A stretch of DNA of 64,000 nt. It comes from an uncultured Arenicella sp. (GTDB lineage Bacteria; Pseudomonadota; Gammaproteobacteria; Arenicellales; Arenicellaceae). The stretch is taken from contig CALJWL010000031.1 of the NCBI GenBank assembly GCA_937974565.1, positions 1 through 64,000 on the forward strand, in the 5' to 3' direction. Shown here piece by piece: positions 1-64,000 of the stretch; position 1 is the stretch's first letter; the number at the start of each line of letters is the position of its first letter. A program made the translations under genes and the position numbers. The notes under the pieces were generated by a model. The model was given only the letters and a program-made list of their open reading frames with translations, was not told the DNA's origin and made no database searches.

Positions 1-473
1 CCTAGGCCGCAGTGCGCCTGCAATTTGGTAAAAGTGCCAGATTGCAAGCTAAATCAACAACTTAAGGGGAAATATTGCCAGTGAAAACCGAATAATGAGA
101 AAACGGCTCGGTGAAAACGATTAAATCAGAGGTTCCCTAGAAGTTATAGTTAAGCCTAATACCAAAGGTCCATGGCTCTAATATATTGTGACAGGCTAGC
201 CACACCAAAGCTTGGTAAGGTTAAACTGTTTTCACAGTCAACTCAGTTCAAGTTCGACAACCCCATTATTCAGGTTATATTGGACGTTGGCAACGCTACG
301 GGAACACGCTAGATAAGCTAAAAGCCGCGCTGTGCTATCTTGCCGATTAAAGGCCAACGCACTCAAGGAAACTCCGAATAACGGCTTGGCAAGGACGCTA
401 TTTTCAATAGCTCTTCGTTTTCAAGACTGATGCATTAACAACAACCCTTTGCTGAAGGGTGCTTGAAATAGCC
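1..473. other. No clear gene; possible gene tail at window edge
   Basis: A plus-strand reading frame is open from base 1 to a TGA at 82-84. It encodes about 27 residues with three cysteines and could be the tail of a gene cut by the window edge, but it is too short to identify. The rest, up to the end of the minus-strand CBS gene, shows no coding pattern I can support. Confidence 0.3.
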
Positions 474-896
474 TTAATGCTCAGTTGGGTCTTCAGGCAA
501 TGCAAACTCTTTTACTGCTCTTAATAATTGACGACAAGTAACTTGACCTATGAGTATGCCGTCTTCTTGGATAACAGGGCGGCGGCGGTGTTTATGTTTC
601 AACATATCATTGGCGACGTCAACAATATTGTCAGTGGTTTTCACCGAAATCACTTGTTTGGTCATATATTCACTAACGGTGCCTACTGGGTTCTCGTTAT
701 ACACTGAACCGAGAATAGCCCTTAAACAATCCAGTTCTGATAACACGCCAATTAAGTGTCCACCATCGTCGACAACGCATAAACCCGAGACCTTGTAAAC
801 CAGCATCAAATGAATGGCGTCATAGACATTGCCGTCAGCTTTCATTTTCACAGGGTCGGTTAGCATATAATCTTTCATTTCAACTGAACGTAACAT
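474..896 (-). CDS. Tandem CBS-domain protein
   Basis: A 140-residue cytosolic protein made almost entirely of two CBS motifs, at about residues 10-65 and 75-132. Tandem CBS pairs (Bateman modules) bind adenosine nucleotides and act as energy or redox sensors. No catalytic domain is attached, so the partner is unknown. Each half carries the usual pattern of a short helix, a VxD strand and a glycine-leading turn, for example VVDDGGHLIGVLSE. The ATG at 896 is preceded by a good Shine-Dalgarno (AGGAG, about 7 bases upstream on the minus strand). It stands alone in its operon. Family assignment is firm; the specific role is unknown. Confidence 0.88.
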   Translation of the reverse strand: MLRSVEMKDYMLTDPVKMKADGNVYDAIHLMLVYKVSGLCVVDDGGHLIGVLSELDCLRAILGSVYNENPVGTVSEYMTKQVISVKTTDNIVDVANDMLKHKHRRRPVIQEDGILIGQVTCRQLLRAVKEFALPEDPTEH

Positions 897-1504
897 GTCT
901 TTCTCCTGTATAAATTTTTAGTGAGTATTGCTCAAAACCAGATTAAACACTTAACCTCTTTAAGTATTGCATAAGCGTATCTAGGGAAGCCTTGAAAAAG
1001 CCATTGAAGTATAAATAAAAGTTACTGAATATGATGAAAAAGCCCAGTTTTGCTGATTTAACCACGAGAATAAAAAGGAAATGACTCGCAAGGAGGGTTT
1101 CTGAACGGGATGGACTTAATGTTGTCGCCGTGGCTGATGCTCAAGCCAACCAATACCAAGTCTCCGAAAGGGGCAGGTGGTTATCCCTGATGTCAACCGA
1201 GATCTTACTACACACCTCTTTTATACAGTAATGGTGCGGCCTTAGTGAGAGTACAATCTTCTGTTTTCGACATTATTTCTAATCATGAAAACGAATCGGA
1301 ACTCTGTTTTCTCAGTTATGTGATCAATTTATGATTCGATGAAATTACGCCAAACCATTTAGCGAATTTGCCACTCGAATAACCTCAAAAATAACAGCGC
1401 TAACTTACTCATTCATCAAAAACCACTTTGTAAGCAAAACGTCAGGCACTTAAGCACGACTATGTTAGGCTTGCACTTCAACTAAAAACTTGATCAAGCA
1501 CATC
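897..1504. other. Gene-free intergenic stretch
   Basis: About 600 bases between the divergent CBS and hemJ genes. I see only short stop-rich frames on both strands and no convincing remnant. Promoters for both neighbours should lie here. Confidence 0.5.
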
Positions 1505-1915
1505 ATGTTATACGTAAAATCATTTCACATTATTGCCGTCATTTGTTGGATGGCCGCTATTTTCTATATGCCTCGCCTGTTCGTCTATCACTCAATGGCC
1601 GAAGACCAAGCCAGCCGAGAACGCTTTAAAATTATGGAACGCAAGCTCATGAAAACCATCATGACACCATCCATGATCGCAACGTGGGTGTTTGGTATTT
1701 GGTTGATATCTTATGGTTTCAATGGTGGCTGGCTGCACGCCAAGATATTGCTGGTGGTGGCTATGTCGGTCTACCATGGATGGTGCGCCTCAACCATGAA
1801 AAAATTTGAACGAGATGAAATACCTCATGGCCACGTATTTTACCGCTGGCTCAATGAATTGCCTGTTTTATTACTAATACCCATCGTATTCTTAGTCGTG
1901 TTAAAGCCTTTTTGA
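1505..1915 (+). CDS. hemJ: Protoporphyrinogen oxidase HemJ
   Basis: This inner-membrane protein oxidises protoporphyrinogen IX to protoporphyrin IX, the penultimate step of haem synthesis, in bacteria that lack HemG or HemY. The 136-residue product has about four membrane segments. It shows family features: the N-terminal MLYVKSFHIIAVICW helix with a conserved His, then the LPRLFVYH-like segment (here MPRLFVYH) and a HAKILLV motif before the third helix. A TTG at 1490 would add five residues, but the ATG at 1505 gives the family's standard N-terminus and is preferred. It is monocistronic, with a stem-loop overlapping its stop codon. Confidence 0.9.
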   Translation: MLYVKSFHIIAVICWMAAIFYMPRLFVYHSMAEDQASRERFKIMERKLMKTIMTPSMIATWVFGIWLISYGFNGGWLHAKILLVVAMSVYHGWCASTMKKFERDEIPHGHVFYRWLNELPVLLLIPIVFLVVLKPF

Positions 1916-1934
1916 TCCAATCAAGGCTTTCTTA
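1903..1934 (+). terminator. Candidate hemJ terminator
   Basis: AAAGCC (1903-1908) and TTGAT (1912-1916) pair with ATCAA-GGCTTT (1920-1930) across a 3-base loop, with a small bulge. A short T-rich tail follows. The stop codon lies inside the stem. A second stem-loop, GGGCACCT/AGGTGCCC at 1952-1974, lacks a T-tract. Confidence 0.5.
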
Positions 1935-2341
1935 ATTTATACGTTCCTCAGGGGCACCTCACTTTAAGGTGCCCAAACATGGCACCGTAAAGCACGCTCG
2001 CAAAACCTTCGTCAACTTTTTTCTGACGACAATTAAAGCGTTGTCGATGACTGCCTGTATCGGGACAACACGGCGCTATTCACCACCTTTCTGTTTATGC
2101 GCTCAACGCGGCGTTACTTAAACAGTCAAACGTTCACCAACTCAACCCACTCTTCATGTAGAGCCACCTCGCCAACCTTTCTTTCTCAATGTTGGTGCAG
2201 AGCTTATGCGCAAATAGTGGGTCTGTTATTACACTCTTTACTCATCGTAAAGAATTCATCGATCGTCTATTTGAAGTTCATTTGAACCTTCAGCCATTAA
2301 CCTCTTGCGTATTGCAACTAACACAGACATGGAATACGACG
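1935..2341. other. Gene-free stretch upstream of hydrolase
   Basis: About 400 bases with no supported gene. An in-frame extension of the next hydrolase reaches back to 2189, but the added 51 residues look non-coding and lie upstream of the signal peptide. Confidence 0.45.
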
Positions 2342-3259
2342 ATGATATTAACAAAACCGGTTTTTCTAATAGGGTTGGTGGCTGCCTTTATGACATCCAC
2401 ACTTTTTGCCAAAGAGTTACCCAAACCAACTCAAGCGTTGGGTCAAGCCTATCTATCACATTGGTTCTCTCACGATTCAGCCGAGAAACCTAATTTAAAC
2501 CTAACCCCATTGGCCGACGATGAACTCGGCAAGCGTGCCGAGCTTCGCTTCACCAGTGATGATGGGCACGCTGTCAATGGCCTAATCGCGTTTCCTAAAG
2601 GCCGACGATCGTACTCAAAAAAACTGGCGCTGGCATTACATCCAATGGGCATAGACCAGCAATTTTGGTGGAGCAACAAAAACCCACTATCAACACAACA
2701 ACTGACGGCCCGACTGCGAGAGCAAGGTTATACGGTGATCAGCCTTGACGCTCGCCAGCACGGTAAGCGTGGTCGGAAAAATTTTGGTCCTCGTGAATTA
2801 TTAAAACGCGCGCACAGCGTCGAACCCAGAGTTTATATTGATACCATCATTGGCTCAGTACGAGACTATCGCATTGTTTTAGATTGGGCCAAAAGTGAGT
2901 TTAAACCAGAAGATGTGCTGGTGATGGGCTACAGCATGGGGGCTCAAATGAGCTTGCTATTAGCCAGTTATGAACCCAGCATAAAGACAATCGTGGCCAT
3001 GGTGCCGCCATACGTAAGTTCACCCACTTCGCCTGTAGCACCGCGAATCCACACCCACCGTATCAACGACGCAAAGGTCTTGTGGTTGGCTGGTACCAAA
3101 GACCCTTACTCAAACAAGCATCAAACTCAACGCACGTTTGACCAAATCACAAGTGACGATAAAACCTTGAAATGGTTCGATGCTGGCCACCGCTTACCAC
3201 TCGAATTTTTGAACACCACATTAGCGTTCTTTGATTCACTGCATGCGGAAGGTGAGTAA
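2342..3259 (+). CDS. Exported alpha/beta-hydrolase
   Basis: A 305-residue alpha/beta-hydrolase, probably a periplasmic or secreted esterase or peptidase-like enzyme; the substrate is unknown. Starting at the ATG at 2342 gives a classic signal peptide (MILTKPVFLIGLVAAF...TLFA) with cleavage near residue 23. The nucleophile elbow is GYSMG (Ser about residue 198), a candidate acid lies in the GTKDPYS segment, and the catalytic His is in DAGHRLP (about residue 283). An upstream in-frame ATG at 2189 would bury the signal peptide and is rejected. The stop overlaps the start of the following ABC ATPase frame (TAATG), so the two were once translationally coupled. This recalls tesA-ybbA loci, where a hydrolase sits beside a lipoprotein-type ABC ATPase. 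Confidence 0.8.
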   Translation: MILTKPVFLIGLVAAFMTSTLFAKELPKPTQALGQAYLSHWFSHDSAEKPNLNLTPLADDELGKRAELRFTSDDGHAVNGLIAFPKGRRSYSKKLALALHPMGIDQQFWWSNKNPLSTQQLTARLREQGYTVISLDARQHGKRGRKNFGPRELLKRAHSVEPRVYIDTIIGSVRDYRIVLDWAKSEFKPEDVLVMGYSMGAQMSLLLASYEPSIKTIVAMVPPYVSSPTSPVAPRIHTHRINDAKVLWLAGTKDPYSNKHQTQRTFDQITSDDKTLKWFDAGHRLPLEFLNTTLAFFDSLHAEGE

Positions 3260-3799
3260 TGAATTCGATACTTTCAGCGCGATCAATTAAACGAGAAGTT
3301 AACACCGCCACGAGGGTATTAACCCTACTCGACAACGTTAGCCTGGATCTCAAGGCTGGCGAATCTATGGCAATACAGGGCGCGTCTGGCAGCGGTAAGT
3401 CAACCTTGTTAAGCGGATTGGCTGGTAAAACTGGGCTTAACAGATCGCCTCAATCACTTTCCACGCCAACTGTCTGGGGGTGAGCAACAACGCGTTGTTT
3501 TGTGTCGGGCGTTTGCTGTAAGGCCTGACACTTTATTCGCCGACGAACCCACTGCAAATCTTGATACGGCGACCGCCGAGACTGTATTGAATCACTTATT
3601 CTCTTTGCAACGCGAGTTGAACACAAGCATGGTCATTGCCACTCATGATCGATCCTTAAAGGCATCGGCGAGCGCTTCGGGTGTACTCTTATTGCAAACT
3701 CAGAAGATGAAAATAGATACGTATACTCAGTACTGTTTCCCTAAAGAATTTCTTATTTATAATGTGCCCGCGCAAATTAACACGGACACAAACGGCTAA
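3259..3799 (+). pseudogene. Broken ABC transporter ATPase (YbbA/LolD-like)
   Basis: The first frame (3259-3483) encodes an intact Walker A, GASGSGKST, then reaches GLAGKTGL at about residues 55-60. A second frame, shifted by one base, continues from about 3443 with the family's RLNHFPRQLSGGEQQRV signature, Walker B (TLFADEPTANLD) and the H-loop (IATHD). Two lesions are visible. About 60 residues normally found between Walker A and the signature (including the Q-loop) are missing, and one extra base near 3442 breaks the frame. The 35-residue tail after the H-loop does not look native. The cognate FtsX-like permease that normally follows is absent. The protein cannot work as an ATPase. Confidence 0.85.
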
Positions 3800-3910
3800 A
3801 TTCACCGATGAATAAAAATTTGAATGTGCTTTCTAAAAATCGGGCACTTTATGTTGGGCATCCATGCGTGTCAGTACTTTAGAAGCGCTCAGCTATCGCA
3901 TTTAGAAGGC

Positions 3911-4672
3911 TCAGTTTTTATGAACCAACACACCGCCGGGCGCCTGACAAACAGGCATTAACTCCATTCTGTTCACGTTTAGGTGTGGGGGTTGTTGAAC
4001 CAACCAAGATATAGTTTCAGCGATATCTTCTGGCCTCATTGGTTGGCAATTTTCATACGTTGCGCCGACCTTGTTTTGATCGCCTTCATAACGCACATCA
4101 GAAAACTCTGTGCCACCGATTAGGCCCGGTTCCAGATTGGTGACTTTAATTGAGGTGCCGATAAGATCCGCTCTTAAGCCTAAGGTAAAATGCTCTACAA
4201 AGGCTTTTGACGCACCATAAACGTTGCCGCCTTTGTAAGCGTAAGTGCCGGCAATAGAGCCAATATTAATGATATGCCCTTTGTTTCGTCCAACCATTTC
4301 AGGCAGTATTTGACGAGTAAGAAACGCCAAAGCGATGCAATTAGTTTGGATCATGGTCTCCCAGTGTTCCCACTTTGTTTCATAACCAGGCTCTAAACCT
4401 AGGGCCAGACCCGCGTTATTAACTAACACATCGATGTTCTGGAAATAAGGCGGCAACTCGTTGAGGGCTTGGGTCATTTGTGCATGATCGGTCACATCAC
4501 ACGTAATCACATGATGGCCACCTCCTAACTCTTTGTTTAAAGAATCAAGCTTTTCTTGCCTTCTGGCCACCAAGATTAATGAAAACCCCAACTCATTTAA
4601 ACTACGAGCAGTGGCGGCACCAATACCAACCGAAGCGCCTGTAATTAGCGCAATGCGTTTTTGAATTGCCAT
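3911..4672 (-). CDS. SDR-family NAD(P)-dependent oxidoreductase (YdfG-like)
   Basis: A 253-residue classical short-chain dehydrogenase. Visible motifs are the N-terminal cofactor loop TGASVGIGAAT (Gly-x3-Gly-x-Gly), the NNAGLALG motif, the catalytic Ser in the NIGSIAGTYAYKGG segment, and YxxxK as YGASKAF. Length and overall pattern resemble YdfG, an NADP-dependent 3-hydroxy acid/serine dehydrogenase, including the GTEFSDVRYEGD stretch that is characteristic of that group. The ATG at 4672 starts directly at the first beta-strand; an upstream ATG at 4702 would add ten unlikely residues. Single gene, no obvious operon partner. Substrate is inferred from family only. Confidence 0.85.
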   Translation of the reverse strand: MAIQKRIALITGASVGIGAATARSLNELGFSLILVARRQEKLDSLNKELGGGHHVITCDVTDHAQMTQALNELPPYFQNIDVLVNNAGLALGLEPGYETKWEHWETMIQTNCIALAFLTRQILPEMVGRNKGHIINIGSIAGTYAYKGGNVYGASKAFVEHFTLGLRADLIGTSIKVTNLEPGLIGGTEFSDVRYEGDQNKVGATYENCQPMRPEDIAETISWLVQQPPHLNVNRMELMPVCQAPGGVLVHKN

Positions 4673-5006
4673 ACTAGAAACCGTTCTCAAAGCGACCAAC
4701 ATCTATTTGGCTCTGATTATAGGTTGATTGAGATTTAGCTTCTAACCTAAATGTTCGTATTAGTCGATTACGACCATGCAATCCGCCCTATAAACACACC
4801 AAGACAAACCGATTATCGTTTGTTTTTATTGGCACGCAAATTTCATCATTTTCTGGCACCATTTTTTTCAATGCCCCCATGCCTTGATCCGTCACTCGAA
4901 AACCTTGGCCTCCTGTCATGCCACTGCGTTGGTGAAGTTTTGCCAGCGCATTGGTGAATCAGGAGTGCGACTGATTTTCAGTTTATCGGTGTTGTTGGCA
5001 AGCAGG
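4673..5006. other. Gene-free stretch between SDR gene and IS remnant
   Basis: No supported gene. A short plus-strand frame at 4751-4957 has a composition unlike a real protein. The promoter of the SDR gene should be at its left side. Confidence 0.4.
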
Positions 5007-5490
5007 CTGAAGAAGGCGCTCAAGCGCTTGCGCACCATTGCAGGGGGGTGATGCGTGAATTAAAGCGCATCCTACCCACCTCAGTACTGGCTCAACAAGA
5101 GGAGAACTTTGCTTGTATCAATGGGTGATTGATCAGCGCCCCAAGGAGAAGAACAAAGTCTCAGTGGTGTCGACGAAAGACAGCAACATCATTGTGGGGT
5201 GGTAGATTGAGGGTATCGGGAGGCAAGGAAACACATTCCAGATGAGATAGATCTCTTGCCACCCAGTACCCCCTCTTAAAAGAGACAATGCTTATTAGCG
5301 GCAAAAGAAACGAGTGCTGTGCCGTAGACGACTGACGATTGAGCCGATCATTGGTAATCTTATACAGGATTACCGGTTACCAAGAAACTGGCTCAAAGGC
5401 AATGAGGGAGATGCCATCAATCTTTATATGGCGACCTGCGCCTGAAATTTGAGAAAGTGGGTGGTGGCTTTCTTATTGTTTAAAAATAGT
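5007..5490 (+). mobile_element. Degenerate IS5-family transposase remnant
   Basis: Translating across several frames recovers pieces of an IS5-type DDE transposase in the right order. KALKRLRTIAG (from about 5007) runs, after a frameshift, into GVMRELKRILP. Next comes DQRPKEKNKV (about 5125-5155), the usual lead-in to the catalytic core. The most legible part is 5320-5490: RRRLTIEPIIGNL, then NWLKGNEGDAINL, an in-frame TGA where the family reads FN, and LRKWVVAFLL. The 5' third of the gene and the terminal inverted repeats are not recognisable. It is a fossil and cannot transpose. Confidence 0.75.
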
Positions 5491-5992
5491 CGATTGATAG
5501 GTGTTGTGGTGACCCAAATCAGCCTAAATTCCGCAAACGAAGCACCTGAGATGATCGAGACACTATTTGTTTACGGATCAATATGCTCTGGAGAGTGGTA
5601 TTTTTCAGGACCGACTACTTAATTGGGCATTAGCGGCTTGAGATGCTAATAAGCAAGGAATGGTCAGTATCACCCACCAGATGGAAATAAGAATGTGCTT
5701 TATGGTCTTCATAAATAAAGACCGTAATAAAACAACTCGTCGCTGAAGGGGGGTTGTAATGGGTGAAACGGGGTCACTCAAATTTTTAGTATGCATTTTC
5801 AGTCGTCTAATAACGATGGCCGTTAGAACACCCAGCAGATCAACGTCAGACACTTAAAAATGATGTCAATTTAAACCACAAATTGCACCACGTGTTTAGT
5901 AAGAATCGCGTGGTAAATCTAAAACAGTCTGTACGAGGAGTCATACCAGCTTACGTTGATACCCGCACAGCAATCAGCCATTAATATGTATT

Positions 5993-6027
5993 ATCAACCC
6001 ATCTAACCCATCTAACCCATCTAACCC
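5993..6027. repeat. 9-bp tandem repeat, ATCTAACCC
   Basis: Three perfect copies of ATCTAACCC (6001-6027) are preceded by an 8-base imperfect copy (5993-6000). A microsatellite-like run in intergenic DNA. Confidence 0.9.
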
Positions 6028-6046
6028 ACACCAATCATAGATACGA

Positions 6047-6079
6047 ATAACATTATCCGCAATTGCCGATAATTGTTAT
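6047..6079. repeat. 33-bp near-perfect palindrome downstream of pepN
   Basis: ATAACATTATC and GATAATTGTTAT flank a GCAATTGC centre; the arms match except for one indel and the base pair beside the centre. It lies about 50 bases past the pepN stop and has no T-tract, so it is more like a protein-binding palindrome or a cruciform than a terminator. Confidence 0.6.
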
Positions 6080-6130
6080 TAAATGATTGGTTAAAAAACT
6101 CATTTAAACCAATGATATAGCGTTAAAAAT

Positions 6131-8737
6131 CTAATTTTTTAACGCCTTACTGACAATTTCTGACACATCTTTTGCTAACCCAGACTCATCATTGATTCGT
6201 TCTAATTGTCGTTGCATTTTATGGCGATAAGGTTCTGAGTGACTGCGCCAATTGTTAAAAGTGCCGGCTATCCGAGCCGCTACTTGCGGGTTAATTGTGT
6301 TTAATTCAATCACTTTATTCGCAATAAATTCATAACCCGCCCCGCTTTCTTGGTGAAATGCCACCAAGTTTGAAGTAAACGCCCCGATTAATGAGCGTAC
6401 TTTATTTGGGTTATTGATTGAAAACTCTGGGTGTTTACACAAAGCTTTAACGTCTTCCAACGCATCAATCGCGGGCCTCATGGCTTGCAAAGCAAACCAT
6501 TTATCAAGAACCAAGGTTTGCTCTTTCCACTGGCTATAAAAATCTTCCACTAATAACCTACGTTCTGGGTAAGTCGAGTGAACAAGTGAAGCGAAGGCGG
6601 CCAAACGATCGGTCATATTATTCGCCACATGATATTGATGGCTGGCTAACGCATGATAGGCGGCTTGACCGGTTGCAACCAAATAAGACAGGGCTCGATT
6701 TTTCAAGGCTCGCTCTGCTACCGCTTCTGCGGATAATGAAAACTCAGAACGTTGATTGTTGTTTGCGTAAAGCGCGTGAAATTGCGATTCAAGATCGCGC
6801 GCCAAGCGTGCTACGCATTGCTCTCTTACTGATGCCACTTTTTGTGGGTCAACAGGGTTAAGTAAGCCTGCAATATAAGCGCTCGATGGCAAGGTGAGCA
6901 TCTCTGATAAAATTGCTTTGTCTTCAGGGGAAGACTCTATCAATTGTCTAAAGGCAGACAGCAACGTAGCGTAATCAGCCTCATTTAATGTGCCTGTATT
7001 GATGGCTGGCAAGACCACCTTCAAGCACAGTTCTTGCATCGCTTCCCAGCGGGAAAAGCCATTATCGTCAACAGCAACTAAAGATAAAAGGTCGGCCGTA
7101 TCGCGCTCTAAATTTAATTTTATTGGCGCCGAAAAATCTCTTAGTATTGACAGAACCGGCTCTTCAGTAAAATTGTCAAAAGCAAATGTTTGCGATGCTT
7201 GGGTTAGTGACAACGTCTGTTCTACACGCTTCTCGCCAGACTTATAAAACAACGCTATTTTTATTGGTATTTGAAACGGGTCTTTGCTTTGTTGCCCCGC
7301 AGTGGGCGGGCAATGTTGTGTGAAATCGAGTTTATAAGTGCCATCAGCGTAATGTGTTTTAACATCCACCACAGGAGTGCCTGATTGCGTATACCAATTG
7401 CGGAACTGCGTGAGATCCACATCATTGGCCTGCTCCATTGAAGCGATAAAATCCTCTGTCGTAACCGCCTGACCATCGTACCTATCAAAATAAAGGTCCG
7501 TGCCTTTACGAAAAGCATCCGTCCCCAACAAACTGTGCATCATCCGTATGACTTCGGCTCCTTTCTCATAAATGGTGACCGTGTAAAAATTATTGATCTC
7601 TTCGTACGAGTCAGGCCGAATTGGGTGCGCCATCGGGCCCGCATCTTCTTTAAACTGATAAGCACGTAGCACTTGTACATCCCTAATTCGCTTGACGGCG
7701 CGCGACCCCATATCACCGCTAAACTCTTGATCCCTGAATACCGTAAAACCTTCTTTTAAGCTCAATTGAAACCAATCTCGGCACGTCACACGATTGCCTG
7801 ACCAGTTATGAAAGTATTCGTGGCCTATCACACTTTCAATGCCTTCAAAGTCGGCATCAGTGGCGGTTTGTTGATCAGCCAGTACATACTTCGAATTGAA
7901 GATGTTCAGGCCTTTATTTTCCATGGCGCCCATATTGAAATCATCAACGGCAACCACGTTATAGACACTAAGGTCATACTCACGCCCATATGTTTGTTCA
8001 TCCCACTGCATGGATTTTTGCAACGAAACAAGAGCGTATTCACATTTATCAATATTATGAGCCTGAGTGTAAATATTAAGCTCGACCTGCATTCCACTCA
8101 TGGTAGTGAAACGGCCAGATATAGATTCAAGATCACCCGCAACCAAAGCAAATAGATAACAAGGTTTAGGGTGCGGATCGTGCCACTTAACCCAATGTGT
8201 GCCATCTTTATTATCACCCGAACCCGTCAGGTTTCCGTTTGACAATAGTACTGGGCAAGTGGTTTTATCTGCCTCTAAAGTGACCGTGTATTCACTTAAC
8301 ACATCAGGCCTATCAAGAAAATAAGTGATGCGCCTGAAGCCTTCTGCTTCGCATTGAGTGCAGAAGTTTCCACTGGATTGATACAACCCAGATAACTCCG
8401 TGTTCTTCTTAGGCTCACTTTCCGTTACGATCTCAAGGTCAAACGTTTTTAGAGCCGTTGGCAACACTAAAAACTCTTCATCAATCGTATAGTCGGCGCT
8501 ATTTAAGGGGTCACCATTGATAGAAACGCGTAATAGCGTCATTTTTTCCCCATTCAATACTAACGGCAAACAATGGTCGCCATTGCGCTTGATTAAAAGA
8601 GACGCCGTGATCGTTGCTTTGCTTTCACCCAGCTCAGCTTTTAAGTCAACCTTTGGTATAAAAAAGTCAGGCGCTTTGTAGTCGCGCAAATAAATGGTGC
8701 GGTCTTGCGTTGGGGCATTTAGATCGGTTTCTAACAT
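6131..8737 (-). CDS. pepN: Aminopeptidase N
   Basis: A cytosolic M1-family zinc metallopeptidase that removes N-terminal residues from peptides in the final stage of protein turnover. At 868 residues it matches the usual length of about 870. The substrate-recognition motif GAMEN is at about residue 260, and the zinc site is HEYFHNW at about residue 297 followed by the downstream Glu in the LKEGFTVFRDQE segment. The C-terminal helical DUF3458-type domain is complete. It is the third gene of a minus-strand run with thpR and the PHP phosphatase; only one base separates its start (8737) from the stop of the PHP gene (8739), which suggests translational coupling. Confidence 0.97.
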   Translation of the reverse strand: MLETDLNAPTQDRTIYLRDYKAPDFFIPKVDLKAELGESKATITASLLIKRNGDHCLPLVLNGEKMTLLRVSINGDPLNSADYTIDEEFLVLPTALKTFDLEIVTESEPKKNTELSGLYQSSGNFCTQCEAEGFRRITYFLDRPDVLSEYTVTLEADKTTCPVLLSNGNLTGSGDNKDGTHWVKWHDPHPKPCYLFALVAGDLESISGRFTTMSGMQVELNIYTQAHNIDKCEYALVSLQKSMQWDEQTYGREYDLSVYNVVAVDDFNMGAMENKGLNIFNSKYVLADQQTATDADFEGIESVIGHEYFHNWSGNRVTCRDWFQLSLKEGFTVFRDQEFSGDMGSRAVKRIRDVQVLRAYQFKEDAGPMAHPIRPDSYEEINNFYTVTIYEKGAEVIRMMHSLLGTDAFRKGTDLYFDRYDGQAVTTEDFIASMEQANDVDLTQFRNWYTQSGTPVVDVKTHYADGTYKLDFTQHCPPTAGQQSKDPFQIPIKIALFYKSGEKRVEQTLSLTQASQTFAFDNFTEEPVLSILRDFSAPIKLNLERDTADLLSLVAVDDNGFSRWEAMQELCLKVVLPAINTGTLNEADYATLLSAFRQLIESSPEDKAILSEMLTLPSSAYIAGLLNPVDPQKVASVREQCVARLARDLESQFHALYANNNQRSEFSLSAEAVAERALKNRALSYLVATGQAAYHALASHQYHVANNMTDRLAAFASLVHSTYPERRLLVEDFYSQWKEQTLVLDKWFALQAMRPAIDALEDVKALCKHPEFSINNPNKVRSLIGAFTSNLVAFHQESGAGYEFIANKVIELNTINPQVAARIAGTFNNWRSHSEPYRHKMQRQLERINDESGLAKDVSEIVSKALKN

Positions 8738-8738
8738 A

Positions 8739-9566
8739 TTAATGAAAAGCGTCCCATACGGGAGTTAAGGTGCTGGGTAACGTCTCTACTCGTCCAAGCA
8801 TTGCCCATGGTTGATGATTAGAATGAAAGTCAGATCCCACTGACCCTAACAATTTGAATTTAATCGCCAAGTCAGACAGCATGGCTACTTGTTGTTTATC
8901 TGTGGACGCTGTGCAAATTTCAATGCCTCTTACGCCCGCTTCCAACATGTCTTTGAGTAACCAACTTAGCTTTGTACGAGTTAATTTATAACGCATTGGG
9001 TGAGCTAAAACAGCCACGCCACCACTCGCAGTGATAGCGTTTCCAACGGTTTCAAGGTCAGGCCAACGCATTGGTATATAGCCTGGTTTGCCTTTAACCA
9101 AAAAGCGTTTAAATGCTTGTTTTTTATCTTTAGCATAGCCTTGTTCAACCAGTGCTTGCGCGAAGTGCGGTCTGGTTGGTACACCACGATTTGATATTTG
9201 TTTACCCACCGACTCTTTTACATCAATACCGTTTTGTTCAAGGTCTTCAAACATGGCTTCAGCACGTACTAAACGTCGAGATTTATTGTCATTTACCGCT
9301 TTTTGTAGCGTTTTATTACTTGGATCAACATTCAAACCCACAATATGCACCAGTAAGCCCTCCCAAGTGCAAGAGAGTTCCAGTCCATTTATTAACGTAA
9401 CGTTGGTATCTTGAGCAGCACGCCTTGCTTCAGTTAAACCATCAAGCGTATCGTGATCCGTCAGAGCAAGATGCGTGATTGAATGTTCAACGGCTTTTTC
9501 CACCAACTGACTGGGGCTAAGATCACCGTCAGAAAAATAGGAATGGCAGTGTAAGTCGTATTTCAT
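8739..9566 (-). CDS. PHP-domain phosphoesterase (RNase AM / TrpH-YciV family)
   Basis: A 275-residue PHP metallophosphoesterase. The family includes E. coli YciV/RNase AM, a 5'-3' exoribonuclease that also hydrolyses 3',5'-nucleoside bisphosphates. The metal-binding motif DLHCHSYFSDG begins at residue 4, LTDHDT is at about residue 40, and later metal ligands appear in VLAHPMRY and GSDFHS. The start at ATG 9566 puts the first motif at the N-terminus as in the family; the longer frame to 9629 adds unlikely residues. It lies between thpR (84 bases upstream) and pepN. Function is from family knowledge. Confidence 0.88.
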   Translation of the reverse strand: MKYDLHCHSYFSDGDLSPSQLVEKAVEHSITHLALTDHDTLDGLTEARRAAQDTNVTLINGLELSCTWEGLLVHIVGLNVDPSNKTLQKAVNDNKSRRLVRAEAMFEDLEQNGIDVKESVGKQISNRGVPTRPHFAQALVEQGYAKDKKQAFKRFLVKGKPGYIPMRWPDLETVGNAITASGGVAVLAHPMRYKLTRTKLSWLLKDMLEAGVRGIEICTASTDKQQVAMLSDLAIKFKLLGSVGSDFHSNHQPWAMLGRVETLPSTLTPVWDAFH

Positions 9567-9650
9567 AGAAAATAACCCAAAAGGCCTCTCAGTAATAGTT
9601 TTCGTTATATCGCACTTGACCAATAACATTGGCGAGTGAGAAAACTGAAA

Positions 9651-10232
9651 TTAATCACCACTGACGTAGCTTTGATCATAATCAAGCAAATCGAGTGGAA
9701 AGCGATATATAGGCTCGTATTCAGCACCCGCAGACGTAAGCACGCTTTCATACAAAACCACTTCATCAAACATTAGTGAGCAATCAATATTCGCAGGCAC
9801 GCCACCCGCAAACTCATTTTTACTGTGTCGATAACGCGCTAATGTTATATGAGGTATAAACTTGCGCTTATCCATGACTAACCCAGTTGCATTTATCGAC
9901 GACGTAACTTGTCTATGCAAATTGCTTAAATCGTCCGTTTTATCTAGTAAAGCCGCCATGAGTTTAGGTTTGGCTTCCGGAAATGGGCTGATATGGGCCA
10001 ATGAGGTTGAAAACTCTGTTTGCAAGAGTGATTCATCAAGCTTTTCTGCTAACGCCTCTAAATCTTCTTGCTGCTGCTGACCTAAAAAAGCCAGCGTAAC
10101 ATGATAATTTTCTTGGTCCACCCAGCGCAATGCACCACTTTTATCTTGATACGACATCTTGGCCGCAAGGTCACCTAACTGATCAGCCGCCTCTTGCGGT
10201 ACACTCAGGGCGATAAAACTTCGTATTGTCAT
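9651..10232 (-). CDS. thpR: RNA 2',3'-cyclic phosphodiesterase
   Basis: A 2H-phosphoesterase of 193 residues that opens 2',3'-cyclic phosphates on RNA ends to 2'-phosphates. Both signature HxTx motifs are present: HVTLAFLG at about residue 44 and HITLARYR at about residue 126. The N-terminal RSFIALSVP strand is typical of LigT/ThpR. It is the first gene of the thpR-PHP-pepN run. Two of the three genes act on RNA ends or breakdown products, so the run looks like a turnover group. The C-terminal dozen residues are less conserved. Confidence 0.92.
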   Translation of the reverse strand: MTIRSFIALSVPQEAADQLGDLAAKMSYQDKSGALRWVDQENYHVTLAFLGQQQQEDLEALAEKLDESLLQTEFSTSLAHISPFPEAKPKLMAALLDKTDDLSNLHRQVTSSINATGLVMDKRKFIPHITLARYRHSKNEFAGGVPANIDCSLMFDEVVLYESVLTSAGAEYEPIYRFPLDLLDYDQSYVSGD

Positions 10233-10399
10233 AATAAATAAATCAGCATGTTCTACAAAGGTAGAATACCATTGCGATAATAAGACTGTTGGTTTGAATT
10301 TAATTTATGTAACGCTGACTATATGGACTGTTTAAGAACGAGTTAGTCGCGTTTTGACGAACTAATCAAAGGCCGAGTATAGTAAACGCAGGTGACAAA

Positions 10400-10612
10400 A
10401 TGACGATACAAGACAGCCGCACAAAAAGTCTCATTCAAGATTTAGCGCAGTTAAAGCAAGATCACCGAGAATTGGACATTGCAATAGAAAGCATGGTGGA
10501 GAAGTTGCAATCAAATCAGTTCGAAGTCACCCGCCTGAAACGCCAAAGATTGAAACTCAAAGATGCTATTTCTAAACTGGAGAGTAAACTCATTCCTGAC
10601 CTGCATGCGTGA
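10400..10612 (+). CDS. YdcH-like small coiled-coil protein (DUF465)
   Basis: A 70-residue, highly charged helical protein. It matches the DUF465/YdcH pattern: an N-terminal HRELD segment followed by a helix rich in Arg/Lys (VTRLKRQRLKLKDAI) and the closing ESKLIPDL. The whole chain should form a helical hairpin or coiled coil. Function of the family is unknown. It is divergent from thpR; the 167-base gap between them should hold both promoters. Confidence 0.8.
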   Translation: MTIQDSRTKSLIQDLAQLKQDHRELDIAIESMVEKLQSNQFEVTRLKRQRLKLKDAISKLESKLIPDLHA

Positions 10613-10715
10613 CTTTCTTAGCCATTCAAACCATCTACAAAAACATTGTAAACTGTTAGAAGACAGTTAACGGTCATTTGTAATTTACTTTAATAAAATC
10701 AACTTAGATAGAGTC

Positions 10716-12119
10716 TCAGCTATCTGTTTTAGTTGATTTATCTGCGTTACTTGTAGCGGTTCTATTGCCGCTAAACAGCACCATTCCTTTAAGCAAATTA
10801 AACGCTTCGTTTAATTGATAATCAGCGGCTAATAATTTATCTGTTTCCTCTGATTTAGCGTCTATTTTAACTTCTATTTCGTTGTCTAAATGACCTGGTA
10901 AATCATTTTCTTTGACTCGCTCAAAGCCTTGCTCTGTATCTTTGAATTGCCTTTGATTAACTAACACATCCGGCACCACACCGGCCGCCTGTATTGATCG
11001 CCCACTCGGTGTGTAATAACGAGCGGTTGTTAGTTTAATTGCATCATCATCATTGATGTTTAATACAGTTTGAACAGACCCTTTACCGAAAGTTTCTGTC
11101 CCCATAATCATGGCGCGTTTATGATCTTGTAAGGCACCAGCGACAATTTCAGAGGCGCTGGCTGACCCGCCGTTGACCAACACAACAATAGGTTTACCCT
11201 CAATTAAGTCAATCGCGGTTGCATTGTATTCCTTGGCGCTCTCCTCACTTCGACCTTTTGTGCTAACAATGACGCCATCTGTAATAAACGAATCAACTAT
11301 AGACACAGCGGCCGTTAGTAAACCGCCTGGGTTATTACGTAGGTCAATAATTAAACCCGAGAATTCATCATTTTCGCGTAACTTTTTTAACTCTTTACGG
11401 AAACTTTCAGCTGTATTAGCTTGAAATTGAGTAACTCGCAGGTAGCCAATTTGATCGCTCAAACGGTTTCGCTTTACCGAACTCAATTTAACAATGGCAC
11501 GCTTTAACACTATATCAAACGGATCAGGTTCAGACTCTCGTAGTATAGTAAGCTTAATGCTGGTGCCTGGCGCACCACGCATTTTCTCTGTTGCCTCATT
11601 AAGAGTCAGACCAGAAATCACTTCTCCATTAATACGAATAATCAGATCGCCCGACTGTATTCCTGCTTTTGCGGCTGGGGTATCATCGATAGGAGCAATC
11701 ACTTTAACAAAGCCGCCTTCCATTACAACTTCGATGCCCAAACCGGTAAATTGACCACGGGTATCTTCATTAAGATCTTCGTATTTATCACCCCTTAAAT
11801 AAACTGAATGAGGATCTAGGCCTGCCAGCATTCCATCCACCGCGTATTCAAGCAATTGCTCATCAGTAACCGGTTCCACGTAACTTAGTTTAATGCGTGT
11901 AAATATGTCGGCAAAGGTTTTAATTTGATCAAGAGGCAGAGGCGTAATTTCGTTTACTGCTTCAATTTCTTCTTCTGTAATAACGGTTTTATCGGCACTC
12001 TCTTGAAGATCTTCCTGCGCATTAGCCATTTGATAATTAAATGGAAAATAAAGCACAAAGGCTATTATGCTAGGCAAAATAACGCGCACTAATCGTTTTT
12101 GGTTTGACGTTTTATTCAT
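10716..12119 (-). CDS. ctpA: C-terminal processing protease (S41, CtpA/Prc-like)
   Basis: A periplasmic serine protease with a Ser/Lys dyad that trims or degrades envelope proteins, including cell-wall hydrolases in related bacteria. The 467-residue product has an N-terminal signal anchor (about residues 10-30), a PDZ domain (about 105-180) with the GLGIEV carboxylate-binding loop, and the S41 catalytic domain. The nucleophile is in GSASASEIVAGAL, with the lysine in ETFGKGSVQTV. I chose ATG 12119; the in-frame ATG at 12143 would overlap envC. It lies directly downstream of envC, a common arrangement that links the protease to septal murein hydrolysis. Confidence 0.93.
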   Translation of the reverse strand: MNKTSNQKRLVRVILPSIIAFVLYFPFNYQMANAQEDLQESADKTVITEEEIEAVNEITPLPLDQIKTFADIFTRIKLSYVEPVTDEQLLEYAVDGMLAGLDPHSVYLRGDKYEDLNEDTRGQFTGLGIEVVMEGGFVKVIAPIDDTPAAKAGIQSGDLIIRINGEVISGLTLNEATEKMRGAPGTSIKLTILRESEPDPFDIVLKRAIVKLSSVKRNRLSDQIGYLRVTQFQANTAESFRKELKKLRENDEFSGLIIDLRNNPGGLLTAAVSIVDSFITDGVIVSTKGRSEESAKEYNATAIDLIEGKPIVVLVNGGSASASEIVAGALQDHKRAMIMGTETFGKGSVQTVLNINDDDAIKLTTARYYTPSGRSIQAAGVVPDVLVNQRQFKDTEQGFERVKENDLPGHLDNEIEVKIDAKSEETDKLLAADYQLNEAFNLLKGMVLFSGNRTATSNADKSTKTDS

Positions 12120-12130
12120 TATTATTCCAG

Positions 12131-13372
12131 CTACTGACACCACTTTTTAGGGTTTACTGGCGTCGTATTATTTCTGATCTCAAAATAGAGACCGTGTGAC
12201 TGCAGTCCACCTGTCTTACCAGTTTCAGAAATTACTTCGTTGGTATCCACGGCATCACCGACTTTTTTATAGAGTACCTTATTGTGACCGTACAGACTAA
12301 TATGGTCATCACCGTGATCTACTATCATTAACAAACCAAAACCTTTTAAAAAGTCGGAAAATAGTACTTGACCACGAAACACAGACCTTACCTTAATGGA
12401 CGTTTGGGTGTCATAAAAGATGCCTTCTGAGCGCATACCAGACGAAACAATACGTTGACCAAAGTTGGTTTTAGCAGTAACCGAGACAGGGCAATTCAGT
12501 CGTCCTTGTTGCTTTAGAAACCCTCCTTTAACAGGTCGACGAACCACTTTTTTAGGCGGCGATTTAGAACCTTGTTGTTTTGCTTTTTGAGCAGCTAAAC
12601 GTTCGGCTTCTTGTCTTTCTTGCTCTATTCTGGCCAACTCAATTTTTTGCTTTTTCAAACTTTCAAGTAAACTATTCAATCTACTTCTATCGGCCTTTAA
12701 CTTAACCAACTTAGCCTCAACCTCGGCTACTTTAGCATTAAGCCTACTTACGTTACGCTGGCGATTTTTACGCTTCTGTTCTTGGTTTTTCTTAAGAAAC
12801 TCTTGTTCTTGCTCAAGGCTTTGAAGGTTGATTGCATATTCTTTTTGCTTACTTTTGAGCGTCTTGGTGGCCAGCACTTGGGTTTGCAACTCTTTAGATT
12901 GTTTGGCGATGGCCTCAGAAAAATACGTTTGATAGTTGTTCAACCTACCTACCGCATAGGGGTTTTCTTGATTCAACACCATTTTTAACTGGCTTGAAAT
13001 GCCATTTTTATAATTACTTTCGATTAGCTGGCTCAACGCCTCACGGCTTTTACCTTGTTGCAATATTAATGATGATTCTTCCTTTTCTAATCGTTTTATT
13101 TCCTTTTTTGCTGTTGAAATCGCTTGCCTAGCATCCTCTAAATTTTTGTTTATATTATGTAATTCCTTTTCAGTATTTAATAATTCAGTTTGCTCAAGAT
13201 CAAGTTTTGATTTATTCGCATTAAGGTTTCGACTTAAGCTTTTTATCTCTTGGCCTATTTTTTTTAACGATGTCTGATAACCACTCTCGGTTTGGGCAGA
13301 GATAGAAAAATGAGCTAAGAGCAAGCATATCAGCCAGCTTAGTCGAGCTGTTATTGTCGGCTTTTGCATCAA
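12131..13372 (-). CDS. envC: Murein hydrolase activator EnvC
   Basis: A periplasmic activator of the amidases that split septal peptidoglycan, recruited by FtsEX. The 413-residue protein has a signal peptide (to about residue 26, ending ISAQ), a long coiled coil (about 30-265) rich in Glu, Lys and Gln, and a C-terminal LytM/M23 domain (about 290-413). The LytM part keeps the fold (GQRIVSSGMRSEG, IVDHGDDHISLYGHN, HGLYFEIR) but has substitutions at the zinc ligands, as expected of non-catalytic EnvC. It is followed by ctpA, 11 bases downstream. Confidence 0.93.
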   Translation of the reverse strand: MMQKPTITARLSWLICLLLAHFSISAQTESGYQTSLKKIGQEIKSLSRNLNANKSKLDLEQTELLNTEKELHNINKNLEDARQAISTAKKEIKRLEKEESSLILQQGKSREALSQLIESNYKNGISSQLKMVLNQENPYAVGRLNNYQTYFSEAIAKQSKELQTQVLATKTLKSKQKEYAINLQSLEQEQEFLKKNQEQKRKNRQRNVSRLNAKVAEVEAKLVKLKADRSRLNSLLESLKKQKIELARIEQERQEAERLAAQKAKQQGSKSPPKKVVRRPVKGGFLKQQGRLNCPVSVTAKTNFGQRIVSSGMRSEGIFYDTQTSIKVRSVFRGQVLFSDFLKGFGLLMIVDHGDDHISLYGHNKVLYKKVGDAVDTNEVISETGKTGGLQSHGLYFEIRNNTTPVNPKKWCQ

Positions 13373-13501
13373 TAAGTCAGTGGCACTACTGTTTGTGAGA
13401 ATAACAAGGTTTGATTTGGTTTTTTACGTTCAAATCCACTTAGTCTTCTGTATAATTCGCGCTTTGAATTATAGCTTGGGCACGTTTGCCCGACACGCCT
13501 T

Positions 13502-13930
13502 ATGTTTGTTGATTTCATCAATCAAAATATACTCTGGTTTATTGCTTGGGCCGTTTTATTCAACCTGCTTGTGTTTTCTTACATTCGTGGGAGCGTGAGC
13601 GGTGCCAACCAAGTTTCTGCATTAGAAATGCCCGCTTTACAGCGCAGCGGTAAATCAATCATTATAGATGTGAATAAGGCTGAACACTACGCTGTTTCAC
13701 ACATACCTCAAGCCATCAATATTCCATTGGAAGACATTGGTAATGATAATTCAGCGCTGCTTAAACACAAAGATAAGACCGTTATCTTGGCGTGCCAATC
13801 CGGCAGTCGCAGTCAAAATGCCGCTAAGAAATTAATCGCTTTAGGTTTTAGTAACATAAACATTCTGCGCGGTGGGTTAATGGCTTGGACCAAAGAAAAT
13901 CTCCCAATAGAGAGTACAAAAAACAATTAA
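13502..13930 (+). CDS. Membrane-anchored rhodanese-like protein (YibN-like)
   Basis: A 142-residue protein with one N-terminal membrane helix (about residues 9-28) and a rhodanese domain. The active-site loop is CQSGSR at about residue 99, with the cysteine that can carry persulfide. The family member YibN sits in the same place, upstream of secB, in many gammaproteobacteria. The start is the ATG at 13502. It is divergent from envC and lies 48 bases before secB, so the two are probably one operon. Substrate is unknown. Confidence 0.88.
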   Translation: MFVDFINQNILWFIAWAVLFNLLVFSYIRGSVSGANQVSALEMPALQRSGKSIIIDVNKAEHYAVSHIPQAINIPLEDIGNDNSALLKHKDKTVILACQSGSRSQNAAKKLIALGFSNINILRGGLMAWTKENLPIESTKNN

Positions 13931-13978
13931 TAATTGTGTGTAATAAACGCACTTTTTGATAAGACAGGAAGAAATACC

Positions 13979-14452
13979 ATGGCTGAAGAGCAAGCATTCG
14001 ACATTCGCAAGATTTACTTAAAAGATTCCTCACTAGAATCACCCAACACACCTGGAATCTTTCTTGAAGACCCTTCAAAGCCTGAAGTGTCGATCGAAGC
14101 GACTATTAAAACCGCCAGTTTAGAGCAAGAAAACTTCTATGAAGTTGTACTTGGTTTGACAGTAACGTCAAAGATGGGCGAAAAGACCGCGTTTTTAGTC
14201 GAAGTACTGCAAGCCGGTGTGTTTAATATATCTGGCCTTCCGGATGGTGATTTACCGCTTGCACTTGAAATCGCTTGCCCTAACATGTTGTTGCCATTTG
14301 CTCGCGAAGCTATTTCAGATTTAGTTGGTAAAGCCGGTTTCCCACAACTGCTGCTTTCACCGATTAACTTTGAATCGTTATATCAGCAAAAACAAACTCA
14401 AATTAAAACCGCTGAAGAAGAAGCTAAAAAGCAAGAAACACCCCCTCAGTAG
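13979..14452 (+). CDS. secB: Protein-export chaperone SecB
   Basis: A cytosolic tetrameric chaperone that holds precursor proteins unfolded and delivers them to SecA. At 157 residues it has the family's length and motifs: FDIRKIYLKDSSLESPN near the N-terminus, the YEVVLGLTV strand and the CPNMLLPFAREAISDLV helix region. The ATG at 13979 is preceded by AGGAAGA at a good distance; an earlier in-frame ATG at 13934 is not needed. The C-terminal tail is Lys/Glu/Gln rich and lacks the usual hydrophobic finish. Confidence 0.97.
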   Translation: MAEEQAFDIRKIYLKDSSLESPNTPGIFLEDPSKPEVSIEATIKTASLEQENFYEVVLGLTVTSKMGEKTAFLVEVLQAGVFNISGLPDGDLPLALEIACPNMLLPFAREAISDLVGKAGFPQLLLSPINFESLYQQKQTQIKTAEEEAKKQETPPQ

Positions 14453-14482
14453 GTCTTATTACAGTAACTAGAGCAACAGTTA

Positions 14483-14516
14483 AAAAAGTGCGAACGGTTG
14501 TTTCGCGCTTTTTTTA
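14483..14516 (+). terminator. secB intrinsic terminator
   Basis: AAAAAGTGCGAA pairs with TTCGCGCTTTTT (one G-T wobble) around a 7-base loop, followed by more Ts. It starts about 30 bases after the secB stop. Confidence 0.88.
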
Positions 14517-14633
14517 ATCTTCGGACTTTCAATTTTATAATCAAGGAGGACACATCACACTAATTTTTACACGCTCCCTTGTCATTTAATTCGTATAATG
14601 ACTGATAGTTAAAAGAGGGACATTAATATAATC

Positions 14634-15365
14634 ATGAGAGTCACAAAACTATTAGTTATCATTACATTAGTAAGTCTACTTCAGGCCTGTGGAAGCACTG
14701 GCAAAAACATATCTTACGAGTGGAACCAAAGCCCAGACCCTCTGGAAGGGTTAAATCGGTCTGTTTACGCATTTAATAACACAGCGGATAAGTATGTACT
14801 AAGACCAGTAGCTAAAGGCTATAACACCATATTGCCTAAACCAGCAAAAAAAGGAGTGTCTAATTTTTTTGCGAATTTAGGGGAGCCTTGGAGCGTAGTT
14901 AATAATTTGTTGCAAGGCAAAGTTGATCACGCCTTAAGTAGTACATATCGTTTTTTAGTTAATAGCACGTTAGGCATCGCAGGCTTAGTGGATATCGCTA
15001 AAATACAAGGCGTGGAAAGAACCCCTGAAGATTTAGGCCAAACCTTGGCTACCTGGGGCGTAAAACCTGGCCCCTATTTAATGTTGCCTTTTTTAGGCCC
15101 AACCAATTTACGTGATGGGGTTGGGCGTGGGGTGTCAAGTGCCATATTCTATCCTATTAATCAAGTGACCGAGTCAGCGAACACAAGAACAGCTTTAAAC
15201 ATATTAAATGTGATAGACACCCGAGCCAGCCTATTAGCCGTGGATTCAACGTTAGACAAACAACTCGACCCCTACCTTTTCATAAAAACGGCACTAGAGA
15301 CGTCACGTACCGACGCTATTAATGACGGAAATACAGAAGTCGACGAAGAGGAGTTTGATTTCTAA
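14634..15365 (+). CDS. mlaA: Outer-membrane lipid asymmetry lipoprotein MlaA
   Basis: MlaA (VacJ) sits in the outer membrane with porins, removes phospholipids from the outer leaflet and passes them to MlaC. The 243-residue protein has a lipoprotein signal with lipobox LLQAC (Cys about residue 19). It also has the family signature DPLEGLNRSVYAFNN at about residues 35-50, and conserved GVSNFFANLGEP, DLGQTLATWGV and GPYLMLPFLGP stretches. The rest of the mla transport operon is not in the window, so mlaA is a stand-alone gene here, as in E. coli. A strong terminator follows. Confidence 0.95.
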   Translation: MRVTKLLVIITLVSLLQACGSTGKNISYEWNQSPDPLEGLNRSVYAFNNTADKYVLRPVAKGYNTILPKPAKKGVSNFFANLGEPWSVVNNLLQGKVDHALSSTYRFLVNSTLGIAGLVDIAKIQGVERTPEDLGQTLATWGVKPGPYLMLPFLGPTNLRDGVGRGVSSAIFYPINQVTESANTRTALNILNVIDTRASLLAVDSTLDKQLDPYLFIKTALETSRTDAINDGNTEVDEEEFDF

Positions 15366-15377
15366 TAACAAATAAGA

Positions 15378-15425
15378 TTGATGATTAAAAGCTCTGATGT
15401 GCTTTTAATCATCAAGGCTTTTTTT
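15378..15425 (+). terminator. mlaA intrinsic terminator
   Basis: A perfect 15-base stem, TTGATGATTAAAAGC with its complement at 15401-15415, encloses an 8-base loop. A run of Ts follows after GGC. Confidence 0.9.
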
Positions 15426-15511
15426 ACCTTTTACCACCCGGTTTACGGGAAAGTCAGTGCGCTTGTAGTCTAAAGCGATCACTTACAAAATCGATAGCAG
15501 AGACAAACACT

Positions 15512-16339
15512 ATGGCGTATTACGCAGTTGGCGATATTCAGGGCTGCTATGACCCTTTAGCAAAATTACTCGACAGGGTTAATTTTGATACGGCCAGTGA
15601 TACATTGTTATGCGTTGGCGATTTAGTTAACAGAGGCCCGAAATCTTTAAAGACCTTAAGATTATTAAAGTCACTTGAAAATCAGTGTGTTACCGTTCTC
15701 GGTAACCATGATATTCATTTACTATCGATGATCTATGGTGTTAGGAAACCCAAGCCAAAGGACACATTGACAAAAATATTAGAGGCTCACGATGTTACTG
15801 AGTTGGCGGTTTGGTTGCGCCAAAAGCCACTCGTTGTTGTTAACGAAAAGCGAAAGTTTGTGCTTTGTCACGCCGGAATATACCCATGGTGGTCACTTGA
15901 AGAAGCAACACAGCGTGCAAAGGACGTACATGCGGTATTTAAAGATGAATCAAAGTGCATCAAACTTTTGAAACGCCTATACAGCAACCAACCAAGTAAG
16001 TGGGAAAACGACCTGGGAAAAGTGCAACGCAGGCGGTTCACCGTCAACGCCTTCACTCGTATGCGATTTTGCAGCCCAAAAGGTCACCTAAACCTGAATG
16101 AAGCTGGCTTTAGCGGAAAAATCAGAAAAAACAGAATTCCTTGGTTTCAGTTTACCAACACTTCTTTAGAAAGTTATCGAATTATATTTGGCCATTGGTC
16201 TGCCTTAGGATTGATGAACACTTCAAACCACCTCTCTCTGGACACCGGTTGCGTATGGGGCAGAGAGATGACCATGGCGCGCATTCCTAAGAGTTCGAAA
16301 AAGCCAGTAGTACTGTATACTCAAAAGACTGAAAAATAA
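15512..16339 (+). CDS. apaH: Symmetrical diadenosine tetraphosphatase ApaH
   Basis: A cytosolic metallophosphatase that cleaves Ap4A to two ADP and also removes Np4 caps from RNA. The 275-residue protein has the calcineurin-type motifs in order: GDIQGCYD (residue 8), GDLVNRGP (about 38), GNHDIH (about 66), CHAG (about 120) and GHWSALG (about 230). The start ATG 15512 matches the family N-terminus MAYYAVGDIQG. It is followed 20 bases later by apaG. Confidence 0.96.
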   Translation: MAYYAVGDIQGCYDPLAKLLDRVNFDTASDTLLCVGDLVNRGPKSLKTLRLLKSLENQCVTVLGNHDIHLLSMIYGVRKPKPKDTLTKILEAHDVTELAVWLRQKPLVVVNEKRKFVLCHAGIYPWWSLEEATQRAKDVHAVFKDESKCIKLLKRLYSNQPSKWENDLGKVQRRRFTVNAFTRMRFCSPKGHLNLNEAGFSGKIRKNRIPWFQFTNTSLESYRIIFGHWSALGLMNTSNHLSLDTGCVWGREMTMARIPKSSKKPVVLYTQKTEK

Positions 16340-16359
16340 TAAGTTATTCACCATAAATT

Positions 16360-16758
16360 ATGAGTAAGCCTAACATAACGGTTAACGCTGTTAGTCAATA
16401 TGTTCCTCAACAATCAAACACAAACATTGGGCGGTTCGTATTCGCTTACACGGTTACGATTCAAAACAATTCAGACAAACCGTATCAATTGCTTTCTCGT
16501 CATTGGGTAATACAAGATGGCAATATGAAAACCGAGGAAATTTACGGCGAGGGAGTCATTGGAGAGAAGCCGGTAATAACACCTGGTTCGGAATATTCTT
16601 ACACAAGCGGTGCAGTTTTGGAAACCGACATGGGAACGATGGAAGGTCGGTATTTTTTTAGTAATACACAAACTGATTCAACATTAGAAAAGAACCAACA
16701 CGAAATCGAAATCCTTATTCCAAAGTTCTTACTCAGTATTCCTAGAACAGTTCATTAA
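16360..16758 (+). CDS. apaG: ApaG protein
   Basis: A small cytosolic fibronectin-III-like protein of 132 residues, historically linked to magnesium/cobalt resistance; biochemical function is unclear. The family core is clear: FAYTVTIQNNSDKPYQLLSRHWVIQD, GEGVIGEKPVITPG and YTSGAVLETDMGTMEGRYFF-like segments. The usual gene order is apaG then apaH, downstream of rsmA/pdxA/surA. Here the pair is inverted and detached from those genes. The last 12 residues extend slightly past the usual end. Confidence 0.94.
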   Translation: MSKPNITVNAVSQYVPQQSNTNIGRFVFAYTVTIQNNSDKPYQLLSRHWVIQDGNMKTEEIYGEGVIGEKPVITPGSEYSYTSGAVLETDMGTMEGRYFFSNTQTDSTLEKNQHEIEILIPKFLLSIPRTVH

Positions 16759-16842
16759 CTCGTTTTTATAAGATCATGAACAATTCTTATTAAAAAGGCC
16801 CTAAAAAAGACGCCGTTCTGAAACTTAATATAGGGTCTTGAC

Positions 16843-16906
16843 CCCGCTCTCTAAAAAAGATTTACGAGAGCGGGCAATAAAATATTAAAAAAAACGATTT
16901 TTTAAT
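16843..16906. terminator. Convergent terminator between apaG and gyrB
   Basis: CCCGCTCTC (16843-16851) pairs with GAGAGCGGG (16866-16874). Next to it ATTAAAAAA (16884-16892) pairs with TTTTTTAAT (16898-16906). The second hairpin lies just after the gyrB stop on the minus strand and provides A/T tracts for either direction. Together they can end both the apaHG and gyrB transcripts. Confidence 0.65.
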
Positions 16907-16933
16907 TATAAGTTATTGTTTTTAAATATTTTT

Positions 16934-19339
<2,406 letters not shown>

Positions 19340-19462
19340 CTACCCATGTATTGTATCAAATTATCAACATCTTCGCAGACATACTGATTGGTAAATTAAT
19401 TTTAGACCTCTTAAAGGTTAATTAATAATTACACTTTTTCTCACGTAAGGTGATGCCGTATA

Positions 19463-19478
19463 TGTTCCACGTGAAACA
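19463..19478. promoter_or_regulatory. parS: parS site (15/16 match)
   Basis: TGTTCCACGTGAAACA differs at one base from the consensus parS TGTTTCACGTGAAACA, which ParB binds to nucleate chromosome segregation complexes. parA and parB are in the same window at 36-37.7 kb. Confidence 0.9.
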
Positions 19479-19507
19479 TTAAAATAATTAAGAGCATTCA
19501 ACCTTTA

Positions 19508-19523
19508 TGTTTCACGTGAAACA
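19508..19523. promoter_or_regulatory. parS: parS site (perfect consensus)
   Basis: TGTTTCACGTGAAACA is an exact match to the bacterial parS consensus and a perfect palindrome. It lies 29 bases from the first site, roughly 1.4 kb from the candidate oriC. Confidence 0.95.
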
Positions 19524-19619
19524 TTCATTAAATCATTCTCTTTCGTCGAAGGCTGACGTGTTTTTATTAGGTTGTTTTAAAAAAAGGGTTATATCTATTA
19601 ATCCCTTTGTTGATAAATA

Positions 19620-19653
19620 TAAAAAAAGGCCGCCTTTTGGGCAGCCTTTTTGT
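19620..19653 (-). terminator. dnaN terminator (usable on both strands)
   Basis: AAAAAGGCCGCC pairs with GGCAGCCTTTTT (one mismatch) around a short loop. Poly-A on one side and poly-T on the other make it symmetrical. It lies 24 bases past the dnaN stop. Confidence 0.88.
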
Positions 19654-19676
19654 GTTTCTATAAAACTACTTTTATC

Positions 19677-20783
19677 TCATAAGCGCATAGGCATTATCAA
19701 ATACAAAGTATCATCCGATTGATCGGAGTGGAATGTACAACTTGTATTCGGGTCTAGCAATCCTAAGTTTATGTTTTCAGAGTCACACGAACGTAATGCT
19801 TCGAGTAAATAACTCACATTAAAACCTATTTCAATTGGAGCGTGTGAGTACTCAACTTCCATTTCATCTTTTGCGTGTTCTTGATCTGGATTGTGTGATT
19901 TAACCTGAAGCACATTATTACTCAATGAGAGCGATACACCTCTAAACTTCTCATTACTCAGAATAGCCGCTCTACTTAACACTTCGATCAAATTTGCTCG
20001 ATCTATAATGATGTGTTTGTCCAAATTAGCTGGAATGACTTTTTCATAATCAGGAAAACGGCCATCGATTAATTTTGAAATGAACATAAAGTCTCCCGAG
20101 TTTATCGATATATGGCTCGCATTAAGCTTTACTTCTACATTGTCTTCACTGCCAGCATCAACAAATTTACCAATTTCAAGCACTGCTTTACGCGGGACAA
20201 TACTTTGAACAAAATCAATCCCTGTGTTTTCAATATGGACTTGTGTTTTAGCTAATCTATGACCGTCTGTTGCTACAGACAATATGCGATCACCGTGTAT
20301 TTCAATCAAAAGACCGTTTAAAAAATAGCGTACGTCTTGTTGAGCCATGGAAAATGACGTTTTAGTCAACAAGTTATTCAATTGCTTTTGTTGAATTGAA
20401 AACTCATGCTTCCAATGGGTTTCCTCTAAACGTGGATAATCATCAGCGGAAAGCGTTTGCAATGTAAAGCGACTTTTACCGGCCGATACCATCATCTTAT
20501 TGTCAGTTTCAATGCTCAAATTTAGTAATGTTTGAGGCTTCAATGATTTACAGATATCAAATAATTTTCGAGCAGATACGGTTGTCTTTCCATCTTGACC
20601 ACTGACGTTTTCTACGTTGGTGGTGATTTCCGTTTCTAAATCAGACCCTACAAGCGTTAATGTTCCTTGGTTTAGTTCTATATATACATTTCCTAAAATT
20701 GGTAATGTCTGTCTTTTTTCGACAACACCAATCACCTGCGAAAGCGGTTTTTCCAGTATTTCTTTTTGTATATTAATATTCAT
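19677..20783 (-). CDS. dnaN: DNA polymerase III beta sliding clamp
   Basis: The ring-shaped processivity clamp of the replicative polymerase. At 368 residues it matches the family (366 in E. coli). The three tandem clamp domains are recognisable: N-terminal MNINIQKEILEKPLSQVIGVVEKRQTLPIL-type start, the VATDGHRLAKT motif at about residue 175, and the closing segment ending LYLIMPMRL, which forms the partner-binding pocket. It lies downstream of dnaA in the same direction, separated by the candidate origin. A terminator follows it immediately, which cuts it off from gyrB. Confidence 0.99.
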   Translation of the reverse strand: MNINIQKEILEKPLSQVIGVVEKRQTLPILGNVYIELNQGTLTLVGSDLETEITTNVENVSGQDGKTTVSARKLFDICKSLKPQTLLNLSIETDNKMMVSAGKSRFTLQTLSADDYPRLEETHWKHEFSIQQKQLNNLLTKTSFSMAQQDVRYFLNGLLIEIHGDRILSVATDGHRLAKTQVHIENTGIDFVQSIVPRKAVLEIGKFVDAGSEDNVEVKLNASHISINSGDFMFISKLIDGRFPDYEKVIPANLDKHIIIDRANLIEVLSRAAILSNEKFRGVSLSLSNNVLQVKSHNPDQEHAKDEMEVEYSHAPIEIGFNVSYLLEALRSCDSENINLGLLDPNTSCTFHSDQSDDTLYLIMPMRL

Positions 20784-21023
20784 GTTGTTTACTTATAGGG
20801 TTTTAGTAGTTATTACTAATCCTGTATATAACTAGCATAAACTAAAAATTCTCTTTATTTTCAATAACTTAAATGTAAATTTAACTGTTAATAACTATCC
20901 AGATAACCAAATAATAAGCTGTGGATTAAATGTGGATAAAAGTTATCAATTAATAATACAGCATTTATACAGAAGTTATCCACAGGCGCTTTTGGTGCCT
21001 TTCTGATTTCGTTGCCTAAGCCA
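20784..21023. other. oriC: Candidate replication origin (oriC) between dnaA and dnaN
   Basis: An AT-rich 240-base gap with two perfect DnaA boxes in opposite orientation: TGTGGATAA (20931-20939) and TTATCCACA (20976-20984). A one-mismatch box, TGTGGATTA, lies at 20920-20928. The stretch 20836-20915 is very A/T rich and could be the unwinding element. The Pseudomonas origin region also includes this type of gap. The dnaA-rpmH gap has no comparable boxes. Function is inferred. Confidence 0.7.
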
Positions 21024-22376
21024 TTAAACTGACAGTATTTTGGATAAGCTTTTGTAGTCTTCGTTAATTTTTGGTTCGGTTCTTGTTAATTCATCTATTT
21101 TCTTGCAAGCGTGGATAACCGTAGTGTGGTCTCGTCCACCAAAGGCATCGCCAATATCTGGTAGGCTGAGGCTAGTGAGTTCTTTGGCCAAGGCCATCGC
21201 AATTTGTCTTGGCCTGGCAATTTGCCTATTGCGGCGTTTTGATTTCAAATCAGAAACACGAATACTGTAAAAATCTGCCACGGTCTTTTGAATGTTTTCT
21301 ATTGATATCTTACGCTCTTGAAACAGTGTTAAATCTTGCAAGGTATCTTTTGCTAGATCGATATCGATTTCTCGATGAGTAAACCGTGAGCTGGCAACCA
21401 ACCTGTGCAACGCCCCTTCCAACTCTCGAACATTTGAACGGATTTTTTTTGCAACGAGAAAAGCCACCTCATCGCTCAGTTCAATTTCATTTTTACGGGC
21501 TTTGTTTTTTAAAATAGCTACTCGTGTTTCTAACTCGGGCGGATCTATTCTAACTGTTAGCCCGCTTTCGAAACGAGAAATTAGGCGCTCTTGAAGATTG
21601 TTTATTTCTTTAGGGAACTTGTCACTGGTAAGAATGATTTGAGCACCGGTTTCTAATAAGGTGTTAAAAGTGTGGAAAAACTCTTCTTGTGACTGATTTT
21701 TCCCAGCAAAAAATTGAATATCATCGATCAGCAAAGCGTCTAACGAGCGGTAATACGCTTTAAATTTGGCCATTGAGTTGTGTCCGATCGATTTGACCAT
21801 ATCTGAAACGAAACGTTCAGAATGCACATAGGCTACATTGGCGTTTTTCTTATTTGCTTTAATTAGATTGCCAGCAGCGTGCATAAGGTGGGTTTTTCCT
21901 AATCCCACACCACCATAAATAAACAGAGGGTTATAAGCCGAACCGGGGTTTTCACTGACTTGTTTTGTTGCGGCACGTGCAATTTGGTTTGACTTTCCTT
22001 CAATGTGGTTCTCAAAACTAAACGTGGCATTTAATACGTTAGTGCCAAATTCAGAAGACACATCGCCAGTGTTATCACTAAAATTTCCCTTTTCCACTGA
22101 AGAGGGTTGTTTTTTGCGCTCGGTGTTTCGCTTACTCTCGATCATTTTTACTGAGACGGCTATATTATTGCCAGCAAAATGTTGAGCGGCACTTTGCAAC
22201 ACTTCAAACAGGTTCTCGTTAATCCAATCGACCACAAATCGATTGGGGGCGTATAGAACCAAATCGCGATCATCATTGCTGGCCGTCAGTGGTCGCACCC
22301 ATGTATGGAAATCACGTTCTTCGATTTCGTCTTCGAGCTTTTTTAGGCACTTATCCCAAAGGAGAGTATTTTCCAT
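21024..22376 (-). CDS. dnaA: Chromosomal replication initiator DnaA
   Basis: An AAA+ ATPase that binds DnaA boxes and opens the origin. The 450-residue protein has domain I (residues 1-90, LLWDKCLKKLEDEIEERDFHTW type), a short linker, and the AAA+ domain with Walker A GGVGLGKTH (about 150) and Walker B LLIDDIQF. Domain IV has the box-binding signature ending GGRDHTTVIHACKKI at about residue 430. ATG 22376 gives the family N-terminus MENTLLWDKC; the longer frame to 22412 adds residues with no family match. It is divergent from rpmH. Confidence 0.99.
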   Translation of the reverse strand: MENTLLWDKCLKKLEDEIEERDFHTWVRPLTASNDDRDLVLYAPNRFVVDWINENLFEVLQSAAQHFAGNNIAVSVKMIESKRNTERKKQPSSVEKGNFSDNTGDVSSEFGTNVLNATFSFENHIEGKSNQIARAATKQVSENPGSAYNPLFIYGGVGLGKTHLMHAAGNLIKANKKNANVAYVHSERFVSDMVKSIGHNSMAKFKAYYRSLDALLIDDIQFFAGKNQSQEEFFHTFNTLLETGAQIILTSDKFPKEINNLQERLISRFESGLTVRIDPPELETRVAILKNKARKNEIELSDEVAFLVAKKIRSNVRELEGALHRLVASSRFTHREIDIDLAKDTLQDLTLFQERKISIENIQKTVADFYSIRVSDLKSKRRNRQIARPRQIAMALAKELTSLSLPDIGDAFGGRDHTTVIHACKKIDELTRTEPKINEDYKSLSKILSV

Positions 22377-22687
22377 TATCAAAAATAATACGTGCTGTTT
22401 AAGGCAGCACACTTTACATGTAGAAGGTTAGTAGAGCTATGTGTACAGTTAAGCTATAGCATTGTGCTTTGCGCCACAAAGCGTATCTTGATTTTTTATA
22501 TCAAGGCTTACTGGTTCACAGTTTTATATTGCTTTTATCTAATTGTTTATTAGCCTTTCGCAAATAAGCCTTGTTAATTCAATATTAAGAAGAGGTCAGA
22601 TAATATAACGCCCCCCACTGAAATTTTGAAATGAATTGCATTAAAAAATGGGATGTAAAAAAACTTCAAAGAATGCTCATAGGTCAT

Positions 22688-22708
22688 TGACTATAGTAAC
22701 TAAAGTCA
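22688..22708. promoter_or_regulatory. 21-bp inverted repeat, possible operator
   Basis: TGACTATAGT and ACTAAAGTCA flank one central base; nine of ten positions are complementary. The symmetry and size fit a dimeric regulator's site. It lies about 70 bases upstream of the candidate rpmH -35 element. Confidence 0.4.
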
Positions 22709-22778
22709 GTACCTTTGCAGCCCGTTTGAAGATGGTCGCGAAGCAGCGTAATTAACTGCAATGAACGAAAACAACGAG

Positions 22779-22806
22779 TTGACACATCACTCGATTGTTT
22801 TATTGT
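22779..22806 (+). promoter_or_regulatory. Candidate rpmH promoter
   Basis: TTGACA (22779-22784), a 16-base spacer and TATTGT (22801-22806). It would give rpmH mRNA a leader of about 140 bases. Confidence 0.5.
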
Positions 22807-22948
22807 TCAGGCTGATTCGATAACGATAAACTAGTTTAGCAACACTCTATACAAAGCTTATAACTCATTTGCTTTAAGACATGCCGCATTGTGCATGCAC
22901 TGGTAATAAAGAGTTAAGTAAAAAAGAGTCAATAATAGGTTCCTTACA

Positions 22949-23083
22949 ATGAAACGTACTTTTCAACCAAGCCAAATTAAGCGTAAGCGTACACACGGCT
23001 TTCGTGCTCGTATGGCAACAAAAAACGGTCGTGCCATTATAAATGCTCGCAGAGCTAAAGGCCGCGCATCTTTAACTGTTTAA
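22949..23083 (+). CDS. rpmH: 50S ribosomal protein L34
   Basis: A 44-residue, very basic ribosomal protein of the large subunit. The sequence begins [20 protein letters not shown] and ends [10 protein letters not shown], the canonical L34 pattern and length. It is the first gene of the rpmH-rnpA-yidD-yidC-mnmE series. A hairpin with a T-tract downstream suggests that much transcription stops before rnpA, so L34 can be made in excess over RNase P protein. Confidence 0.98.
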
Positions 23084-23143
23084 TTTATTTACGACAGTTA
23101 ATATTAGGCAACGACATTGAGTCGTTAAGCCGACTTTTTAAGG

Positions 23144-23176
23144 AAGCCGTTTGTGAATTCGCAAACGGCTTTTTTG
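23144..23176 (+). terminator. Terminator or attenuator between rpmH and rnpA
   Basis: AAGCCGTTTG pairs with CAAACGGCTT around an 8-base loop and is followed by Ts. A smaller ACGAC/GTCGT hairpin precedes it near 23111-23125. It probably limits read-through from rpmH to rnpA. Confidence 0.85.
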
Positions 23177-23252
23177 CTACTGAGCGTTGCTAGGTATGAG
23201 AAAGGGAGCTAGCAATGATTACCTATACAGTCCTACCCTATTATAAGAAGCC

Positions 23253-23660
23253 GTGTCATTCAGATTTCGCAAACATCAGCGCATTAAATCGCCAGACGAG
23301 TTTAAACACGTATACAATAATAAGCAGTGGGGTAACACTCGTTTGTTGACTTTCAATGCGTTGTCTACTGCATTGATTGATGATAAACCCAACCAGTTGG
23401 GCGTAACGGTTTCTAAAAAAGTATCAAAGTTGGCGGTACGCCGTAACCTCTTGAAGAGGTTGGTTCGAGAGTTCTACAGGCAACACCAACACGAGATTAT
23501 AGCCACGCAACTTGTTATAACAGTTAAGCCTGCTGCTCGTAACGCCAGTAATCAAGAAATAACCGAACAGTTGCAAGAGCTTTGGGTAAAGCTTAAAAAG
23601 TGGCGTCGATGGTCAGACCACCAAGAAAAGCGTGAAAAGGAAAGTAAGGAAACGCCATGA
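23253..23660 (+). CDS. rnpA: Ribonuclease P protein component
   Basis: The protein cofactor of RNase P, which matures the 5' ends of tRNAs. The 135-residue chain has the N-terminal [14 protein letters not shown] start, the central LGVTVSKKV strand and the signature [18 protein letters not shown] at about residues 58-76. Initiation is at GTG 23253, common for rnpA. The basic C-terminal tail is somewhat longer than in E. coli. Its end overlaps the yidD start by four bases (ATGA). Confidence 0.96.
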
Positions 23661-23917
23661 AAATAATTTTGAACGCACTTTTTCGATTGTATCACTTAGT
23701 TATTAGTCCTTTGTTAGGCACTAATTGCCGTTACGCACCAAGCTGTTCGGTGTACACGCGTGTGGCAATAGATCTTCATGGGCCAGTTAAAGGCTCTTGG
23801 CTTGGTTTAAAACGAATGTGTCGTTGTCACCCTTGGGGTGGGCATGGGTTTGACCCTGTGCCCGGGAGTTTGGAATCCGAAAACCCAGCTTATCAAGCTG
23901 AAAAAAAGCTCAAATAA
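23657..23917 (+). CDS. yidD: Membrane protein insertion efficiency factor YidD
   Basis: A small membrane-associated protein that assists YidC-dependent insertion. The 86-residue product has the family pattern: an N-terminal amphipathic helix ([15 protein letters not shown]), then the cysteine-bearing [15 protein letters not shown] segment and the [14 protein letters not shown] motif. The start overlaps the rnpA stop (ATGA), indicating coupled translation. yidC follows after 157 bases with no gene. Confidence 0.96.
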
Positions 23918-24074
23918 AAGGACAAAATCACCTCAAACGAGCAAGACCACAGCAAAGATTAAAGGCAATGCGCTTTATTCGTGTGTTCTTACCTTATTTA
24001 GACTTCAGTTAAGGCTATAAAAAGGTAGAATACGCCCCCATATCGTAGTCTTATCTTGATCACATTTATCAATT

Positions 24075-25748
24075 ATGGAAAACCAACGCAATCTGTTGTT
24101 TATTGGCTTATTGACCATTTCGGTGGTGTTGTACTTGAAATGGCTAGAGTTTAGTAAAAAAGCGGTCGACGTTACCCCTGTTGCACAGCAACAAACATTA
24201 CCAGACTTGCCGAATGAAGCCGTGGGTTCCGAATTGCCGGCGGTGACTCAGCAAGCCACCGATATTCCGCAAATTCAAGATCACCAAAGCCAAACCGTAA
24301 CTGTATCTTCAGCCGGCGAACTTATTCGCGTGGAAACCGACCTTGTGATTGCCATGATTAATACTCAAGGTGGAACTCTGGAGCGTTTGGAGTTAAAACA
24401 AGAACCGGCTTCTCGAGAAACACCTGATCAAGGCTTTGTGTTACTTAAAAACGAATTGGGTGAGCAGTTTGTTGTGGAAGATGGGTTACGAACCGTGGAT
24501 GGCACGGCCCCGACTCACAAAGACGTTTACCAACATGAGAACACGAATTACGATCTAGGTAGTGCTGATAAAGTGACTGTGCCGCTCAGGTTTATAAACG
24601 CCGATGGGGTGGAGTTCACTAAAACCATCACGTTTAAACGTGACAGTTATGTGGTCGATATTGATTATCAAATAGACAATCGCAGTGCATCGCCTTGGCG
24701 TGGCTTTTTCTACGGCCAATTTCGCCGTACTCAGCCAGAGGGTGGCGGTGGTGGCTTTGGTCAGTTACCGAGCTACACCGGCGGGGTTTATTACACAGCT
24801 AATGATAAATACACCAAATACGATTTTGGTGATATGCAAGACGAGAACCTATCTAAGCCGGTTTCCAAAGCGTGGGTGGCGATGCTCCAACATTATTTTG
24901 TGGGTGCATTTTTACCAGAAGACACCGATAAACGTCTTTACTCATTTGCTGGCAACGAAGCCAACCCAGTGTATCGTTTGGGTTATGTGAGTGATTCGGT
25001 GATCAATGTGGGGGCTGGCTCACAAGGTGAGACAAGCACGCAAGTATTCATTGGCCCTAAAACCCAAAGTCGCTTAAAAGCCATAGAGGCGCAAGGTTTT
25101 ACCGGTTTGGCTAGAACCGTTGATTATGGATGGCTTACTTTTTTAGCCGACCCCTTGTTTTGGCTGTTGAATAAAATTCACGGCCTTGTTGGTAACTGGG
25201 GCTGGGCCATTATTTTATTAACGGTTCTTATTAAAGCCGCGTTTTTTAAGCTTTCTGACAAGAGCGGTAAATCAATGGCCGCCATGAAACGTATTCAGCC
25301 GCGCTTACAAACACTGAAAGAACGCTACAAAGATGATCGCCAAAAATTTCAAATGGAAATGATGGCTTTGTATAAACAAGAAAAAATTAACCCAGCAGGT
25401 GGTTGTTTACCGATACTTGTGCAAATGCCGGTGTTCTTAGCCTTGTACTGGGTGTTACTTGAAAGTGTGGAGTTAAGGCAAGCGCCTTTTGCGTTGTGGT
25501 TACAAGATCTCTCTGCACCCGATCCGTATTATGTTTTGCCCGTTCTAATGGGATTAACTCAGTTTATTATGTTTCGCCTTAACCCAACCCCAATGGAAGA
25601 CATACAGAAGAAAGTGTTCATGATCATGCCGATTGTGTTCATTTTTATATTTGCTGGTTTCCCACAAGGTTTGGTACTTTACTGGGTAGTAAATAATATT
25701 TTATCAATGGCCCAACAGTGGTATATCAACCGAAAATACGCGGTTTAA
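24075..25748 (+). CDS. yidC: Membrane protein insertase YidC
   Basis: An inner-membrane insertase that works alone or with SecYEG. The 557-residue protein has an N-terminal membrane helix (about 5-22), a large periplasmic beta domain (about 60-345) and the conserved C-terminal core of five helices. Landmarks are WGWAIILLTVLIK, the cytoplasmic coiled hairpin around KRIQPRLQTLKERYKDD, and PAGGCLPILVQMPVF. Length is typical for gammaproteobacteria (about 550). It lies between yidD and mnmE in the standard order. Confidence 0.98.
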   Translation: MENQRNLLFIGLLTISVVLYLKWLEFSKKAVDVTPVAQQQTLPDLPNEAVGSELPAVTQQATDIPQIQDHQSQTVTVSSAGELIRVETDLVIAMINTQGGTLERLELKQEPASRETPDQGFVLLKNELGEQFVVEDGLRTVDGTAPTHKDVYQHENTNYDLGSADKVTVPLRFINADGVEFTKTITFKRDSYVVDIDYQIDNRSASPWRGFFYGQFRRTQPEGGGGGFGQLPSYTGGVYYTANDKYTKYDFGDMQDENLSKPVSKAWVAMLQHYFVGAFLPEDTDKRLYSFAGNEANPVYRLGYVSDSVINVGAGSQGETSTQVFIGPKTQSRLKAIEAQGFTGLARTVDYGWLTFLADPLFWLLNKIHGLVGNWGWAIILLTVLIKAAFFKLSDKSGKSMAAMKRIQPRLQTLKERYKDDRQKFQMEMMALYKQEKINPAGGCLPILVQMPVFLALYWVLLESVELRQAPFALWLQDLSAPDPYYVLPVLMGLTQFIMFRLNPTPMEDIQKKVFMIMPIVFIFIFAGFPQGLVLYWVVNNILSMAQQWYINRKYAV

Positions 25749-25795
25749 ATTTTTAGCTTTCATTGTTCTTATTCAATAATCTGTTTTTATAAGGT

Positions 25796-27115
25796 ATGCA
25801 GGATACGATCGCGGCCATAGCCACTCCACCGGGTAAAGGTGGAGTGGGAGTGATAAGGGTATCCGGTAGTAAAGCCAAGGAAATTGGCGAAAGGATTTCA
25901 GCAAGACCTTTGATCGATCGTGTGGCCACCTTTGCGCATTTTAAAGATGCCAATCAAGAGACGATAGATTCAGGGCTTACGATATTTTTTGCCGGTCCAA
26001 AATCGTTTACCGGAGAGGACGTGGTTGAGTTTCAAGGTCATGGCGGCCCAGTAATCTTAGACCTAATGTTAAAACAGGTGATATCCCTAGGTGCGCGGCA
26101 AGCTCGGGCGGGCGAGTTCTCAGAAAGAGCTTTTTTAAACGATAAAATAGACCTTGCTCAAGCCGAGGCGATAGCCGACTTAATTGATAGCAGCACAGAA
26201 CAAGCCGCTAAAAGTGCAATGCGGTCTTTAAAAGGTGAGTTTTCAAAAAAAGTAAACGCCTTGTTGAAAGAGCTGATTTACTTGCGCATGTATGTCGAGG
26301 CAGCAATCGATTTTCCTGATGAAGAGATCGATTTTCTTGCTGACGAAAAAATACGATTGAGTATTGAGGGTTTACAGAAAAGTTTGGACAGGACCATCCA
26401 ACAAGCGGGTCAAGGTGCCATCTTGCGTAACGGTTTACGGCTGGTTATTGCTGGAAAACCGAATGCTGGAAAATCCAGTTTGTTGAATGCCTTGGCCGGT
26501 CAAGAAGCCGCTATTGTTACCAATATCGCTGGCACCACACGAGATATCGTGACCGAAACCATTGATGTTGACGGTTTACCAGTACACATTATTGATACGG
26601 CCGGTTTGAGAGACAGCTCAGATGCGGTGGAAAAAATAGGCATAGAGCGCGCACGAAAGGCCATTATTGATGCTGATCATGTGTTACTACTGATTGATGT
26701 CAGTGATCAGGGCAGCATTGAATTATCCGATTTTCCAGAACTGAACAATGCCAGCGTTACCACCGTTTTTAACAAAATAGACCTGTTAAGTACTGATAAC
26801 CAGTTCGAGGGTATTGCCTTATCGGCCAAAACCGGCGAAGGCATTGAATCGCTTAAGGCCGCCATTAAAAAAATGGCGGGCTACGCTCAAGAAAATGAAA
26901 CTGTTTTTACCGCGCGCCGGCGGCATTTGACCGCACTTTCACAGGCCAGTGACGCCGTGCAAAGAGGGTTGGATCAATTAAGAATTTATAACGCAGGTGA
27001 GTTGTTAGCCGATGAATTATTGCAAGCGCAAGATGCGTTGAATTCAATTACCGGTGAGTTTACGGCTGATGATTTGTTAGGTGAGATATTCAGTGGTTTT
27101 TGTATCGGTAAATAA
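25796..27115 (+). CDS. mnmE: tRNA modification GTPase MnmE
   Basis: MnmE with MnmG installs the carboxymethylaminomethyl group at U34 of tRNAs that read split codon boxes. The 439-residue protein has the folate-binding N-domain (MQDTIAAIATPPGKGGVGVIRVSG), a helical domain, and a G domain at about 215-370. The G domain shows GKPNAGKSSLLNALAG, a G2 TTRD, DTAGLRD and a NKID motif. The invariant C-terminal CIGK ends the chain. It is slightly shorter than the usual 450-455 residues but no motif is missing. mnmG lies 6 kb downstream, beyond the lipase block. Confidence 0.98.
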   Translation: MQDTIAAIATPPGKGGVGVIRVSGSKAKEIGERISARPLIDRVATFAHFKDANQETIDSGLTIFFAGPKSFTGEDVVEFQGHGGPVILDLMLKQVISLGARQARAGEFSERAFLNDKIDLAQAEAIADLIDSSTEQAAKSAMRSLKGEFSKKVNALLKELIYLRMYVEAAIDFPDEEIDFLADEKIRLSIEGLQKSLDRTIQQAGQGAILRNGLRLVIAGKPNAGKSSLLNALAGQEAAIVTNIAGTTRDIVTETIDVDGLPVHIIDTAGLRDSSDAVEKIGIERARKAIIDADHVLLLIDVSDQGSIELSDFPELNNASVTTVFNKIDLLSTDNQFEGIALSAKTGEGIESLKAAIKKMAGYAQENETVFTARRRHLTALSQASDAVQRGLDQLRIYNAGELLADELLQAQDALNSITGEFTADDLLGEIFSGFCIGK

Positions 27116-27190
27116 ACGGGAAGACGTTTAAGTAAGATACCAAATAACCATTTGGTGCGTTTTGCTCGCTATTGCTACTACCATACGCTC

Positions 27191-27919
27191 ATGCAAAGTA
27201 TGAGTGTGCTTAGGGAACTTAATTCCAAACAATTTACTCAAAGAAAAGCAGGGTTGGCTGCGTTTGTTGTTGCCTTGGCCTTGCATTCGTTGTTTTTGTT
27301 GCTTGACGTTTCGTTTGAACCCGCTTCTCAACCCAGTCAAAGTCGATTCTCAGTTAAAATCCACAAACAAGAAAGCAAACAAGCAGAGACGCCAGAGTTA
27401 AAAGAAGAGTCGAAAACGGATCAACCTAATACCAATACAACCAGCTCTCCAGAAAAGCCGCTTAGCCGCACTCAACCAACACACAATAAGAACTCCGTTG
27501 AGCTTTTGCTTGATTCGAAAGTATTAACGGACAAAAAAAAGAACTCAGACCCTGAGTTGAGTGTTCCGTCAATCAACGGTGACGATTTTCAGACGTTTTT
27601 ACAGCGAGAAACGGAGCGGGCTTTATCGCAAAATAAAGAAGGTGAAGACGAATTTTTATCCACATTTTCTCCTCCCGACACCCGCATATTAAAAGATACA
27701 AAAAGAGAAACAGGCCCATTGGGCGGTGGTAACTATAAAGTCGTAAGAAATGGAGTTGAATGTGAGATTTTGGTTCAGGTTCCTCAAACGCTCAGTGAAA
27801 TCACAGGGGAGGTGCCTTTGCTGTCTGGTGCCGGAAACTGTCGGGACCTGAACAATAAAATTGATTTGCTAGACAAACGTGGTCAGGTTAAAAACTCTGA
27901 CCGTCACGACTGGAATTAA
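27191..27919 (+). CDS. Single-span membrane protein of unknown function
   Basis: Not recognised. From the ATG at 27191 it has 242 residues: a basic N-terminus, one membrane helix (LAAFVVALALHSLFLLL, about residues 21-37), then a long Lys/Glu/Ser/Pro-rich linker (about 45-165). A small C-terminal domain (about 180-242) has two cysteines. The layout resembles TonB-type or other cell-envelope spanning proteins, but no TonB box-binding domain is evident. Start is uncertain: TTG 27152, ATG 27191 and ATG 27200 are all in frame and none has a strong ribosome-binding site. It follows mnmE closely and may be co-transcribed with it. Confidence 0.65.
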   Translation: MQSMSVLRELNSKQFTQRKAGLAAFVVALALHSLFLLLDVSFEPASQPSQSRFSVKIHKQESKQAETPELKEESKTDQPNTNTTSSPEKPLSRTQPTHNKNSVELLLDSKVLTDKKKNSDPELSVPSINGDDFQTFLQRETERALSQNKEGEDEFLSTFSPPDTRILKDTKRETGPLGGGNYKVVRNGVECEILVQVPQTLSEITGEVPLLSGAGNCRDLNNKIDLLDKRGQVKNSDRHDWN

Positions 27920-28225
27920 ACTTAACCCGCAAAGAAGATTAATAGACTTAACCTATAAGCCTTAATCCATTTTAATGATCTATTGCCTAATAAGTATGTA
28001 ATTTATATAAGATATAAAAATAATTCATTTTATTTTCAATATAGTGGACAAGTGGTCTGGTTTGTTTGTCCAACTTTTGATAAAAATCAGAGTTGTATCG
28101 TTAATGATGCAAGCTTGGGTTGTTTTTACACTCAAGCCCACTTCAAAAGAGTGTCTTATGATTTTAGTAGTTCAAAAGCCAGATCAACTCATTTTAGGGG
28201 AGTTGAGTTTAGTTGAGGTGCTTCG
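27920..28225. other. AT-rich intergenic stretch
   Basis: No supported gene. Two short plus-strand frames (27983-28216 and 28044-28229) lack ribosome-binding sites. The second ends in a GTGA overlap with the next gene but its composition is not protein-like. Confidence 0.4.
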
Positions 28226-29374
28226 GTGAAGCGTTCAGTCAAGGTGTGGTTGGGGGCTGTGGCTGTGGTGGGCATTGTCATCACTGCTTGGTTTGTTGTC
28301 GGTGAACCTGAAAAGGAAATAGCGGTGGCTAAGGTCGAGATAAAAACCCTAGAAAAACCAGTGCCTCAATTAAAAGCCGATCGTAAAAAGGTGTTGGAAG
28401 AAAAAGAAGAAGAGGATGAATTCAACCCCTACGAATCCGAAGCTTTTAAGGCAAACATTCAACAAGTTGCTGATATTTTTGAAGAGAACTCCAAATACCC
28501 GACTCATTCACAGCCAGTTTATGACCCTGAGGCTGTAAAAGAACCAGAACCGTATCAGTTTACGGAAGTTGATCTGCCCTTTCCCGAAAATGACGGTGAC
28601 GATAGCCCGATTCGAATAGCGGCGGCTACCGACAGATATCAGTATTTTGTAGGAGATATTATCCAAATGCGTGTGCGTTTAAGTGGCGCACCTCAAGACA
28701 CCTTTACAGAAGTCGAAGGAGTGCTATCTGGAGCAAACGGAGACATACCAATTGCACTCAACTTTAACGCTAAAGACAAATCCCTTACCGAGTTTAATGC
28801 TGAATTTGATACCAAACTTGCGCCACAAGGGTTGCTCACCCCTGAAATGCTAGCCAAGATCAGCGTCAAGGTGGGCGACAGAGATTTATTTACCACCGTT
28901 ACTTTTCGCGTAGACCAACCTTCCGCTCGTGTGGTCGGTGTTTTGCCAGCCAGGCCAGAAGGCCCGAACCTGATCATCCCGTTACAAGTGAACGTAGATC
29001 AAGGGGGGTATTATTTTTTGCGGTCGGTATTGGAAGATGCAACCACAAGGTTACCGTTGATAGAATTACAAGCCGAAGGTCGACTGCAGTTAGGTAATGG
29101 AATACTGACCCTAAAAGCCCACATTGCTGCGTTAAAACGTCAAGCGTCTGAAGGCCCATACGTATTGCGGAGCATTAAGCTCCATCGAGGCGCAGAAACC
29201 AATGAAGTGTATGACAGGCCAGGGTCTAGTTCACAACGAGAGTATGCCGTTCAAGGGTTTCCTTTCTCTGCTTACACCGACGAACAATACACAGATGAAC
29301 ACGCCCAAGAGCGTCTGGATTTTCTGCGTGACCTTGGTGAAGTAGATAACAACGAAGAAAATTTGGCCGAATAA
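28226..29374 (+). CDS. Membrane-anchored periplasmic protein, possible Ig-like fold
   Basis: Function not recognised. Starting at GTG 28226 (GAGG seven bases upstream), the 382-residue protein has one N-terminal membrane helix (about residues 8-25) and a highly acidic linker (about 28-110). The core (about 111-345) is rich in beta-strands, with patterns such as YFVGDIIQMRVRLSG and GGYYFLRSVL. The segment that follows (LGNGILTLKAHIAALKRQ, then GPYVLRSIKL) recalls the Ig-like C-terminal modules of DUF4785-type exported proteins, but this is only a resemblance. The tail is acidic. It sits in the lipase block and could act in envelope assembly or secretion; that is inference. Confidence 0.72.
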   Translation: MKRSVKVWLGAVAVVGIVITAWFVVGEPEKEIAVAKVEIKTLEKPVPQLKADRKKVLEEKEEEDEFNPYESEAFKANIQQVADIFEENSKYPTHSQPVYDPEAVKEPEPYQFTEVDLPFPENDGDDSPIRIAAATDRYQYFVGDIIQMRVRLSGAPQDTFTEVEGVLSGANGDIPIALNFNAKDKSLTEFNAEFDTKLAPQGLLTPEMLAKISVKVGDRDLFTTVTFRVDQPSARVVGVLPARPEGPNLIIPLQVNVDQGGYYFLRSVLEDATTRLPLIELQAEGRLQLGNGILTLKAHIAALKRQASEGPYVLRSIKLHRGAETNEVYDRPGSSSQREYAVQGFPFSAYTDEQYTDEHAQERLDFLRDLGEVDNNEENLAE

Positions 29375-29536
29375 CTATAAAAAAATAATAAGAACCAAGT
29401 TTTTTACAATCCATATTCGGAAAACAAAAAACATAATTGGTCATCAATGCTTAAGCGATGTTTGCTAAGCCATAACTATAAAAATGCAATAAAACTCAAT
29501 TCTTATAAACGATTGATAAACACCAAAGGTAACACT

Positions 29537-30580
29537 ATGAAGATTAAATCACTGCTTATTATTGCAGTCATACTACTCGGTTGCGGGTCTGCTCATGCTA
29601 AATTAGCAGGTAAAAATGTTATTTTGGTTCACGGCTTTATATCCGAACACCTTAATACTCGCCCAAGCTTAGAACAACAAATACAGCAAGCCCCAGATTA
29701 CTGGCAAGATTTTTGGGCATCACGAGCCGAAGGGTATATTGTGTTTCCTTCACATGAACGCGTGCAAGGCGTAATCAAAGATCAAGTACGGACTCAATTT
29801 CAGTCTCTACAAAACTCAGGTACGTGTGCCAATGGCTGTGTTTTTGTCACGCACTCTACTGGTGACTTGGTTTTGCGCGATGCGCTAACTCGCTTTGGCC
29901 AATGGGGAATCAACAAAAATGCAGTGAAAGTGTTAGCCGTAATAGATTTGGCTGGCGCGGGCGGTGGCACCGGTTTGGCAGACTTTGCAATAAGCACCGC
30001 ATCCAATGGGGGCATCTTTAACGCCGTGGTTGGCGCGATTGCCGGCGGCGTATTGGACGTCAACTTTACACCAAGCCGCCTTGGTGTTCTAAATGATTTA
30101 CGCGTTGCTCAAGCTCGCAGTATTGCACAGCAAAACAATGATACCCCACGTTTACGAGTGGCTGGTGCGGGCGATCAGTTTGCAAGAATTACTAAAGGGT
30201 TTATTCGTGGTTTTGACGACAGTGTGGTCGGCATGCACAGTGCTTGTGGGGCTCGTAATGCCAGTGACGCTGAATCGTGTAGCAGCAGTGTTCGTTCGAA
30301 TGGTCAATTGGCCAGTGCGCGTGGCCCTGGATCTTTATTACATAATCACTTCCCAATCATTATGGGAGACGGAGCTGATCATGAAGAGTTGCGTAATAAC
30401 TCTCGCCCAGGTGGCTCTTTAACAACGGTGGTTAATGATCGCACTTTTGGTGGTATCCGAGTTGATTTCGAAACCAATACAAGTCGGCGCTTCTGGAGTT
30501 GGTTTACTCGTGTTAGAGAAGTGAATGGCAGTGACAGTAAAAGTGTTTCAGCAACGGTTTACGACACACTAAATAACTAG
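29537..30580 (+). CDS. Exported lipase/esterase-like hydrolase
   Basis: A 347-residue alpha/beta-hydrolase with a signal peptide (residues 1-22). The signal region reads LLGCGSAHA, so it could be either a lipoprotein (Cys of LLGC) or a normally cleaved protein (after AHA). The oxyanion region is VILVHGFISEH and the nucleophile elbow is VTHSTGDLV, a variant of GHSxG with Thr in the first position. A glycine-rich stretch (AGAGGGTGLAD) follows. The acid and His are not certain; DGADHEE near residue 280 is a candidate region. I start at ATG 29537 because it puts the signal peptide at the N-terminus; 29447 does not. It is upstream of the lipase genes, so two hydrolases share the block. Confidence 0.78.
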   Translation: MKIKSLLIIAVILLGCGSAHAKLAGKNVILVHGFISEHLNTRPSLEQQIQQAPDYWQDFWASRAEGYIVFPSHERVQGVIKDQVRTQFQSLQNSGTCANGCVFVTHSTGDLVLRDALTRFGQWGINKNAVKVLAVIDLAGAGGGTGLADFAISTASNGGIFNAVVGAIAGGVLDVNFTPSRLGVLNDLRVAQARSIAQQNNDTPRLRVAGAGDQFARITKGFIRGFDDSVVGMHSACGARNASDAESCSSSVRSNGQLASARGPGSLLHNHFPIIMGDGADHEELRNNSRPGGSLTTVVNDRTFGGIRVDFETNTSRRFWSWFTRVREVNGSDSKSVSATVYDTLNN

Positions 30581-30700
30581 CGTACTGTTAATGTTCTCGA
30601 TAAGATAATTGGGATTAGGGCTGGCGTTAATCGCTGGCTCTTTTCTTTTCTGTGAGTTTATTCTAACCCTTATTTAGGGTGTGGCTGAAAGACCATCTGC

Positions 30701-31045
30701 ATGGCGAAAGTAAAAGAGTATTTTTTTAAAGAAGGCTGTTTTATAGAGGAATGGCATAATTCCCGAGCCGATGCTGACATGTCGGTGGCTCGAGTTCGAG
30801 TGGAGATAGGTAAAACCACCAAGCTGCACACATTAAATGGCACGCACGAACGCTATGTGATGTTAGAAGGCCAAGCGGTTGTTACTGTTGGCTCGAATAG
30901 TTGGCCTATCAGCAAAGGCGATGTGGTGGTCATACCGCCGAATGTTCCACAAAAGATAGAAAACTGCGGTGCTAAAGACGTGATCTTTTTAGCGATTTGC
31001 ACGCCCCGATTTAAAGAACAAAATTATCGAGAACTCCAACCTTAA
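30701..31045 (+). CDS. Small cupin-domain protein
   Basis: A 114-residue single-domain cupin, probably cytosolic. Cupin motif 1 appears around KLHTLNGTHERYVMLEGQ, with His ligands and the conserved Glu replaced or shifted, and motif 2 around GDVVVIPPNVPQKIEN. The chain could bind a metal and a small ligand or sugar. It ends 15 bases before lipA and shares a short spacer with it, so the two are probably co-transcribed. Substrate unknown. Confidence 0.8.
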   Translation: MAKVKEYFFKEGCFIEEWHNSRADADMSVARVRVEIGKTTKLHTLNGTHERYVMLEGQAVVTVGSNSWPISKGDVVVIPPNVPQKIENCGAKDVIFLAICTPRFKEQNYRELQP

Positions 31046-31060
31046 ATTGGAGGTCTTATC

Positions 31061-31984
31061 ATGAGCAAATTGACCCAAGTCGTTTGTCTAACTCTGGTGT
31101 GCTTTGTGGCTGCTTTTACTAGCGTATCGGCGCAGGCACAGTACACAAAAACAAAATACCCGATAGTGTTGGTCCATGGCGTGTCTGGCTTTGATAGCGT
31201 AGGCGGTGTGATTAACTATTTTTATACGGTTCCCTATAATTTGAGACGGTCGGGTGCTAAGGTCTATGTTGCATCGGTGTCTGCTTTTAACTCGTCGCAA
31301 GAGCGTGGTCAACAGTTGGCAAACTATTTAATGACCTTGCCTGAAAGCAAGTTTAACCTCATAGGCCATAGCCAAGGTTCTCCAACATCTCGCGTGGCGG
31401 CGTCTTTGGTGCCTCAAAAAGTGGCTTCAGTTACCTCGGTGAACGGCGCCAACTTGGGCTCTAAGGTGGCCGATGTGGTGCTTGGGGTTTTGCCTGAAGG
31501 TCTGGGCCGTAGTGTGCTTGTCAGCGTAGCAAACGCGGCGGGTGCGGTTATCAACTTTCTATCGAGTAATCAAAACAGTCAAGACGCGCTTGCTGCAGCT
31601 GAAACGCTCAGCAGTGCCGGCTCGGCAGCGCTCAATAACGCCTTGGGAAATAAAGGCTTAAGTCGCTCATGCAGATCGATCAATGAAAACGTCAATATTG
31701 ATGGCCAAAACATCAAAATGTTTTCATGGAGTGGAACCTCACCCGTTACCAATATCTTTGATATTTCCGATGGGCCACTTGGCTTAACGGCCTTAGCTTT
31801 TGGGTTTGAGCGCAACGACGGTTTAGTCAGTGAATGCTCTTCCAAACTCGGCAATGTTATTTACAGTCGATATAACATGAATCATATTGACGCGGTAAAT
31901 CATCTTTTTGGTGTGCGAGGTTGGACTAACCCCGTCACTTTATACCGAGCCCATGCTAACCGTTTAAAAGGCAAAGGGCTGTAA
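31061..31984 (+). CDS. lipA: Secreted triacylglycerol lipase (family I.1/I.2)
   Basis: An extracellular lipase of the Pseudomonas/Burkholderia type that hydrolyses triglycerides. The 307-residue protein has a signal peptide ending AQA (about residue 27). It shows the oxyanion segment YPIVLVHGVSGFD, nucleophile elbow GHSQG (about residue 104), the acidic residue in RNDGLVSECS and the catalytic His in MNHIDAVNH. Two cysteines, in SRSCRS and SECSSK, occupy the positions of the family disulfide. The C-terminus ends HANRLKG as in P. aeruginosa LipA. Such lipases need a Lif foldase, encoded directly downstream, and are usually exported by type II secretion. Symbol follows the family. Confidence 0.95.
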   Translation: MSKLTQVVCLTLVCFVAAFTSVSAQAQYTKTKYPIVLVHGVSGFDSVGGVINYFYTVPYNLRRSGAKVYVASVSAFNSSQERGQQLANYLMTLPESKFNLIGHSQGSPTSRVAASLVPQKVASVTSVNGANLGSKVADVVLGVLPEGLGRSVLVSVANAAGAVINFLSSNQNSQDALAAAETLSSAGSAALNNALGNKGLSRSCRSINENVNIDGQNIKMFSWSGTSPVTNIFDISDGPLGLTALAFGFERNDGLVSECSSKLGNVIYSRYNMNHIDAVNHLFGVRGWTNPVTLYRAHANRLKGKGL

Positions 31985-33060
31985 TGATGAATTTGACCAA
32001 CCCAACGCCCATTAAGTTGTTGCTGCTTGGGTTGGTTATTATTTTAATCTACTTTGGGTTCAATGCATGGAGCCAAAAACCTAAAAACCAACCAACACCG
32101 TTGCCCAGTTTCGGGCAAAAGGTCAGTGTATCTGGGGTAGACAGTCTTGCATCCACGCATAATAAGAACCGTGAATTAAGCGTTCTCGCCAGCACCCCAA
32201 AAAATCACGATCAGGCTGTTTTATCGCAAACTCATAAAGACACTCAAATAGATGGGGCCTTAATAGTGGGTGAAGACGGTCAATTGATGCTCAACCAAGG
32301 CGTTAGAGATTTCTTTGACTACTTTCTTAGCGCAGCCGATGAGATTGGGCCTGAAGCAGCAATAGCGCACATTCAGCGCTATATTGAAAACTACCTTCCC
32401 TCCCCGGCTTCAGATCAAGCAAACAGCTTGCTTTGGAGTTACCTGCATTACAAAAAATACGAACTTAGTTTGCAGCAACAACCATTAACAGCCGATTTAA
32501 TCAGTCAATTGGATGCTTTGGTCGTGTTGAGAGAAAACTTTGATACGCTTGCCGTAAAAAGAGCCGAGTTATTTAGTGTAGAAGCAGATCAAGCTTTGTT
32601 TGGGCTAGAGAAGCTATACCAAGAACACACATTAAGTACGCTTGAGCTTTTTGCAGATCAATCGATCAGTCAGCAAGAGCGCCAAACAAAGTTGGAACGA
32701 TTACAAGAGAGCTTGCCGCCAGAGTTGCAAGCCAGTCATGATCAAGATCAACAGCAGCGTCAACAACAACAAACAATAGAAAAAATTACGGCTTCAAACG
32801 CCGATGATTCAAGTTTTCATCAAGCTTTGCTGGACCAAGGGTTGGAACAACAAAAGGCCGATGAGCTATTGTCTTACCGACAACAGCAAGTTCAATTTGA
32901 ATCACTGTATTGGCACTACCGAACCGCTGTTTCTAAATTGAATAAGCAAGACAAAAACTACCCACAAAAACAGGCCTCCTTAAGAAAAACGTTTTTTTCT
33001 CTGCCAGAACAGCAAACCTTAGCAAAGCTAAGAGATCTGCGTGAAGATCAAACAAAATAG
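31984..33060 (+). CDS. lifO: Lipase-specific foldase (Lif)
   Basis: An inner-membrane-anchored steric chaperone that folds the lipase in the periplasm. The 358-residue protein has one N-terminal membrane helix (about residues 10-26), a Pro/Ser-rich linker, and the helical catalytic region. The signature RxxFDYFLSA is present as RDFFDYFLSAADEIG at about residue 108. A long Gln/Glu-rich helical section follows (about 210-350). The first ATG overlaps the lipA stop (TAATG), a second ATG is three bases on. Coupling fits the one-to-one requirement between lipase and foldase. Confidence 0.94.
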   Translation: MMNLTNPTPIKLLLLGLVIILIYFGFNAWSQKPKNQPTPLPSFGQKVSVSGVDSLASTHNKNRELSVLASTPKNHDQAVLSQTHKDTQIDGALIVGEDGQLMLNQGVRDFFDYFLSAADEIGPEAAIAHIQRYIENYLPSPASDQANSLLWSYLHYKKYELSLQQQPLTADLISQLDALVVLRENFDTLAVKRAELFSVEADQALFGLEKLYQEHTLSTLELFADQSISQQERQTKLERLQESLPPELQASHDQDQQQRQQQQTIEKITASNADDSSFHQALLDQGLEQQKADELLSYRQQQVQFESLYWHYRTAVSKLNKQDKNYPQKQASLRKTFFSLPEQQTLAKLRDLREDQTK

Positions 33061-33160
33061 CTGATCTTGATGAGTTTAATTGCTTAAATATTACTCTGTT
33101 TAATAGTGATTTGGCAGACAAAACGTTAGAATCGCCTCGAACTAACGATAAACTCAACTC

Positions 33161-35041
33161 ATGTTTCATACTGAATCTTTTGATGTCATTGTGATTGGCG
33201 GTGGCCACGCAGGCACCGAGGCAGCCTTGGCCTCGGCGCGCACCGGTGCAAACACACTTTTGCTAACACATAATATTGAAACCATTGGTCAAATGTCGTG
33301 CAACCCTGCGATTGGCGGTATAGGTAAAGGCCATATTGTGCGTGAAATAGACGCGCTGGGCGGCGCGATGGCTGAGGCTGCCGATCGCGGCGGCATCCAG
33401 TTTCGTACATTAAATGCGCGCAAAGGCCCAGCCGTGCGCGCCACCCGTGCGCAGGCTGATCGTGCGTTGTACAAAGCCGCCATTCGCGAAATTGTAGAGA
33501 ATCAAGATAATTTATCGTTATTTCAACAATCTTGTGATGACTTAATCATCGAAAAGGGTCGAGTGACGGGGGTTGTCACACAGATGGGACTAACGTTTCG
33601 CACCAAGACAGTGGTGCTAACGACAGGCACCTTTTTGGGTGGTGTTTTACACATTGGCATGGAAAACTTTCAAGGTGGTCGAGCGGGTGATCCGCCATCG
33701 AACGTCTTAGCCAAACGTTTGCGTGACATGCCATTTACCGTTGATCGGCTGAAAACAGGCACGCCAGCCCGTTTGGATGCGCGCTCTTTGGATTTTTCAA
33801 AGATGCAAGCGCAGCCAGGCGACACACCTGAACCGGTGTTTTCTTTTCTGGGAGATGTATCTCATCACCCCAGACAAGTTAATTGCTATATCACACACAC
33901 CAATATTCAAACGCACGATATTATTCGCGATGGTCTAGATCGTTCACCGCTCTACAGTGGTGTCATAGAGGGGGTGGGCCCGAGGTATTGCCCTTCCATT
34001 GAGGATAAAATTGTTCGTTTTGCAGACAAAGGCTCGCATCAAATTTTTGTTGAACCTGAAGGGCTAACAACGCATGAAGTTTACCCTAATGGCATATCAA
34101 CTTCGTTGCCCTACGATGTGCAATTGAACTTCATTCGTTCAATTGTGGGGTTTGAGAATGCACGTATTGTGCGCCCAGGTTATGCCATTGAGTATGACTT
34201 TTTTGACCCTCGTGGTTTGAAGCCCACACTGGAAACCAAGCATATAGATGGCTTGTTTTTTGCTGGCCAGATTAATGGCACCACAGGCTATGAAGAAGCT
34301 GGCGGTCAAGGTTTGTTGGCTGGTCTTAATGCGGCACGTCAAACCCGTGACCAAGAAGGTTGGTATCCCACGCGCGACCAAGCGTACATAGGTGTGCTGG
34401 TGGATGACTTGATAACCATGGGCACTAAAGAACCCTATCGTATGTTCACATCACGTGCGGAATATCGTTTGTTATTGAGAGAAGACAACGCCGATTTACG
34501 CCTTACTGAAATGGGGCGTGAATTAGGCTTGGTGAGCGATGAGCGTTGGGCTGCATTCAGTAAAAAAAGAGAATCCATAGAGCTTGAACAGCAACGCTTA
34601 AAAAGCACGTGGCTACAGTCTGGCACGGTTCCTGATGATGTGGCTGAAAAAGTGGTTGGCAATGTATTAAAAAAGGAAGCAAACCTTCTTGAACTACTGC
34701 GCAGACCCGAGGTGACCTATCATACACTCATGACGCTGCCTGGGGCGGGTAAAGCCGTTGAAGACCCAAGCGTGGCTGAACAACTGGAAATTCAAGCTAA
34801 ATACCAAGGCTATATAGATCGCCAGCAAAATGAAATAGAAAAGCAGAAACGGCACGAGCAAACCAAGTTAAACATCAAGATGGATTATACCTTGGTAACT
34901 GGTTTGTCTAATGAAGTGGCGCAAAAATTAAATGACCACAAACCAAGCAGTATTGGTCAAGCTTCTAGGATTTCCGGTGTAACTCCAGCCGCAATATCGC
35001 TGTTACTGGTCTACCTTAAAAAGCAAGGGCGGGCAGCCTAA
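33161..35041 (+). CDS. mnmG: tRNA uridine 5-carboxymethylaminomethyl modification enzyme MnmG
   Basis: The FAD-dependent partner of MnmE in wobble-uridine modification. The 626-residue protein (usual about 630) has the FAD-binding N-terminus ([15 protein letters not shown]), the cysteine-containing [14 protein letters not shown] motif, the [10 protein letters not shown] segment and the [18 protein letters not shown] motif at about residue 365. The C-terminal helical domain is complete. It starts 100 bases after the foldase gene. rsmG follows, the usual gidAB pair. Confidence 0.98.
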
Positions 35042-35300
35042 AAAATAGTGTAACGCTGAGGTTCGTTGCAGTGAGTTTTTGAAATGATAAGGTTCAGTGT
35101 TATTGGCTTGGTGTTCCGCTAAACTAATATTGAGTAAAAATTGAGCCTATTGGTAGCAAAATCATTGTCTGTGAAATGGTAAAGTTATGGGCTTTGGCCT
35201 AGTAAGCCATCTTAGGGTTTTTTTCTGGCTTCGGCTTCTCATATAATTGATGGCCGAATTCCATTTTACACGTGTGTCACGTTTTGGAGAATCAATAAGC

Positions 35301-35951
35301 ATGAATGCAGAAAAAGAACTAATCGCTTCATTGGAAAGCAAAGTTATGCATGGCCTAGATGAGCTTGATGTGTCTTATGGCGATCAAGCCATTAGTAACT
35401 TAGTGAGCTATATCGTGTTATTGGCAGAATGGAATAAAACCCACAACCTTACGGCCGTAGACGACTTGGATGAAATGCTAAGTGTGCATATTTTTGATTG
35501 CGCCAGTATCATCCCTTATATCAAAGGCTCAACGTTGCTTGATGTTGGCAGTGGTGCTGGCTTGCCTGGTATGGTGTTGGCTATTCTCTCCCCTGCGTTG
35601 GAAGTTACTAGTGTAGAAACACGCGGTAAAAAAGCGCAGTTTCAAATGTTTGCCGCTAATAAAATTGGCCTTAAGAACTTCAAGGTGGAAAATATTCGCA
35701 TCGAAGACTATGAGCCTAAAGAAAGGTTTGCCATGGTGACCTCAAGAGCGTTTTCGAGTTTAGAGAACTTTGTGGTCGGTTCAAAAGCGGCAATAGATTC
35801 TAATGGGCGTTGGTTAGCCATGAAAGGCCAGATTCCCAAAGAGGAATTAAAAGTTCTTAAGAAGATGGGCTTAAAATTTGATACCTTTGCACTTAAAGTA
35901 CCTGAGTTAGATGCGCAACGTAACTTAATTGTGGTAGATGCGCCAAAATAG
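35301..35951 (+). CDS. rsmG: 16S rRNA (guanine-527 N7) methyltransferase RsmG
   Basis: A SAM-dependent methyltransferase that makes m7G527 in 16S rRNA. The 216-residue product has the ready lead-in WNKTHNLTAV (about residue 45), SAM-binding motif I as LLDVGSGAGLPG (about 78-89), the VETRGKKAQF motif and the conserved VTSRAFSSL. ATG 35301 is chosen because it gives the family length; the frame reaches back to 35247. It follows mnmG and precedes parA, the standard gid-par order. Confidence 0.97.
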   Translation: MNAEKELIASLESKVMHGLDELDVSYGDQAISNLVSYIVLLAEWNKTHNLTAVDDLDEMLSVHIFDCASIIPYIKGSTLLDVGSGAGLPGMVLAILSPALEVTSVETRGKKAQFQMFAANKIGLKNFKVENIRIEDYEPKERFAMVTSRAFSSLENFVVGSKAAIDSNGRWLAMKGQIPKEELKVLKKMGLKFDTFALKVPELDAQRNLIVVDAPK

Positions 35952-36064
35952 CCCTTGAGTGAATCCGCTAATATCTCGCGGCTAAGTGTGGGTTTTTGGC
36001 CAGAAGTCAAACGCAGCGTCATTCTCTCATTATCAATATTACAATAGAGACCATAAATAGACGC

Positions 36065-36847
36065 ATGGCAAAAGTAATCTCAATCACCAATCAAAAAGGC
36101 GGTGTTGGTAAAACCACAACCAGCATTAACTTGGCGGCTTCGCTGGTAAAGCGAGGTAAACGCTTATTGCTCATCGACATGGACCCACAAGGCAATGCGA
36201 CCGTCGGTTGTGGTGTTGACCTCGATGATATTCAAAGCACTATTTATGATGTGCTGCTGGCTGAGGTCAGCGCTGAAGAAGCTATTGTTAAAAGCGAATG
36301 TGGCGTGGATGTAATGTCTGCCAATGGTGATCTGGCTGGTGCGCAGGTTGAGTTGCTAAACGAAATTGGTCGCGAATTACGGCTACAAAAAGCGCTCGCG
36401 CCACAGCGTGATAATTACGACTATATTTTTATTGATTGCCCTCCTGCACTTAATGTTTTAACAATTAATGCTTTGGTGGCTTCAGACTCCGTGTTGATTC
36501 CCATGCAATGTGAATATTTTGCGCTAGAAGGCTTGAGTGCGTTGATCTCCACCGTGCGAAAAATCCGTGAGACCTTAAACCCTAAGTTGTCTATTGAAGG
36601 TTTGTTGCGCACCATGTTTGATAAGCGTAACTCGTTGTCTGGTGAGGTGAGCCGTCAACTAGAGTCGCATTTTGGCGACAAAGTTTATGACACAGTGGTT
36701 CCTAGAAATGTGCGTTTAGCTGAAGCGCCAAGCTACGGTGAGCCGGCAATAGAATATGCCCCAACCTCAAAAGGCGCACGTGCTTACTTACAGCTTGCGG
36801 ATGAAATGTTAAAACGAGTTAATACCCAACATACCGTTACCACCTAA
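36065..36847 (+). CDS. parA: Chromosome partitioning ATPase ParA
   Basis: A Walker-type ATPase that moves ParB-parS complexes during chromosome segregation. The 260-residue protein has the deviant Walker A KGGVGKTT (residues 10-17), the DMDPQGNAT motif, and Walker B as IFIDCPPAL. It lacks the N-terminal HTH of plasmid ParA, as expected of chromosomal Soj-type proteins. ATG 36065 is chosen; the frame extends upstream to 35996 without family match. parB follows by 19 bases, and two parS sites lie at 19.46-19.52 kb. Confidence 0.98.
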   Translation: MAKVISITNQKGGVGKTTTSINLAASLVKRGKRLLLIDMDPQGNATVGCGVDLDDIQSTIYDVLLAEVSAEEAIVKSECGVDVMSANGDLAGAQVELLNEIGRELRLQKALAPQRDNYDYIFIDCPPALNVLTINALVASDSVLIPMQCEYFALEGLSALISTVRKIRETLNPKLSIEGLLRTMFDKRNSLSGEVSRQLESHFGDKVYDTVVPRNVRLAEAPSYGEPAIEYAPTSKGARAYLQLADEMLKRVNTQHTVTT

Positions 36848-36866
36848 AGCCCGTTTAATTACTATT

Positions 36867-37739
36867 ATGAATACCAAAAAGAAAAAACGTTTGGGCCGTG
36901 GTTTAGATGCGTTGCTCAGTGGCAGTCAGCCTATCGATTCAAGTGATAATTCCATCGCTGCTGCCAAACCTGATGCCCCCAATAGCTTGCCGATTGAAAA
37001 ACTGCAGCGCGGAGAATATCAGCCGCGCACTAATATGGATCAGGCGTCGTTGGAAGAGTTGGCCGCGTCGATTAAGTCTCAAGGGATCATTCAGCCGATA
37101 CTGGTCCGTCCAATTTCGAGCAATCAGTATGAAATAATCGCTGGTGAACGTCGATGGCGCGCTGCTCAAATAGCACAGCTTGATGAAGTGCCCGTATTGG
37201 TGCGCGACATCCCTGATGAGGCAACATTAGCGGTTGCCTTGATTGAAAATATTCAACGCGAAAACTTAAACCCAATCGAAGAAGCTGTTGGTTTAAAGCG
37301 CTTGATGGATGAATTTGAACTCACCCATGAGGAGATGGCTGAAAGTGTTGGTCGCTCACGCACGGCGGTAACCAATTTGTTGCGTTTGCTCAGTCTGAGT
37401 GCCGGCGCAAAAGGCTTGTTGGAAGACAGGAAAATCGAAATGGGCCACGCTCGTGCATTATTGGGTTTGCCAGTCGAGCTGCAAGACGCCGCTGCGACCG
37501 AAGTGTACGCAAAAAAACTCTCTGTTCGACAAACTGAATCTCTGGTGCGAAGTTATTTAAACCCTCCTCAAAAAGCAGTCAAAGTCAGTAAGAGTTCAGA
37601 CATAAGGTCGTTGGAGGAGTCTCTTTCTGAAAAGCTAGGCACTCACGTGTCTGTTGAAGATAAAGACGGTAAGGGAAAGTTGGTAATCGAATACAAGAAT
37701 TTAGATATTCTTGATGGGATTCTAGCGCATATTAAATAG
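36867..37739 (+). CDS. parB: Chromosome partitioning protein ParB
   Basis: A CTPase and parS-binding protein that spreads on DNA near the origin. The 290-residue chain begins with a ParA-interacting KKKKRLGRGLDALL motif. It has the CTP-binding ParB/Srx fold with GERRWRAAQ (about residue 90) and ENIQRENLNPIEEA (about 128). The HTH with VGRSRTAVTNLLRLLSL follows, then a C-terminal dimerisation domain. The motif set is complete, so the segregation system should be functional with the parS sites described here. Confidence 0.98.
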   Translation: MNTKKKKRLGRGLDALLSGSQPIDSSDNSIAAAKPDAPNSLPIEKLQRGEYQPRTNMDQASLEELAASIKSQGIIQPILVRPISSNQYEIIAGERRWRAAQIAQLDEVPVLVRDIPDEATLAVALIENIQRENLNPIEEAVGLKRLMDEFELTHEEMAESVGRSRTAVTNLLRLLSLSAGAKGLLEDRKIEMGHARALLGLPVELQDAAATEVYAKKLSVRQTESLVRSYLNPPQKAVKVSKSSDIRSLEESLSEKLGTHVSVEDKDGKGKLVIEYKNLDILDGILAHIK

Positions 37740-37941
37740 GTTTTAATAGGTTAAGAAACCGTTGATCCAATTGGCACTCTCCTAACGGGGCTTTTAGGTT
37801 GCTCAATCATGGTGTTTGCCAGCCAAGCGCAGCCATATTGACAACGTATCATGCTGTGATCATAAGTGAAGCGCGTATTGGTGATCATAATCCGGCTTAA
37901 AAATCGGTGGTTAAACACCAAAATAAAAGGCTTTTCTAGCA

Positions 37942-37970
37942 TTGCGGTTGAGGTGGCTAGCCTTTATACT
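37942..37970 (+). promoter_or_regulatory. Sigma70-like promoter of the atp operon
   Basis: TTGCGG (37942-37947), a 17-base spacer and TATACT (37965-37970), 27 bases before the atpI start. It is the best promoter match in the parB-atpI gap and would give a very short leader. Confidence 0.65.
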
Positions 37971-37996
37971 CGCGCACGGACCTAAAAGGCGGAAAT

Positions 37997-38455
37997 ATGA
38001 TTAATTCCCCGCGCAAGCCACCTGAATTTGATTCGGAGCTTGAAACGCAAAATAAGCTTGATCGGTTTAATCAAAGATCAAACGCAGGCTCAATGCTAAT
38101 ATTGGCTTTGTTGCAAATGATTAGCACCGTCGCGTTTAGTGGGGTTATGTATTACGGTTATGGCATTGGTGCGTCTTTGTCGGCATTTTTTGGTGGTTCC
38201 ATTGCAGCGTTAATGAGCGCATTTATGGCGGCCCGAATGTACACAACTCACCGAATTGCAGCGGTTAGAATCATGACCGCCAATGAGCGCTTAGCGCGCT
38301 TTTACGCCACGGCCTTATTGAAAGTGTTATTCACTTTGTTAATGATGGGAATACTGATTGCTGTCATCAAAGTGTCGATGTTGCCGTTTATAATCGCGTA
38401 TCTGATTTCGGCTGTACTCGTAAATTGGTGTTACTTGTTATTTGCGGATGCTTAA
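37997..38455 (+). CDS. atpI: ATP synthase subunit I
   Basis: A small membrane protein that helps assemble the c-ring; usually dispensable. The 152-residue product has a charged N-terminal tail of about 30 residues and four membrane helices (for example MLILALLQMISTVAFSGVMYYG). It is the first gene of the atp operon, and the promoter lies immediately upstream. The family is poorly conserved, so the assignment rests on topology, size and position. Confidence 0.85.
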   Translation: MINSPRKPPEFDSELETQNKLDRFNQRSNAGSMLILALLQMISTVAFSGVMYYGYGIGASLSAFFGGSIAALMSAFMAARMYTTHRIAAVRIMTANERLARFYATALLKVLFTLLMMGILIAVIKVSMLPFIIAYLISAVLVNWCYLLFADA

Positions 38456-38476
38456 ATACCTGGTGTCCGGTGCTGA

Positions 38477-39436
<960 letters not shown>

Positions 39437-39513
39437 GCTTAAATTAAAGAGCTTGGTGTTGTTCACTAACTGATTTCAATTTTAATTTTTACTTATTTAT
39501 TCAAATAAAATAG

Positions 39514-39798
<285 letters not shown>

Positions 39799-39857
39799 GA
39801 GACTATCGGTAACCCCCTAGTTTACCTACCTGAATAAACATAAAGAGGAATGGTTTA

Positions 39858-40337
39858 ATGAATATAAATCTTACCCTTATCGGGCAGTCTATTACCTTCT
39901 TCTTGTTTGTGTGGTTCTGCAAAAAGTTCGTATGGCCGCCTATGATGGGCGCCATGGAAGCTCGTCAGAAAGAAATTGCTGACGGCTTAGCGGCAGCAGA
40001 GCAAGGCCAAAAAGCGCAAGAAGTTGCAGAAAAAGAAGCCGCTGAGTTGGTTGCGCAAGCGAAAACTCAAGCTGCTGAAATCATTGCAAGCGCTGAGAAG
40101 CGTGGTAACACCGTGGTTGAAGAAGCACAAGAAACAGCTACCAGCGAAAAAGCTCGTATTTTAGATTCAGCGCAATCTGAGGTTGAGCAACAAGTGTTCG
40201 CAGCTCGCGAAGAGCTTCGTGGCCAGGTGTCTTCAATTGCTGTTGCAGCGGCTTCAAAAATTGCTGAAAAAGAAATCGATGAATCTGCTCACGCAGCGTT
40301 GATCGACGACTTAGTACAGCAATTGAAAGCAAGCTAA
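39858..40337 (+). CDS. atpF: F0 ATP synthase subunit b
   Basis: The peripheral stalk subunit, 159 residues: one N-terminal membrane helix ([21 protein letters not shown]) followed by a long Ala/Glu/Gln-rich helix that dimerises and contacts delta. The usual FVWPP turn after the membrane helix is present. The length matches E. coli b (156). Confidence 0.97.
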
Positions 40338-40410
40338 GCGCGTTACCCAGTTTTGAAACATACGTTTGAAAGTGTGTACAACAGCTTAGAAGCACAGACA
40401 GGTAAGAAGA

Positions 40411-40947
40411 ATGGCAGATAATGCATCCATTGCTCGACCTTACGCAAAAGCGGTATTTGAACTGGCGCAGGAAACCAACTCGTTTGATGATTGGTCAATT
40501 GCGCTGGATCATTTGGCCGTCATCAGTCAAGACGATGGCTTTGTGGCGTTGGTTAATGACCCGCGTGTTGAAGCATCAAAAACGGCTGAATTGCTCGTTG
40601 ACGTAGCGAAAGACTCATTACCAGAAGGTGGTGCTAACTTTATTAATTTGTTAGTGCAAAATGATCGCCTGCTCGCTTTAGAAGACATCAATGAGCAATA
40701 CGGTGAATTAGTGGCGAAGGCGAAAGCTTTGGTGAATGCCAAAGTAACGACCGCCCTGCCCCTCACCGCAGACCAAAAAACATCACTGACCTCTGCTCTT
40801 GAAGCACGCCTTGGAATGAAGGTGGAGATCGACGAAAACGTTGATCCAAGTATTGTAGGTGGCGCCATCGTGCAAGCTGGTGATTTAGTGATTGATGGTT
40901 CGGCAAAAGGTCGATTAAGTAAATTAACAAGCGCTTTAATGCGCTAA
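40411..40947 (+). CDS. atpH: F1 ATP synthase subunit delta
   Basis: Links the b stalk to the top of the alpha3beta3 head. The 178-residue protein has the N-terminal helical domain starting with ARPYAKAVFELAQE. Its C-terminal signature DPSIVGGAIVQAGDLVIDGSAKGRLSKL (about residues 145-172) is typical of the family. It precedes atpA by 105 bases. Confidence 0.97.
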   Translation: MADNASIARPYAKAVFELAQETNSFDDWSIALDHLAVISQDDGFVALVNDPRVEASKTAELLVDVAKDSLPEGGANFINLLVQNDRLLALEDINEQYGELVAKAKALVNAKVTTALPLTADQKTSLTSALEARLGMKVEIDENVDPSIVGGAIVQAGDLVIDGSAKGRLSKLTSALMR

Positions 40948-41052
40948 ATAGTCGTAACGTGTTTACTGAAGGCTTTTTTGGTCTTCAGTCCGAGCCAATA
41001 AATTGGCCGTGGCAAAGCCACGAAGCGAAATAAGAGTTGAGGACGATTAGTC

Positions 41053-42594
41053 ATGACAACGCAATTGAACCCATCTGAAATCAGCAACCTGATTAAAGAT
41101 CGGATTAAAAACTTTGAAGCATCTGCTGAGTCGCGTACCGAAGGTACTGTGGTTAGCTTGACTGACGGCATTGCCCGTGTTCACGGTCTCAGTGAAGCCA
41201 TGCAAGGCGAGATGTTGGAATTCCCCGGCGACGTATACGGCCTCGCTCTTAATTTAGAGCAAGATTCAGTGGGCGCGGTTGTCTTGGGTGACTATAAGCA
41301 CATTTCCGAAGGTGATACCGTAAAATGTACGGGTCGCATTCTTGAAGTGCCGGTTGGTCGTGAGCTACTTGGCCGTGTGGTTGATTCTTTGGGTCGACCG
41401 ATTGACGGCAAAGGCGCTATTGAAACAACTGAAACATCTCCCATTGAGAAAATTGCCCCAGGCGTGATTGAGCGTCAAGGCGTTGATCAGCCACTGGAAA
41501 CTGGTTTCAAATCAATCGACGCCATGGTGCCGATTGGCCGTGGTCAACGTGAGTTGATCATTGGTGATCGTCAGACGGGTAAAACCGCCATCGCAATTGA
41601 TGCCATCATCAACCAAAAAGGCAATGACGTTAAATGTATTTACGTGGCGGTTGGTCAAAAAGCATCTTCAGTAGCGGCGGTCGTTCGCAAGCTAGAAGAG
41701 CATGGTGCCATGGAGTTCACTACGGTCGTAGCGGCAAACGCTTCTGATTCAGCGGCATTGCAATACATCGCTCCTTATTCTGGTTGTTCAATGGGGGAGT
41801 TTTTCCGTGACCACGGTGAAGATGCGCTGATTATTTATGATGACCTTTCTAAGCAAGCGGTGGCTTATCGTGAAGTATCGTTGCTATTGCGTCGCCCACC
41901 AGGTCGTGAAGCTTACCCTGGTGACGTATTTTATTTGCACTCACGCCTTTTAGAGCGTTCATCACGCATCAACGCTGATGAAGTAGAGCGGCGTACGGGT
42001 GTGAAAGGTAAAACCGGTTCTTTAACGGCGTTGCCTATCATCGAAACACAAGCTGGGGACGTATCTGCATTCGTACCAACCAACGTGATTTCGATTACCG
42101 ACGGTCAGATTTTCATGGAAACCGATTTGTTCAACTCGGGTATCCGCCCAGCGGTAGACCCAGGTTTATCGGTATCGCGAGTCGGTGGTGCTGCTCAAAC
42201 GAACATCATTAAGAAGCTTGGTGGTGGTATTCGTCTGGCTTTGGCTCAATATCGTGAGTTGGCGGCCTTTTCTCAGTTTGCCTCTGATCTTGATGAAGCA
42301 ACACGCGCACAGTTGTCACGTGGTGAGCGTGTAACTGAGTTGATGAAACAAGCGCAGTACGCGCCCATGTCAACCGCTGAAGTAGCTTTATCATTGTTTG
42401 CCGCTAACGAAGGTTATTTTGATGACGTTGACAAAGATCAAGTTGTGGCTTGTGAAGCGGCAATGCAAGCGCACGTTAAAGCAAACTTTGGTGAGCTTAT
42501 TGACAGTATTAATGCTAACCCTAAGCTAACTGATGAAGTTAAAGAAGGTTTTCATAAGGCGTTAAAAGATTTCAAAGCAAACGGCAGCTTTTGA
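41053..42594 (+). CDS. atpA: F1 ATP synthase subunit alpha
   Basis: The regulatory nucleotide-binding subunit of F1, 513 residues as in E. coli. Walker A is GDRQTGKTA (about residue 170). The family signature [14 protein letters not shown] is at about residue 363, containing the arginine that completes the beta catalytic site. An N-terminal [14 protein letters not shown] helix contacts delta. The stop is followed by a three-hairpin spacer before atpG. Confidence 0.99.
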
Positions 42595-42713
42595 TTCGCG
42601 ACGTTTGCTAATGCAAACAGCCGGCTTGCCGGCTCGTGCTAAGGGCTTTAATTCTGGTTGTTAAATAAGAATTAAAGCCTAAATTTGAAAGTAACAAGAT
42701 ACGAGAGAAAGAA
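42595..42713 (+). promoter_or_regulatory. Three consecutive stem-loops between atpA and atpG
   Basis: Three perfect inverted repeats in 77 bases: GTTTGC/GCAAAC (42603-42618), AGCCGG/CCGGCT (42619-42634) and GGCTTTAATTCT with its complement (42644-42679, 12-base stem). None is followed by a T-tract. They probably act as RNA structures for mRNA processing or stability, separating the high-copy alpha message from single-copy gamma. Function is inferred. Confidence 0.65.
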
Positions 42714-43580
42714 ATGGCAGTCGGAAAAGAAATCCGCGATCAAATTTCAAGCGTAAAAAGCACGCAAAAAATCACCAAAGCCATGGAAATGGTGGCGGCG
42801 AGTAAAATGCGTAAAGCGCAAGATCGTATGCAGGCGGCTAGGCCTTACGCACAAAAGATCCGTTCTGTGGTAGCCCACATATCAAAAGCGAATCTTGAGT
42901 ACAAACATCCGTTCACCGTTGAGCGTAATGTTAAGCGTGTTGGTTACATTGTGGTTAGCTCCGATCGTGGTCTGTGCGGTGGCTTGAACATGAATGTGTT
43001 TCGCAAAACCCTTGGTGAACTGGCTGAATGGGATGCGAAAGGCGTGGAAATTGATATTGCTACTATTGGTTCAAAAGCCTTAGCCTATTTTCGTCGTTCT
43101 GGCGGAAATGTGGTGTCTGAAGCCTCGCACTACGGCGACAAACCTGAGCTAAGTGATTTGTTAGGCGCGATTACGTCAATGCTAACGGCTTATGAGAATG
43201 GTGGCATTGATCGTTTGTACGTGGTGTCGAACGAATTCGTAAACACCATGACTCAGTCTCCGCAAGCGGTTCAATTGCTTCCCATTACCGCTAATGAAGA
43301 AGCCGCAGCAGAAGTGCCAGCGTTGTTTGACTATATTTATGAGCCTGAAGCCAAACCTATTTTGGATACCGTGATTAAGCGTTATGTTGAATCGCAGATT
43401 TACCAATCCGTGGTGGAAAATATTGCCTGTGAGCAATCAGCTCGTATGGTGGCGATGAAAGCAGCCAGTGATAACGCCGGTGATTTGATTGGTGAGCTAG
43501 AATTGGTTTACAACAAAGCCCGTCAAGCGGCGATTACCCAAGAAATTTCTGAGATTGTCTCGGGCGCATCGGCCGTATGA
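42714..43580 (+). CDS. atpG: F1 ATP synthase subunit gamma
   Basis: The rotating central shaft. The 288-residue protein has the N-terminal coiled-coil helix ([27 protein letters not shown]), the central [10 protein letters not shown] motif (about residue 82), and the C-terminal helix ending [19 protein letters not shown]. Length equals the E. coli subunit (287). Confidence 0.98.
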
Positions 43581-43690
43581 TTTATTCGTTAAATGGGAAA
43601 AGCCATTAGTGCGGCATACCGATAAGCCGTCAAATTGCAAAGCAGCTCTCGCGAATAAACAGATAGAAAGAATTTAAATTTTGATATTAA

Positions 43691-45082
<1,392 letters not shown>

Positions 45083-45325
45083 CGGACATACTTTGCCCAG
45101 GGGCAGCATGCCAGTTAATTTAGTTTAGGTTCGATGCTTAGTGTAGACGCCCTAACATCCATTAGCTGGTGACTTGCTCTGGACAAAATTTCCCCTCGCT
45201 AAGAGAGTTACCAATTAAAACTATGTCCGTTTTTTGAGTAGTTCTAGTGGCACAAAGTCCTCAGTTCGGGGTTGTAAGCAACCCAACTGCGCTAGCAGTT
45301 TTAGCGAATAAATAGAGAACATTTT

Positions 45326-45745
45326 ATGAGTACAATGAAAGTTGAAGTAGTCAGCGCTGAAAATGAGATTTTCTCTGGTGACGCAGCTATGTTGATCGCC
45401 ACAGCGATTAATGGTGAGTTAGGCATTTACCCAAACCACACACCGTTATTAACGAATTTGAAGCCAGGTGACGTGCGGGTGCAAACCAGTGATGGCGAAG
45501 AGCAAGTGATCTACGTGTCTGGTGGCATTTTGGAAGTTACGCCTAAGAAGGTTACTGTGCTTTCTGATACGGCTGTTCGTGCCGATGATCTGGACGAAGC
45601 GGCTGCCTTAGAAGCCCAGCGTAAAGCTGAACAAGCACTCAAAGACAGCAAAGCTGATATAGATTACGCACGAGCAAAAGCTGAACTGGCTCAGGCAGCG
45701 GCGCAATTGCAAGCATTGAAGAAAATGGTGAAAAGGGGCCGTTAG
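45326..45745 (+). CDS. atpC: F1 ATP synthase subunit epsilon
   Basis: The regulatory subunit that inhibits ATP hydrolysis. The 139-residue protein has the N-terminal beta-sandwich ([34 protein letters not shown]) and a C-terminal two-helix inhibitory domain (from about residue 88). It ends the operon and is followed by a strong terminator. glmU, often next, is not here. Confidence 0.97.
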
Positions 45746-45796
45746 TTGCTACTTTTTTACTTGTTATTTGGCTTTGCGTGAAGCCTAAAATACCTC

Positions 45797-45835
45797 AAAA
45801 GCCCGATGACGAATTTCGTTATCGGGCTTTTTTTG
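45797..45835 (+). terminator. atp operon terminator
   Basis: AAAAGCCCGATGACGAA pairs with TTCGTTATCGGGCTTTT (one mismatch), then more Ts. It starts about 50 bases past the atpC stop. Confidence 0.93.
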
Positions 45836-46013
45836 TTGAGATCTGGCTGTTCCCCATCTCTAACGTTCTCTTAGAATAATCGCTGTATTACAACGCCGAT
45901 GCCTGTGTTAGCGATAACGAAAAGGTATAAAAACGGCAAACTTACATAAGTGAATTTTTAAGACGCAGTAGAATCTGTTATAACTACATTCAACCAACCA
46001 CGAGGGCTAAACA

Positions 46014-46601
46014 ATGGGAACTGGAACCGTTTTATTGATTGTTTTTTTTGGCGTGATTTTTTTTGGTGTCACTCTCTATAATCGTCTTATCGCAGCACGA
46101 AACGGCTACAAAAATGCCTTTGCCCAAATTGATGTGCAGTTAACCCGTCGCCATGACTTGATACCTAATTTGGTGGAAACGGCAAAAGCCTACATGGCGC
46201 ATGAAAAGGAAACGTTAGAAGCTGTGATTGAGGCGCGTAATTCGGCCGTTTCAGGGCTGGGCGATGCTAAAACCGATCCAACCAATTCAGTCGCGTTGCA
46301 AAAACTGGGTGATGCTGAACGGGGGTTATCAGGCGCTTTAGGACGCCTATTTGCTTTGTCAGAAGCCTACCCCGATTTAAAGGCAAATGAAAATATGATG
46401 CAGCTTTCCGAGGAATTAACCACCACGGAAAATAAACTGTCTTTTGCACGCCAAGCTTTTAATGATGGCGTAATGTTATATAACAATTTGCGAGAACAGT
46501 TTCCCAGCAATTTAATTTCCGATTGGTTCAATTTTAAACCGGCTCAAATGTTAGAGTTGGAAGACGTCGCTATGAAACAAGTGCCAAAAGTGAATTTTTA
46601 A
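46014..46601 (+). CDS. LemA family protein
   Basis: A membrane-anchored helical protein, 195 residues. One N-terminal membrane helix (VLLIVFFGVIFFGVTLY) is followed by YNRLIAARNGYKNAFAQIDVQLTRRHDLIPNLVETAKAYM, the family hallmark (about residues 23-62), and a conserved ENKLSFARQAFNDGVMLYNN helix. LemA genes commonly neighbour an M48 membrane protease; that protease is here too, 1.3 kb downstream, but separated by a reverse-strand gtrA-like gene and a gene-free stretch. Function of LemA is unresolved. Confidence 0.93.
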   Translation: MGTGTVLLIVFFGVIFFGVTLYNRLIAARNGYKNAFAQIDVQLTRRHDLIPNLVETAKAYMAHEKETLEAVIEARNSAVSGLGDAKTDPTNSVALQKLGDAERGLSGALGRLFALSEAYPDLKANENMMQLSEELTTTENKLSFARQAFNDGVMLYNNLREQFPSNLISDWFNFKPAQMLELEDVAMKQVPKVNF

Positions 46602-46792
46602 GCATCTCAGTGAGCAACAAAATGCAGCGCGTATAGCGATTTTTGCTAACACCAAGCCTTTTTCAGATGGTGGGTATCCAAGGAAAACTAGGTTAAGGTT
46701 TGAAACCAAAAAGCATTCAGTGAAAGTGCTAAACAGTAAAAACCCACTTCCATGTGAAAAGTGCGTAAAAAAGGCATGTTGTTACTGATGAA

Positions 46793-47191
46793 TTACCTTT
46801 CTTTAAATACGTAAAAGCGTAGTAACAAAAAGTTAGTCGCTGTCGTTGTGCCAATACTCAAAATATAGGCCAAGGTTCCAGGTACCGACAATATTAAACC
46901 AAGATAAACAATGAGGTTTTGAATTACTAATGCTAACGAGTATACAAAAAAGTATCGACCTAAATCATTGGCATTGTACTCATTTGCCTCAAACGAGAAG
47001 CGGGCATTCAAGTAGTAGCTAAGAGAGGTGCCGAAAAAAAATAGTATCGTTACACAAAAATTATGATCCAGTGCGAATGAATTTGTAAGAATGTGAAACA
47101 ATGAAATATTAATTAGATTTACGATAACACCCACAAAAATGAATGACGTAAACTGCTTGCTTGAGATCAAATTTTGCAAAAAACGCAACAT
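46793..47191 (-). CDS. GtrA family membrane protein
   Basis: A 132-residue protein with four membrane helices. GtrA-type proteins are thought to flip polyprenyl-phosphate-linked sugars across the membrane. The family pattern LIRFLxVGVxxxxxN appears as QFTSFIFVGVIVNLINISLF near the N-terminus, followed by SYYLNARFSFEAN between helices 2 and 3, where the family has NYxxxRxFVF. The usual gtrB glycosyltransferase is not beside it. It interrupts the LemA-M48 pair and reads against both, suggesting a later insertion. A GT-C-like membrane protein lies 3 kb downstream. Confidence 0.85.
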   Translation of the reverse strand: MLRFLQNLISSKQFTSFIFVGVIVNLINISLFHILTNSFALDHNFCVTILFFFGTSLSYYLNARFSFEANEYNANDLGRYFFVYSLALVIQNLIVYLGLILSVPGTLAYILSIGTTTATNFLLLRFYVFKER

Positions 47192-47903
47192 AATGTGTGG
47201 TCCAATAAGATTTCTAAGATGAGATTAAACAGCTCAGGTCAAAAAATATTCAGTGCCGTGTCATTGCTTTGGTGGTGGCCTTAATAAGGTACTTCACATC
47301 ATTGATGTTGCTCATTCAACCCATCCCATAAACCGGTTGGTAAGTGTACCTTTTAATTAGCTCATGTTTAACCTATAAATGGTAAGGCCTGAGTTTACTC
47401 GACACTTTTCATAGCAAATAATGTAACTTGACTATGAGAGGTAAACCATGGGTAAAGGAACCCGATATCACGACGTATTTATGGAAACGTCTTGCAGATA
47501 AACCATTAAAATCAGAAATTAATGCACAAAAACCGATGTTGTGGTCTACTCCTTGGTAGAACGAGAATTACCTTACGCATCCAGTTTTGAGTTTTCAACT
47601 GAGGCGGGAGGAAAAGTTACCCAGACCAAGTAGGTAAAAGGCCTAAGATGCTTCCGATTGATAATATTCATAAAAAATCGAAGTGCCTATAGCCAACTAG
47701 AAGTGCCTATAGTCAACTAAGTGTGATTTACCCATTCCAAGAAATGGGTGATGTAGAGGAAAAATGTTATTTGAATACCAAACTTTCAATAATGATGTTG
47801 TGCTTTATAACAAATTGAAGGCGTTTGAGGATGTTTCAATTGGCAAGTTCTTGTAGTAAATTTTCTGTAAAAAAGAAACAAGAATAAGGTACTCAGAATA
47901 GCC
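47192..47903. other. Gene-free stretch with a tandem repeat
   Basis: About 710 bases without a supported gene. A 41-codon plus-strand frame near 47430-47560 could be a remnant, but I cannot assign it. An exact-length duplication is at 47681-47720. The region lies between the gtrA-like gene and the M48 protease and looks like insertion debris. Confidence 0.5.
47681..47720. repeat. 20-bp tandem duplication
   Basis: AAGTGCCTATAGCCAACTAG (47681-47700) is followed immediately by a copy with two changes (47701-47720). Confidence 0.9.
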
Positions 47904-49874
47904 GTGAACTTTTTTCATCAACAAGATAAAGCTCGAAAGCAATCACGTTGGTTGCTGTTTGCGTTTGTGGCGGTAACCTTATTGATCGTGTTGGTCGTCG
48001 ACTTAATAATTTTATTGATTATTAGCGTTCAAATGCCGTTGTTGACTGATGCTCTGAAGATTGAACCTGCAGGTTTAATAAACGTCTTAAGTGTTGAGTC
48101 GTTACGTCAACATATTGGTTTGCTCAGTATAAGCAGTGCCATAATAGTGAGTATCATCGTTATTGCTAGCTTGGGGAAAATTACAAGCTTGCGATCTGGA
48201 GGAGCGAAGGTAGCCACTAATTTAGGGGGAACATTAGTCAGCGCCGATACACGTGACCCTCTTAAACGTCGCCTTTATAATGTTGTTGAAGAAATCTCTA
48301 TTGCATCAGGAACGCCCGTACCCGATGTCTTTGTATTAGAAAACGAACGCGCAATCAATGCTTTCGCTGCAGGGTATGGTACCGCTGATGCTGCAGTAGC
48401 GGTTACTCAAGGAACACTAGAAAAGTTGAATCGCGCTGAATTACAAGGTGTAATAGCGCACGAGTTCAGTCATATTTTTAATGGCGACATGCGCATTAAT
48501 ATTCGCTTAATGGGCGTAATATTTGGCATTATGGTGCTTGCTATTATTGGGCGAAAGTTCTTACATGCCAATCGTTATCGGCGATCGTCTAAAGACAATA
48601 ATATGGGTGCCATTATTGCCATCGGTTTGACATTGGCGGCAATCGGTTATATTGGTTTGTTTTTTGCCAGATGGATAAAATCGGCCTTGTCTCGCCAACG
48701 CGAGTATTTGGCTGATGCTTCTGCGGTCCAATTCACCAGAGACCCCAATGGCATTGGCGGTGCTTTAAAAAAGATTGCAGCTTACAATCACCAATCTTAC
48801 TTGCAAGTTGACTCTGAAGAAGTCAGTCATATGTTGTTTGCCAGCGGTCTTAAATCATTTTTTTTTGCCACTCACCCACCACTTAAACAACGAATAAGCC
48901 GAATTGAGAAAGATTTTAAAGCCAATGAAATTGAGGTATTGGCAAAGAGGCTAAAACGACAAGAGAAACGGGAACATTGGCAAGCACAGCAAGCAGAGCA
49001 AGAGCAAGCCAAAAACAACACGGCGAAAAACCAAGGCGGTATTTTAGAGGTGGATACCATACTCAATGATATAGGGCAGCCGAACACCAGTCGGATCGTG
49101 GCAGCAGCGCTGCTGACGAGTTCCATGAGTAATTCACTCAAACAGGCCGCACACAGCACAGAATGGGCACCAGAAGTCTTACTTTATTGTTTATTGGATT
49201 CCGATGATGAGTTGCGTGAAAAGCAGCTATTAAGTGTGATTCAAGAGATGGGTGACATCAGTGAAGGAAAAATTCGTCACCTGATCTCGGCCAATGGATT
49301 GGTGAAGGTTGAAGAACGGTTACCGTTATTTGAAATCGCGTTCCCCTCATTAAAGCGGCGTCCTCAAGAAGACACTGAGAGAATACTAATCAGTGTTGAT
49401 CGAATGGCCTTAACCGATAACAAAATTGATTCATTTGAGTACTTATTATCACGCCTGATTAAACAAACGTTGTTCGAAGCGCATATTCCAAATAGAACAA
49501 GGTTGCACGGCTCAAAGAAGATTAAAGATTGTATTGACGAACTTACGCTGATCGTCAGCATACTAGCATCTCATGGTCAAAACTCAACCAGCCCTCAAGC
49601 TCTGCAATACGCACAACGTGCATTTAAAGCCGGCATGAGTTCGGCCGGCATTGAACATAAAAACCTCACGTTTACTGATAAATGGCAAACTAAGGTGGAT
49701 GAAGCGCTTATTAAGTTGGATAGGCTGGCCTTTAATGACAAGGCTGTTGTGGTCAGAGCTATGGCCACCACCGTGCTTGATGATAAAAAGCTCGTCACTG
49801 AAGAACAAGAGATGATGCGTGTGATTTGTGGTCTAATTCATGTTCCTGTCCCTTATTTGCAAAGTGCTAACTAG
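47904..49874 (+). CDS. M48 family membrane metalloprotease (HtpX-like) with C-terminal extension
   Basis: A membrane-embedded zinc protease of the HtpX group, 656 residues. Two N-terminal membrane helices are at about 17-40 and 70-90. The zinc motif HEFSH is at about residue 190, with two more helices (about 211-260) and the third ligand Glu in the REYLADASAVQFTR segment. The C-terminal 300 residues are an extension. The last part (ALIKLDRLAFNDKAVVVRAM..., VTEEQEMMRVICGLIHVP) resembles a TerB-like helical domain. Initiation is at GTG 47904, giving the typical MNFFHQQDKARKQSRWL start. Its usual partner lemA is upstream. Confidence 0.9.
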   Translation: MNFFHQQDKARKQSRWLLFAFVAVTLLIVLVVDLIILLIISVQMPLLTDALKIEPAGLINVLSVESLRQHIGLLSISSAIIVSIIVIASLGKITSLRSGGAKVATNLGGTLVSADTRDPLKRRLYNVVEEISIASGTPVPDVFVLENERAINAFAAGYGTADAAVAVTQGTLEKLNRAELQGVIAHEFSHIFNGDMRINIRLMGVIFGIMVLAIIGRKFLHANRYRRSSKDNNMGAIIAIGLTLAAIGYIGLFFARWIKSALSRQREYLADASAVQFTRDPNGIGGALKKIAAYNHQSYLQVDSEEVSHMLFASGLKSFFFATHPPLKQRISRIEKDFKANEIEVLAKRLKRQEKREHWQAQQAEQEQAKNNTAKNQGGILEVDTILNDIGQPNTSRIVAAALLTSSMSNSLKQAAHSTEWAPEVLLYCLLDSDDELREKQLLSVIQEMGDISEGKIRHLISANGLVKVEERLPLFEIAFPSLKRRPQEDTERILISVDRMALTDNKIDSFEYLLSRLIKQTLFEAHIPNRTRLHGSKKIKDCIDELTLIVSILASHGQNSTSPQALQYAQRAFKAGMSSAGIEHKNLTFTDKWQTKVDEALIKLDRLAFNDKAVVVRAMATTVLDDKKLVTEEQEMMRVICGLIHVPVPYLQSAN

Positions 49875-50069
49875 AATAAAATAGTGCAAACGTGTGAAAG
49901 AAAAACCAGTTTAATCTTTGGAGAAAAAATAAAGGAAGAATGACGTAAGGAATTATTGCACAGTAAATAAATTTAATACCTCAAACAATAAACCAAGACA
50001 TTCAAGCCATAAAATCGTTATCCCATTTTTAATCAAATACTTAAAGTCGTTAGCCATACCCTAAAAGTC

Positions 50070-51737
50070 ATGCAGAAAATACGTTTCGAGCACCTTGCTC
50101 GCCTATGTTCTCTGATCAATATACAACGATCAGAGATCGTTTATTGCTTAATAGTGCTGGCCGTAATCATTGTGCATTTTTACCTGATCACAACCTATTC
50201 TATTAACCTGCCCTTCTCTGATGATTTTGACCAACAACTTGCCCGTTTAAGAAATTATGAAATAGGTGTGTGGAATTTGTGGCAATTTTTATTTGAGCAA
50301 CACAATGAACACAGGATTACCACCACGCATTTGTTGACGTTGCTTTCTTATTGGTGGTTAGGTGAAGTTAATATACGGATTCAAGTCATTATCGCTAGTG
50401 TGATACTGGTGGCACTGGTGGTGAGTTTTGCACTCTTAGTTAAAGCCGAAGTTAGACTCAAAGTTTTGGCCATTACGGCATGCTTTTTCTTATTGCCCAA
50501 CCCATCAAGTGTTTGGTTGGGTGGCAGTATGCAGTATTACACCGTGGTATTGTTTGGTGTTTTGAGTTTATATTTTTTGCGTAATTTGCATCGCCCCTTC
50601 CATTTCTTTGCATCCATTACGTGTTTTTATTTGGCCATGTTCTCAATGGCGTCAGGCATAGTAATGATTTTTCCTGCTCTGTTAATGTTAGTAGTTGAGC
50701 GAAAGGCAACTGTTTTGGTGAAACTGATTTGGGTTTCACTCGCAGCACTTTGTCTGATCGTGTTTTTTAATGGTTATCAAACATTTGATAACAAACCTTC
50801 AATCTTCTATTCGTTAACCAACCCCGTATTCGCCATTCAATATTTTTTGTTGATTTTAGGTAATCCTTTTTTCGGTATTGAACTTGGCCGAGTGGTTCAA
50901 TTAGCGAGTGCTTTTTTGATTGGCGTTTTAGTCGTCCAGGCAGTAAGGCTTAAAACCAAATCCGACATTTTATATGAAACCAGTGCTTATGTTGCTTTAT
51001 ACCTTATTGGCATAGTGACGTTGGTGGTTGCCGGTCGTGTTGGTTTTGAAGAGTGGGAAACCGCCTTGTCGTCTCGCTATCAGATATACGTAAAGTCATT
51101 TTGGGTTGCGGCTCTGATTTTATTGATAAATCTTAAACTTTTTAATTTAAAGGTGTTAACGGGTTTAACAGTCTGTGCCTTTGTCTACTTTGGTTTAGGT
51201 TCAATGAAAAGTGCCCGTGTTTTGGAATACAACCAAGAACAATTGAGCATTGGGGTAACTGAGTTAGTGTTTGGTGGCAATTCAGCTTATATTGAATACG
51301 GCTCTTTGAGTGCCAATATACGTACAGCGAACACCTTAAAAACGATGATGACTCTGCATCTTTATCACCCAGAGTTTGTTACTTCAAAACCTTCTGCTTG
51401 GGAAGGCCCTGTTAAGACAGAGACTGACCCAACGATTAATGTAAGTGATTTACGGTTTAATCAATACAGGCGATTTACTATTTTCGGAAATATTGGCCAA
51501 TCCCCGGTTGTGCGTTTGAGCTCAGTAAATGATCGAGAAGGCGAGTTTAGCTATTTGGCTAGAAGAATCAGAGGGTTGGATAAATACGAGGTTTTGGTAG
51601 ATGAGCATGAAGTTGTTTTACCTGAGCCAATAATGATCAGTGTCATCGATGATAATGGGATGGTTTCTGAGCTGGTCAGTGAGAGACCTGTACGGCTGGC
51701 TGGGAGTATGATCGAGTATGCTAAGCGTGAGCCTTAG
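50070..51737 (+). CDS. Polytopic membrane protein, GT-C-like
   Basis: A 555-residue protein with about nine or ten membrane helices up to about residue 385 and a C-terminal soluble region of about 165 residues. The first periplasmic loop has an acidic FSDDFDQQ motif and a later QHNEHR motif, features seen in membrane glycosyltransferases of the GT-C type that use polyprenyl-phosphate sugars. I cannot assign a specific family. A gtrA-like flippase gene is 3 kb upstream, so a shared role in surface glycosylation is possible but unproven. Confidence 0.7.
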   Translation: MQKIRFEHLARLCSLINIQRSEIVYCLIVLAVIIVHFYLITTYSINLPFSDDFDQQLARLRNYEIGVWNLWQFLFEQHNEHRITTTHLLTLLSYWWLGEVNIRIQVIIASVILVALVVSFALLVKAEVRLKVLAITACFFLLPNPSSVWLGGSMQYYTVVLFGVLSLYFLRNLHRPFHFFASITCFYLAMFSMASGIVMIFPALLMLVVERKATVLVKLIWVSLAALCLIVFFNGYQTFDNKPSIFYSLTNPVFAIQYFLLILGNPFFGIELGRVVQLASAFLIGVLVVQAVRLKTKSDILYETSAYVALYLIGIVTLVVAGRVGFEEWETALSSRYQIYVKSFWVAALILLINLKLFNLKVLTGLTVCAFVYFGLGSMKSARVLEYNQEQLSIGVTELVFGGNSAYIEYGSLSANIRTANTLKTMMTLHLYHPEFVTSKPSAWEGPVKTETDPTINVSDLRFNQYRRFTIFGNIGQSPVVRLSSVNDREGEFSYLARRIRGLDKYEVLVDEHEVVLPEPIMISVIDDNGMVSELVSERPVRLAGSMIEYAKREP

Positions 51738-51792
51738 TGGTTCTTGGGTGGAGTGTTGATACCTGTGCTTCTAAAATAAATCGGCAACAAAC

Positions 51793-52383
51793 ATGGGTGT
51801 GACGCGTTACAATGCCGGCATGCCTGATAATGATAACGCCATGCCGTGCCGGCCAGATATAATTACTGAAAACCTGCTCTGTGATGGGGTGGCTTGGCGT
51901 GCTGATCAAGGCTTAACTAAGAGTCAGATGCAGCCTCAGTTAAAGCCTTGGTTGTGTGATCAAGGCTCGTTAACGACCGCTTTAAAGAACATTTCAGTTG
52001 GTACATTTCAGGTGCAGCTGATTTCTCAGAAAATTGCGGTGCCTCGCTGGCATGAGCAAAAAAAATTAGGTCGCCCGTTGTATTCAGCTGCGATGGTTCG
52101 TGAGGTAAACCTTTGCATACATGGCACACCCGTTGTTTTTGCAAGAAGTGTGATCCCATTAAATTTGTCTCGACAAGGCGGCGGCGGTTTAGCTCGATTA
52201 GGTCAAACACCGTTAGGCCACCTTCTGTTTAAAAGTGGTCGAGTGCGAATATCACACCGAGAGTTTTTGAAGTTACGAAACAATTTTGGGCAGATCAGTG
52301 CGCGTCGCACGCCTTACGATTACTTGGGTGAGTCGATTTTGGTGACGGAGTATTTTTTACCGAGTCTCAATAAGCATATTTGA
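51793..52383 (+). CDS. ubiC: Chorismate pyruvate-lyase
   Basis: Converts chorismate to 4-hydroxybenzoate and pyruvate, the first committed step of ubiquinone synthesis. The 196-residue protein matches the UbiC pattern: REVNLC with the active-site Arg, FARSVIPLNL, the LARLGQTPLGHLLF motif at about residue 135, and the Glu in EYFLPSL near the C-terminus. The N-terminal 10-20 residues are not conserved, so the true start may be the in-frame ATG at 51820. ubiA, the usual partner, is not adjacent. Confidence 0.88.
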   Translation: MGVTRYNAGMPDNDNAMPCRPDIITENLLCDGVAWRADQGLTKSQMQPQLKPWLCDQGSLTTALKNISVGTFQVQLISQKIAVPRWHEQKKLGRPLYSAAMVREVNLCIHGTPVVFARSVIPLNLSRQGGGGLARLGQTPLGHLLFKSGRVRISHREFLKLRNNFGQISARRTPYDYLGESILVTEYFLPSLNKHI

Positions 52384-52587
52384 AGTTGGCGGCCAACAGA
52401 GCGACCTCAAGGTTCAGGAAGTTGTGACTTTTTTACTGGCTACCGTTTTGGGTTGGCTCACCCTTGATTCCTCTTATAAGGGTGTAACAAAATGTTATCG
52501 TTATTTTGGTGTCACGCGGCTGTTAAACCGCGCCAAATCAGTATAATACAGCCAATTTTTCAAGACCAATCTTTCGGAGCACACAAG

Positions 52588-53121
52588 ATGTCTTTAAACA
52601 GTGTAAGCTCAGGCAAATCATTGCCTGATGACGTTAACGTTATTATCGAGATCCCGCGTTATGGCGATCCAATTAAGTACGAAGTAGACAAAGATTCTGG
52701 TGCGATGTTTGTTGACCGTTTTATGTCTACAGCCATGCACTATCCTTGTAACTACGGTTATGTGCCTCAAACTCTGTCAGATGATGGTGACCCTGTTGAT
52801 GCTTTAGTGTTGGCACCATTCCCCTTAGTGACCGGTTCGGTGGTGCGTGTGCGCCCTATTGGGGTGTTGCAAATGGAAGACGAAGCCGGTGAAGACGCTA
52901 AGATTCTTACTGTGCCGGTCGAAAAGTTGACTAAGTTCTATAATAACGTTTCATCTTTCCGCGATGTTCAACAAGAAATGTTGGATAAAATCGCCCACTT
53001 TTTTGAACACTACAAAGATTTGGAGCAAGGCAAGTGGGTGAAGGTACGCGGTTGGGCAGGTAAAGACGAAGCCCGTAAGGAAATTATGGATTCGGCGGAA
53101 CGCTATCAAAGTTCACTGTAG
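52588..53121 (+). CDS. ppa: Inorganic pyrophosphatase
   Basis: A cytosolic family-I pyrophosphatase that hydrolyses pyrophosphate and pulls biosynthetic reactions forward. The 177-residue protein has [21 protein letters not shown], the [13 protein letters not shown] motif, and the signature [10 protein letters not shown] (about residues 66-75) that holds the catalytic aspartates. ATG 52588 gives the family N-terminus and is preceded by a GGAG-type site; upstream frame to 52492 is not conserved. A strong terminator follows. Confidence 0.97.
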
Positions 53122-53161
53122 CATTACGCTATTGTCCCTTCATAAGTCATGACTTTATGAT

Positions 53162-53200
53162 AAAAGGCCTCGCTGGTTTAAAGCCAGCGGGGCCTTTTTT
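53162..53200 (+). terminator. ppa terminator
   Basis: AAAAGGCCTCGCTGG pairs with CCAGCGGGGCCTTTT (one mismatch) around TTTAAAG, with a T-tract. Confidence 0.93.
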
Positions 53201-53548
53201 GATGGACTTTTCATTGAAGGGTCTCTGATTCATCAAGTTCAGGCTTGTCCGATATGGGCTATTAGACAAGCTGAAACACGGTAAACCATAACCACAAGGG
53301 CGTGCGCTTTTTGCTTTAAGGTTGACAATTCTGCGATCCGGTTTTCTCTCTCTCAGAACGTTGCGGCATTTTCTTAAGAGGAAATTTGGTAAAGTATGAC
53401 CATGCTAGATAAGAAACCGATGCTAGTATCTTGTTATCTGAGCAAGATGAAGAAGCCATTTAATGATATCAGTGCGAAGATTATCATCGGTAATGTCTAG
53501 TCGAAATTGGTTCGATACGTCGAGCCGTTGAGCGAATAAAAAAGTAAA
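53201..53548. other. Intergenic stretch before ribokinase
   Basis: No supported gene. A 32-codon plus-strand frame begins at 53402 but matches nothing I know. The promoter of the nucleoside salvage run should lie here; a TTGACA at about 53323 has no clear -10 partner. Confidence 0.45.
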
Positions 53549-54448
53549 ATGAGTAGAAAGATACTTAACTTTGGTTCCATCAACATCGATCATGTTTACC
53601 AAGTTTCTCGCTTTGTGCAACCCGGTGAAACACGGCATTGTGTGCAATTGGCTACGGGTTTGGGCGGTAAAGGTGCAAACCAATCGGTGGCTATTGCGCG
53701 TGCAGGTGGCCTTGTTGTGCATTTTGGTCAGCTGTCTAGTGTTGACCAATGGGCCATTGACCTATTGAGTGATTCGGGCGTTAATACGCGTCACATTAAA
53801 CTTGTCGATATGCCCAGCGGGCACGCCATTATTCAAGTAGATGACCAGGGCGAAAATGCTATTTTATTATGCAGTGGCGCTAATCTATCTTGTGATATCG
53901 GTCAGTTAGAGAGCCTGCTAGCAGTAGAAGAAGGTATCGAATATCTGTTGTTGCAAAACGAGTGTAATGGTTTGGCTGAGGCCGTCGATTTTGCGCTGGC
54001 AAGAGGCATCCATGTTGTACTTAACCCCGCGCCGATGACTGAGTCGATTAAGAAACTACCATTAGAGAAGGTCCACACTCTAATCGTAAACCACGTCGAA
54101 GCGCAGATGCTCACAGGTGAGGTTGGGATTGATGCGATCATTCGTTACTTTCAGCAGCGTTTTTCTGAAACTCAAGTTGTATTAACACTGGGAGCGGATG
54201 GTGTTGTGCTGTTGCAAAGCAATAGCGTCATTCGCAGCAACGCACATAAGGTAAGTGTTGTTGATACAACCGGTGCAGGAGATGCATTTGTTGGTTACTT
54301 TTTATGTGCCATAGCAAACGGGGATGCCCCAGAGGCTGCTTTGAAAACCGCTTCGGCCGCCGCCGCGATGACCGTTGCACGTGCAGGCGCAATTAATGCA
54401 ATACCAATAAAAGCGGATGTCGATGGTTTTTTAGAAGCCGTTTTATAA
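53549..54448 (+). CDS. rbsK: Ribokinase (PfkB family)
   Basis: Phosphorylates ribose, or a related pentose, to ribose 5-phosphate. The 299-residue PfkB-fold protein has the N-terminal GSINIDHVYQV, the substrate motif GGKGANQSVAIARAG (about residues 38-52), NPAP (about 155) and the catalytic DTTGAGDAFVGYF (about 235-247). The nucleoside hydrolase gene begins six bases after its stop, which strongly suggests that it phosphorylates ribose released from nucleosides. Ribokinase is the likeliest call; other PfkB sugar kinases are possible. Confidence 0.85.
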   Translation: MSRKILNFGSINIDHVYQVSRFVQPGETRHCVQLATGLGGKGANQSVAIARAGGLVVHFGQLSSVDQWAIDLLSDSGVNTRHIKLVDMPSGHAIIQVDDQGENAILLCSGANLSCDIGQLESLLAVEEGIEYLLLQNECNGLAEAVDFALARGIHVVLNPAPMTESIKKLPLEKVHTLIVNHVEAQMLTGEVGIDAIIRYFQQRFSETQVVLTLGADGVVLLQSNSVIRSNAHKVSVVDTTGAGDAFVGYFLCAIANGDAPEAALKTASAAAAMTVARAGAINAIPIKADVDGFLEAVL

Positions 54449-54453
54449 CAACA

Positions 54454-55416
54454 ATGCATAAAATAATAATGGACACTGATCCTGGAGTTGATGATGCGCA
54501 AGCCATTGCGTTTGCCATCGCACACCCAGAAATTGAGTTGTTAGGCTTAACAACCGTCTTTGGTAACGCACAGATAGACGTGACCACTCGTAATGCACTG
54601 ACCGTGCTTGAAGAGTTTGGTCGCAGTGACATCCCAGTTGCTAAAGGGGCCGCTCAGCCTTTGCAGATAAGTCGCTTTCCGGCGCCTGACTTTGTGCATG
54701 GCGATGACGGCATGGGGGGCTTATACCTTGAACCTCCTAAACAACAAGAAATCAATGAAACGGCGGCTGAATTTATTGTACGTGTAGCGAATGAGCAGCA
54801 CGGGGAGTTATCCTTAATCGCCGTAGGACCGCTTACTAATATCGCACAAGCGTTGGTATTAGATCCTGAATTACCAAACAAAGTGACCGCACTGGTCGTG
54901 ATGGGTGGCACGGTGGATGCCATTGGTAACGTTAGCCCAGTTGCGGAGGCTAATTTTATCAACGACCCTCATGCGGCTGACGCCGTTTGCAGTGCCGATT
55001 GGCCGCTGAGCATTGTCGGTTTGGATGTCACCATGAAAATCGCGTTTACCGATTCGTTGTTTAAAAAGTTACAAAAAAAAGCAGGCAAGGTCGGTGATTT
55101 TCTGTGGCGCAGCAGTCGTTTTTATGTGGACTTTTACAGCAGCCTATCGCAGAAAATCAGCGATGAGCGCGCCTGTGCGATGCACGATGCCAGTGCATTG
55201 GTGTATTTAGTTCAGCCTGATTATTTTACTAATGTCTCTGGCCCTGCGTGCGTAGCAAAGTCTGGCCCTGCCATGGGCCAATTGCTGTTAGACAGAACTA
55301 AAGAATCCTACCTTTTACCTTATTGGGAAGGTAGGCCTAATGTGAGTGTTGCGATGCAAGTAGACGGTCAGGCCGTACTCGACTGCTTTGTAAATACTCT
55401 GATTGATTTTAATTGA
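54454..55416 (+). CDS. Inosine-uridine-type nucleoside N-ribohydrolase
   Basis: Cleaves nucleosides to base plus ribose. The 320-residue protein has the calcium-binding motif MDTDPGVDDAQAI (residues 6-18), the mid-protein VMGGTVDAIGNVSPVAEANFINDPHAAD segment, and the late active-site CAMHDASALVYL around residue 246. Whether it prefers pyrimidine or purine nucleosides (RihA/B/C subtypes) cannot be told from motifs. It lies between ribokinase and thymidine kinase, forming a compact salvage run. Confidence 0.9.
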   Translation: MHKIIMDTDPGVDDAQAIAFAIAHPEIELLGLTTVFGNAQIDVTTRNALTVLEEFGRSDIPVAKGAAQPLQISRFPAPDFVHGDDGMGGLYLEPPKQQEINETAAEFIVRVANEQHGELSLIAVGPLTNIAQALVLDPELPNKVTALVVMGGTVDAIGNVSPVAEANFINDPHAADAVCSADWPLSIVGLDVTMKIAFTDSLFKKLQKKAGKVGDFLWRSSRFYVDFYSSLSQKISDERACAMHDASALVYLVQPDYFTNVSGPACVAKSGPAMGQLLLDRTKESYLLPYWEGRPNVSVAMQVDGQAVLDCFVNTLIDFN

Positions 55417-55440
55417 GTCGCTAGCATTTAAAAACCCCAC

Positions 55441-56034
55441 ATGGCCAAGCTCTATTTTTACTACTCCACAATGAACGCAGGTAAATCGACGACTTTGCTG
55501 CAATCGAGTTTTAATTATCGTGAACGCGGTATGCATACGTTGTTGCTGACGGCCGCATTTGATGATCGGTTTAGCAAAGGCAAAGTTGTTTCTCGAATTG
55601 GTTTGCAGCAAGAAGCGGATCTATTCGATGGTCAGATCAATTTGTTTCAGCACGTTATTCGTCGTAATTCTGAGAAAAACATTGATTGTGTGTTGGTGGA
55701 TGAAGCGCAGTTTTTAACTAAAACTCAGGCTTGGCAATTGACCGAGGTGTGCGACCAGTTGAATATACCTGTGTTGTGCTATGGAATCCGCACGGATTTT
55801 CAAGGTGAGTTATTTGATGGCAGCCGTTGGTTGTTGGCGTGGGCCGATGAATTGCATGAACTAAAAACCATCTGCCATTGTGGTCGTAAGGCCAATATGG
55901 TGGTACGAGTTGATGAAAATGGGCAAGCCATACAAGAAGGATCACAAATTGAGATAGGCGGCAATGATCGTTATGTATCGCTATGTCGTCGACATTTTAA
56001 GAAGGTGTATTCCGAGCAAGAACCGACAGGCTGA
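55441..56034 (+). CDS. tdk: Thymidine kinase (type II)
   Basis: Phosphorylates thymidine and deoxyuridine. The 197-residue protein has the P-loop [11 protein letters not shown] (about residues 10-20), Walker B as VLVDEAQFL (about 83), the substrate lasso region and zinc cysteines in CHCGRKA and the C-terminal CRRHF. It starts 24 bases after the nucleoside hydrolase and ends three bases before the LuxR-type gene, so it is the last clear member of the salvage run. Confidence 0.96.
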
Positions 56035-56037
56035 AAC

Positions 56038-56934
56038 ATGAGTCACTTTGTATTACTTCTCTATTTATTAGCGCTTGGTGTTGGCATTGCGTGTTCTGTT
56101 AGTTTGATCCCCAAAAAAAACAACCATAAAGGACTGAGTGAAGCATTAACGGTAAATTGGTTAATTGCATTATTTACCGCTTGGGGGGCGGGAGTCTTGT
56201 ACGTCGCTGTTAATGTCGCTTCGGCTGTTTTATTTAAGGTGTACGCCGATGTTTTTATTGTGGGCGCTTTGGTGATTTTATCAGCCTTGGTTGCGGCGCT
56301 ACCAAGGCAAACCAATGCCGTGCTTTCGCTAGGGAATAAACATTTACGGCTCTTCTATGTATTGGCTCTCTTGGCCGTTACTGGCTCTTTAACCGTGAGC
56401 CTTGTGTTTAGTGAGTGGCGAATTGTGGGGGTATTCATTCCGCTTATCGTTCTGCTGGTTGCCATTGCTCGTGACCACTGTTTGATTCATCATTATCGAA
56501 AGTCAACCTCCCTTAAACCCGGTTCTTACCATAAGTGCAGTTTTTTTGTGCCGCTTATCTGTTTGACACTGGGCTTGGGTGAAGGCTTGTTGTTTGAAGG
56601 TCATGTTTTTGAAAGGGGTGTTACAGTAAGTTTGCCGATAATCTATTTGATTACCTGTTTCGCACTTTGGTTTTTTGCGGACCAACACTTTCCATATAGC
56701 GGTAAAGCCCTCTTGCCTGAACGTTTATACAGACCCAAAGAGCTGACAAACAAAGAGTTTGAAGTAGCGTCTGCGGTTCATCAAGGACTCAGTAATAAAG
56801 AAATTGCCTACCAACTTGGGGTGGCAGACAGCACCGTGAAAAACCACCTGTATTCGATATTTAAGAAACTGGATGTAAGAAATCGAGTTGCTTTAATTCA
56901 ATTGCTTAACCAAAGCGCAAGATCACTGAACTAG
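56038..56934 (+). CDS. Membrane-embedded LuxR-type transcriptional regulator
   Basis: A 298-residue protein with six or seven N-terminal membrane helices (about residues 1-222) and a C-terminal LuxR-type HTH (about 236-293). The HTH core reads LSNKEIAYQLGVADSTVKNHLYSIFKKLDV. No receiver, PAS or autoinducer domain is visible; the membrane part is presumably the sensor. Such one-component membrane LuxR regulators are known but poorly studied. It begins three bases after tdk and is followed 70 bases later by a polytopic membrane protein in the same direction. Signal and targets are unknown. Confidence 0.85.
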   Translation: MSHFVLLLYLLALGVGIACSVSLIPKKNNHKGLSEALTVNWLIALFTAWGAGVLYVAVNVASAVLFKVYADVFIVGALVILSALVAALPRQTNAVLSLGNKHLRLFYVLALLAVTGSLTVSLVFSEWRIVGVFIPLIVLLVAIARDHCLIHHYRKSTSLKPGSYHKCSFFVPLICLTLGLGEGLLFEGHVFERGVTVSLPIIYLITCFALWFFADQHFPYSGKALLPERLYRPKELTNKEFEVASAVHQGLSNKEIAYQLGVADSTVKNHLYSIFKKLDVRNRVALIQLLNQSARSLN

Positions 56935-57004
56935 GAAGAATTTCCTACAGACAATTAAACCCGCTTTACCCAAACTCAGCTGCCCGTAAACAGTATTTTT
57001 CGAG

Positions 57005-57910
57005 GTGGTTATGCCCAAATCGATTCGTGTTTTTTTTAAATTTTTGTGGCTCTTGTTTTGGTATATGTTAGCCAGTGTTGTTGCGGCGAAAGCCGCCCTA
57101 CTCGTTGCTAGTCTTCCGGCTGCGGCTGATTCATTCAGCTTACACAAGCATTTGTTGCCTGTTGCTGTGGTTGAATTAGTCGCAATGGTTTTGTTAGCGA
57201 GTTCTTTGAGAACTGGCTTTTTGACCAGCGCGTGTTTACTCAGTTGCTTTTACCACATCACTAAGCACACTTTAATGTTGATCGAAGCTTACTTCTATCT
57301 AAATCTATGGAATCAACCATCACTAATAACAGGTTCGCAGGTGATTGGTTTAGAGGTGATGGGGCTGGTTTTTAGCCTGCTTATCTGCCCTGTTGTGGTG
57401 TTGTTATTTACCCCCAGCTGCAATAAAGCTTCAAATGAAAAGTCAGCCAAACTAAGTTTTTTAAGCAATCGGGGGGTGATTCGAGCATATGTGTTTGGTG
57501 CATTGGGGTACGCCGCTTTTTATCTGTTGGCTGGGGTTTTAATATTGATACCCCTAGCGGGTCCTCACTTCTCAGCCAGCTATGAAAATTTGGCAGTGCC
57601 AGCTTGGATGCCATTGCTTCAAGTGGCTCGTGGAAGTGTTTGGGTAGGCATTATTTTCTGGTATCTAAACAATCAATCCACTGAAATTAAAGATCGCTAC
57701 GATATTCTCAAGTTGTCGGCCCTCGTTGGTATCGGGCTCGTGATATTTGGTGCCGCTCAGTTGTGGGTGCCAACCTTGATGATGCCACGTGAGCTTCAAG
57801 TGGCACACATGGTGGAATTGTCCGTATCAATGTTTTTGTTTGGCGTTATGGTTGTGTGTTTGTGGGCAAAATACGCCCCAATTATGAGAGTAGATACGCA
57901 ATGCAATTAA
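57005..57910 (+). CDS. Polytopic membrane protein of unknown function
   Basis: Not recognised. The 301-residue protein has seven or eight membrane helices and short loops. It lies directly downstream of the membrane LuxR regulator, at the end of the same run, preceded by a good ribosome-binding site (GAGGTGG). Its size and topology are similar to the regulator's membrane part, so it may be a partner or a diverged copy, but I cannot show homology by eye. Either could be the target or co-sensor of the regulator. Confidence 0.7.
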   Translation: MVMPKSIRVFFKFLWLLFWYMLASVVAAKAALLVASLPAAADSFSLHKHLLPVAVVELVAMVLLASSLRTGFLTSACLLSCFYHITKHTLMLIEAYFYLNLWNQPSLITGSQVIGLEVMGLVFSLLICPVVVLLFTPSCNKASNEKSAKLSFLSNRGVIRAYVFGALGYAAFYLLAGVLILIPLAGPHFSASYENLAVPAWMPLLQVARGSVWVGIIFWYLNNQSTEIKDRYDILKLSALVGIGLVIFGAAQLWVPTLMMPRELQVAHMVELSVSMFLFGVMVVCLWAKYAPIMRVDTQCN

Positions 57911-57913
57911 TAA

Positions 57914-57947
57914 AAAGGCCTTATTGGTTTTTTATAGAGGCCTTTGA
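57914..57947 (+). terminator. Terminator after the membrane-LuxR pair
   Basis: AAAGGCC (57914-57920) pairs with GGCCTTT (57939-57945) around an 18-base T-rich loop. The T-tract after the stem is short. Confidence 0.55.
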
Positions 57948-57993
57948 GTGAGCTTCAGGCCCCTAGACCCCTAGACATGAATTCACATAGCTG

Positions 57994-58029
57994 CTGGCGC
58001 TTACACTATACATTACCTCTAAGCGCCAG
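57994..58029. repeat. 10-bp inverted repeat between convergent genes
   Basis: CTGGCGCTTA (57994-58003) and TAAGCGCCAG (58020-58029) are perfect complements with a 16-base loop and no T-tract. Located between the convergent membrane-protein and GDPD genes. Confidence 0.7.
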
Positions 58030-58073
58030 ATCCTAAGCATGAGTTCAAGAAAGTATACATTGGGCTTATTAAC

Positions 58074-58865
58074 TTATTCGTTAACAGCAAATTTTTCATA
58101 ACTCATTAGCGTGCCGATTTGGTTCGTTTCAAGATAGCGCAAGCCGCGATTCGCCATATCAATTGCCGATGGCACGTCGTCTAGGTTATACAAAGCCCAC
58201 TGCCAAACACCCCGCCAAACCTCGGCATCATTCTGCGGAAAAGACTCGGTATCGCAGAACAAAAACTCGGGCTTTAGATTTTCCGCACGTTCGCGAATAT
58301 CGTCGTTCCAGGCGGGTAATACCCAGCCCGTTTGCATGGACGATATTTTTCTGGCGTATTCAATTACCTCAGAGTTGAACGAAATAATGACGCATTGTTG
58401 CTCTATCTGCGCTTTGAGTATGCGTTTGTGCGTTTCATCCATAAACAACGGTATGCCAAAACGGTCAATGGATTCCTGCTTAACCTCTACAAACATCGTG
58501 ACATCCGGAGTTTTCTTTAGCCATTTGCAGAGTTTGCGAAACGTGGTGAACTCATTGTCTGCGAATTCTTGATCGAAACGTGCCGTATAACTGGCTTTCA
58601 TGGATTTAATCACTTTAGCCTTGGTGTCTCTAATATCAGCATCAACCCCCGCCATGCGTTTTAAACTGGCGTCATGATGCACAAACGGTATGCGGTCTGA
58701 ACTGAGTTGTAGGTCGCATTCCATGTATCGCGCACCATGCTGATAAGCCGCTTGATACGCTAATAATGTGTTCTCGGGGTAGCGGCCTGAGTAACCTCGA
58801 TGTGCTATTAAAATTGGTGCAGGGCCATGTAGCTTCTTTGCGTTTTTATTTGATGCGTCACTCAT
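58074..58865 (-). CDS. Glycerophosphodiester phosphodiesterase
   Basis: Hydrolyses glycerophosphodiesters, released from phospholipids, to glycerol 3-phosphate and an alcohol. The protein has 263 residues from ATG 58865. The catalytic motif HRGYSGRYPENT is at about residue 24, ECDLQLSSD at about 49 and HHDASLKR at about 63; the insert typical of GDPDs follows, and VEVKQE marks the metal-binding strand. No signal peptide is seen, so it is the cytosolic UgpQ-like type. A GTG at 58901 in the same frame is an alternative start. It is divergent from srkA. Confidence 0.9.
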   Translation of the reverse strand: MSDASNKNAKKLHGPAPILIAHRGYSGRYPENTLLAYQAAYQHGARYMECDLQLSSDRIPFVHHDASLKRMAGVDADIRDTKAKVIKSMKASYTARFDQEFADNEFTTFRKLCKWLKKTPDVTMFVEVKQESIDRFGIPLFMDETHKRILKAQIEQQCVIISFNSEVIEYARKISSMQTGWVLPAWNDDIRERAENLKPEFLFCDTESFPQNDAEVWRGVWQWALYNLDDVPSAIDMANRGLRYLETNQIGTLMSYEKFAVNE

Positions 58866-58929
58866 TGTCGTGTGCCTGTGCAATATTTCCGTTATCCTCA
58901 CCTTAACATCAACTTACAAGTAATCGCCA

Positions 58930-59979
58930 GTGGCCAACCTATTTTTGCCAGACGACCAGCCTCATAATAACCTCGCTAAGCACGACACGCATGGTGAACC
59001 GTATCAAGCTTACGCTAACTTATCACCCGATGAGGTGCTTAATAGTGTGGAAGAATTTGGGTTGCAATGCGATGGGCGTCTGTTAGCGCTTAACAGCTAT
59101 GAGAACCGAGTGTACCGCGTGGGTTTGGACGATGATTCAAGCGTTGTTGCTAAATTCTATCGCCCAAATCGCTGGAGCGATAACGCCATTCTTGAAGAAC
59201 ATCACTACACGCAAGCCTTATTTGAACAGGAAATACCCGTGGTAGCGCCAATGTCCATTGCCGGTGAAACCTTGTTGAAAACCGATAACTTTCGCTTATC
59301 GTTATTTAAAAATCGTGGCGGGCGCGCACTCAATCTGGAGAATTTTGATCAGCTTGAACAAATGGGCCGTTTTATGGGCCGCATCCACCAAGTTGGGCGC
59401 AACACCCCCTTTAAACACAGGCCTACTTTAGATCTAGAAAGTTTTGGGCATGCACCGAGAATGTTTATTCTAGAGCATAATTTCATTCCCGCTGACTTGG
59501 TTGAAGCCTATGAATCGCTTACTGCGCAGCTCTTACAAGAAGCGCAACACTGTTATGAACGCGCAGGTGATTTGGCGCTGATACCCTGTCACGGTGATGC
59601 GCATCCAAGTAACATTTTGTGGACCGATGATGGCCCGCATATAGTCGATTTTGATGACGCTCGGACCGCACCCGCCATACAGGACTTATGGATGTTTCTG
59701 TCTGGCGATCGAGCGGATCAAACCGCAGGCCTAGACGCCGTTCTGGCGGGTTATACCGAGTTCAGTAATTTTGACGCACGAGAACTTCATCTTCTTGAAG
59801 CCTTGCGAACATTACGACTCATACACTATTACGGTTGGTTAGCAAAGCGTTGGGCGGACCCCGCATTCAAACGTGCATTTCCGTGGTTTAACACACAACG
59901 TTGTTGGGAAGATCACATCCTTAGTCTGCGCGAACAAGCCGCATTGTTGCATGAAGAACCATTAACGTGGTTTGGGTAG
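58930..59979 (+). CDS. srkA: Stress response kinase SrkA (RdoA/YihE family)
   Basis: A cytosolic eukaryotic-like Ser/Thr kinase that protects cells from oxidative stress and death-toxin pathways in E. coli. The 349-residue protein, starting at GTG 58930, has the NRVYRVG ATP-binding start, VAKFYRP with the lysine (about residue 75), the catalytic loop HGDAHPSNILW (about residue 220) and the VDFDDARTAP motif (about 238). It is slightly longer than E. coli SrkA (328) at the N-terminus. The usual dsbA neighbour is not here. Confidence 0.92.
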   Translation: MANLFLPDDQPHNNLAKHDTHGEPYQAYANLSPDEVLNSVEEFGLQCDGRLLALNSYENRVYRVGLDDDSSVVAKFYRPNRWSDNAILEEHHYTQALFEQEIPVVAPMSIAGETLLKTDNFRLSLFKNRGGRALNLENFDQLEQMGRFMGRIHQVGRNTPFKHRPTLDLESFGHAPRMFILEHNFIPADLVEAYESLTAQLLQEAQHCYERAGDLALIPCHGDAHPSNILWTDDGPHIVDFDDARTAPAIQDLWMFLSGDRADQTAGLDAVLAGYTEFSNFDARELHLLEALRTLRLIHYYGWLAKRWADPAFKRAFPWFNTQRCWEDHILSLREQAALLHEEPLTWFG

Positions 59980-60048
59980 TCGGATTGTTTCAATTCAAAA
60001 TACAGAGCGCGCGATAGAATAAATACGCAAATTCGGGCGTTAAACTGC

Positions 60049-60555
60049 TCAATTATTTCTTTTTAATTGCGTTAACTCGTCACGAAAAAATTCCTTTGAG
60101 ACGCTCGCCTGATTAAACTTATAAGCTCGACCTAATCGATCAAAAGCCTCGCCTGTGGTCGGGTCAACAAAGCCACCAAACCAAGGCGTACTTGATTTTA
60201 GTAGCTTGGGCGGTTGCTCGGTAAAAATAATATCAATTCCAGAACGCTTTGTGGCGGCGATCAGCACGCATACCTCTGATGCCAAATCACACCCTGAGTT
60301 AGCGTCAACTACGTACTGATCTAAACGAGATGCTTGGGTGCGCTGCCTAGCACTGAGCCGAGTGGCCCAAACTTTTATTGCCCCCAACCTGCGTGCGGCC
60401 GTTTCCCCCGTTTCCACGTTATCAAATGGGTTTTTGTGGTGGGTAATTTTTCTCGGGCCGCTGATTGAACTCAACAATATAAAAATAAAACTCAGTCCCA
60501 ATAAAAGAAACATGGCCTTAATCGCCTTGGTTAAGTTTTCTTTCTTATCGGCCAT
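60049..60555 (-). CDS. Membrane-anchored protein of unknown function
   Basis: Not recognised. The 168-residue protein has one membrane helix (AMFLLLGLSFIFILLSSI, about residues 14-31) and a periplasmic domain. That domain has two close cysteines (GCDLASEVC), which could form a disulfide, and a DPTTGEAFDRLGRAYKF stretch. It lies 39 bases after the 61074-60595 gene in the same direction; the two are probably co-transcribed and both are small single-span proteins. Confidence 0.65.
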   Translation of the reverse strand: MADKKENLTKAIKAMFLLLGLSFIFILLSSISGPRKITHHKNPFDNVETGETAARRLGAIKVWATRLSARQRTQASRLDQYVVDANSGCDLASEVCVLIAATKRSGIDIIFTEQPPKLLKSSTPWFGGFVDPTTGEAFDRLGRAYKFNQASVSKEFFRDELTQLKRNN

Positions 60556-60594
60556 TTTACGGTGCAGCTTGAACGTGGTGCAGTCAAATACGTT

Positions 60595-61074
60595 CTAAGG
60601 TATGGCCTTTACAGCGGTAATATCCACGTTCCATCGTACGTCGTTTGTCTTATCGGCCACTTTGTCGAATCGCAGGGTTTCGTTAAGCTCATAACGCTCG
60701 TTAGGCGCAATGGTGATTGGTACATCGCCTGAAACCGTCTCTAATTCATGACATTGCCCTGCTGCATCACATTGCTTAGCTTGAACGTTGAAGGTGAGTC
60801 GTTTTATGGTTTTTGAAGAAGTGTTCTGAACGCACAACTTAATTTTGTAATCGGTGCGATAGCTGTAGTTGATCTGTGAACCGCACAGTTGCGCTTGGCT
60901 TGGCTCAACTAGGCCATAACGGGGCTTATTCGAGTAAGACTCGTAGCTGGCAAGGGCCACGAAAAGCACGATCGTCATGATGGTTATAATTGTTTTTGTA
61001 CGCCGACTAAAAGGTGAAAATAGCCACAGAAAGAGTAAGAAAACACCGCTTAAGCCCAGTATCAATCGAATCAT
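60595..61074 (-). CDS. Small membrane protein of unknown function
   Basis: Not recognised. The 159-residue protein has two N-terminal hydrophobic segments (about residues 2-20 and 27-44) and then a beta-rich domain. That domain resembles an Ig- or FxLYD-like fold: KIKLCVQNTSSKTIKRLTFNVQA, then a CDAAGQCHE cysteine pair and a final WNVDITAVKAIP. Such small domains often occur in envelope proteins. It is the first of a two-gene minus-strand unit. Confidence 0.65.
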   Translation of the reverse strand: MIRLILGLSGVFLLFLWLFSPFSRRTKTIITIMTIVLFVALASYESYSNKPRYGLVEPSQAQLCGSQINYSYRTDYKIKLCVQNTSSKTIKRLTFNVQAKQCDAAGQCHELETVSGDVPITIAPNERYELNETLRFDKVADKTNDVRWNVDITAVKAIP

Positions 61075-61271
61075 AAAGTAATATTTAAAGAGTTGCAGTT
61101 AGGTTTTTTGTTTCGCGAGCTAGCGCTGTAAAATCTCGCATTTCACATTAAAAGCAATAAGTTTAATTGTCATGATAGCATCGTGTGTCATAGACTCGTC
61201 AAAGATTGCTCAGAAAACCTGTGGACTAATGCTCCTATACATAAAAGGCCACAAAACACATTACTTAATTC

Positions 61272-63053
61272 ATGAATTCTAGCCTGAAAACCGACACCTC
61301 AAAGATCGATCGTTTAACTCACAAGTCGATACTAAAAGCCATGTTCAAGGATCAGCTGATATCGGTGAATGAGGCCAAGCGTATTGATACCAATATCAGT
61401 GAGAGTGATTCAAACTTTTCGCATCCATTGCTGGCCATCGCACGCAGTTTGCCTAGTCACGCGGTAACGGGCGATCGAATTTCAATAGAAGAACTGTCGG
61501 AATGGTTTGCGGCGGCTGTGGGGCTTGACTACTTTTATATCGACCCAATGAAAATTGATATCGGCTCAGTGACTAAAGTGATGGCACCGCAATACGCTAA
61601 GCAGAACGGCTTGCTGGCCATAAAAAATGGCCCAACCAGTGTTACGCTGGCGGTAAAAAACCCATTAGACTTATCTTGGCGCGATAACCTAGAAGGGCTA
61701 TTAAGAAAAGACATTGAGATCGTGTTTGCCAACCCAGGTGATATTGATCGTTATGTCAATGAATTCTACGCACTGGCCAAGTCAATCAGTCGTTCTAAAG
61801 TCTCTGACGAAACGCAAGGCATATCGATTCAGCAAAACCTTGAACAATTAGTAGACTTGGGTCGTAAAGGCCAACTTGATGCTGAAGATCATCATATTGT
61901 GCAGTTGGTGGATTGGTTGTTGCAATACGCCTTTGAGCAGCGCGCCAGTGATATTCATTTAGAGCCACGTAAGGATCAGGGTGAAGTGCGATTCCGCATC
62001 GATGGTATTTTACACTACGCCTATCAAGTGCCGCCGAATGTGTTGCTTGCTATCACAGGGCGACTGAAGACTCTGGCACGAATGGATATCTCAGAAAAAC
62101 GTCGCCCGTTGGATGGCCGTTTGAAGACTCGTACCCCCGATGGTAAAGAAATAGAGTTGCGCTTATCCACCGTGCCAACCGCCATGGGCGAAAAGATGGT
62201 GATGCGAATCTTTGACCCTGAGGTATTGCAACGCAGTTTTGCTCAGCTGGGCTTGAATGATCGGGAGTTGGATATATGGAACCGCATGACCAGGCACACC
62301 AATGGCATTATTTTAGTAACGGGGCCAACGGGGTCAGGTAAGACCACGACTCTGTATTCAACGCTAAAGAACTTAGCCACCAGCGAAGTCAATGTTTGTA
62401 CTATTGAAGACCCAATTGAGATGGTTGAGCCAAGTTTTAACCAGATTCAAGTACACAATGCGATTGATCTTACGTTCGCGGCTGGTGTGAAATCTTTACT
62501 TCGCCAGGATCCAGACATCATTATGATTGGTGAAATTCGCGATCTGCAAACAGCAGAAATGGCAATCCAAGCTTCGTTAACAGGTCACTTAGTACTTTCA
62601 ACTTTACACACGAACGACGCGCCAAGCGCCGTCACTCGAATGTTGGAACTGGGCGTACCAGCTTACCTGATCAGTGCCACGGTTTTAGGTGTGATGGCAC
62701 AACGTTTGGTTCGCACGCTCTGTCCACACTGCAAAGAGCCCGATACCATAGATGAAAAAGTGTGGGCGGAGTTCAGCAATAACATAGGATTAGTACTTGA
62801 AACACCGTACAAGCCCGTCGGCTGTATAGAGTGTCGGCAAACAGGTTTTCTTGGGCGTGTGGGCTTGTATGAGATGATGGAGATGAGCAAAGAACTAAAG
62901 CCGCACATCAAAAACGAGACCGACTTAGACGCACTTCGTAAGCAAACTCTTGATGATGGGTTGGTCACGTTAAGAATCAGTGGGGCAAAAAAAGTGTCGG
63001 CGGGTTTAACCACCATGGGTGAAGTATTACGAGTTACACCATTTAGTGAATAG
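61272..63053 (+). CDS. GspE/PilB-family secretion ATPase
   Basis: An ATPase that powers type II secretion or type IV pilus assembly. The 593-residue protein has an N-terminal GSPII_E/MshE-N-like domain (about residues 70-165) and a core with the Walker A GPTGSGKTTTLYS (about 355). The Asp box, the Walker B-like DPDIIMIGEIRD, the LSTLHTNDAPSAVTRML motif and the zinc-finger cysteines (CPHCKEP, CIECRQTGF) follow. No other T2SS or pilus gene is in the window, so it is an orphan and the system it serves cannot be told. It could support lipase export, but there is no positional evidence. Confidence 0.9.
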   Translation: MNSSLKTDTSKIDRLTHKSILKAMFKDQLISVNEAKRIDTNISESDSNFSHPLLAIARSLPSHAVTGDRISIEELSEWFAAAVGLDYFYIDPMKIDIGSVTKVMAPQYAKQNGLLAIKNGPTSVTLAVKNPLDLSWRDNLEGLLRKDIEIVFANPGDIDRYVNEFYALAKSISRSKVSDETQGISIQQNLEQLVDLGRKGQLDAEDHHIVQLVDWLLQYAFEQRASDIHLEPRKDQGEVRFRIDGILHYAYQVPPNVLLAITGRLKTLARMDISEKRRPLDGRLKTRTPDGKEIELRLSTVPTAMGEKMVMRIFDPEVLQRSFAQLGLNDRELDIWNRMTRHTNGIILVTGPTGSGKTTTLYSTLKNLATSEVNVCTIEDPIEMVEPSFNQIQVHNAIDLTFAAGVKSLLRQDPDIIMIGEIRDLQTAEMAIQASLTGHLVLSTLHTNDAPSAVTRMLELGVPAYLISATVLGVMAQRLVRTLCPHCKEPDTIDEKVWAEFSNNIGLVLETPYKPVGCIECRQTGFLGRVGLYEMMEMSKELKPHIKNETDLDALRKQTLDDGLVTLRISGAKKVSAGLTTMGEVLRVTPFSE

Positions 63054-63209
63054 TTGGTTTCCTGAGTTTTGAAGGGGTTGATGTTTTTGTTTGTGCGTTA
63101 GGGCACTTTGCATGACAGTGTCTTAACAAACCTGTGATTAAATCAATGAACGGCTATTGTTTAGACTGCTAGAGAATTGGCTGTCAGCAACATCAATGCG
63201 GAGAACTGA

Positions 63210-63965
63210 GTGCGCAACTTGATGCGACCCAAATCAGCGGCTTCACAGTCGCCACTTATTGAAAAAAGTACGTCTCGGAAAAGCAAGCGTTCTGGTGTTT
63301 TGCGTTGGCTGTATAGGCTCATTATGCTGGTCTGTGTTATCTCGGCAGCTCCTATGGTGTATTTGCGTTACGTCCACCCACCCACCAGCAGTTTTATTGA
63401 ACTCAATAAGCGCAACAATAACCCCAACATTAAGCACGAATGGCGCGATTTGGAAGACATCTCATTGTATTTTCCGAACGCGGTAATCGCGTCGGAAGAT
63501 CAACAGTTTCCTCATCATTTTGGCTTTGACATAAAGCAAATCAAATTAGTGCTGAATGAAAGAGGTAAAGGCTACTCTCGAGGTGCAAGCACCATTACCC
63601 AGCAAACCGTAAAAAATTTGTTTCTATGGCCCGGTCGCAGCTTTGTTAGAAAAGGGTTAGAAGCATGGCTTGTATTGTGGATGGAACTGATAGTGCCAAA
63701 AAAACGAATACTGGAAATTTACGTTAATTACGCCCAATTTGGCAAACGAGTGTTTGGAGTTGGCGCTGCCAGCAAACATTATTTTGATGTAGAAGCCAGC
63801 GCCTTAACGCCGAAACAGGCGGCGTTAATCGCCGCTGCGTTGCCAACGCCGTCTCGCTCAAACCCGGCAAACCCGTCAGTCTATTTGTTGGAGCGTGCCG
63901 CGTATATTCAAGACCAAATGCCGCGAGTGGGTGGTCGGCGAATGGTGCGTGAGTTAGATGATTAG
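63210..63965 (+). CDS. mtgA: Monofunctional peptidoglycan glycosyltransferase
   Basis: Polymerises lipid II into glycan strands. The 251-residue GT51 protein, from GTG 63210, has one membrane helix (about residues 35-51) and the canonical motifs: ASEDQQFPHHFGFD with the catalytic Glu (about residue 95), RGASTITQQTVKNLFLWPGRS, the ELIVPKKRILEIYVNYAQFG segment, and FGVGAASKHYF. There is no transpeptidase domain, hence monofunctional. It ends 35 bases before the window end. Confidence 0.95.
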   Translation: MRNLMRPKSAASQSPLIEKSTSRKSKRSGVLRWLYRLIMLVCVISAAPMVYLRYVHPPTSSFIELNKRNNNPNIKHEWRDLEDISLYFPNAVIASEDQQFPHHFGFDIKQIKLVLNERGKGYSRGASTITQQTVKNLFLWPGRSFVRKGLEAWLVLWMELIVPKKRILEIYVNYAQFGKRVFGVGAASKHYFDVEASALTPKQAALIAAALPTPSRSNPANPSVYLLERAAYIQDQMPRVGGRRMVRELDD

Positions 63966-64000
63966 CCACTAACGCAAAATTCCAGGCAGAGTGAAATTTA

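What the first reader, a model, noticed from the sequence alone, without database searches (positions are those of the whole stretch)
27191..33060. Lipase block inserted between mnmE and mnmG
In many gammaproteobacteria mnmE and mnmG are close neighbours near the origin. Here six genes intervene: two unknown envelope proteins, an exported hydrolase, a cupin, lipA and its foldase. Placement near the origin gives high gene dosage in fast growth. The set may be a lipid-degradation module with unrecognised accessory proteins.
Basis: partly seen in the sequence, partly recalled or inferred. Interest (0 to 1): 0.55.

Follow-up and report, generated by a model that had tools for sequence, protein, structure and literature searches.

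The report
Two lipases, each with own helper
Between two housekeeping genes near the replication origin, an Arenicella bacterium carries an ordinary lipase with its known folding helper and, separately, a second secreted lipase-like enzyme with a membrane-anchored neighbour from a protein family of unknown function (DUF4785), which seems to travel with such enzymes in several groups of bacteria and may be a new kind of enzyme-folding helper.

Summary
In detail: six genes lie between mnmE and mnmG, 6-12 kb from the origin, in an Arenicella genome. They are not one lipid module but three units. (1) cupin-lipA-lifO is a standard lipase/foldase operon. (2) gB (28226) and gC (29537) form a separate pair: gC is a family-I-lipase-like hydrolase with a Sec-type signal; [quoted passage not shown] (3) gA (27191) is fast-evolving and of unknown role. 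gB and gC occur in the same 14 of 109 genomes of the order; all 18 gB genes there touch a gC gene, several without lipA/lifO. Homologous pairs stay adjacent, in other gene orders, in a genome of another family, Vibrio and Photobacterium. Authentic DUF4785 proteins (relatives of Legionella NttD, function unknown) sit beside a secreted hydrolase in 4 of 4 loci examined. I infer that gB is the dedicated periplasmic partner of gC, most likely a Lif-like chaperone with a different fold. The partnership is well supported; the chaperone mechanism is inference. Elsewhere in the genome a PETase-family enzyme is paired with two half-size Lif relatives, in the same 6 of 18 genomes.

The parts
20920..21118 (.). 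cluster of five DnaA-box-like 9-mers (origin region)
   Evidence: sites with at most 1 mismatch at 20920, 20931, 20976, 21039, 21110 (20 such sites in the whole window); skew minimum sampled at 22 kb
25796..27115 (+). mnmE (left boundary)
   Evidence: PF12631 E 6.8e-59
27191..27919 (+). gA: fast-evolving protein with one N-terminal hydrophobic segment (TonB-like pattern, recalled), low-complexity linker, small C-terminal region
   Evidence: 15-30% identity to 10 homologues from congeners, several recognised by position; no Pfam family at a useful E-value
28045..28072 (+). terminator-like hairpin between gA and gB (may be chance)
   Evidence: 11 pairs; number in the region not above shuffles
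28226..29374 (+). gB: predicted TM anchor (3-24), disordered linker, helix, two beta-sandwich domains of DUF4785 fold; predicted dedicated partner of gC
29537..30580 (+). gC: Sec-type signal (read by eye), family-I-lipase-like alpha/beta hydrolase; candidate triad S107, D228, H282
30617..30641 (+). terminator-like hairpin (10 pairs, T-rich tail) between gC and cupin (may be chance)
30701..31045 (+). cupin, present even where the lipases are absent
31061..31984 (+). lipA, secreted lipase (GHSQG)
31984..33060 (+). lifO, lipase-specific foldase with RDFFDYFLSA motif
33161..35041 (+). mnmG (right boundary), named from its translation and synteny

Best explanation
The block is a site near the origin that has collected two separate 'secreted lipase plus membrane-anchored helper' pairs. 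Pair one is classical: LipA with the helical foldase LifO, encoded with a cupin. Pair two is gC with gB. gC is exported by Sec as an unfolded family-I-like hydrolase; gB, tethered to the inner membrane by its N-terminal helix and a flexible linker, holds its two DUF4785-type beta-sandwich domains in the periplasm, binds emerging gC, helps it reach the active, secretable fold and releases it. gB would thus do for gC what Lif does for LipA, with a different fold, and DUF4785 proteins in general would be dedicated partners of a secreted alpha/beta hydrolase. Shown by computation: gene anatomy, conserved adjacency, co-occurrence, co-divergence, predicted fold. Inferred: topology, binding, the folding role, secretion.
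For: Co-occurrence: gC in 14 of 109 and gB in 14 of 109 genomes of the order, the same 14. Adjacency: 18 of 18 gB loci touch a gC; 18 of 21 gC loci touch a gB; in the named-genome scan 12 of 12 gB copies on 11 loci, most of them the same contigs. Persistence through rearrangement: gB-gC order in most Arenicella loci, gC-gB in G010:C59, Photobacterium and Vibrio (gB HMM E 5e-32 and 1e-25), divergent in G246. Co-divergence: distances over 20 pairs correlate, r 0.80, 0 of 20000 permutations reach it (relatedness not removed). Architecture: an N-terminal hydrophobic segment in 22 of 22 gB homologues (hydropathy 1.39 in one, 1.65 or more in 21) and in 22 of 22 gC homologues (no signal-peptide program was run). 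Fold: gB model (pLDDT 79.9) matches DUF4785 structure 4KH9, Z 13.5, rmsd 4.8, 220 residues; profile match to authentic DUF4785 prob 95.4, E 1.7e-8, 0 of 100 column shuffles reach it. DUF4785 proteins lie beside a secreted hydrolase in 4 of 4 loci (3 of 3, read; P. xiamenensis, found through the hydrolase); ORFs overlap by 4 bases in two. gC is related to LipA: prob 94.6, E 7e-8; structure matches are mostly bacterial lipases, best Z about 12. Precedent: Lif and CpaB, anchored helpers encoded beside their enzymes (PMC4713064).
Against: No binding, folding or secretion data. Three gC genes have no adjacent gB (G000:C33 500 bp from a contig start, G017:C264, one copy of the G011 duplication), though each genome has a gB elsewhere. 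gB itself was sought only in the order and, by close similarity, in named genomes and plasmids; unpaired gB genes elsewhere in the class were not looked for with the gB profile. The Pfam DUF4785_3rd model gave no match at E 0.001 in the three Arenicella genomes, and a sequence-profile search of solved structures did not list 4KH9 among the 60 of 63 rows shown. The 0-of-100 shuffle control is passed also by the weak gB-lifO similarity (prob 41.5), so it is a lenient control. NttD, the studied DUF4785 protein, is found in culture supernatant and its mutant had normal lipase activity (PMC5904407 section 11), which fits a co-secreted partner as well as or better than a retained chaperone. gC resemblance to the Legionella-type hydrolase is short (51 columns, prob 81). 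The gC model is of middling confidence (pLDDT 72.0). Some Proteus-type family-I lipases, among the best structure matches, fold without Lif (recalled). A type II secretion system was not sought in this genome.
Confidence: 0.52

Rival explanations
1. gB is an inhibitor or immunity-like protein: gC is a phospholipase that would damage the cell's own envelope, and gB holds it inactive in the periplasm until export.
For: The same adjacency, anchoring and co-occurrence would be expected; the three gC genes without a neighbouring gB occur in genomes that have a gB elsewhere. Beta-sandwich domains often serve as binding modules (general knowledge).
Against: The nearest relatives of gC by structure are extracellular lipases, some with known anchored chaperones; NttD-type DUF4785 proteins are themselves secreted; gC begins with a Sec-type signal.
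Confidence: 0.2
2. gB/DUF4785 is a stable subunit or docking factor of the hydrolase (substrate binding, surface retention or co-secretion), not a folding factor.
For: NttD is secreted in Legionella (PMC5904407 section 11); the fold resembles binding modules; hydrolase and DUF4785 ORFs overlap by 4 bases in two genomes, suggesting matched synthesis.
Against: The Arenicella and Vibrio versions have a hydrophobic N-terminal segment that looks like an uncleaved anchor (by eye), so they should not leave the cell with the enzyme unless cleaved.
Confidence: 0.18
3. One reading: all six genes form one lipid-degradation module.
For: All 10 of 18 Arenicella genomes with lipA also have gB and gC, in 8 of them in the same interval.
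Against: gB-gC without lipA in G001, G008, G010, G013 and no lipA/lifO in 22 of 22 scanned stretches; cupin alone in G003, G008, G016; a terminator-like hairpin between the units, weak.
Confidence: 0.07
4. gB and gC are neighbours only by shared ancestry of a quiet site, with no working relation.
For: In 11 Arenicella genomes a gB-gC pair sits in one syntenic place.
Against: The pair moves and flips together: other contigs, another family, reversed and divergent orders, and DUF4785 with a hydrolase in further groups.
Confidence: 0.03

Closest known systems
Lipase-specific foldase Lif/LipB/LipH with LipA (PF03280)
   Same: Window lifO is a member. gB shares the layout: N-terminal hydrophobic anchor, variable linker, folded domain, gene beside a secreted lipase-like hydrolase; in both pairs the helper diverges faster than the enzyme (identity to the window protein: lifO 38-45%, lipA 68-76%; gB 42-54%, gC 49-74%)
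   Different: gB has no PF03280 match; predicted fold is beta-sandwich, Lif is helical with MD1-EHD-MD2 (PMC13381987 passages)
CpaB, membrane-anchored chaperone of the secreted protease CpaA, and the proposed class of 'T2SS chaperones' (Harding 2016, PMC4713064: passages, section 15)
   Same: Adjacent gene, single N-terminal hydrophobic segment, one secreted enzyme
   Different: CpaB's client is a protease; requirement of gB for secretion not shown. None of the 13 rows of their Table 1 names DUF4785, but 6 rows are unnamed hypothetical proteins that I did not compare with gB
DUF4785 family, Legionella NttD / lpg0956 (PDB 4KH9)
   Same: Predicted fold and profile of the central and C-terminal domains; authentic members sit beside a secreted alpha/beta hydrolase (4 of 4 loci)
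   Different: NttD is secreted and has an N-terminal dimerisation domain (PMC5904407 section 11); gB looks anchored and shows no detectable first domain. Function of NttD unknown

Membership tests
Lif (PF03280), for window lifO | Lipase_chap profile above curated cut-off | tested here: met
   68.3 bits against 25.7
Lif (PF03280), for window lifO | Motif RXXFDY(F/C)L(S/T)A in MD1 | tested here: met
   RDFFDYFLSA in the translation, motif as given in PMC13381987; R108 to L115 invariant in 9 sequences
Lif (PF03280), for window lifO | Needed for folding of the adjacent lipase | not testable with these tools
   needs expression
Lif (PF03280), for gB | Lipase_chap profile match | tested here: not met
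   no PF03280 match up to E 1. Profile-profile with lifO is weak (prob 41.5, 53 columns) though above 100 column shuffles
DUF4785, for gB | DUF4785_3rd profile | tested here: met
   25.0 bits against 24.5, marginal (no match at E 0.001 in a whole-genome search); profile-profile prob 95.4 over 182 columns
DUF4785, for gB | DUF4785_1st and _2nd profiles | tested here: not met
   neither listed up to E 1, while an authentic member hits all three
DUF4785, for gB | Overall fold of 4KH9 | tested here: met
   Z 13.5, rmsd 4.8, 220 aligned; partial (residues 93-343 of a predicted model)
T2SS-chaperone class (Harding 2016), for gB | Gene adjacent to the secreted enzyme, and co-regulated | tested here: inconclusive
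   adjacent in 18 of 18 gB loci of the order; co-regulation, and whether gC is a T2SS substrate, not tested
T2SS-chaperone class (Harding 2016), for gB | N-terminal TM with periplasmic C-terminal part | tested here: inconclusive
   hydrophobic segment present in 22 of 22; topology not tested
T2SS-chaperone class (Harding 2016), for gB | Required for secretion of its enzyme | not testable with these tools
   needs mutants
Bacterial family-I lipase, for gC | Fold and profile similarity | tested here: met
   best Z 12.2; prob 94.6 to LipA over 140 columns
Bacterial family-I lipase, for gC | GxSxG nucleophile elbow | tested here: not met
   THSTG (TASTG or THSAG in some homologues) instead; Ser invariant in 20 of 20

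The most novel reading that the evidence does not exclude
DUF4785 is a family of hydrolase-dedicated folding factors, an Ig-like, non-Lif answer to the problem of folding secreted lipases, with membrane-anchored (Arenicella, Vibrio) and secreted (NttD-type) branches; and the same genus has also split the Lif fold into two half-size anchored proteins serving a PETase-family enzyme. Secreted esterases would then routinely depend on one-client helpers of several unrelated folds that annotation has missed.
Probability: 0.35. Interest if true: 0.8.

Novelty: new variant of a known kind. Interest (0 to 1): 0.56.

Why it matters
It gives a testable function to a family with a solved structure and no known role (DUF4785), including a studied secreted protein, NttD. 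It would extend dedicated periplasmic helpers for secreted enzymes from the Lif and CpaB folds to a further one, and could explain why some lipases and polyester hydrolases from such bacteria fail when expressed alone. The PETase cassette bears on enzyme discovery for plastics.

Tried and rejected
Rejected: the six genes as one module (see rivals). gB as a Lif homologue: no PF03280 match and a weak profile score, though that weak score too exceeded 100 column shuffles, so a remote tie is not excluded. gA as a TonB protein: no TonB family among the matches of its 11 homologues up to E 1; the resemblance is from memory. Sequence search of solved structures: the gB profile gave arrestins and one other chain at E 0.13 or worse, 60 of 63 rows shown, 4KH9 not among them; the gC profile nothing up to E 10; the half-foldase profile nothing up to E 1. 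CpaB was not among the rows shown, which shows nothing. tRNA and Rfam (gathering threshold) scans of the window found nothing. Plasmid searches with gB and with an authentic DUF4785 protein found nothing; gC found the Vibrio and Photobacterium pairs; the first half-foldase found nothing. Weak hits not followed: gC in G244 (E 2.6e-4), half-foldase in G106 (E 9.5e-5). Tree of 20 genomes from MnmE and MnmG (some with only one of the two): supports along the backbone run from 20 to 64, so a single gain with later losses of lipA/lifO is only the simplest reading. The survey outside Arenicella is small: DUF4785 in 3 of 340 genomes, gC in 6 of 369, four of them Arenicella. Papers: I found no statement that DUF4785 proteins pair with hydrolases in the library searched (2, 5 and 95 papers held the terms, of which I read passages or one section of three), nor of a foldase for a PETase (one paper held both words, seen as a listing; none).
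Full report
What is there. The window is from an Arenicella genome (Gammaproteobacteria, Arenicellales): of 11 loci found in named genomes with gB, 8 are titled Arenicella, and several of these are the same contigs as the unnamed congeners. The window is a stretch of a 3.37 Mb assembly in 72 contigs. Gene order at the site is dnaA (minus strand), rnpA, yidD, yidC, mnmE, gA, gB, gC, cupin, lipA, lifO, mnmG, rsmG, parA, parB, atp genes (housekeeping names are my reading of the translations, only mnmE was tested against its family). Five DnaA-box-like sites lie at 20.92-21.11 kb, and the GC-skew minimum, sampled every 2 kb, is at 22 kb.

The classical part. LipA (31061-31984) has the elbow GHSQG; LifO (31984-33060) overlaps it by one base, passes the Lipase_chap cut-off (68.3 against 25.7 bits) and carries RDFFDYFLSA, the consensus motif quoted in PMC13381987 (passages). 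The cupin ends 15 bases before lipA. lipA is in 10 of 18 Arenicella genomes, and 11 of 11 copies lie on a contig stretch with mnmE or mnmG beside them. This part is ordinary.

The unusual part. gB and gC are a second pair. In the whole order (109 genomes) a gC profile finds 14 genomes and a gB profile finds 14, the same 14. By locus, 18 of 18 gB genes are next to a gC; of 21 gC genes, 18 are next to a gB and 3 are not (G000:C33, 500 bp from a contig start; G017:C264; one copy in the tandem duplication in G011). A scan of named genomes gave 11 loci with 12 gB genes, 12 of 12 beside gC; 10 of the 11 are contigs already counted, L091 is new. In a class sample gC was found in 6 of 369 genomes, four of them Arenicella; one other, G246 of another family, has gC and a distant gB homologue (E 7e-36) in divergent orientation, and the weak hit in G244 was not followed. 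A plasmid collection that includes very large replicons gave 4 records with gC, in Photobacterium and Vibrio, 36-39% identical; the three loci read (L185-L187, two of them nearly identical) each have gB directly downstream, and the fourth record shows the same neighbour by a separate search.

The pair is independent of lipA/lifO. gB-gC is present and lipA absent in G001, G008, G010 and G013. No lipA or lifO was found in 22 of 22 scanned stretches, with L085 as a positive control (two of the 22 are orphan gC loci, L087/L128 and L093/L125 are the same contigs, L186/L187 are near-identical strains, and the stretches are 3.6 to 19 kb). Conversely 10 of 10 lipA genomes have gB-gC, in 8 of them in this interval. 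A terminator-like hairpin follows gC, but such hairpins are about as many as in shuffled sequence, so this is weak.

What gC is. It starts with a Sec-type signal (read by eye; an N-terminal hydrophobic stretch in 22 of 22 homologues) and has a family-I-lipase-like fold: best structure matches include Lipk107, Proteus lipase, B. glumae lipase and Acinetobacter LipA (Z 11.9-12.2, rmsd 3.7-4.4, 216-234 residues), from a model of pLDDT 72.0. Profile comparison with LipA gives prob 94.6, E 7e-8 over 140 columns, above all of 100 column shuffles. Ser107, Asp228 and His282 are invariant in 20 of 20 pairs, so it is probably an active enzyme; the elbow is THSTG rather than GxSxG. Substrate is unknown.

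What gB is. A 382-residue protein with a predicted TM helix (3-24), a disordered linker (25-63), a helix and two beta-sandwich domains (pLDDT 79.9). Its best structural match is 4KH9, a DUF4785 protein of Legionella, standing clear of the next row (Z 13.5 against 10.3). Pfam reports only the third DUF4785 domain, marginally, and the same model found nothing at E 0.001 in the three Arenicella genomes; but a profile of 20 gB proteins aligns with authentic DUF4785 proteins over 182 columns of the central and C-terminal domains (prob 95.4, E 1.7e-8; 0 of 100 shuffles). Other pairings reached at most prob 41-50 (gB with lifO 41.5, half-foldase with gB 50.2); the gB-lifO value also exceeded 100 shuffles, so that control is lenient. 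I take 95 as meaningful and 81 (gC with the Legionella-type hydrolase, 51 columns) as only suggestive.

The wider pattern. DUF4785_3rd was found in 3 of 340 class genomes. In all three the gene is preceded on the same strand by a secreted-type alpha/beta hydrolase, overlapping by 4 bases in two (G140, G280) and about 11 bases away in G371; the second and third hydrolases are 61% and 49% identical to the first. In Pseudoalteromonas xiamenensis the same hydrolase is annotated next to a 'DUF4785 domain-containing protein', 9 bases apart; this fourth locus was found through the hydrolase, so it tests the pairing in the other direction. That is 4 of 4. In the literature NttD is a T2SS-secreted protein of unknown function, second gene of a four-gene operon; the section I read does not discuss the first gene, and the nttD mutant had normal lipase activity (PMC5904407 section 11).

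Mechanism. The combination of a one-client gene pair, an N-terminal anchor, a long flexible linker and an exported lipase-like client is the layout of the anchored helpers Lif and CpaB (PMC4713064 passages and section 15). I therefore favour a folding or secretion chaperone (0.52). Inhibitor and co-secreted subunit remain open. The matched divergence of gB and gC (r 0.80 over 20 pairs; on 9 orthologous loci r 0.60, partial r 0.58 after removing MnmG distance) fits contact but not which kind; the permutation test does not remove relatedness.

A parallel in the same genome. Searching for foldases uncovered a second, stranger helper set. On contig C12 a PETase-family enzyme (PF12740, E 6e-104) is followed by two proteins of 266 and 235 residues with hydrophobic N-termini and an apolipoprotein N-acyltransferase-like protein (the last was family-tested in L068 only). 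Both short proteins are related to Lif by profile (prob 97.1 and 85.7 against the LifO alignment, 0 of 100 shuffles). By Pfam the evidence is weaker: in L069 both pass the Lipase_chap cut-off, in L068 the first is below it and the second has no match. They match only the first part of the model, MD1 and part of the extended helical domain, and lack MD2. A strong PF12740 hit (E 1e-102 or better) occurs in 6 of 18 Arenicella genomes (all 18 have weaker hits, at best 3e-12, to other hydrolases), and the first half-foldase in the same 6 (E 8e-100 or better; a seventh genome has only a weak hit at its LifO), adjacent in 6 of 6. In the class sample nothing strong was found outside Arenicella. This fits the view that Arenicella gives several of its secreted esterases an anchored helper of their own. 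Arenicella sp. is reported as a growing part of biofilms on polyethylene (PMC8637277 passages), which is context only.

History of the site. On a tree from MnmE and MnmG the early branches of the genus have an empty interval, the cupin alone, or (G001) gB-gC with the cupin; the full set belongs to a later clade with lipA/lifO missing in G013 and G010 (backbone support 20-64). G005 (82% complete) gave no mnmE, lipA, lifO, gB or gC, so it says little.

Verdict. The lipase and foldase are ordinary. The new element is gB-gC: a new variant of a known kind, with a function proposal for DUF4785 that is cheap to test.

Noticed in passing
G000:C12 about 85.7-90.3 kb (locus L068); also L069, L070, L071, L072, L183: PETase-family polyester hydrolase followed by two anchored half-size Lif relatives (first ~100 of 192 Lipase_chap positions, no MD2) and an Lnt-like protein (family-tested in L068 only); strong PETase hit and first half-foldase in the same 6 of 18 Arenicella genomes. 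Possibly a split foldase for a PETase.
   Followed up: partly
G000:C33:503-1540 (L102) and G017:C264:3347-4378 (L123): A gC subfamily (48-50% identical to the window's gC, elbow THSAG) without an adjacent gB, in genomes that have a gB elsewhere; the first lies 500 bp from a contig start.
   Followed up: partly
L057 / L083 (G011): Duplication in the interval: gA, gC, cupin, lipA, gB, gC, lipA, lifO.
   Followed up: no
window 30701-31045: The cupin persists between mnmE and mnmG even where no lipase is present; in 15 homologues only one His and one Glu of the usual first metal motif are kept (motif recalled), so it may not be an enzyme.
   Followed up: partly
window 27191-27919: gA: fast-evolving protein with a TonB-like N-terminus (recalled) and one invariant Cys in the C-terminal part; homologues, several recognised by position and alignment only, lie in the interval in all 10 lipA genomes and in G010.
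   Followed up: partly
L049 3596-5648 (G001): ABC1-type kinase gene and an unknown ORF between gC and the cupin; genomes of other families of the order carry yet other ORFs after mnmE, so the gap looks like a general insertion site.
   Followed up: no
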